A stretch of DNA of 34,262 nucleotides from contig JAILDS010000168.1 of NCBI GenBank assembly GCA_024689165.1, positions 1 through 34,262 on the forward strand, written 5' to 3'. The DNA is from Clostridia bacterium. Its GTDB lineage: Bacteria > Bacillota > Clostridia > Oscillospirales > Acutalibacteraceae. This document shows, piece by piece, positions 1 to 34,262 of the stretch (the first letter of the stretch is position 1; each line of letters begins with the position of its first letter). The position numbers were made by a program, and so were the translations under genes. The notes beneath the pieces were generated by a model. That model did not search any database, had not been told where the DNA came from, and saw only the letters and a list, made by a program, of their open reading frames with translations.

Positions 1-618
1 TGAGTCGGTCAGGGCGGGGTCGAGCGTATAGGGCTCCGTGGCGATGCAGACCCTGAGCTCACCCGTTTTGTCGGCGCCCATGAAATACATCGTCGAGTAA
101 GGGGTGGCGTAGATACCGCCGACGCCGACGCTCTGAAGATATCTGCCCGTGTAGTGATAGATGGGGATGACGCAGTTTGTCGCCGCGAGCATATCGTCCG
201 CCTCGCGCAGAAGAGCGGTACGCTCCGCAGGGTCGGTTTCCGCTTTGATGCGTGCTATCAGCTCGTCGTACGCCTCCCAGCCGGAGGCGGTATCGGTCTT
301 CCCGGACGGCGCGATCGCCTCGGCGGGGTCCTCCGGCAGAGGCTCGAGCGCAACGGAGGACCTGAGCACGGCCCTCGCGTCCGCGGGTTCGATGACCCCG
401 TTGCCGTCCGCGTCCGCCGCGGTGAACTCCGGAGTGCCGGGTAAAATGGTCTCAAGGCCGACGGAAGCTCTCAGAGCGAGTCTTGCGTCAGCGGGCTCGA
501 CCGAACCGTTCCCGTCGATATCGCCGAGAAGGACGTTCGCCGCAAAAGCCCCGCATACCGGGAAAATCAAAGCAAGCGCGACGATAAGGCTCACCGCTGA
601 AACGATCTTTTTTCTCAT
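1..618 (-). CDS. Secreted dockerin-repeat protein with oligopeptide-binding (SBP_bac_5-like) segments; C-terminus lies outside the window
   Basis: Not in the ORF track because it runs off the edge. Translating down from ATG at 618 gives signal peptide MRKKIVSAVSLIVALALIFPVCGAFA, two dockerin-like repeats (GDIDGNGSVEPADARLALRASVGLE, ADADGNGVIEPADARAVLRSSVALE), then YDELIARIKAETDPAERTALLREADDMLAATNCVIPIYHYTGRY and ELRVCIATEPYTLDPALTDS. Confidence 0.85.
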   Translation of the reverse strand, partial: MRKKIVSAVSLIVALALIFPVCGAFAANVLLGDIDGNGSVEPADARLALRASVGLETILPGTPEFTAADADGNGVIEPADARAVLRSSVALEPLPEDPAEAIAPSGKTDTASGWEAYDELIARIKAETDPAERTALLREADDMLAATNCVIPIYHYTGRYLQSVGVGGIYATPYSTMYFMGADKTGELRVCIATEPYTLDPALTDS

Positions 619-687
619 GGACAAGGCCCTCCTTTTTTTCTTCCGTAAATCAGTATATCTTTTGTTTCACGCTATTGCAACAGAAAA

Positions 688-709
688 AAGCGGGCCGTGA
701 AGCCCGCTT
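688..709 (-). terminator. Intrinsic terminator downstream of the acyl-CoA ligase gene
   Basis: 8-bp stem AAGCGGGC-ttcacg-GCCCGCTT followed by TTTT on the minus strand. Confidence 0.75.
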
Positions 710-723
710 AACGCATATTTTAC

Positions 724-2415
724 TTATTTTCTGCCGGGTTCCTCGGTCAGGGCGAGGAAGTCGATCTTTTCCATCTTCGTCCTCGGGAGAGCGTCGAGTA
801 TCTCTATCTCCTTCGGACGGGAATGCTGCTCGAGCTCCGTCTCGACGATTTTTTCAAGCTTGTCGAGGCATTCCTTGCGGTCGGCGCCTTCCTTGAGAGA
901 AACGTACATCCGCATGAAGGGCTTGTCGCCGTCGTAAGCCTGGGCGCAGCATACCTCGCGGATGAAGTCCAGGCCCTCGATCTTGCCTTCGACGGTCGCA
1001 GGATAGACGTTGTAGCCCGCGATGATTATGATCCTCTTCTTCCTGCCGGACAGGAACAGGTAGCCGTCCTCGTCAAGATAGCCCATATCGCCGGTAAGGA
1101 CCCATTTTTCGCCGTTTTCGTCGATGAAGAAGCCGTCGCCCTCGACGGTCCCGTCGGGCAGATAGCCGTTCATCATGGTGGCGCCCCTGCCGCCGATCTC
1201 GCCGACCTCGCCTGCAGGGAGCTTTTTGCCGTTCTCGTCGAATACGGCAAGCTCGAGCCCCTCGAGCGCGTGACCGCAGGAATTCTTGCGGTAGTACGAA
1301 TAGTTGTTGCAGGTGCAAACCGCGCACAGCTCGGTAAGGCCCCAGCCCCTTGAGAACATCGCGCGCGAGCCGTTCTTTGCAAGGACGGAGTCGAACTCCT
1401 CGACGAATTCCTCGGAAACGAAGTCTCCGCCGCTGTCCCAGAAGAGGACGTTTTTGAGCCCCTTGTTCTCGAAGTTGTCCTCCGCGAACATCTTTTTGAA
1501 CATCAGCGGTACGCCGAGCGCCTCCACGACGTTGTACTTTTTGATGAGCTCGTTCGCCTCTCTCGCGTCGAACTTGCTCATGAGAAGGGCGCTGTAGCCG
1601 TTGCACATCGCGTAGTGCAGGCAGCCGCCGAGACCGAAGGCGTGGAAAATGGGCAGGACGGCGAGCGTGTAGCTGTTGCCGTAATCATGAGGCCTGTCCA
1701 GAAGATACAGCCCGTAAGCCAGCGAATTGAGGGCGTAGTTCGACAGCATGACCGTCTTGCTCTTGCCGGTCGTGCCGCCGCCGTGAAGGTAAACGGCGTT
1801 GTCCCGCGCCGGGAAATGCACGGTATCGACCGCCGGGAACGAGCTCTTCATGACGTCGGCGAAATAGTGGACTCTTTCGCCGGAAACGGGAACGGAGTTC
1901 TTTTTGTCGTCGGCTTTGACAAGGAGCTTCAGCGGCATGCGGACGTAGTCGCTCGTAGAGCAGACGACCGTGAACATGGAGCTGATGATATCCTCCTTGC
2001 CTTTGCAGAGCCTGTCGAGGATGAACATTCCCTTGCTGTTCGTATCGGCGAGCATCTGCCTGAGCTCCGCGGCGGGGGTCAGCGGGTGCACGATGTTCGC
2101 GATGATGCCGAGCTTGTTGAGAGCGTACAGCACCGGGAAGGCGTGCGCGCCGGTCGGAAGGAACACGGTGATGACGTCGCCTTCGCCGAAGCCCTCGTGA
2201 GCGAGGAACGCGGCGACCTTTTCAACGTCCGACCTGACCTTTTTGACCGAGGTCGCGGACTTTACGTTGACGAACGCGGTATAATCGCCGTGGTCGCGGA
2301 TGATCTTGTCGCTGCATTCGAGCATGAACTCGTACATCGTCTGATCTTCGGGCTTGGCGATGTAGTTTTCGGGACGCGGCCCGTAGCCGCTGTAATGGAT
2401 GAATTCGGAACTCAT
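724..2415 (-). CDS. AMP-dependent synthetase/ligase (acyl-CoA synthetase family)
   Basis: 563 aa; YLHGGGTTGKSKTVMLSN P-loop motif, RGWGLTE, VLTGDMGYLDEDGYLFLSGRKKRIIIIAGYNVYP adenylation motifs; GGAGG RBS. Confidence 0.9.
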   Translation of the reverse strand: MSSEFIHYSGYGPRPENYIAKPEDQTMYEFMLECSDKIIRDHGDYTAFVNVKSATSVKKVRSDVEKVAAFLAHEGFGEGDVITVFLPTGAHAFPVLYALNKLGIIANIVHPLTPAAELRQMLADTNSKGMFILDRLCKGKEDIISSMFTVVCSTSDYVRMPLKLLVKADDKKNSVPVSGERVHYFADVMKSSFPAVDTVHFPARDNAVYLHGGGTTGKSKTVMLSNYALNSLAYGLYLLDRPHDYGNSYTLAVLPIFHAFGLGGCLHYAMCNGYSALLMSKFDAREANELIKKYNVVEALGVPLMFKKMFAEDNFENKGLKNVLFWDSGGDFVSEEFVEEFDSVLAKNGSRAMFSRGWGLTELCAVCTCNNYSYYRKNSCGHALEGLELAVFDENGKKLPAGEVGEIGGRGATMMNGYLPDGTVEGDGFFIDENGEKWVLTGDMGYLDEDGYLFLSGRKKRIIIIAGYNVYPATVEGKIEGLDFIREVCCAQAYDGDKPFMRMYVSLKEGADRKECLDKLEKIVETELEQHSRPKEIEILDALPRTKMEKIDFLALTEEPGRK

Positions 2416-2586
2416 TTTTACCTCCGGCAGTTGTTCTTTGATGCGACTACTCTATAACAAACGGTATTATTAGTAAAGTGCAGACAAAACAATAACGGTG
2501 CTTTTTAAATTAATGAAAGCAGTCTGCATAAAACAATAAATCAATGTATGCACTTTTTAAATAAAAATACGCCAGCAACAATCGCC

Positions 2587-2615
2587 TTGACAAGCATCGC
2601 AAAAAATGCGATACT
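2587..2615 (+). promoter_or_regulatory. Candidate sigma-A promoter with palindrome in the spacer
   Basis: TTGACA (2587-2592), 17-nt spacer, GATACT (2610-2615); spacer carries ATCGCA-AAAAA-TGCGAT. Confidence 0.5.
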
Positions 2616-2648
2616 GTTTTAAGATTTTATAATGAAAGGGCGAACAGT

Positions 2649-3617
2649 ATGGGTATTCTCAGAACCGGAAAAATATTGGCGGGCGTCATAGGCGCCGGCT
2701 CCGCCGCCGTCGGGCTCGTTTTCTACGAGGTCATGAACCGCCGCGCAAGGGCTCCTAAGGTGATCGGCGACGCCTGGTGGAAGCTCCACAAGGCTCCCGA
2801 CGACGCCTCCGCCGTTGCGGATGAAAACGGCGAGCTCAGGGACGTCAGGGGCGAATGGTTCGACAAACAGGACCCGCAGGAGATAGATATCGTCTCCTCC
2901 CGCGGGATGAGGCTCCGCGGTTATCTCTACCCCGCAGAGGAGCATTCCGACGTATTCGTCTTCTGCGCTCACGGCTACAGGAGCACCGGCAAGAACGAGT
3001 TCAGGCAGTACGTCAAGCATTACCACGACAAGGGCTTCAACGTTCTGCTGGTCGACCATCAGGCGCACGGCGAAAGCGAGGGCACGCTCATCAGCTTCGG
3101 CTACTATGAGTCCCGGGATTCCATAGACTGGCTCAAATATCTCATCGACATCTACGGCGCTGACATCAAGATCATACTCCACGGCGTTTCAATGGGCGCC
3201 GCGACCGTTATGATGATGAGCGGCAGCGACGACCTGCCCGCCAACGTGATCTGCACGGTATCCGACTGCGGGTTCACCACCATGAAAGAGGAGTTCTCGC
3301 ACAACCTCACCGGCGCGCACGTGCCGCCCGCGCTGCTTATCCCGACGACGAACGTCTTCAACAAGGCTCTCTCCGGCTTCGATTATGAAGAGGTCAGCCC
3401 CGTTGATTCCGTAAAGCACTCAAAGGTGCCGATCCTCTTCGTACACGGCGCGAAGGACGACTTTGTGCCGACGGGGATGGTCTATTCGCTTTATGAAGCC
3501 TGCTCCGCCGAAAAGGACCTGCTTATCGTCGAGGGCGCGGACCACGCCCAGAGCTACGCCACCAACCCCGACCTTTACGACTCGAAGCTCGACGAGTTCA
3601 TAGGAAAATATCTGTGA
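2649..3617 (+). CDS. Alpha/beta hydrolase, N-terminally membrane anchored
   Basis: 322 aa; FCAHGYRSTGKNE oxyanion region, nucleophile elbow GVSMGA, late GAKDDFVP and GADHAQSY for Asp/His; hydrophobic N-terminus. Confidence 0.88.
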   Translation: MGILRTGKILAGVIGAGSAAVGLVFYEVMNRRARAPKVIGDAWWKLHKAPDDASAVADENGELRDVRGEWFDKQDPQEIDIVSSRGMRLRGYLYPAEEHSDVFVFCAHGYRSTGKNEFRQYVKHYHDKGFNVLLVDHQAHGESEGTLISFGYYESRDSIDWLKYLIDIYGADIKIILHGVSMGAATVMMMSGSDDLPANVICTVSDCGFTTMKEEFSHNLTGAHVPPALLIPTTNVFNKALSGFDYEEVSPVDSVKHSKVPILFVHGAKDDFVPTGMVYSLYEACSAEKDLLIVEGADHAQSYATNPDLYDSKLDEFIGKYL

Positions 3618-5104
3618 AAACAAAACCCGGCAGGAAAGCTCTGACCGTTCTTATCGCGGCAGCGCTCGCTCTCGCCGTGATGCTTCCCTCCCCGCGCGGT
3701 CTCGCGGCGGGGAGTTCTTCCGTTACGGTTCTTCACGCGGATTACGCCGCCAATATCTACAACAACGACTACTCGACGTTCTCTCACCCGGTCAATTCGT
3801 ACGTGTATGAGGACTCCTCCGGAACGGTCGTCTGCCAGTATATACCCGGGACCGGCTTCGTCGCCCGCGGGTTCGACGCGGAGGGAACGCAGGTCCGGCA
3901 ATTCGTCGCGGAAGAGGAGCTGTCGTACTTCGGCGGGTTCTATTGCGGCAAAAACTACAATTTCATCGTCTGGGGGCAGGCGAACAAGCGCGAGCGGAGC
4001 GACATTGAGGTGCTCAGGGTCGTCAAATACGACAAGGGCTGGGTCAGGCTTGCCGCGTGCTCCGTGCGCGGCGCGAACAGCAGCGACGTTTTCACCGCCG
4101 GCTCATGCGCCATGACCGAGGCGGAGGATGAGCTGACGATACACACCTGCCACTACATGTACGCCATCGACGGCGTGAACCATCAGGCGAACATGACCTT
4201 CGTGGTCTCCATCCCCACCATGACCTACAAGAGGGGTTTCTACGACGTCGGCAGCGTCTCCCAGAACGGCTACGTCTCGCACTCCTTCAACCAGCTCATC
4301 TCAACGGACGGCACATACATCTTCAGAGCCGACCACGGGGACGCGATGCCGCGCGCCGTCACGCTCGTCAGATCCGTTGCCGGGCAGAGCGTCACGGCAA
4401 TAGATTTCGCTCTCGTCTTCCCGATAGGCGGCAAATACAGCGCGGATCCAACGGGCGTTTCCATCGGCGGGCTCGCTCTTTCAAAAGACAACTGCCTGAT
4501 AGCCGGCGCGTCTGTCGCGCAGAACGCCCTGACCTACAACTGCAACGGGCAGAAGAACGTTTTTGTGACCGTCACGGACAAGGGCCTAAAAAGCACGAGC
4601 GTTAAATACCTGACGAACCACGCCGAGGGCTCCGCCGTCTACGTTTCGACGCCGCAGATCGCAGCTCTCGACACGGACGCTTTCGCCGTGTTCTGGGACG
4701 AGACCCCGCCCGGCGGCGGGACAAGGACCTGCGTGCAGGTCATCGACGGCAACGGCGCCGCCCTCTCCCCTATCCATTACGATACGGACATCAGGCTCAG
4801 CGACTGCCGCCCCGTGCTCACGAGCGACGGCCTGCTGACGTGGTTCGCCTCCTGGAGCATCGGCGATTCCGTACAGACGACCCTTTTCAAGCTCGCTCTG
4901 TCTTACTCCGGCGCTTCCTCCGGCGCGGGCGACGTCGATTTTGACGGCTACGTCACCGCCGGCGACGCCCGTTTCGTTCTGCGCTGCGCCATAGGGCTCG
5001 AGCTTTTTGACGAGACCCACGTCATCAAGGGCGACCTTGACGGCGACGGAGAGCTCACCGCGCAGGACGCAAGACTCGTTCTGCGCAAAGCTCTGGGCCT
5101 GTAA
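3614..5104 (+). CDS. Secreted protein with C-terminal dockerin domain; central region of unknown function
   Basis: GTG start overlaps the previous stop (GTGA); signal peptide; C-terminal repeats GDVDFDGYVTAGDARFVLRCAIGLE and GDLDGDGELTAQDARLVLRKALGL. Confidence 0.85.
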   Translation: MKTKPGRKALTVLIAAALALAVMLPSPRGLAAGSSSVTVLHADYAANIYNNDYSTFSHPVNSYVYEDSSGTVVCQYIPGTGFVARGFDAEGTQVRQFVAEEELSYFGGFYCGKNYNFIVWGQANKRERSDIEVLRVVKYDKGWVRLAACSVRGANSSDVFTAGSCAMTEAEDELTIHTCHYMYAIDGVNHQANMTFVVSIPTMTYKRGFYDVGSVSQNGYVSHSFNQLISTDGTYIFRADHGDAMPRAVTLVRSVAGQSVTAIDFALVFPIGGKYSADPTGVSIGGLALSKDNCLIAGASVAQNALTYNCNGQKNVFVTVTDKGLKSTSVKYLTNHAEGSAVYVSTPQIAALDTDAFAVFWDETPPGGGTRTCVQVIDGNGAALSPIHYDTDIRLSDCRPVLTSDGLLTWFASWSIGDSVQTTLFKLALSYSGASSGAGDVDFDGYVTAGDARFVLRCAIGLELFDETHVIKGDLDGDGELTAQDARLVLRKALGL

Positions 5105-5131
5105 CTGTCCCTGTACCTATCATAAACGTTT

Positions 5132-5163
5132 GGCTCCCGCTCCGGCAGACCGGAACGGGAGCC
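5132..5163 (+). terminator. Intrinsic terminator after the dockerin gene
   Basis: GGCTCCCG-c-TCCGG-caga-CCGGA-a-CGGGAGCC followed by TCTTTATTT. Confidence 0.75.
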
Positions 5164-5188
5164 TCTTTATTTCGCGGCGAAGCGCATG

Positions 5189-6385
5189 TCACAGAGAAAA
5201 CGGTTCAAGACTTCTTTTCAGTATCCCGTGCATACGGGCGATGGCCATGCCGTAGTTGACGACCGGCACGCCCTGCGCCGCGGCGGCGTCAAGGCGGCTG
5301 CGCATCTCGCGCTCGCCCAGCATGCAGCCCCCGCAGTGGACGATAAGGCTGTATGGCGACAGATCTTCGGGGAACCCGCGCCCGGAGGTGAACTCAAACT
5401 CCGGGCGGGCTCCGCAGAACTCTTTTATCCACCCGGGGAGCTTTACCGTGCCGATATCGTTGCACTGCCTGTGGTGAGTGCAGCCCTCCGAGATCAGGAC
5501 CCTGTCGGCGTCCGTCAGCTCCGAAAGCTTTTCGGCCCCGGCGGCAAACAGCGAAAGCTCGCCCTTGTACCGGGCGAAAAGGATGGAAAAGGACGTCAGT
5601 TTTATTTCTTCCGGCACAAGCCGCGACACAGCTCCGAACGCCTGCGAGTCCGTTATCACGAGCTCGGGTCTGACGGCGAGCGCGTCGAGAGCCCGGGAGA
5701 CCTCCGAGGGCTGACAGACCGAAAAGGTCAGGTGACGGTCGAGCAGCTCCCTCATCACCTGCTGCTGCGGCAGTATCAGCCTGCCCTTGGGCGCGCTCTC
5801 ATCTATCGGAACGACCAGCAGGGCGGAGCCGGAAGGTGACAGCAGATCGGCGACGAGCGTCCTGCGGTCCTGTTCCCACTCCCGGGCGAAATCGCCGAGG
5901 ACGCGCTTGAGCTCTTCGACCCCCTCGCCCGTCACGGCGCTTACACGGACTGTCCTGCCGCCTTTCTCATCGGCAGCGGCGGCGGACGGGGCGAGATCGG
6001 CCTTGTTTTGAGCGACGACGAAGGGCAGCCGTTTTTCCTCAAAGAGGCCGAGCAGCTCCTTTTCGGCGGGGAGCGGCTCCCTTCCCGCCTCTGTGACGAG
6101 CACGGCGATATCCGTCTCGCCGAGGGTCTTTTTCGTCCGTTCGACGCGTTTTTCGCCCAGCTCGCCGGAGTCGTCGAACCCGGCGGTGTCGATGATAACG
6201 ACGGGACCGAGCGGCAGCAGCTCCATGGCCTTCCTGACGGGGTCCGTCGTCGTGCCCGGTATGTCCGAGACGAGCGAGAGCTCCTGGGCGGTCAGGGCGT
6301 TGATAAGGCTCGACTTGCCGACGTTCATAAGCCCGAAAAAGCCGATATGTATCCTCTCTGAGGAGGGCGCGTCATTCAAACCCAT
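5189..6385 (-). CDS. hydF: [FeFe]-hydrogenase maturation GTPase HydF
   Basis: 398 aa; G1 GLMNVGKSS, DIPGTTTDPV, DTAGFDD, NKAD; C-terminal cluster ligands CTH...HCGGC; next to hydG/hydE. Confidence 0.95.
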   Translation of the reverse strand: MGLNDAPSSERIHIGFFGLMNVGKSSLINALTAQELSLVSDIPGTTTDPVRKAMELLPLGPVVIIDTAGFDDSGELGEKRVERTKKTLGETDIAVLVTEAGREPLPAEKELLGLFEEKRLPFVVAQNKADLAPSAAAADEKGGRTVRVSAVTGEGVEELKRVLGDFAREWEQDRRTLVADLLSPSGSALLVVPIDESAPKGRLILPQQQVMRELLDRHLTFSVCQPSEVSRALDALAVRPELVITDSQAFGAVSRLVPEEIKLTSFSILFARYKGELSLFAAGAEKLSELTDADRVLISEGCTHHRQCNDIGTVKLPGWIKEFCGARPEFEFTSGRGFPEDLSPYSLIVHCGGCMLGEREMRSRLDAAAAQGVPVVNYGMAIARMHGILKRSLEPFSL

Positions 6386-6388
6386 GAT

Positions 6389-7837
6389 TCAGAACCTGAA
6401 GTCCCTTCCGTTGGAATCCCTTATGTCCGCGATATGCTCGGCGCAGAGCTGCCTGACCTTTTCCTTCGGGATCTTTTCGAGCTCCTTTTTGATCAGCTCC
6501 CAGCCGAGCTCTTTCGTCTGAGCAGAGGCGTAGTCCACAAGGAACTCGGCGAGCGTCATCAGGGCGTTCGGGTGGCAGCAGTTGAGTATCTGGCCGCTCT
6601 TGCAAAGGCTCATGAACCTGTCGCCGGTCCTGCCCTCGCGGTAGCATGCGGTGCAGAATGACGGAATATGGTCGTTTTCCATAAGCCAGCGGACCACCTC
6701 GTCGAGGGTGCGCTGGTCGGAGACGTCGAACTGCTCCGTGTCGTGCGGGCGCTCCTTTTCAGCGTAACCGCCGACGGAGGTCCTCGACCCGCCGCTTATC
6801 TGCGAGATGCCGAGCTGCAGCGCCGCCCGTCTGACATTCTCGCTCTCTCTGGTGGAGATGATCATGCCCGTGTACGGCACCGCAAGGCGGATACAGGCGA
6901 TGATCTTTTCGAACATCTCGTCCGAGATCCCGCCGTCGAACGCGTCGGGATCGATATCGTCCGCCCTTTTCACCCGCGGGACGCTGATAGTGTGCGGTCC
7001 CACGCCGTGCACGGCCTCAAGATGCTCGGCGTGCATGACGAGCCCCGCGAACTCATATTTATACATTTCAAGCCCGAACAGCACGCCAAGGCCGACGTCG
7101 TCTATGCCGCCGTCCATTGCCCTGTCCATCGCCTCGGTGTGATAGTTGTAATTATGCTTGGGGCCCGTCGGGTGGAGCTTTTCATAGCTTTCCTTGTGGT
7201 ATGTCTCCTGGAAAAGGATATACGTGCCTATGCCCGCTTCCTTGAGCTTTCTGTAGTTTTCGACCGTCGTCGCGGCGATATTGACATTGACGCGCCTTAT
7301 GTCGCCGTTTTTGTGGTGGACGCCGTAAATGGTGTCTATGCACTCGAGTATATACTCTATCGGGTTGTTCACGGGGTCCTCGCCCGCCTCGATGGCGAGC
7401 CGCTTGTGGCCCATGTCCTGAAGGGCGATGACCTCGGCGCGCACCTCGTCCTGCGTGAGCTTTTTGCGCGGGATATGCTTGTTTTTCGCGTGGTACGGGC
7501 AGTAAACGCAGCCGTTGACGCAGTAATTCGACAGATACAGCGGCGCGAAAAGGACTATCCTGTTGCCGTAGTAGGCCTGCTTTATCTCTTTGGCGATCTC
7601 GAATATGCGCGCCACGCGCTCCGGGTCCTCGCAGGCAAGCAGCACGGACGCCTCTCTGTGGGTCAGCGCGGTCCCGTGCTCCGGCGCGGTCAGGTTGCCC
7701 GGACGCGCCTTTTCAAGAATGGCGTCGATGAGCTCAAGGTCGTTCTTATGCTCTTCGGCGTAGCGCAGAGTGTCTTTTATTTCTTCGTCGTTGATGAATT
7801 CGTCCGCGCAGAGGGACTTCGGGTCGTATTTATACAT
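6389..7837 (-). CDS. hydG: [FeFe]-hydrogenase maturation radical SAM tyrosine lyase HydG
   Basis: CVNGCVYC (CX3CX2C) and C-terminal CTACYREGRTGDRFMSLCKSGQILNCC auxiliary-cluster motif; ATG at 7837 with GAAAGGAATATCC RBS preferred over the tracked 7864 start. Confidence 0.95.
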   Translation of the reverse strand: MYKYDPKSLCADEFINDEEIKDTLRYAEEHKNDLELIDAILEKARPGNLTAPEHGTALTHREASVLLACEDPERVARIFEIAKEIKQAYYGNRIVLFAPLYLSNYCVNGCVYCPYHAKNKHIPRKKLTQDEVRAEVIALQDMGHKRLAIEAGEDPVNNPIEYILECIDTIYGVHHKNGDIRRVNVNIAATTVENYRKLKEAGIGTYILFQETYHKESYEKLHPTGPKHNYNYHTEAMDRAMDGGIDDVGLGVLFGLEMYKYEFAGLVMHAEHLEAVHGVGPHTISVPRVKRADDIDPDAFDGGISDEMFEKIIACIRLAVPYTGMIISTRESENVRRAALQLGISQISGGSRTSVGGYAEKERPHDTEQFDVSDQRTLDEVVRWLMENDHIPSFCTACYREGRTGDRFMSLCKSGQILNCCHPNALMTLAEFLVDYASAQTKELGWELIKKELEKIPKEKVRQLCAEHIADIRDSNGRDFRF

Positions 7838-7854
7838 GGATATTCCTTTCTCTA

Positions 7855-8916
7855 TCAGCCGCAAAACGGTTTAACGGGATCGCCCCTGTCTACGACGATC
7901 TCGCAGCCGGCGCTGCTGATCCTATCGCCGAGGCATTCCAGGCATTGAGCGGACTCTTCGCCCGTACAGATCTTGTTGTCGTAAAGCTCGTACTTCTTCC
8001 TTACCGCGATCGGCGAGAGGTTCGGCATGACCACGTTCGCGCCGTGCTCTATCCCGAGCTCGCGTCCGCGGGGATGTATCGTGCCGAGCGCGGTGGTGGC
8101 GGGCAGCAGGACCGTCGGGCAGATCACCCTGATCACGGAAAGCAGAAAGCAGGTAAGCTCCGCCGATCCCGCGGGGAAACCGGCAAAGGGCGTGTCCCTG
8201 TGCGGGATGAAGGGACCTATGCCGCACATCTCGGGTCTGAAGTCCCCGATAAAGGCGAGATCCGAGGCAAGGCATTCCGGCGTCTGGTACGGCGAGCCGA
8301 CCATCATCCCCGCTCCTACGGCAAAGCCGATCTCACGCAGGTCCTTCAGGCAGCGCAGCCTGTTGTCAAATGACATCTCCGGCGGGTGGAGCCTCGCGTA
8401 GTGCGCGGCGTCGGCGGTCTCATGCCGCAGAAGGTACCTGTCCGCCCCGGCGGCTCTCAGGCGCTCGAAGCTTTCACGGGAGCGTTCGCCCAGCGACAGC
8501 GTAACGGCGCAGTCCGGGTGCCGGCGTTTTATCTCAGCGACGGCTCCGCAGACGAACCCGTCCGTCAGAGCAGGGTCTTCCCCGCCCTGCAGTACGAAGG
8601 TTCGAAAGCCCAGCCCGTAGCCCTCGTCCGCGCAGGCGATGATCTCCTCCGCGGACAGGCGGTACCTCTCGCAGTTTTTGTTGCTCCGCCGCAGCCCGCA
8701 GTACAGGCAGTCGTTGCGGCAGCTGCTGCTGATCTCTATGAGCCCGCGAATGAAGACGCGGGCGCCGTAGACCTCGTTCCTGAGCCTTACCGCCTCGCGC
8801 CGGAGAAGCTCGCCTATGCCGGGCGTCCTGCCGTCTATGAGCGGGGCATATTCCTCGCGTTCGAGCCTGCCGTCGGCTATGAGCTTTTCGGCGAGAGCTT
8901 CCGCGGACGCGCCCAC
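7855..8916 (-). CDS. hydE: [FeFe]-hydrogenase maturation radical SAM protein HydE
   Basis: 353 aa; CRNDCLYCGLRRSN (CX3CX2C); GTG start 1 nt after upstream TGA; context with hydG/hydF. Confidence 0.93.
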   Translation of the reverse strand: MGASAEALAEKLIADGRLEREEYAPLIDGRTPGIGELLRREAVRLRNEVYGARVFIRGLIEISSSCRNDCLYCGLRRSNKNCERYRLSAEEIIACADEGYGLGFRTFVLQGGEDPALTDGFVCGAVAEIKRRHPDCAVTLSLGERSRESFERLRAAGADRYLLRHETADAAHYARLHPPEMSFDNRLRCLKDLREIGFAVGAGMMVGSPYQTPECLASDLAFIGDFRPEMCGIGPFIPHRDTPFAGFPAGSAELTCFLLSVIRVICPTVLLPATTALGTIHPRGRELGIEHGANVVMPNLSPIAVRKKYELYDNKICTGEESAQCLECLGDRISSAGCEIVVDRGDPVKPFCG

Positions 8917-8917
8917 G

Positions 8918-9169
8918 TCAGTCCTGCACGCAGGAATAGGCGGTTTTCGCGTTCACTCCGGCGAGAGCGCCGATCCTGCCGGCAAGGGCCGCGATGTCGT
9001 CCTGCGGCGCGTCTATAACGACGCTGATGATGTTCACGCCCCTCTGACGGTAAGGTATGCCCATCCTGCCGACGATATGATCGCCGTATTCGTGCAGCAG
9101 CGCGTTGAGGGCTTCGACGTCGCCGGTTTTCTCGACGATGATACTGATGACAGCGACTCTGTTTTCCAT
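8918..9169 (-). CDS. TM1266-type iron-only hydrogenase system regulator (small ACT-like protein)
   Basis: 83 aa ENRVAVISIIVEK...LLHEYGDHIVGRMGIPYRQRGVNIISVVIDA...; GGAGGATCATT RBS; first gene of the hydE-G-F operon. Confidence 0.88.
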   Translation of the reverse strand: MENRVAVISIIVEKTGDVEALNALLHEYGDHIVGRMGIPYRQRGVNIISVVIDAPQDDIAALAGRIGALAGVNAKTAYSCVQD

Positions 9170-9332
9170 AATGATCCTCCGAAATCAAAATACCGCGTCC
9201 CTGAGGACGCGGCTTGCATTCTGCGTTCCAAGCTCCCGGGCGCTGCGCTTTGTCCGATCGGTCGGCGCTGAGCCCATCCGGAGATCTTGACGCGGCCTTG
9301 CAATCAGCGGGCTTGCCGCTTCCTATCAGGTC
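9170..9332 (-). promoter_or_regulatory. Structured 5' leader of the hyd maturation operon (candidate attenuator/riboswitch)
   Basis: About 160 nt between predicted TSS and first ATG; hairpins AGCGG-caagc-CCGCT and CCGCGTCC-TCAG-GGACGCGG; duplicated TGCAAG(G)CCGCGTC allows competing pairings. Confidence 0.5.
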
Positions 9333-9338
9333 TTTTTC

Positions 9339-9367
9339 AGTCTAACATATTGTTTAATTTTTGTCAA
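9339..9367 (-). promoter_or_regulatory. Sigma-A promoter of the hyd maturation operon
   Basis: Minus strand TTGACA (9362-9367), 17-nt spacer, TAGACT (9339-9344). Confidence 0.75.
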
Positions 9368-9403
9368 GTCGATTTTATTTCGTTCCGCTGTCGCGAAAAC
9401 AGA

Positions 9404-9436
9404 CCGTCCCGTACGCCTTGGAGGCGTACGGGACGG
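9404..9436 (-). terminator. Strong terminator of the giant secreted protein gene
   Basis: 14-bp perfect stem CCGTCCCGTACGCC / GGCGTACGGGACGG, 5-nt loop, then TCTGTTTTCG on the minus strand. Confidence 0.75.
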
Positions 9437-9476
9437 GATCAATGTTCACACGTTGCCTTACGAGGCCGTCGGGGTT

Positions 9477-12400
9477 TTATTTCCCGAATATCGAGGCTAT
9501 GAAGGCAAAGAGGCGTTTGAAGAACGCGAGCAGCGACTGGAAGAGGTTGAAGCCCTGGCTCACTGCGCCGCCGATCTCGGAACCGGTGCCGTACATACTC
9601 AGCTGGTTGAGCATGTTGTTGAACGTCGTCATATCGCCGCTGGTGATACCCGCCGCGAGCGCGGTGAAGAGATCCTGCAGGGCGAAATCGACGTTGTTGA
9701 ACTTCATGGCAAGGTTGTTGGTGGTGGGCATGATCTTGCGCATGATCTCGACGATATACTTCATCACGTAGTCGGGCACCATGTGCTCCTGGGCGAAGGC
9801 CTGGATCGTGTAGACCACGACCCTGAGCGTATCGTCGTCGAAGCCGTCAAGGTGGCGGAGCTGGGTGAGGAAGTCGCAGAGGTTGTCCGCGTTTTTAGTC
9901 ATGAACAGGACCTGCGTGACAAGTCTGAACGCCGCGGTGAAGAGGTCGGCGCCGCCGCCGGACTCAACGATGACCATATCCGTCCTGTTGTTCTGAGGCA
10001 CGGAGGTCTTCAGTCTGAGTGTGCCCGCGCAAAGGGTGGTAAGGTCGATGTACGGCAGCGCGAGATTGAGCTGTGCGCCGGTCTCGGAATCGGTGTAGAC
10101 GGTTATGGAGCCGCCGATATTGGACTCGAGCAGGGAGTTGAGGAGGTTGTTGACGTCGATGTCCAGCGGGACGGCAAGGTTCAGGTCCATGCCGCCGATG
10201 TTCAGGTTGGCGAGCAGCCCGTTGATAAGGTCGTAGGCGTTGAAGATGGGCTTGACCGCGTCGAGCAGGACGTAAGCCGGATGTACAAGGTCGTTTATGA
10301 CCGTATTCAGACCGCCGATGGTAATGAAGAACATCAGGTTCGGGATCCTCGACAGCAGCTCCTCGATCGGGTTGTCGATAAGCTCCTCTGCAAGCTGGAT
10401 CAGCGGGTCGATGAAGTAGTAGATGGAGTTTCTGTTGCCCCTCATCACGTTGGCGTTGGAGCTGTCGGTGATGAGCTCGCCGCCGGAATACTTCAGGGCG
10501 GTGGTGTTGGCGTAGACCTCGGTATAGCTGGCAGCCGGCGCGTCAAGAGCGTCCCAGAGCGGAGCGAGAGAGTAGTAGTAGCCGGCGTAGGAGGCTATAT
10601 TGATAAGTTTGTAGATGGACAGGTCTCTGTCGTAGAACAGGAAGTCGAACACGACGGACAGCGGCGAAAGAACGGCGCAGAGGATGCTCTCGAAGATCTC
10701 AAGGTTGTACTTGAAGACGATCGTCGAAAGGTCGGCGTTCTTGTCGAAGCCTTCCTCGACGCTGATGACCCTGCCGTTGTATTTAGCGTGGAAGGGGTTG
10801 TCGATGTCGGTAACGGCGCCGGACTCATCCTTGATCACTTTGATGAAGCCCATCGAGACGTAGTCGATGCCGTTGGTCTCGCAGTAGTCCTGCGTAGCCT
10901 GCTGCCAGGTGGCTATCGAATGCTCATAGATGGTCTCGGTGATCGGGGTCATGCCGTCAGGACCGTACTGGATGTTGCCCTCATCGTCATAGATGTAGCG
11001 GGTCTTTTCCTCCATGATGTGGTTGCCGTCGGCGTCGTAGATATACTCGCCGTCGGAATTGGTGGCGTAGACCATCACCGGAATGGGTATCTTGTTGCCG
11101 TCGCCGTCGAGAACATACGTGCCGTCGGCGTTGGTCCGGTACTCGACCGGGTAGAACACGTCGCCCCAGGAGGAAACGCCCGTGGAGGACAGGTATTTAT
11201 AGAAATCGGAGGCCTGGACGAGGCTCTGCGACACGCCCCACTTCGTGCCCATGCGCTGGTTGACCTGGGCGACGAACTGCTGCGCCGCGTAGGCGGTGGA
11301 CATGTCGGAGTAGAGCACGTTGCGAACGATGTTGTCAAGGTCGAACATCTCGCTCGTAAGCTTATAGACGTTGCCCAGAGCCAGCGACAGCAGGAGCCCG
11401 GCGTAGGTGTCGTTGACGTACTGGTTGGCGAGGTTGCAGAGCAGGCCGTTTATGCCGCCCTCAAGGCCCTTGACCTTGATCATATCGAGCACGTTGTCAA
11501 TGAGCTGGCCGACGTTCTCAACAAGATATTTCGCGTCCTTGCGGGTCCAGACGGAGGAGTACTCGACCGCGTTGCCGAAGGTCTTGTCCGGGTTGATGGT
11601 GTCGGACAGGAGTATCTCATCGTAGTAATTGACTCTGTCGAGCGGGTATGTATACGCAGTCCCGGCGCCGAGACTGCCGTGCTCGTTGGTCGAGAAGATC
11701 ATCAACAGCGCGCAGATGGCGTCGTCTGCGTGGTAGTTGATATTGTATACGAAATCGCCGATGGTGTAGCCCGAGAACAGGACCTTCTGCGGGTCGAGCC
11801 CGAAGCACTGGAGCAGGCCGTACTTCATGTAGGCGTTCTCGATATCCGCACGCTCGCCGCAGGACGTCGTCGTTGTCGGCAGATAGCTGTTGTCGGGCGA
11901 CAGATACCTGTACTGCAGGGCGCCGAACAGGAACCGGAGCACGTACAGCAGCACCATACCCTGCTGCGTCGCGCTGACCGAAAGCGTTCCGAAAAACTCG
12001 CTGGACGAGGTGTACGGCGTGCCCATTTCGATGAGCTTCCTGTCCTGGAGATGAGGCAGCTTGTACGTGACCTTTGTCGTGTCGTAGACGACGTACTCAA
12101 ATGTGCATTCCGCGCTTCTGCCCAGGTGCGCCTGAGTGTTGGCGTTGAATTCATCGCTGTCGGGGCTGACCGCCACCCACACGTTGTCCCTCAGCTTGTT
12201 CGGGTACGCGGTCGGATTTGCCTCATAGGCGTCGGAGCCGCCGAGGACGACCACCGAGTTGTCGGAATTGCCGTAGGCCACGACCTTCTTGGTGTTGTTG
12301 CTTACCTCCTCGACGCCGGTGTCGTAGGTCATCTTGACGAACCTGGTGAGTATGTCGTCGACGGAGTCGAAGCTCATCTTCAGCAGGCTGCTCAGGCGCA

Positions 12401-15140
12401 GGCCGTCGCCCGACCAGGGGCCGAGGGCGCCGAAGCCGATCTCGAGCTGGATATCGTAAAGTATCTCGTTGACATTGTAGGTGGCGTAATTGCCGTTGAC
12501 CTTGACGTTCTTGCCGACAAGATATGCAAGGTTGGGCAGGAGCTTGCAGATAGAGCCCAGCGGGTCCTCGAGCACGGTGTATTCGAGCCATGAGATGATG
12601 GGCCCGAGCACGTCGTTGATGATGGACGTCCTGGCGTTGACGGCGCGGTTGCCGTTGTTGTATCTGCTGTCGCCTTCATAATTGCCGCTGCTGTTGATGG
12701 AGCCCCACCTGAGGTATGCGTGCTCGATATACATCTGGTAGCTCAGATACCTGCCGCCCTGGGAGGTGTGCCACCATGAAAGATCTATCGGCGTATCGCC
12801 CGTAAGGTCGTCCTGCTCTTCGTTGCCGGTACGCGCTCTGTAGGGTCTCGCATTGTAGTTCGAGTATTCGGTAAGGCCGAGTGTCTTGAACAGCGGGATG
12901 ATTATCTTCTTGTAGCCCTCGAGCTCGTCAAGGAAGAGGTGCGCTGCGAGAGAGCCTACGCCAATGCTTATGGTATTGAGGTCCTGCGTTGTGAACGCGA
13001 CCGCGAGCACGGTGCGCAGACCGAAGAGCATTATCGAAAGAGCGTTCTGGAAATCCTCGGCGGTGCCGTCGAGATACCAGTCCATAAGATCCCAGTCGAC
13101 GTTGTCCCAGCTGTCGCCGGCGGCGTAGAGTACGTCGTGGACCTGCTGGAACTTGGCGGGTACGGACGAACCGAGATCGCCCGAGCCGTCGGGAGCTATA
13201 ACGTGCTCGGCAAGGAGCCTGGGCCTGAAGTAGACGTGGTTGTCGTTGATGACGTTGTTGATAAGATTGTTCGCGATCCCGGAAAGCGCGCTCGCCTTGT
13301 CCTCGACGAAGTTGGGTATGGTCTCCTCGAACAGATTGGCGATCATCGGGTAGAGAAGCTCCATGAGCTTGTTGACTATGCCGCCGGTATAGAGCTTGCT
13401 CTTGAGTAAGAGCTGCACGAGCTCCTTCGGGGTCTTGTAGCCCTGGCCGTAGACGTTCGAGTGCAGGAACATAGCGCTCGTCGTGGGAAGGAACTCGCGG
13501 ATGGTCGCGCCGAGCTCCTCGTTTTCCATCAGGGCGTCGAAGCGTTCGATGAAATCGGCTATGCGCACGTCGTTCACGGTATAGCCGCCGTCCGTCTCAT
13601 TGGCGCGGACGATCCTTGTGGGATAGGTCGAGTTCGGCTGCGCCAGCTGCGCCATGTTCGCAAGCGAACCCATGCGCAGCGGTCCGAAAACGGCGTTGAG
13701 CACGTCGGCGTGATAGCCGGTGTTGTAGTTGGTCAGAGCGTAGTAGCGGCTCGTGAAGGTCGTGGCGGCGGAGTCGTGGGCAAGCTCGTAGTTGTTCGAC
13801 TGCTTCCATGAATCGATAAGGCTCCAGAAGCTCTGGTTGTCCTCGGCGTATTCGGTGGAGCAGAGCTTGAGGAAGTTGTAGCTCGCCGCAGCGGCGTCGG
13901 TGTCCGTGGTGACGGACAGGCCTGCGGCCCTGCCGCCGTGGGCGTTGAAATCCGCGTTATTTACGAAATAGGAATAGTTGCTCTCCTCGCTGATGGCGTC
14001 TGCGTACTCGGGCAGGTACGCAACGGCCTCGGAGGCGAGGGTAGCGATCGAGTTGTCCGCGTCGAACGAGAACTGGGCCTTGGTGCCGGTCTCGGTGTCG
14101 AAGGTCCTGTCGTACCGTATGCCGTAGACCGCCGTTATCGTGTCGAAGCCGCCGTTCCAGTCGTCGTTGAGACCGTAGACGGGATCGTCGTCCTCGTCGA
14201 GGGCGGAGTTGACCGTTTCATGGTAGGCGAGGATCGCGGAATCAAGGTCGGTGGTGTCGACAAAGTAGAATCTGTGGAACCAGTTGCCGGAGTTGATCAG
14301 CGTGGCGTTGCCCAGGAAGTACTGGATGATTGTCGCGTAGCTGAAGAAGCTCTTCGCGTCCTCATGATGGAACGGAAGGCGCTCGTCGGTAAGGATGACG
14401 GACGGGATCCTGTAGTTGTTCTCCTCAGAGGGCATGTTGCGTTCCGTGAGCGCAACGACGTCGGAAGTGTACGACCCATCGAGGATGTCGGCGAGAAGCT
14501 GATTGTACCTCAGAAGGTCGGCGTAGGAATAGTCGGCGCTGTGGTTCTCGACGTCCTGCTCCGTGCCGAAGGACACGAGCTTGCCGTAGTTGTCGACAAA
14601 GCCGTACTCGTTCTCACTTTCGTCATAGAAGACCTTGTAGGGCACGTTATAAGTCTCGCCGCCGACGAAGACTCTGTTGACGTCCATCCCGCTGAAGCGG
14701 GTGTCGAGCTGCGAGACGACCTCCTTGTAAAGCAGGTCGGGAGAGTACAGCCCGGTGCCGTATTCGGTCGAACGGATAGCTTCAAATATGGTATAAAATC
14801 TGTTCGCCGCTTTCAGGATGGAGTTGTTCGTGTCGTCCGTCGCCTTTACGGTGTGGACGTAAACGAAAGAGTGCGCCGTGGACGAAAAGCCCTCGGTCTC
14901 ATACTCTTCGACGCTGCCGTCGTCGTTGAGCACGCTCTCCGTCGAGCTGCTCGCTTTCTCGTTTTTGATCTGATAGTGGTCGAGCGTGCGGACCCACTCA
15001 ACCTTGAGGAAGTTCGCGAGCTCGTCGTACTGGCTGTTCAGGTCCGCGTCCGCCGCGAAAGCGTATACGCCCGCGGAGACGGGCATAACGAGGATGAGCG
15101 CGGCGAGGAAGACGCTGAGCAGTTTTTTCATGGTCTTCAT
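9477..15140 (-). CDS. Giant secreted protein (about 1887 aa) of unknown function
   Basis: Continuous ORF; start reassigned to ATG 15140 (MKTMKKLLSVFLAALILVMPVSAGVYAFAAD) with AAAAGGAGACAACC RBS; clear signal peptide, promoter and terminator; no domain recognised by eye. Confidence 0.85.
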   Translation of the reverse strand: MKTMKKLLSVFLAALILVMPVSAGVYAFAADADLNSQYDELANFLKVEWVRTLDHYQIKNEKASSSTESVLNDDGSVEEYETEGFSSTAHSFVYVHTVKATDDTNNSILKAANRFYTIFEAIRSTEYGTGLYSPDLLYKEVVSQLDTRFSGMDVNRVFVGGETYNVPYKVFYDESENEYGFVDNYGKLVSFGTEQDVENHSADYSYADLLRYNQLLADILDGSYTSDVVALTERNMPSEENNYRIPSVILTDERLPFHHEDAKSFFSYATIIQYFLGNATLINSGNWFHRFYFVDTTDLDSAILAYHETVNSALDEDDDPVYGLNDDWNGGFDTITAVYGIRYDRTFDTETGTKAQFSFDADNSIATLASEAVAYLPEYADAISEESNYSYFVNNADFNAHGGRAAGLSVTTDTDAAAASYNFLKLCSTEYAEDNQSFWSLIDSWKQSNNYELAHDSAATTFTSRYYALTNYNTGYHADVLNAVFGPLRMGSLANMAQLAQPNSTYPTRIVRANETDGGYTVNDVRIADFIERFDALMENEELGATIREFLPTTSAMFLHSNVYGQGYKTPKELVQLLLKSKLYTGGIVNKLMELLYPMIANLFEETIPNFVEDKASALSGIANNLINNVINDNHVYFRPRLLAEHVIAPDGSGDLGSSVPAKFQQVHDVLYAAGDSWDNVDWDLMDWYLDGTAEDFQNALSIMLFGLRTVLAVAFTTQDLNTISIGVGSLAAHLFLDELEGYKKIIIPLFKTLGLTEYSNYNARPYRARTGNEEQDDLTGDTPIDLSWWHTSQGGRYLSYQMYIEHAYLRWGSINSSGNYEGDSRYNNGNRAVNARTSIINDVLGPIISWLEYTVLEDPLGSICKLLPNLAYLVGKNVKVNGNYATYNVNEILYDIQLEIGFGALGPWSGDGLRLSSLLKMSFDSVDDILTRFVKMTYDTGVEEVSNNTKKVVAYGNSDNSVVVLGGSDAYEANPTAYPNKLRDNVWVAVSPDSDEFNANTQAHLGRSAECTFEYVVYDTTKVTYKLPHLQDRKLIEMGTPYTSSSEFFGTLSVSATQQGMVLLYVLRFLFGALQYRYLSPDNSYLPTTTTSCGERADIENAYMKYGLLQCFGLDPQKVLFSGYTIGDFVYNINYHADDAICALLMIFSTNEHGSLGAGTAYTYPLDRVNYYDEILLSDTINPDKTFGNAVEYSSVWTRKDAKYLVENVGQLIDNVLDMIKVKGLEGGINGLLCNLANQYVNDTYAGLLLSLALGNVYKLTSEMFDLDNIVRNVLYSDMSTAYAAQQFVAQVNQRMGTKWGVSQSLVQASDFYKYLSSTGVSSWGDVFYPVEYRTNADGTYVLDGDGNKIPIPVMVYATNSDGEYIYDADGNHIMEEKTRYIYDDEGNIQYGPDGMTPITETIYEHSIATWQQATQDYCETNGIDYVSMGFIKVIKDESGAVTDIDNPFHAKYNGRVISVEEGFDKNADLSTIVFKYNLEIFESILCAVLSPLSVVFDFLFYDRDLSIYKLINIASYAGYYYSLAPLWDALDAPAASYTEVYANTTALKYSGGELITDSSNANVMRGNRNSIYYFIDPLIQLAEELIDNPIEELLSRIPNLMFFITIGGLNTVINDLVHPAYVLLDAVKPIFNAYDLINGLLANLNIGGMDLNLAVPLDIDVNNLLNSLLESNIGGSITVYTDSETGAQLNLALPYIDLTTLCAGTLRLKTSVPQNNRTDMVIVESGGGADLFTAAFRLVTQVLFMTKNADNLCDFLTQLRHLDGFDDDTLRVVVYTIQAFAQEHMVPDYVMKYIVEIMRKIMPTTNNLAMKFNNVDFALQDLFTALAAGITSGDMTTFNNMLNQLSMYGTGSEIGGAVSQGFNLFQSLLAFFKRLFAFIASIFGK

Positions 15141-15259
15141 GGTTGTCTCCTTTTCCGTATATGGTCGGTATGATTGTACTGTTTCTCTCCCGGGGCGGCC
15201 CGGCGTCGGAGCAGGCTCCGCGCGCGGACGCATTTCGGGCGACACTTTTATACAGTGCC

Positions 15260-15288
15260 ATTATAACCGACGTTTTGCACGTTTTCAA
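15260..15288 (-). promoter_or_regulatory. Sigma-A promoter of the giant protein gene
   Basis: Minus strand TTGAAA (15283-15288), 17-nt spacer, TATAAT (15260-15265). Confidence 0.7.
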
Positions 15289-15350
15289 GCCATTAAAATA
15301 AAGATTTGATTAAAATCGCCGTTTAAATCGTCTAAGAAGTCCGCGCCTTA

Positions 15351-15378
15351 TTGACAAAACGCATTTCTTCGCTATAAT
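15351..15378 (+). promoter_or_regulatory. Sigma-A promoter reading into the folded element and the 52-aa ORF
   Basis: TTGACA (15351-15356), 16-nt spacer, TATAAT (15373-15378). Confidence 0.75.
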
Positions 15379-15380
15379 AA

Positions 15381-15655
15381 GGCATACGAGAATCGAACCA
15401 AAACGCTTTACAGAGGTCTTTTTTGGTGATTTTCGCCGATTCTTCCTTGCTTGCCGACAGGCAAGCGGCGTCCTCATCAACAAAAATCCCTCAAAAAATC
15501 CTCACTGTAAAGTGCGAAGCAGTTTTTGCGGACAGAATTTTTGTTCAGGCGAGGAACGTCGCGCGGTTAATCCTTGCCGGATTAACAAGCGATTTGACAA
15601 AGCATGGGCGAAAATTCAGCCGCAAAAACCGATTTGGGTCCGACTCTCGTATGCC
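15381..15655. repeat. Folded palindromic (MITE-like or structured RNA) element A
   Basis: 23-nt terminal inverted repeats with 3 mismatches (15381-15403 / 15633-15655); arm 1 CTTTACAG/CTGTAAAG with hairpin GCTTGCC-gaca-GGCAAGC; arm 2 GTTTTTGCGG/CCGCAAAAAC and GAATTTT/AAAATTC with hairpin GTTAATCC-ttgcc-GGATTAAC. Confidence 0.7.
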
Positions 15656-15689
15656 TAAGCCATAAATCAACCCGCAAGGAGTGAAAAAC

Positions 15690-15848
15690 ATGCTTCTCAG
15701 GACCAATGAGGGACTCGACCGCGACGGCGACGGCTTTGTTGTACCGCTTCCCGTACAGGCCATCGTCCTGTTCGTTCAGATCATCGTCGCCTATCTCGGC
15801 AAGATATGGAAATATCTCTTCCCCGAGGACGAAACCGCAGCCGAGTAA
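15690..15848 (+). CDS. 52-aa small protein: acidic Asp/Gly motif plus hydrophobic/amphipathic helix
   Basis: Below the ORF-track cutoff. MLLRTNEGLDRDGDGFVVPLPVQAIVLFVQIIVAYLGKIWKYLFPEDETAAE; RBS GCAAGGAG 9 nt upstream; own promoter and downstream hairpin. Confidence 0.65.
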   Translation: MLLRTNEGLDRDGDGFVVPLPVQAIVLFVQIIVAYLGKIWKYLFPEDETAAE

Positions 15849-15880
15849 TGCTCGTTTCGTAAAAACCGCATACGTTTTCA

Positions 15881-15902
15881 CGGACGCTTCGCAAAGCGTC
15901 CG
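15881..15902 (+). terminator. Likely terminator of the 52-aa ORF transcript
   Basis: 9-bp stem CGGACGCTT-CGCA-AAGCGTCCG followed by GTTTGGTGTGTTT; the T-tract is imperfect. Confidence 0.5.
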
Positions 15903-15946
15903 GTTTGGTGTGTTTGCCGGATAATCGAAAGCAGGTATCATAAGCT

Positions 15947-17269
15947 ATGTCAGAAACCATCCTCCAGTTCGGTACGGGCAATTTCCTGCGCGCGTTCATC
16001 TGCGATTTCATAGACTCGCTCAACGCGCAGGGGCTTTACGGAGGCAGTATCGTCGTCGTCTCTCCGACCGACTCAATAAACGTCGGGAAGATCAACGCCG
16101 TTTCCGGGCGTTACGGACTCATCCTGCGCGGTATCTCCGGCGGGGAGGTCTTCGAGTCGTCCCGAACTCTCGCCTGCATATCGCGGGCGATAAACCCCTA
16201 CCGCTCCTTTCCGGAATTCCTCGGGCTCGCCGCTGCTCCCGAGCTGCGCTTCATCGTGTCGAACACCACCGAGGCGGGCATAGCCTTCGACCCCTCGTGC
16301 GGCTTCGGCGACGAGCCGCCGGCGTCGTTCCCCGCGAAGCTGACCCGTTTTCTGTTCGAGCGTTACAGGCTCGGCGGGCGCGGCTTCGTCATCCTGCCGT
16401 GCGAGCTCATCGAAGACAACGCCGGCAGGCTCCGGGAATACGTGAAAAAATACGCCGCGCTCTGGCAGCTCGGCGCAGAGTTCGAAGAATGGCTCGACTC
16501 GGAGAACGTTTTCTGCGAGACGCTCGTCGACAGGATAGTCTCGGGCTTCTCTCAGCAGGATTCGGACCGGATCTTCACCGAAACGGGCGAGCGCGACGAG
16601 CTGCTGACGGTCGCGGAGCCCTACCACCTCTGGGCGGTCGCGGGCGATTTCGAGCGGGAGCTGCCGCTGAAGCGCGGCGGCGTGAACGTCATCTGGGACG
16701 CGGATGTCGCCGCGGCGAGAGAGATGAAGGTACGGCTGCTCAACGGTTCGCACACCTCGATGGTATTCCTTTCGATGCTCTGCGGCGTACAGACTGTGGC
16801 GGAAAGCCTGAAGGACCCGGCTCTGAGGGCGTTCCTCGACGGCTGGACGGGGCGCTGCGCGATGCCGACGCTCGGAGATTCGCCTCGCTGCCGGGAATTC
16901 GCCTCGGCTGTTTACGAGCGCTTCTCCAACCCGTTCCTGCACCACCGCTGGAGCTCGATCTCGCTCAACTCGGTCTCAAAATTCACCGCCCGCGTGCTGC
17001 CGACCGCCCGCGAGCTGTACAAAGCAGGCGCCCCCGTGAAGATCCCGGCTCTGTCGCTGGCGGCGCTCGTGACGTATTACAAAGAAAACGACGTAAGCGA
17101 CTCCCCCGACGCCGTCCGTTCCGTCCGGGACAACGGCCTCGCCCGGATAACTGCCGACCGGGGACTGTGGGGTGAGGACGTCTCGTTCCTTCTGCCCGAC
17201 GCCGGGCGCGCGTCGGAGCTCCTGCGCGAAAAGGGCGCCGCGGAGGCGATACAGTGGAGCTTAAGCTGA
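15947..17269 (+). CDS. uxaB: Tagaturonate reductase / altronate oxidoreductase (mannitol dehydrogenase family)
   Basis: 440 aa; LQFGTGNFLRAF, SNTTEAGI, RGFVILPCELIEDNAGRL, LLNGSHTSMVFLSMLCG; adjacent to uxaA. Confidence 0.88.
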   Translation: MSETILQFGTGNFLRAFICDFIDSLNAQGLYGGSIVVVSPTDSINVGKINAVSGRYGLILRGISGGEVFESSRTLACISRAINPYRSFPEFLGLAAAPELRFIVSNTTEAGIAFDPSCGFGDEPPASFPAKLTRFLFERYRLGGRGFVILPCELIEDNAGRLREYVKKYAALWQLGAEFEEWLDSENVFCETLVDRIVSGFSQQDSDRIFTETGERDELLTVAEPYHLWAVAGDFERELPLKRGGVNVIWDADVAAAREMKVRLLNGSHTSMVFLSMLCGVQTVAESLKDPALRAFLDGWTGRCAMPTLGDSPRCREFASAVYERFSNPFLHHRWSSISLNSVSKFTARVLPTARELYKAGAPVKIPALSLAALVTYYKENDVSDSPDAVRSVRDNGLARITADRGLWGEDVSFLLPDAGRASELLREKGAAEAIQWSLS

Positions 17270-18615
17270 TACACCCGTCCGACAACGTCGCCATCGGCGC
17301 GGAGGACTTTTACAAATACGCCGTGCGCGACATCCGCGCAGGCGAAAATATAGTCAAATACGGCTTCCCCATAGGCGTCGCGACGGAAGACGTTGCCGCC
17401 GGGGACTGCGTGCATACCCACAACATGAAGACCCGGCTCGGCGGAGAGGCGCGGTTCGAATACCGCCCGGAGTTCGCCTTCCCGGAGCCGGTCGAGCCCC
17501 CCGTTATAGACGCTTACGAGCGGAAAAACGGCGATGTCGGGATAAGGAACGACGTGTGGATCGTCCCCACCGTCGGCTGCGTGAACTCCGTCGCCCTGAA
17601 AGCCGCCGAACGGACGGGCGCCTTCGCCCTGACGCACCCTTACGGCTGCTCGCAGACAGGAAACGACCACGAACGGACGAAAAAGCTGCTCGCGCGGCTC
17701 GCCCTGCACCCCAACGCCGGCGGCGTGCTGATAATGGGACTGGGCTGCGAGAACAACGGTATCGACGCTTTGCGCGCCGCGCTGGGCGACTATGACCACG
17801 ACAGGGTGCTGTTCATGAACTGCCGCGACGAAGCGGACGAGCTTGCCGCTGCCGTCGGTCTCGTTTCAAGGCTCCGGAAAGCCGCCGCGACAGACAGGAG
17901 GACCCCCGTCCCGGTCTCCCGACTGAAGATCGGGCTCAAATGCGGCGGCAGCGACGCCATGAGCGGCATTACGGCGAACCCGCTCGTCGGACGCTTCACC
18001 GACCTTTTCACCGCCATGGGCGGGACCGCCGTTATGACCGAGGTACCGGAGATGTTCGGCGCGGAGGCCGTACTGCTGGGCCGCTGCGTCAACCGGGAGG
18101 TCTTCGACGCCGCCGCGGAAATGATGAATTCCTGGCGCAGGTATTACATTTCGCGCGGCGAGAAGATAAGCGAGAACCCTTCCCCCGGCAACAAAGCCGG
18201 CGGCATTACCACTCTCGAGGAAAAGTCCCTCGGCTGCGTCCAGAAGGGCGGGAGCGCCACGGTGACCGCCGTTGTCGCTTACGGCGAGGCGGCGACCCGG
18301 CCCGGGCTCAACCTCCTGTCCGCCCCCGGCAACGACATCGTATCATCCACGGCCCTCGCCGCGGCGGGCTGCCAGATCATCCTGTTCACCACCGGCCGCG
18401 GGACGCCCTTCGGCTCCGTCGTGCCGACGATAAAGATCGCCTCGAACAGCCGCCTCGCGCAGGATAAGCCCGGCTGGACAGACCTCGACGCGCAGACCGC
18501 GGGGGTCGACGAGCTCGCCCGCCTCGTCTTTGAGACCGCGGAGGGCAGACCTGCGAAAAACGAGCTCGGCGGATACCGCGAGATCGCGATCCTCAAAGAC
18601 GGAGTGACTTTATGA
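17254..18615 (+). CDS. uxaA: Altronate dehydratase
   Basis: 453 aa; DIRAGENIVKYGFPIGVA, THNMKT, HPYGCSQTGNDHERTKKLLARL, LGCENN, KCGGSDAMSGITANP; overlaps uxaB. Confidence 0.92.
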   Translation: MELKLIHPSDNVAIGAEDFYKYAVRDIRAGENIVKYGFPIGVATEDVAAGDCVHTHNMKTRLGGEARFEYRPEFAFPEPVEPPVIDAYERKNGDVGIRNDVWIVPTVGCVNSVALKAAERTGAFALTHPYGCSQTGNDHERTKKLLARLALHPNAGGVLIMGLGCENNGIDALRAALGDYDHDRVLFMNCRDEADELAAAVGLVSRLRKAAATDRRTPVPVSRLKIGLKCGGSDAMSGITANPLVGRFTDLFTAMGGTAVMTEVPEMFGAEAVLLGRCVNREVFDAAAEMMNSWRRYYISRGEKISENPSPGNKAGGITTLEEKSLGCVQKGGSATVTAVVAYGEAATRPGLNLLSAPGNDIVSSTALAAAGCQIILFTTGRGTPFGSVVPTIKIASNSRLAQDKPGWTDLDAQTAGVDELARLVFETAEGRPAKNELGGYREIAILKDGVTL

Positions 18616-18628
18616 AGAGGGAAACCAC

Positions 18629-20128
18629 ATGACCACCGGAACCGACAGGCCCGTCGACGTCCGGCTCGACGCGGAGGCTATGGAATACGTCCGCGAAAAC
18701 AGGCGCTACGTCCCCCGCAGGGAGGTCGTGGCGTACATTCTGTTCGACGTGGCGCAGACCTTCCCGCTCGACGCGTACGCCGACATCAAGGAGAGGTTCA
18801 ACCTTGACGTCCTGCACGTGTCGCTGGCGCTGAAAAAATACGTCGACCTCTTCGGCGGGATCTGGGACGCTGTCAACGACGTCCTCATCGGCGGGATAGT
18901 CGACAGGACCCGCACGCGCTGGGGCAAGTTCAAGCCCTACCTCGTCGCGCTGGCTATACCTGGCACGATAGGCTCGTGCCTCTACTGGCTGATGCCGCTG
19001 TTCTTCTCTGCGACGGACGAGACGGCTATGGGCAAATTCGCCGCGTTCTTCGCGGTATCGATCATCAACGAGACCGTCGGCACGTTCAGGAGCATAGCCC
19101 GCACCGGGATGCTCGCGACGATCTCGCCACACCCCGTCGAGAGGACGCGGCTGATCACGCTGGCGGAGGTGCTCTCCTTCGGCGACAATGTCCCGAGACT
19201 GCTGATGAGCGGGTTCATCGACCTGATAAACAATAAAAAGATATCCATGTCGATGAAGTCGCTCTACGTCGGCATGGGCAGCTTCGCGACCGTCGCGGCG
19301 GGGCTGATGTCCTTTTATTTCGCCCTCGTCGCGCATGAGCGGATAATCCAGACCCCGGAGCCGCCTCAGCTGAAGCAGTCCCTGCGGGCGCTCGTCCACA
19401 ACAAGCCCATGCTGCTGATAACGCTGTCCGAGTTCCTGGGCTCGTTCTCGCTGTCCACCGGCATGACGAACTACTACATAGACGTCCTCGGCAGCGCTTC
19501 GATAAAGCTGATCGTCGGCATCCCGGGCGGCTTCGTCTCGACCCCGTCCTACGCGTGGGTGCCGTGGATGCGGCGGAAATTCCAGACGCGGACCCTGTGG
19601 ATACTCGGCGCCATGAGCAGCGACGCGCTGATGTTCCTCGTTTTCCTGTTCGGCTCCATAGGCGGCGTCACGCACGGGCTGTACAAAAAGATCGTCCCGA
19701 TGATCGTTGCCATCACCATCCAGGAAACGCTGGCAATGGTGTTCTGGGGCGTGAGGAAGGTCATCCCGCAGGAGATGTTCAACGAGGCGATGGACTACGG
19801 CGAATGGAAGAACGGCTACCGCAACGAGGGCATGATGAGCGTCATCAGGGGCCTCGCGGCGAAGTTCGTGTCCACCTTCGGGCAGACGATCAAGACCTGG
19901 CTGATGGACAAAATGGGCTACGACCAGCAGGCGGGCTTCCTCGGGCAGACCGACAGGACGAAATACTATCTTTTCGCCATGGCGACCGCGCTGCCGTTCG
20001 CGTCCAACCTGCTGTCGCTCATTCCGAAGCTGCTGTACGACCTCGGCGGCAAAAAGCGCGACCTTATGTACGCCGAGCTCCTCGCCCGCCGGGAGGAGGC
20101 CGGAGCTCAGGCCGGAAGACAGGACTGA
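18629..20128 (+). CDS. GPH-family (MFS) sugar/hexuronide:cation symporter
   Basis: 499 aa, multi-TM; DAVNDVLIGGIVDRTRTRWGKFKPYL is the GPH signature region; follows uxaBA. Confidence 0.82.
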   Translation: MTTGTDRPVDVRLDAEAMEYVRENRRYVPRREVVAYILFDVAQTFPLDAYADIKERFNLDVLHVSLALKKYVDLFGGIWDAVNDVLIGGIVDRTRTRWGKFKPYLVALAIPGTIGSCLYWLMPLFFSATDETAMGKFAAFFAVSIINETVGTFRSIARTGMLATISPHPVERTRLITLAEVLSFGDNVPRLLMSGFIDLINNKKISMSMKSLYVGMGSFATVAAGLMSFYFALVAHERIIQTPEPPQLKQSLRALVHNKPMLLITLSEFLGSFSLSTGMTNYYIDVLGSASIKLIVGIPGGFVSTPSYAWVPWMRRKFQTRTLWILGAMSSDALMFLVFLFGSIGGVTHGLYKKIVPMIVAITIQETLAMVFWGVRKVIPQEMFNEAMDYGEWKNGYRNEGMMSVIRGLAAKFVSTFGQTIKTWLMDKMGYDQQAGFLGQTDRTKYYLFAMATALPFASNLLSLIPKLLYDLGGKKRDLMYAELLARREEAGAQAGRQD

Positions 20129-20142
20129 AAAAGCACAGAGAT

Positions 20143-20446
20143 ACGCCCCCGCCGAAAGGGCGTGCAACTCAGGGATTTAACAGACTCAAAAAATATCTTT
20201 CAGCGTAATACTTCGTTAAAAAACTCGAAATACATAAAGTATTTCTGCGTTTGTTGCCTCGTCTAACGCTGAAATCCGATTTTTTGAGTTGCAAAGCAAT
20301 TCCGAAACAGATATTTTTTAGGCAGTACGATGAAAAAAACAGGAGCAAGGCTGGCGCCTTGCCCTGTTTTTTGAAGAAGTAATGTCAAAAAAGAGCGTTT
20401 CGGAATCTATTAAATCCCTGAGTTGCACGCCCTAGGGCGGGGGCGT
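20143..20446. repeat. Folded palindromic (MITE-like) element B, also a plausible bidirectional terminator
   Basis: Perfect 24-bp inverted repeat (20157-20180 / 20410-20433) plus outer 11-bp repeat (20143-20153 / 20436-20446); arm 1 ACTCAAAAAA..TTTCAGCGT/ACGCTGAAA..TTTTTTGAGT with hairpin GAAATAC-ataaa-GTATTTC; arm 2 ATTCCGAAAC/GTTTCGGAAT with hairpin GCAAGGC-tggc-GCCTTGC. Confidence 0.8.
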
Positions 20447-20460
20447 TGTTCGTTCAGTTC

Positions 20461-22347
20461 TCAGCTCGCCTCTTCTTCCTCGGGCGGGATGCCTCCGGTG
20501 TACTGGCTGAGGTACAGGCTCGCGTAATATCCGTTCCTCGCGAGAAGCTCGTCGTGCGTGCCCTGCTCGACTATCGTGCCCTTCCTCATGACAAGTATCG
20601 TGTCGGCGTTCCTGATCGTCGACAGCCTGTGCGCGATAACGAAGCTCGTCCTGCCCTTCATGAGGGCGGACATGGCCTCCTGAATATTGAGCTCGGTCCT
20701 CGTGTCGACGGAGCTCGTCGCCTCGTCGAGGATCAGTATGGCGGGGTCTGCGAGAATGGCGCGGGCGATGGTCAGCAGCTGTCTCTGCCCCTGCGACAGG
20801 TTCGAGCCGTCCTCGTCGAGGACCGTATCGTAACCCTTTTCGAGAGCCGTGATGAAATCATGCGCCTCCGCCGTCCTCGCGGCAAGCTCTATCTCCTCGT
20901 CCGTCGCGTCGGGCCGGGCGTAGGCTATGTTCTCTTTGATAGTGCCCCTGAACAGCCACGTGTCCTGCAGCACCATGCCGGTGTTCCTGCGCAGCTCGTC
21001 GCGGGACATCCTCGCGATATCCTTCGAGTCGATATATATATGCCCGGCGTCGACCTCGTAGAAACGCATCAGCAGGTTGACTATGGTCGTCTTGCCGGAG
21101 CCGGTGGGCCCGACGATAGCGGTGAGCGAGCCCGGCACGGCGTGGATGTTGAGGTCCTTTATCAGGGGCTTGTCCGGCGTGTATGAAAAATCGACGTGCT
21201 CGAACCTGACGTCGCCGACGGCGCGGCCGAGCGTCAGCTCCGTCACCTCGGGCGTCTGCTCCTCCTCGTCCATGAACTCGAACACGCGCTCCGCGCTGGC
21301 GAGGGTCGACTGGATGGAGTTTATCAGCTTCGAAATGTTGATTATAGGCGAAGAGAAATAGGACGAGTACTGGGAATAGGCGGTGATGCCGCCGATCGTG
21401 ATCCTGCCCCTGAAAAGGCAGACCGCGCCGACGAAGAAGATGCCGAGGAAATCGACGTCTTTAATGACGGTGAGTATCGGGTTGATGACGCCGGAAATGA
21501 TGTTCGCCTCGCGCCCTGCGTAACGGAGGTTGTCGTTGATCTCGTCGAACTCCTCGACGCTCTTTTTTTCATGCCCGAAAATGCGCACGATGTTGTGCCC
21601 CGTGTACATCTCCTCGATATGGCCGTTGAGGTCGCCCATGGTGTTCCAGTAGCGTTTGAACCAGACCTTCGAAAGTCTTGAGATACCGAAGGAGATGGCG
21701 GCGGAAACGGGCACGAAGGCGATCGATACGACCGTCATCTGCCACACTCCCGTCCAGAGCATCATGACCAGAGCACCGACGCACTGGACGGCGTTCGTAA
21801 GAACGGTTATCAGCGACGACTGAAGACCCTGAGACACGTTCTCGATGTCGTTGGTCATGCGGCTCATGACCTCGCCCTTTGTGGTGGAGTCGTAGAATTT
21901 CAGCGGTAGCAGCGACAGCTTGGCGTTGAGGTTTTCCCTCAGAGAGCAGACCAGCTTCTGCGAAACGCCGGCAGCGACCCACTCACGTATGAACGTGAAC
22001 AGAGAGGACAGGCCGAAATACAGCGCGACCTTGTTAAGCGGCGTCAGAAGCGCGCCGAAATCGGCGGGCTGCCCCGAAAGCCGCACCCGGACCTGCTCGG
22101 TCAGAGCGTCGACGACGTCGCCCATGACGTCGGGCGTGTAAACGTTCATCAGCGTCGACGCTATCGCGGCGAGGACGACGATGCTCATCGGGAAAGCCTG
22201 GGGTTTTATGAGGCCGAGGAAGCGGACGAGCGTTTTGCCGGTGTTCTTGACCTTGCTTTTGCCGTCGTCGGGGTTCTTGCGGTAAGCGGCGTATTTGCTC
22301 GAGGAATACCGCTGCTCCATGATCTGCTTCTTTTCGCTGCGGGTCAT
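20461..22347 (-). CDS. ABC exporter half-transporter (permease-ATPase), canonical catalytic Glu/His, non-canonical signature
   Basis: 628 aa; Walker A GPTGSGKT, signature LSQGQRQ, Walker B ILILDEATSSVD, H-loop AHRLSTI; start overlaps upstream stop (ATGA). Confidence 0.92.
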   Translation of the reverse strand: MTRSEKKQIMEQRYSSSKYAAYRKNPDDGKSKVKNTGKTLVRFLGLIKPQAFPMSIVVLAAIASTLMNVYTPDVMGDVVDALTEQVRVRLSGQPADFGALLTPLNKVALYFGLSSLFTFIREWVAAGVSQKLVCSLRENLNAKLSLLPLKFYDSTTKGEVMSRMTNDIENVSQGLQSSLITVLTNAVQCVGALVMMLWTGVWQMTVVSIAFVPVSAAISFGISRLSKVWFKRYWNTMGDLNGHIEEMYTGHNIVRIFGHEKKSVEEFDEINDNLRYAGREANIISGVINPILTVIKDVDFLGIFFVGAVCLFRGRITIGGITAYSQYSSYFSSPIINISKLINSIQSTLASAERVFEFMDEEEQTPEVTELTLGRAVGDVRFEHVDFSYTPDKPLIKDLNIHAVPGSLTAIVGPTGSGKTTIVNLLMRFYEVDAGHIYIDSKDIARMSRDELRRNTGMVLQDTWLFRGTIKENIAYARPDATDEEIELAARTAEAHDFITALEKGYDTVLDEDGSNLSQGQRQLLTIARAILADPAILILDEATSSVDTRTELNIQEAMSALMKGRTSFVIAHRLSTIRNADTILVMRKGTIVEQGTHDELLARNGYYASLYLSQYTGGIPPEEEEAS

Positions 22348-24509
22348 GCGCTCACCCCCGATCCGAGCTGGCTTATTGCTATGGAACGGTACAGCTCGCA
22401 GGTATCGAGCAGCTCCTCATGCCTGCCGCAGGCGATTATGGAGCCCTTGTCCATGACGATTATCCTGTCCGCGTCCATGATGGTGCCTATCCTCTGAGCG
22501 ACGAGGATGATGTTCGATTCGCTCAGGTACGCCTTTATGCTCGCCCTGAGCCTTGCGTCGGTCGCGAGGTCGAGGGCCGAAAAGCTGTCGTCGAAAATGT
22601 ATATCTCGGCCTGCTTTACGACGGCGCGAGCTATGGCGAGCCGCTGACGCTGCCCTCCCGAGAAGTTCGTGCCGCCCTGGCTGACGAGGCTGTCGAGCCC
22701 GTCCGGCAGAGCCGCAACGAAGCTCTTAGCCTGCGCGATCTCGAGAGCGCGCCAGATCTCCGCGTCCGAGGCGTCCTCCTTGCCGAAACGGATATTGTCG
22801 CGTATGGTGCCGCTGAACAGGAACGCCTTCTGCGGGATGTAGGCGATCTTTTTCTGAAGCTCGTCGAAGGCGATGTCCCTGACGTTGACCCCGTCTATGA
22901 GCACTTCGCCCTCGGTCGCGTCGTAAAGCCGCGGAATAAGGCTTATAACGGTCGATTTGCCGCAGCCGGTGCCGCCTATGAGAGCGGTCGTCTCGCCGTG
23001 CCTGCAGCTGAAGCTGACGCTGTTGAGCGCGGCGCGCGATTCGGTGGTTATCTCGTCGTCCGCATCGCTGCCGGGAGTGTAGACCGGCTCGGCGACGCCC
23101 TTAGGCGGCGCGGAGCCTCCGGGCAGGCTCATGCCTCCGGCAAAAGAGCCCGTCTTGCCCGACACCGGGCCGTCCGCGGACCTGCCGGATACGGCGGGTT
23201 CGTTCTTTTCTGCCTCGGCGCGTTTCTTTTCCTCGCGCGCCTCCGCCTTAAGTCTGCGCTCCTGCTGCTTCCTCTCCCGGATCAGCTTCTTGCGCTCCTT
23301 ATCGGTAAGGTTCGCGTCGTTTTCGGGGCGGTCGGAGTCGTCTATCCCCATGAATTTCGACAGCTTGGCTATCGCCTTATTGTCCTTGGACCTGTCGTCC
23401 TTTATTGCTTCCTTGTACCTGAACACGACGTTCCTGAACTCGACCGAGCCGTCGCAGACGGTCGGGGTCACGGGGTTCTCGCTCTCGACGACGTCGCTCT
23501 TCGCCTCAAGCACGGTGTTTATACGCCGCGCCGATACCTGCGCCCTCGGGAAAGACCCGACGATCGCTATGACCTGGGCTATCGCCATCATGACCATCAT
23601 GAAATACGACAGGAACGCCGTCAGGCTGCCTATCGTCTCGGCTATCTTCGTCTGCTCGGCGGCTATGGCCGGGTCGAGGGCGTTTATCCCTTTGAGCACC
23701 CGGTAAAGGAGCAGAATGACGATGCCGTAGATTATGACGACAAGGAACGGCATGAGCAGCGACAGTATCCTCGCGGCCTTGAGGGCGTAACCCGTGAGGA
23801 TGAGGTTCGTCTTATTGAAATCCCTGTCCGTGTCCTCCGTCTTCCTGAAAGCGCGTATGACCCTGATGCCGGAGATCTTTTCGCGCAGGATACGGTTGAG
23901 CCTGTCGAGCTGCTTCTGTATCCTCAGGAACATGGGTGAGATGAACTTGAAGAATACGAGCAGTATTATCAGGAATACAGGGATGATCGCGAGTATGGTG
24001 CCCGCGAGGTTCGGGGCGGTGACGAAGACCATGACGAGGCCGCCGATGAGCAGCACCGGCACGGACAGCACGTTGCGCAGCGTGGTCAGGACAACCTCGT
24101 GTATATTGCTGACGTCGGAGGTCGTGCGGGTTATCAGGGACGCCACGCCTATCCTGTCTATGTCGCTCTGCCCCAGCGACGAGACCTTGCGGAACATCAT
24201 GGAGCGAAGGGCTTTTGAATAGTTGGTGGACACGACCGTTGAAAAATATGTGTTGCACAGGCCGAACACGCAGGAAACGAGCGCCGCGGCGACTATCACG
24301 GCGGAATAGACGTAAAAATCATGCGGCAGCGCTTCGGCGACCGGCCCCGTATAGGTCGGGTCGGGCGTGATATTCTGCGTGATCTCCGTAACGAGGTTCT
24401 TGCTCATTATCGGAGTTATCATGCTCAGCACCGTTGAAGACAGCATAAAAATCAGCGAAAGCACCAGCTCGCGTCTGAACGGTCTGAGAAGAGACAGTAT
24501 TTTTTTCAT
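22344..24509 (-). CDS. ABC exporter half-transporter (permease-ATPase) with degenerate catalytic residues and a charged insertion
   Basis: 721 aa; Walker A GGTGCGKS, signature FSGGQRQ, Walker B IYIFDDSFSALD (Asp at the catalytic Glu position), H-loop position AQRIGTI (Gln). Confidence 0.92.
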   Translation of the reverse strand: MKKILSLLRPFRRELVLSLIFMLSSTVLSMITPIMSKNLVTEITQNITPDPTYTGPVAEALPHDFYVYSAVIVAAALVSCVFGLCNTYFSTVVSTNYSKALRSMMFRKVSSLGQSDIDRIGVASLITRTTSDVSNIHEVVLTTLRNVLSVPVLLIGGLVMVFVTAPNLAGTILAIIPVFLIILLVFFKFISPMFLRIQKQLDRLNRILREKISGIRVIRAFRKTEDTDRDFNKTNLILTGYALKAARILSLLMPFLVVIIYGIVILLLYRVLKGINALDPAIAAEQTKIAETIGSLTAFLSYFMMVMMAIAQVIAIVGSFPRAQVSARRINTVLEAKSDVVESENPVTPTVCDGSVEFRNVVFRYKEAIKDDRSKDNKAIAKLSKFMGIDDSDRPENDANLTDKERKKLIRERKQQERRLKAEAREEKKRAEAEKNEPAVSGRSADGPVSGKTGSFAGGMSLPGGSAPPKGVAEPVYTPGSDADDEITTESRAALNSVSFSCRHGETTALIGGTGCGKSTVISLIPRLYDATEGEVLIDGVNVRDIAFDELQKKIAYIPQKAFLFSGTIRDNIRFGKEDASDAEIWRALEIAQAKSFVAALPDGLDSLVSQGGTNFSGGQRQRLAIARAVVKQAEIYIFDDSFSALDLATDARLRASIKAYLSESNIILVAQRIGTIMDADRIIVMDKGSIIACGRHEELLDTCELYRSIAISQLGSGVSA

Positions 24510-24638
24510 TTATGAATCGCCGGGGATCAGCAAGGCGTCCTTTCGGTGGATTGGCGGGAACCGTCCCGGGAAGAGTCCGCTGCGGCGCTTTCTCCGGAGA
24601 CGGAGCGTTCAGGGCGCATGAGCGAATACCCGGACGTT

Positions 24639-24667
24639 ATTCTAACATTTGGCGGCGCGTTTTTCAA
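24639..24667 (-). promoter_or_regulatory. Promoter of the ABC exporter operon
   Basis: Minus strand TTGAAA (24662-24667), 17-nt spacer, TAGAAT (24639-24644). Confidence 0.6.
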
Positions 24668-24729
24668 CCGGAACGTGCAAATCTTTGAAATGTTAAGATT
24701 TTCTTTTGACAATGTTAATAATTCCGTGA

Positions 24730-24758
24730 TTGACAAGCGCTCTTTGTGCGATTATAAT
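24730..24758 (+). promoter_or_regulatory. Promoter of the first secreted paralog gene
   Basis: TTGACA (24730-24735), 17-nt spacer, TATAAT (24753-24758). Confidence 0.75.
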
Positions 24759-24826
24759 CTAAGCACAAGAAACGGCTAACCGCTGGCGGCCAGACGCCGA
24801 CAGCCGACTATTTGGAGGGAATAACC

Positions 24827-26122
24827 ATGAAAAAAACTCTCGCTGTACTTCTGAGCATCCTCATGCTCATAGGTTGCGCCCCGATCGTTTTCGCGACGGA
24901 CTATAACCGCACCACCGATTTTACTTCCAACTTCACTCTTCAGGAAGGAAGCTCTCTCACCATCCCGTCCGGCGCGATGGTCCACATCGCCAGCGGCGTC
25001 ACTGTGACGATCAACTCCGGCTCGGGCATGATCGTTTCGGGCACGCTCATCGTCAACGCAGGCGGTAAGCTCGTCGTCAAGGGCAACGCCACCGTCTCCG
25101 GCACTCTTCAGAACAACGGCACCGTCACCGGAACCGCCAACATCAATACGGTCAACAACGGCACTTTCCTTCACAGGGTGGACCTTTCGGCGTATTCCGA
25201 CACTAACGAGTTCGGCGAGGGCCTTCTTGCCGTCTCCTACGACGTCTGCGAGGATCTCGACCCCGAGTCCTTCCAGTTCACCAGCGTCTCCTCCGTCGGC
25301 GGCTACGTCAACGTCCCTCACGGCCAGTACATCGTCGTGAAGGCTCACCTGAACGACTCTTACCTTTACAGCTTCAACGCGAAGTACGGCGCCAACGGCT
25401 TTGACGACGCGAGAGAGGCCGTCTACTTCAACGGCGCGGAGATGCAGTACACCGGCACGTCCCACAACGTCGACGGCTACACCGACACTTCGTTCGAGGA
25501 CTATCACGGCCACTACATCAAGGTCGGCGCCTCCGGAACAGTGTCTTATCAGCCCATCTCCATGGACAGCGCCTACAAAAACGCCCCCGCAAAGTACTTC
25601 ACCTCCCGTCTTACCCGCTACACCGTCCTTCTTCCTTCCAAGGATGAGGCTTACACCGTCCAGGCGACCAACGGCGCCACCGGCGCAGTCGAGGTCAAGG
25701 CGGGCGACTCCATCAGCTTCATGGTGAAGGTCGGCGCCGATTATTCGCAGAGCGACTTCAGGGTCTACGCTTACGACTCCCTCAAGTGGGTCGACGCGAC
25801 CACCGATGAGATCATCGCGACCGCTTCGGGCGACGGCTCCACCGGCGTCGTGCAGTTCGAGAACGGCAACGACTCCTTCGGCTACAACGAGAAGACCGGC
25901 ATGTACACCATCAAGAACGTACAGAGCAACTACAAGGTCATCGTCGTCGGCGTCATCGCCAACAAATACGTTGACATCTTCCAGAGCGTCATCGACCTTA
26001 TCCAGAGGCTTTTCAACACCTTCAAGGACGTTTTTGAGCAGTTCGCAAACGCGCTGAGCTCACTGGGCATCAGCTTCGGCGGCAACACCGAGCCCGCGGA
26101 GGATACCGGCGCGGAAGGCTGA
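24827..26122 (+). CDS. Secreted or lipid-anchored protein, beta-repeat N-terminal region, amphipathic helical C-terminus
   Basis: Start moved from TTG 24812 to ATG 24827 (TTGGAGGGAATAACC RBS); signal MKKTLAVLLSILMLIGCAPIVFA, ambiguous between SPI site and LIGC lipobox; repetitive GTL/GTVTG segment; ends VDIFQSVIDLIQRLFNTFKDVFEQF... Confidence 0.82.
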   Translation: MKKTLAVLLSILMLIGCAPIVFATDYNRTTDFTSNFTLQEGSSLTIPSGAMVHIASGVTVTINSGSGMIVSGTLIVNAGGKLVVKGNATVSGTLQNNGTVTGTANINTVNNGTFLHRVDLSAYSDTNEFGEGLLAVSYDVCEDLDPESFQFTSVSSVGGYVNVPHGQYIVVKAHLNDSYLYSFNAKYGANGFDDAREAVYFNGAEMQYTGTSHNVDGYTDTSFEDYHGHYIKVGASGTVSYQPISMDSAYKNAPAKYFTSRLTRYTVLLPSKDEAYTVQATNGATGAVEVKAGDSISFMVKVGADYSQSDFRVYAYDSLKWVDATTDEIIATASGDGSTGVVQFENGNDSFGYNEKTGMYTIKNVQSNYKVIVVGVIANKYVDIFQSVIDLIQRLFNTFKDVFEQFANALSSLGISFGGNTEPAEDTGAEG

Positions 26123-26185
26123 GTCCCGTCTCTGTTGAAGATAGAGTCCATTAACCCAATAAAGCGTCAGACTTGACGGCATTCC

Positions 26186-26245
26186 GCGGTCAGCAGTCAG
26201 CGGACAGCATACGGATCCGGGTGCTGACCGCTGAGCGCTGACCGC
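26186..26245. repeat. Intergenic imperfect inverted repeat (24-bp arms)
   Basis: GCGGTCAGCAGTCAGCGGACAGCA (26186-26209) versus TGCTGACCGCTGAGCGCTGACCGC (26222-26245); followed by TTTTACTCT. Confidence 0.65.
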
Positions 26246-26272
26246 TTTTACTCTAACAAGGAGATTCATACT

Positions 26273-27778
26273 ATGAAGAAGATCACAGCCGTTCTGCTTT
26301 CCGCTCTCATGCTGGCGCTGCTGTTCCCGTATTCCGCCTTCGCCGCGGGCACGGTGACCTTCGTCAATACCACGAGGACCTACGAGCAGGTTGACCACAC
26401 CCCGTATAATCCGAACAGGACCGACGGCCGCGAGGCTTACGCCTCCGTCGCCGACGCCAACGGCGAGACGATGCTCGCCGCGGCGTACAGGTTCGTGGCG
26501 GTGTACGACGAGGGCTTCCTCGTCGGCTACAACGCGGACCCCGACACGGCCGGCGAGAACATCGACAACAACCGTCTGCCGAGGACCGTCGCCTCCGGCG
26601 GGATGATCTACACCCCGGTCCAGGACGCGTCCGCTCTGTACAACCCGTACATCCAGTACCTGTACTCCACCCGCGAGCACGACTATGAGCTCTACAGCTA
26701 CGGCAACGAGTACGAAGCGGGCCCCGGCAGATACCTCCCCGTTTACCTTGACGGTCAGGGCAACGCCGACCCGAGGGACCTCATAGGTACCGAAACGGTC
26801 ATCGTTCCCGGCTCCGACTCCGACCCGGCGTACGCCGCCGACGGCGACGGAGAGTACACGAACGACTACTCGTCCAAAAATTACTATTCCTTCGGCATCG
26901 TCGTCGGCGCGGGCTATGAGGCCCAGACCATGTTCGTCATCGCCAATTACGGCGGCGAGGACCATTACCTCAAGAAGAACTCCGCCGGCACCTACTCCGT
27001 GCCGACCAATCAGGGCGACGTCACCGTCCGCATTGACGACAGCGTCCTCTCCCGCAGGACCTTCCTCATCCCGCTGACGGCTGGCGACGGCTTCACTATC
27101 CAGCCCTACAACAAGAACGACCCGTCCGACCCGAACTACTACGCCACGCAGTATAACGGCGACTTCTCGTTCAGGCTCATCCTCAAGGACGATTATTCCG
27201 ACGCAAACAGCGTCGTCATCGTCCAGAGAGCCAACACCGGCGCCGAGATCTCGACCGTGGACGAGATCCTGACCGCCGAGGGCATCGACAAGGACGGCAA
27301 CAAGATATTCACCGTCCACAACGTGACGACCAACATCCTCATCAGCGTTTCTCTGGTCATGTCGAACAAGATGAGCAACATCCTGACATGGTTCAAGCGC
27401 ATAATCAGACTCATCCTCTCGCTGTTCGGCGTCGCCATCGACAACAACTTCACCGAGACCTATACCGTCAAGGTCGTCAACAACGTACCCGAAGCGCAGT
27501 TCGAATTCATCTCCGGCGTGCTTGAGGGGCATACGACCGACGCGACGGTCAACGTCCTGAGCAACACGCAGGTCATACTCAAGGTTACTGTTCCCCAGAG
27601 CCTTGTGACCGCCGGCGATGACCTCGTGACCGTCACGTGGACGCCCGGGAATGAGGACGGCAGCGCCATCACCGGCGGCTGGCAGATCAACCCCGGCGCC
27701 GAGGACAGCACGTTCTACAAGCTCTTTTGCATCAGCAACATAACCGCGAACACGACGATAACCATAACCGGACCGTAA
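26273..27778 (+). CDS. Secreted protein, paralogous module to the upstream gene
   Basis: 501 aa; signal MKKITAVLLSALMLALLFPYSAFA; segment IFTVHNVTTNILISVSLVMSNKMSNILTWFKRIIRLILSLFG parallels MYTIKNVQSNYKVIVVGVIANKYVDIFQSVIDLIQRLF; AAGGAG RBS. Confidence 0.82.
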   Translation: MKKITAVLLSALMLALLFPYSAFAAGTVTFVNTTRTYEQVDHTPYNPNRTDGREAYASVADANGETMLAAAYRFVAVYDEGFLVGYNADPDTAGENIDNNRLPRTVASGGMIYTPVQDASALYNPYIQYLYSTREHDYELYSYGNEYEAGPGRYLPVYLDGQGNADPRDLIGTETVIVPGSDSDPAYAADGDGEYTNDYSSKNYYSFGIVVGAGYEAQTMFVIANYGGEDHYLKKNSAGTYSVPTNQGDVTVRIDDSVLSRRTFLIPLTAGDGFTIQPYNKNDPSDPNYYATQYNGDFSFRLILKDDYSDANSVVIVQRANTGAEISTVDEILTAEGIDKDGNKIFTVHNVTTNILISVSLVMSNKMSNILTWFKRIIRLILSLFGVAIDNNFTETYTVKVVNNVPEAQFEFISGVLEGHTTDATVNVLSNTQVILKVTVPQSLVTAGDDLVTVTWTPGNEDGSAITGGWQINPGAEDSTFYKLFCISNITANTTITITGP

Positions 27779-27793
27779 AACGGACCCTCTTCG

Positions 27794-27823
27794 GGACGGG
27801 CGCACACGCGCCCGTCCTTTTTT
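27794..27823 (+). terminator. Intrinsic terminator
   Basis: GGACGGGCGC-ACAC-GCGCCCGTCC-TTTTTT. Confidence 0.92.
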
Positions 27824-27859
27824 GCGCCTTTCGGGAACGCCGCGCGGACGCTTTTCCTA

Positions 27860-27888
27860 TTGACTAAGCGGCGGGCGGAGTGTAAAAT
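27860..27888 (+). promoter_or_regulatory. Promoter upstream of the GatD-like gene
   Basis: TTGACT (27860-27865), 17-nt spacer, TAAAAT (27883-27888). Confidence 0.6.
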
Positions 27889-27908
27889 AACGTATAAGGC
27901 GGTGTAAT

Positions 27909-28610
27909 ATGGTTATTGAATTCTTATACTCCGATCTGTATCTTTACGGCGACGAGGGGAACGTCCGCTACCTGCGCGAGTGCGTCCCGGACGCAAGGCT
28001 TGTTTTCACCGAATGGGGGAACAGGCCATATTTCGCCGACAGCCGCCCCGACCTGCTCTATATGGGCTCGATGAGCGAAAAAAACCTCGTCAGGACCGCC
28101 GAAGAGCTTGCTCCCTTCGCCGGAAGGCTTGCCGAGCTGCGGGACGACGGGGCCGTCATGCTCTTCACCGGCAACGCCGTGAACCTTTTGGGGGCAGAAG
28201 TCCGCTGCGGCGACAAGTCGGACAGGATGCTCGGGCTGTACCCGTTCGGAGTCGGCGAGGACTTTTTCGACCGCTACAACTCGCCCGTTCTGGGCAGCTG
28301 CGACGGGCTCGAGGTGATAGGCTTTTCACACAGGTTCGACAATTTCACGGCAGCGCCGGAAAAACCCTTCATGACCGTCGAAAACGGCAGGGGCTGCATG
28401 AAAGGCTGCGCTCTCGAGGGCGTTCACGACAACAACCTTTTCGCGACCTATACGCTGGGCCCTCTTCTTGTGATGAACCCGCTTTTCACAGAGCGTCTGC
28501 TCGGTCTCGCCGGTTCTGACTGCGGCGCCGCGTTCGGCTCTGTCGCAGAGGCGAATTACAGAAAAAAGCTCGCCGAGTTCAAAGAACGGCCGGGAGCTTT
28601 CCACGAATAA
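27909..28610 (+). CDS. GatD/CobQ-like class I glutamine amidotransferase homolog, apparently lacking catalytic Cys and His
   Basis: 233 aa; LYGDEGNVRYLRE (GatD N-terminal motif) and NLFATYTLGPLLVMNP (compare TYLHGPLLPKNP); the nucleophile-elbow region reads MLFTGNAVNLLG. Confidence 0.7.
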   Translation: MVIEFLYSDLYLYGDEGNVRYLRECVPDARLVFTEWGNRPYFADSRPDLLYMGSMSEKNLVRTAEELAPFAGRLAELRDDGAVMLFTGNAVNLLGAEVRCGDKSDRMLGLYPFGVGEDFFDRYNSPVLGSCDGLEVIGFSHRFDNFTAAPEKPFMTVENGRGCMKGCALEGVHDNNLFATYTLGPLLVMNPLFTERLLGLAGSDCGAAFGSVAEANYRKKLAEFKERPGAFHE

Positions 28611-28718
28611 ACGACCGGAAGCGGGCTCGCCCCGCGTACATATCTGACAAGTCGGAGGCTCCGGGACGTCCGCAAGGCTCTTTCTAAAGCCGCGGACGAC
28701 GGCGCCAGGGAGGTTATC

Positions 28719-30077
28719 ATGAACATAGACGAGGCATTGTCAAAATTCAAAAGGATCCACTTTATCGGCATCGGCGGCGCGGGCATGTGCCCGCTCGCGG
28801 AGATACTCCATGAAAAAGGGTATATCCTCACCGGGTCGGACAACAACGAATCCGACAATCTCAAGCGGATCCGTTCGCTCGGCATCCCTGTATACATGGG
28901 CCAGCGTCCCGAGAACCTCGGCGACAGCGAGGCCGTCGTCTACACCGCCGCCCTGCTCGACACGAATCCCGAGCTCGTCGCGGCAAAGGCGTCCCGCCCG
29001 ACCTTCGAGCGCAGGGAGCTCCTCGGCGCGGTCACCCGGCAGTTCGGCAAGGTCGTGGGCGTCGCCGGCACCCACGGCAAGACCACGACATCTTCCATGA
29101 TAACGCAGGCCTTCATGGACGCGGGGCGCGACCCGTCCGCCGTCATAGGCGGCCGTCTGCCGTCGATAGACGCCCACGGGCGCGTCGGCAAGGAAGACCT
29201 GCTCGTCGTAGAATCCTGCGAGTTCGCGAGGACCTTCCTTGACGAGACCGTCTCCGTCGCGGTGCTGCTCAACGTCGACCGCGACCATCTCGACGTCTAC
29301 AAGACCATGGATAATCTGACCGCCGCGTTCTCGCAGTTCGTTTCCGGCGCGACTGAGTGCGTCGTGTACAACGGCGACGACCCGCGCTGCGTCAAAGCCG
29401 TCGAGCCGGTCCGCTCTCGCGCTCTGCTCTCCTTCGGGCTCGACAGGTCAAACAATTACAGCGCGGACGGGCTTTACAGGGACGACCTCGGCGGCTACGG
29501 CTTCACTCTTTACGTCAACGGGCATGAGCGCGGCCGCGTCGAGCTGGCGGTGCCCGGGAAACACAACGTTTTCAACGCCCTCGCAGCGATCGCCGTATGC
29601 TCTTACATGGGCATGGAGCTTGACAAGATCGTCGCGTCGCTGGCGGAGTTCCGCGGCGCGGACAGGCGCTTCCAGCTCAAGGGCGAATACAACGGCGCGA
29701 AGATATACGACGATTACGCCCACCACCCGGCGGAGATCGAGGCGACCCTCACCGCCGCGAAGGAGCTTGATTTCAAACGCGTCATAGCGGTCTTCCAGCC
29801 CTTCACCTTCTCCCGCACCTACACGCTTCTCGACGACTTTGCCCGCGTGCTCGAGATAGCCGACGAAGTGGTCCTGACCCCGATAATGGGCTCGAGAGAG
29901 GTCAACACCTACAACATCCACACCTCCGACCTGACGGAAAAGATCCCCTGCGCCAAGGAGTTCAAGTCCTTCTCCGAGGTAAGGGAATACCTTGCGGGGC
30001 ACGTCGGCGAAGGCGACCTCGTGATCACCCTCGGCTGCGGCGACGTATACAAGATAGGCGACATGCTGCTTGCCTGA
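28719..30077 (+). CDS. murC: UDP-N-acetylmuramate--L-alanine ligase
   Basis: 452 aa; HFIGIGGAGMCPLAEIL, GVAGTHGKTTTSSMI, NVDRDHLDVY, YDDYAHHPAEI, FQPFTFSRT. Confidence 0.96.
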   Translation: MNIDEALSKFKRIHFIGIGGAGMCPLAEILHEKGYILTGSDNNESDNLKRIRSLGIPVYMGQRPENLGDSEAVVYTAALLDTNPELVAAKASRPTFERRELLGAVTRQFGKVVGVAGTHGKTTTSSMITQAFMDAGRDPSAVIGGRLPSIDAHGRVGKEDLLVVESCEFARTFLDETVSVAVLLNVDRDHLDVYKTMDNLTAAFSQFVSGATECVVYNGDDPRCVKAVEPVRSRALLSFGLDRSNNYSADGLYRDDLGGYGFTLYVNGHERGRVELAVPGKHNVFNALAAIAVCSYMGMELDKIVASLAEFRGADRRFQLKGEYNGAKIYDDYAHHPAEIEATLTAAKELDFKRVIAVFQPFTFSRTYTLLDDFARVLEIADEVVLTPIMGSREVNTYNIHTSDLTEKIPCAKEFKSFSEVREYLAGHVGEGDLVITLGCGDVYKIGDMLLA

Positions 30078-30119
30078 CCTCCGTGCGCACGCCGCCGGCT
30101 CACCCGACACACGCTTTTT

Positions 30120-31139
30120 GTGCGGTATTGCCTTAGAAGGGGGCGCTCCGAAATAACCACCGAGCTTATCCTGATCTCAGTCTGCGCCAGTCTGACGGCT
30201 GTTCTTGTCGTCGTCTGCGTCATTCTGCTCGCGAAGCGGTCGAAGGACGCGGCCCGGCTCTGCGAACTCAGGGCTGAAATATCTTCACTCAAAGAACAAA
30301 GCTCCGCGAACGACGCGGGGCTTAAAAACGAGCTTGCCCTGCTCATGGCGGGGCAGAACGCCGCCATAAGCGGCTCCCTCGACGGCAGGCTCGGCGAGCT
30401 TTCAGGCTCAATGGGAGAGATGAAGCAGCTCTCCGGCATGGTCGTGACCGAGCTCGACCGCTTCAACCGACTGATGTCGAACGTCAAGAGCCGCGGGACC
30501 TGGGCCGAGCTGCGGCTCGAGGAGCTGCTTGAGGACTATCTGCCCGGGATGTATGAAAAAAATTACCACCCCGCCACAGGCGGAGTGGTTGAGTTCGCCG
30601 TGAAGCTCCCGGACGCGGACGGCGGCTTCGCCATGCTGCCGATCGACTGCAAGTTCCCCGCCGAGGACTGGCTGAGGCTCTGCGGCGCGAGGGAAAGCGG
30701 CGAGGCAGACGCCGAACAGGCGGCCTGTTCCGCCCTGCGCCGCCGCTTCATCATGCAGGCTCGGGAGATATCCAAATACATTTCCCCGCCTCAGACCGCG
30801 CCCTACGCCGTGATGTACCTCGCGACGGAGGGGCTGTACGGCGAGGCTGTCCTCATGGACGGTCTGACCCACGAGCTCATGCGCGACTGCGGCGTCATCG
30901 TCGCCGGTCCGTCCGTGCTCGCCGCCGTGCTCGACACCGTAGCGCTGTCGTTCCGCAACGTCGCCGCCGCACAGCACGGCGAGGAGCTGATGAAAAAGCT
31001 TGCCGCCGTCGAGCGCGAGCAGGAAAGGTTCGACGGCGACCTGATAAAGCTGCGCGATTCGCTTGAAAGATCGCTCAGGCAGGTCAACGCCGTTATTACG
31101 GACTCCGGCGCGCTGAGAAAAAGCCTATCTCAGGACTGA
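30120..31139 (+). CDS. rmuC: RmuC-family DNA recombination protein; exact start uncertain
   Basis: N-terminal TM plus coiled coil; KSRGTWAELRLEELLEDYLPGMYEKNY and LPIDCKFPAEDW are RmuC-typical; tracked GTG start precedes a purine-rich AGAAGGGGG so the true start may lie later. Confidence 0.85.
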   Translation: MRYCLRRGRSEITTELILISVCASLTAVLVVVCVILLAKRSKDAARLCELRAEISSLKEQSSANDAGLKNELALLMAGQNAAISGSLDGRLGELSGSMGEMKQLSGMVVTELDRFNRLMSNVKSRGTWAELRLEELLEDYLPGMYEKNYHPATGGVVEFAVKLPDADGGFAMLPIDCKFPAEDWLRLCGARESGEADAEQAACSALRRRFIMQAREISKYISPPQTAPYAVMYLATEGLYGEAVLMDGLTHELMRDCGVIVAGPSVLAAVLDTVALSFRNVAAAQHGEELMKKLAAVEREQERFDGDLIKLRDSLERSLRQVNAVITDSGALRKSLSQD

Positions 31140-31144
31140 CGATA

Positions 31145-32533
31145 TCAGGCAATCACCGCGTCAAATCCGTTTATATACAGCGAGGACAGATATTCGTCCG
31201 AAAGCTCGACCAGCAGGAACCATCCCGCCATGTCTTCGGTGAAGACTTCGGGGTGGTTCGTTTGTTTTGCGCCGAACTGAAGGATAGACGCGTCAGTCAC
31301 GTACCGGACCCCGTCCAAATCGAAGCGGAAAGAACCGCTTGACGCTTCGATATAGATCAGAAACAGCGTGTTCTGAGCGAAAAACGCGTCGTCATATCCC
31401 GGGCACACAGAATCGAACGAGGGGACCTCGTCATATGACTCGCCGAATGAAAAGCCGTCCGTGAACGCCGTTCTGAAATCCTCAAGCCCGGCGCGCGTGT
31501 CGAACCTGTAGACCGGCAGATGTCGCTTTTCACCCCAGCCATAGTACTCCCTGTTCAGGCTGTTCTCATATATCCTATCGTCGGTGGTATAGCCGCAGCG
31601 GCAGAGCTTACTGACAAATCCCCCGCTCGGGTCTTCGGACGCGGGCTGTTTTGTTTCAACGACCGTACCGCGGACGTTCGCCTCGATCATCCTCGTTTTG
31701 TACGGCTCGAGCATGACCGCCATTCGCAGGGCAAGCCTCGCGTCTGCGGCGGTTATCTCGCCGTCCTCGTCGGCGTCCGCGCACCAGAACTGCAGCCCCT
31801 TTTTCAGCGTGTCGAGCCCTATGCTCGCCCTGAGGATGAGCCGCGCGTCGGCGGCGGTCACCTCCGTGCCGCCGGTAGAATACGACATATCTGCGTTACC
31901 GGGGTGAAATATCGCCCCGCCGGGCAGAAGCTCCGTTTTGACCTCCCGCACGACGGAGTTCTCGCCGAGCCAGTACTCGACCCAGAACTCTCCGTCCGCT
32001 TTTTCATAAAGCGACCCGCCGCCCGCCCATACGGCGGAAAATTCCGGCTCCATGGCAAAAAGGTCCATCATGGCCAATACGTGCCCGTGTGACAGCGGCC
32101 TGACGCAGACGAGGTCGTACACGTACGGGTCGTCGCTCAGGGCTCTTCCCTCGCGGTACGCCTCATTAAAGCTCCTGTAATCAGTCAGCGGGTCGAAATC
32201 ATATTTCACGCGAAGGACCTTCGGTTCCTCAATGAGCTCCCCTCCGAGCTCCCTCTGCGCGTACTCTTCTTTTTCACAGCCGGGCTTGACGAGAAGATAG
32301 ATGCAGCAGCCTCGGCGTGGCTCCAGATCCACGGTGGCGGGGAACTCAAGCTCCAGCCCGGTCCCTTCGATGTTTTCTTCCCTGAACGACGCGGCGTTTT
32401 CCGTTTCCCCGCGTCTGAGAAGCGAACGGTAGTATTCGGCTGCCGTCGAAGAAAGCCCCTCGCCCGCGGCTGCGCAGGAAGTCAGCGCAAGGCAGAGCAG
32501 GACGCAGACCGTCCTCAAAAAACCGTTTTTCAT
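31145..32533 (-). CDS. Lipoprotein with internal dockerin-like pair, unknown flanking regions
   Basis: Start reassigned to ATG 32533 (MKNGFLRTVCVLLCLALTSC, lipobox LTSC) with AAGGAG RBS; repeats EVTAADARLILRASIGLDTL and ADADEDGEITAADARLALRMAVMLEPY. Confidence 0.82.
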   Translation of the reverse strand: MKNGFLRTVCVLLCLALTSCAAAGEGLSSTAAEYYRSLLRRGETENAASFREENIEGTGLELEFPATVDLEPRRGCCIYLLVKPGCEKEEYAQRELGGELIEEPKVLRVKYDFDPLTDYRSFNEAYREGRALSDDPYVYDLVCVRPLSHGHVLAMMDLFAMEPEFSAVWAGGGSLYEKADGEFWVEYWLGENSVVREVKTELLPGGAIFHPGNADMSYSTGGTEVTAADARLILRASIGLDTLKKGLQFWCADADEDGEITAADARLALRMAVMLEPYKTRMIEANVRGTVVETKQPASEDPSGGFVSKLCRCGYTTDDRIYENSLNREYYGWGEKRHLPVYRFDTRAGLEDFRTAFTDGFSFGESYDEVPSFDSVCPGYDDAFFAQNTLFLIYIEASSGSFRFDLDGVRYVTDASILQFGAKQTNHPEVFTEDMAGWFLLVELSDEYLSSLYINGFDAVIA

Positions 32534-32577
32534 GCCGATCGACTCCTTAAAAAATACTATTGACTTCATCTTATCAA

Positions 32578-32761
32578 CTGCGGTGGGACCCTCGCACAAC
32601 ACCGCCGGCTGTGTGCCGGATACGCAGCTGTATTGTAAGACCCGCGTCGGTCCGGGTCAAGGTACGGTTCGCGACAGCAACCCCCTGCGATATAAACGTT
32701 TCCACTTATATAGTGTCGGAAAAACCAAAAGGTTACGCGCCGCAGAAAAAAATTTTTTATC
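32578..32761 (-). ncRNA. Candidate structured RNA of about 185 nt (independent small RNA or leader), family unassigned
   Basis: Own promoter; ends pair (CUGCGG/CCGCAG and CGCGUAA/UUGUGCG); internal hairpins ACCCG..CGGGU, CCGGC-ACACA-GCCGG, UAUAA..UUAUA. Confidence 0.4.
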
Positions 32762-32767
32762 ACTGCC

Positions 32768-32796
32768 ATTATACACCGGAAAAAACCATTTTGCAA
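32768..32796 (-). promoter_or_regulatory. Promoter of the candidate structured RNA
   Basis: Minus strand TTGCAA (32791-32796), 17-nt spacer, TATAAT (32768-32773). Confidence 0.6.
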
Positions 32797-32904
32797 CACG
32801 GGCGCGGCAGACAGCGAAACTGCGCGGTATTGCCTGAAAAAAGTGCTTTTATTTGCCCGCGTTCCATGGTAAAATAATAAAGAGAAAACCAGAGGCAAAA
32901 GAGC

Positions 32905-33819
32905 ATGAAAAACAGCAGGCAGAACATCCTCGTCGTGATCGTCATACTTCTGATCTCCCTGGCGGCAGTCGCCGTGGGGATCGTCAAGTATGAGAAAAAC
33001 GCTTCTTCCCCGAAGCCGATCGAATACGGCGAAAGCGCCGGGCTCGGTCTCCCGGGACTGTCCGCGCATTTCATAGACGTCGGGCAGGGCGACAGCGTCC
33101 TTCTGCACGCGGGCGGTTCTCTCGTGCTCGTCGACGCGGGGACGCGCGACGGCGGCGACGCCGTGGTCGAATACCTGACGAAGCTGGGCGTGAAGACCCT
33201 CGACTGCGTGGTGGCGACGCACCCGCACTCCGACCACATCGGCGGGATGAGGAAGGTGTTCAAGGCTTTCCGGGTCAAAGCTGTGCTCGCTCCCGAGATC
33301 GATGAGGAAAACCTCCCGACCACTTCTGCTTACGAAAAGATCCTTGGCGCGATCGAAGAGGAACAGGGCTGCAAGGCCTCCTACGCATTGCCCGGAGAGG
33401 TCTATACCTACGGCGACGTCAGCTTCACCGTCCTCGCCCCGCTGAAGCAGTACGACTCTCTGAACAATATGAGCATCGTGATCAGGGTCGAATACGAGGG
33501 CAGGGCGCTCATGCTCACGGGCGACGCCGAGGCGGAGGAAGAGAATGACATGCTCGACTCAGGAAGCGAGCTCTCGGCGGACGTGCTCAAGTGCGGCCAC
33601 CACGGCTCTTTCACGTCCACGTCCGACAGATTCCTCGACGCCGTCGGACCTCGCCTTGCCGTGATAAGCTGCGGGGCGGACAATTCCTACGGATATCCTC
33701 ATAAAGAGACCTTGAAAAAACTCGACAAGCGCGGGATAACAACTCTGCGGACCGACACCGACGGGACCGTCGTGGTGTGCCTGACCCGCGAAGGGATCAG
33801 CTACGCCATAGGAGCATAA
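32905..33819 (+). CDS. ComEC-C-terminal-like MBL-fold hydrolase, membrane anchored or secreted
   Basis: 304 aa; FIDVGQGDSVLL, VDAG, THPHSDHIGG, LTGDAE, LKCGHHGS, ISCGADNSYGYPH. Confidence 0.93.
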   Translation: MKNSRQNILVVIVILLISLAAVAVGIVKYEKNASSPKPIEYGESAGLGLPGLSAHFIDVGQGDSVLLHAGGSLVLVDAGTRDGGDAVVEYLTKLGVKTLDCVVATHPHSDHIGGMRKVFKAFRVKAVLAPEIDEENLPTTSAYEKILGAIEEEQGCKASYALPGEVYTYGDVSFTVLAPLKQYDSLNNMSIVIRVEYEGRALMLTGDAEAEEENDMLDSGSELSADVLKCGHHGSFTSTSDRFLDAVGPRLAVISCGADNSYGYPHKETLKKLDKRGITTLRTDTDGTVVVCLTREGISYAIGA

Positions 33820-33824
33820 AAGCA

Positions 33825-34043
33825 ATGCGTTACGTGATCGACAGGATCGAAGACGGCGGCGTCGCCGTCATAGAGGACGAGAACGGCGTCTTCTCGGACG
33901 TTCCCGTCGGCTCGCTGCCGGAGGGCGCGCGCGAGGGGATGTGCCTGAGGTTCGACGGCGAGACCTATGAGCCCGACCCGGGATACGGGCGCGAGCGGCG
34001 CGGAAGGATACTCAAAAAGCACAGGCGCATATTCGGAGAATAA
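33825..34043 (+). CDS. DUF3006 family protein
   Basis: 72 aa MRYVIDRIEDGGVAVIEDENG...VPVGSLPEGAREGMCLRF; start at ATG 33825 rather than tracked 33777; immediately follows the ComEC-like MBL gene, a frequent pairing. Confidence 0.82.
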   Translation: MRYVIDRIEDGGVAVIEDENGVFSDVPVGSLPEGAREGMCLRFDGETYEPDPGYGRERRGRILKKHRRIFGE

Positions 34044-34073
34044 AAGGTTCCCAAAACAGAAAGGAGACCGGCC

Positions 34074-34262
34074 ATGACCCCATTCAGTTTTTACGTCGTC
34101 GCGGACACCCACCTTTTCAGGCATTCCCTCGGCTGCAGCGGACCGGAATACGACGAATACATGAGGTACCAGCAGAAATGTTTCGCCGAGACGGAGTCCA
34201 TCAACCGCATGGTGTTCGAAACGCTGAAAAAGGAGACGGATTCCGACACCGTTATCTTCGCG
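34074..34262 (+). CDS. Metallophosphoesterase (calcineurin-like), N-terminal fragment cut by the window end
   Basis: MTPFSFYVVADTHLFRHSLGCSGPEYDEYMRYQQKCFAETESINRMVFETLKKETDSDTVIFA; DxH motif I; AAAGGAGACC RBS; absent from the ORF track. Confidence 0.65.
   Translation, partial: MTPFSFYVVADTHLFRHSLGCSGPEYDEYMRYQQKCFAETESINRMVFETLKKETDSDTVIFA

Follow-up and report, generated by a model that had tools for sequence, protein, structure and literature searches.

What controls the [FeFe]-hydrogenase maturation operon in the window (the whole stretch of 34,262 nucleotides analysed here), and does the leader ahead of it act as a regulatory RNA? To our knowledge, little is known about the regulation of [FeFe]-hydrogenase maturation. 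The operon lies on the minus strand, and begins with a gene of the TM1266 family, a conserved protein annotated as a putative iron-only hydrogenase system regulator (8918-9169, start codon at 9169; TIGR03959, 107.6 bits; PF21699). It is followed by hydE (7855-8916; TIGR03956, 530.8 bits), hydG (6389-7864; TIGR03955, 905 bits), and hydF (5189-6385; TIGR03918, 527 bits). A solved relative of TM1266, PDB 2nzc, is annotated merely as a hypothetical protein. Directly upstream lies a 1922-codon frame (9477-15245, minus strand), apparently secreted and with no NCBIfam match, and a strong 15-pair terminator-like hairpin (9436-9404) is found past its end. Based on comparison with orthologous leaders, we consider it probable that the window leader is a divergent member of an RNA class which controls TM1266, hydE, hydG, and hydF via transcription attenuation.

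Architecture of the window leader

The leader starts from a sigma-70-type promoter on the minus strand, TTGACA-17-TAGACT (9367-9339), with TTGACA at 9367-9362 and TAGACT at 9344-9339, a 10/12 match with TG preceding the -10 box. The transcript is expected to start at about 9332, directly ahead of the hairpin motif described below. The initial annotation had placed this promoter here and had pointed to a direct repeat, whose far copy TGCAAGGCCGCGTC (9302-9289) and near copy TGCAAGCCGCGTC (9218-9206) could both pair with a single downstream arm GGACGCGG (9200-9193). The promoter, both copies, and the arm are present, and all the coordinates checked agree with the minus-strand sequence. The terminator-like hairpin that it had described just before the ribosome-binding site, GCCGCGUCC-UCAG-GGACGCGGU with a U-rich tail (9213-9181), is far more stable than shuffled sequences: the hairpin itself (9213-9192) has 9 pairs and a folding energy of -18.4 kcal/mol (z -4.8), and 0 of 200 shuffles are as stable. 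Downstream of the hairpin come ATTTTGATTT and then the ribosome-binding site GGAGG of the TM1266 gene (9180-9176). The T-run of this terminator is interrupted.

Two more hairpins named by the initial annotation were also found. The stem GGGC..GCGC/GCGC..GCCC (9275-9238) forms a linker hairpin, for which no counterpart was seen in orthologous leaders. The second, AGCGG-caagc-CCGCT (9320-9306), had been taken for a separate hairpin and turns out to be part of a conserved, sensor-like 5' hairpin (9330-9296). The whole leader folds no better than its shuffles (z -0.76), so that folding energy alone is no proof of structure and the case rests on conservation.

A hairpin motif in leaders of TM1266 genes

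Of 300 genomes from the window's family, 145 contain TIGR03959 (TM1266), and 110 of the corresponding upstream regions were fetched. By a regular expression and inspection, a shared motif was found in about 64 of these 110 orthologous TM1266 leaders, the window's included; the motif leaders were chosen by eye, so the counts derived from this set are descriptive. Most leaders outside operon interiors share one promoter-proximal element, in which CUGA is followed by a variable stem of 3-4 bases, two purines, a second stem-loop, two bases (often GA or GC), the other strand of the stem, and GAAAGGYGC, with a terminator coming after it just ahead of the ribosome site. The predicted plan of the class is a hairpin with 3 bp, a 2x2 internal loop, 3 bp, another 2x2 internal loop, and a terminal stem, with AAGG in the last strand. 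In 28 of 60 orthologous leaders, CUGA comes 6-14 nt after the end of a predicted -10 box, which makes the motif the extreme 5' end of the RNA in those leaders. In the other leaders, inspection by eye often found a second, upstream copy of the motif occupying the gap between promoter and CUGA. Tandem copies within one leader are seen in L101, L109, L058, and L015.

Covariation was looked for in orthologous TM1266 leaders and is present. The first alignment, from which model R1 was built, comprises 35 members with the window left out; 92.8% of its cells are paired, 30 cells carry double changes, two-sided changes occur in all five pairs, and no shuffle or slide comes close. The three stems, named P0, P1, and P2 from the closing end inwards, covary at a level matched by 0 of 500 shuffles, a count that overstates significance because the sequences are related. 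In P0 (CCU/AGG), the pair 1-51 changes from C-G to U-A in 9 sequences, with 10 unpaired, and the other two pairs vary hardly at all. R1 was then run on 80 TM1266 loci gathered by protein similarity, a set largely but not wholly separate (L148 and L023, at least, are one contig). Matches were found in 46 of the 80 loci, one of them from Lactobacillaceae; every match is in sense orientation, with a distance of 55-232 nt to the TM1266 frame downstream. The alignment of these matches, which is fitted to the model, has 95.3% paired cells, 69 two-sided changes, and a score of 0.70, with 0.13 as the maximum on sliding. When all motif types were aligned together, the registration was poor, and no model was made from the result.

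The motif is accompanied by a terminator. A terminator-like hairpin lies downstream in 61 of the 64 motif leaders, versus 23% when the downstream part is shuffled. Furthermore, the tail of the motif (AAGGYGC) pairs better with the 5' arm and loop of the terminator in its own leader than with those from other leaders (-8.2 versus -6.9 kcal/mol, sd 0.24; 0 of 2000 permutations), and pairing of the tail with the terminator 3' arm gives no conserved signal across the motif leaders. AAGG is also part of P0, and therefore folding of the motif and formation of the anti-terminator should exclude each other. These sequence comparisons support a transcription attenuator in which the predicted terminator and the alternative pairing are conserved in relatives.

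The window follows the same arrangement, with a terminator whose 5' arm is complementary to the tail sitting between the motif and the TM1266 start. The anti-terminator tail AAGGCCGCGUC (9299-9289), which includes the conserved AAGG, can pair with the 5' arm at 9210-9204 (AGG.CGCG/CGCG.CCU, -10.2 kcal/mol, one mismatch). It pairs better with the 3' arm at 9200-9193, forming 7-8 bp at -14.4 kcal/mol and leaving the motif intact; over the whole leader, that state is about 8 kcal/mol less stable than the terminator state. The alternative pairing originally proposed, far copy with downstream arm, thus exists, whereas the partner conserved among orthologues is the 5' arm of the terminator and not the 3' arm.

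The window copy and the distribution of the class

The window copy of the motif is a 35-nt hairpin (9330-9296, minus strand), CCU-GA-UAG-GA-AGCGG(caagc)CCGCU-GA-UUG-CA-AGG, with P0 at 9330-9328/9298-9296, P1 at 9325-9323/9303-9301, and P2 at 9320-9316/9310-9306. The 2x2 loop between P0 and P1 is followed by a tandem GA loop between P1 and P2, and P1 consists of one A-U and two G.U pairs (U.G, A-U, G.U). The minimum free energy fold of CCUGAUAGGAAGCGGCAAGCCCGCUGAUUGCAAGG is (((..(((..(((((.....)))))..)))..))), which equals the consensus plan; a strong member of the class, CCUGACACAAAGAUACGUUCUGCGUGAAAGG, folds as (((..(((..(((.....)))..)))..))), a plan common to the window copy. The CUGA and AAGG closing ends, all three stems, and both 2x2 purine loops are present, as in the motif definition.

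The window copy was missed by R1 when the window was searched. A second model, R2, built from 52 matches of the R1 search on the 80 loci with the window left out, ranks it first in the 34 kb with 11.4 bits (E 0.38), with a chance match close behind at 11.2 bits; searched against the leader alone, it reaches E 0.0042. A hand-written descriptor, composed with the sequences already seen, gives the window copy a score of 11, and a score of at least 9 occurs only there within the whole window. Assignment of the window leader to the class as a putative divergent member draws jointly on where the copy lies, how it folds, its conserved ends, and the terminator downstream of it. Other matches were set aside. 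An R1 match in the window's own genome (C165, 22.9 bits) lies antisense within an 854-codon frame, and short own-genome matches to the window leader fall inside coding sequence. A DNA search of 60 relatives returned a sole match to the window leader (G051, L002:1501-1569; 77% over 67 nt); it is antisense to the leader of what appears to be a sugar kinase gene and is probably due to chance.

Across 391 Clostridia genomes, all 21 strong matches (E <=1e-4) fall in [FeFe]-hydrogenase maturation operons, where they precede TM1266 in most cases, or hydG, hydE, hydF, or an aspA-hydF pair; none of these strong matches lies ahead of the structural gene hydA. This search scored 18 candidates per genome, so that absence of the motif there means little. 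A fuller search of 34 genomes, selected as carriers of the motif, gave a single match at E 0.02 in 33 of them; in the remaining one, a second copy with its own terminator precedes hydE-hydF. Also rejected were motif matches in G511 and G474, apparently intragenic, and in G368 (C87) and G357 (C69), where the neighbouring genes are unrelated.

Some copies occur in other settings. At L163:4585, L187:3799, and L201:3886, an additional weaker copy stands before hydG, its 3' end running into AAAGAAAGGA, which is likely the ribosome site; these hydG copies suggest a translational version of the control. G377 lacks a HydG match; there the motif, together with a terminator, lies between a HydA-like C-terminus and an operon that encodes a TM1266 paralogue, a NuoE-type subunit, and a membrane protein. 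By eye, motif-like leaders were also noted in G411 and G688 before TM1266 paralogues with ABC transporters. The loci of these paralogues with an apparent motif outside hydEGF are L142 (G411 C1:2991778), L144 (G688 C88:6321), and L266 (G377 C30:4394). A gene for a FecCD-like permease follows TM1266 at L122, L125, and L196, the last being from Loigolactobacillus rennini, where hydE is found further downstream. At L126, L129, and L136, the motif precedes TM1266 and then a divergent HydG-like protein (MNFLEKYQKEFAEYDKLDHDF...).

Mechanism, effector, and known systems

We propose the following mechanism for the leader. When P0, P1, and P2 are folded, the last stem would sequester AAGG, the terminator would form, and transcription would halt before TM1266. 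When the hairpin is released, AAGG and the following nucleotides would capture the terminator 5' arm by base pairing, and transcription would continue into the operon. In this scheme, a trans factor would have to stabilise or open the hairpin, the candidates being the TM1266 protein encoded in the operon and a small molecule connected with H-cluster assembly. Sequence comparison establishes the predicted hairpin, the terminator, and the complementarity between them, from which we infer that hairpin and anti-terminator exclude each other in time and that the folded state is OFF. The layout of an attenuator or riboswitch, already suggested by the initial annotation, is supported by the covarying stems, the conserved terminator, the complementarity of tail and 5' arm, and the lack of an Rfam match.

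Two less regulated readings of the window leader have to be weighed against attenuation. That the class is real and the window copy a chance resemblance or decayed remnant, leaving a simple terminator or translation-blocking hairpin, would fit the low model scores, the weak P1, and the interrupted T-run. We regard it as unlikely: the copy follows the promoter at the position seen in other members and folds like them, it retains CUGA, AAGG, and both purine loops, the TM1266 gene after it is likewise preceded by a terminator, and the descriptor score of the copy is reached by 0 of 2000 leader shuffles. Still harder to credit is an ordinary leader with chance repeats and hairpins and no regulation, which the unremarkable folding energy of the whole leader and its G+C-rich sequence would allow and which the conservation and covariation among relatives speak against.

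As the effector in attenuation itself, TM1266 protein and a small molecule have about the same probability. In a protein-dependent attenuator, TM1266 would bind the hairpin, often in tandem copies, and autoregulate its operon as PyrR, HutP, and TRAP do, which is quite conceivable while falling short of probable. All 20 motif genomes tested from families other than the window's carry TM1266, versus 102 of 128 hydG genomes. Of 38 genomes with both hydG and TM1266, 9 have the motif next to TM1266, and of 26 with hydG and no TM1266, 1 has a motif (Fisher p 0.04); these co-occurrences are confounded by phylogeny. That one genome, G336, has the motif before hydG on a contig cut off within hydF, and its TM1266 may be absent from the assembly only. 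The copies before TM1266 paralogues in non-hydEGF operons (G377 and, by eye, G411 and G688) and the tandem copies in several leaders point the same way. Against it, TM1266 has no known RNA-binding domain, and a detectable motif is missing from many TM1266 genomes, as seen with a model that is not fully sensitive. The co-occurrence also fits a riboswitch with TM1266 in its regulon, a reading that we hold to be likewise plausible without being the expected outcome, in which the hairpin itself would control the terminator by direct binding of a ligand such as Fe(II), an H-cluster precursor, a product derived from SAM, or another small molecule or ion. The compact purine-rich internal loops with near-invariant nucleotides, the existence of terminator and ribosome-site versions, the tandem copies, and a regulon of a single pathway are in its favour, while no motif genome is clearly without TM1266 and no unrelated transporter or enzyme gene hints at a ligand. 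More tentatively, we suggest an RNA-protein pair, in which TM1266 would sense the state of H-cluster assembly, bind the leader hairpin, and thereby act on termination and translation, its targets being the maturation genes, the TM1266 gene itself, and related hydrogenase and transporter operons.

The RNA appears to be a new class within a known kind of cis-regulatory leader RNAs, a rating that leaves room for prior description. In Rfam 15 (4227 families), neither the window nor 20 motif loci had a match at the gathering score, and the initial annotation, which had not recognised the leader as a SAM, THF, Moco, cobalamin, or T-box RNA, agrees with this result for the window; searches of the window and relatives at weak thresholds gave unrelated matches only. 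Targeted literature searches, covering the main text of openly available journal papers, brought up no description of such an RNA, and hydrogenase is not mentioned in the main text of the large RNA-discovery papers covered. An RNA class found almost only at hydrogenase maturation genes would provide a regulator, a site delimited to about 35 nt, and termination as an easily measured output, by which the signal of H-cluster demand and the role of TM1266 become directly testable.

Metabolite riboswitches with an intrinsic terminator, such as the Moco RNA and preQ1-I, are similar in having a structured 5' leader, a terminator 5' arm that can pair with the sensor domain, and an operon devoted to one cofactor pathway. 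In contrast to them, the motif described here is a single hairpin with two 2x2 internal loops and stands outside all Rfam families. The PyrR, HutP, TRAP, and LicT/RAT attenuators share with it a short, sometimes tandem hairpin that acts with terminator and anti-terminator and adjoins the gene of a small putative regulatory protein; unlike their proteins, TM1266 falls in a family of its own, and RNA binding is putative here. TM1266 gave a weak match to NikR, the similarity being to the NikR C-terminal domain, and differs from it in that its 83 residues span that domain only, with no room for the DNA-binding part of NikR.
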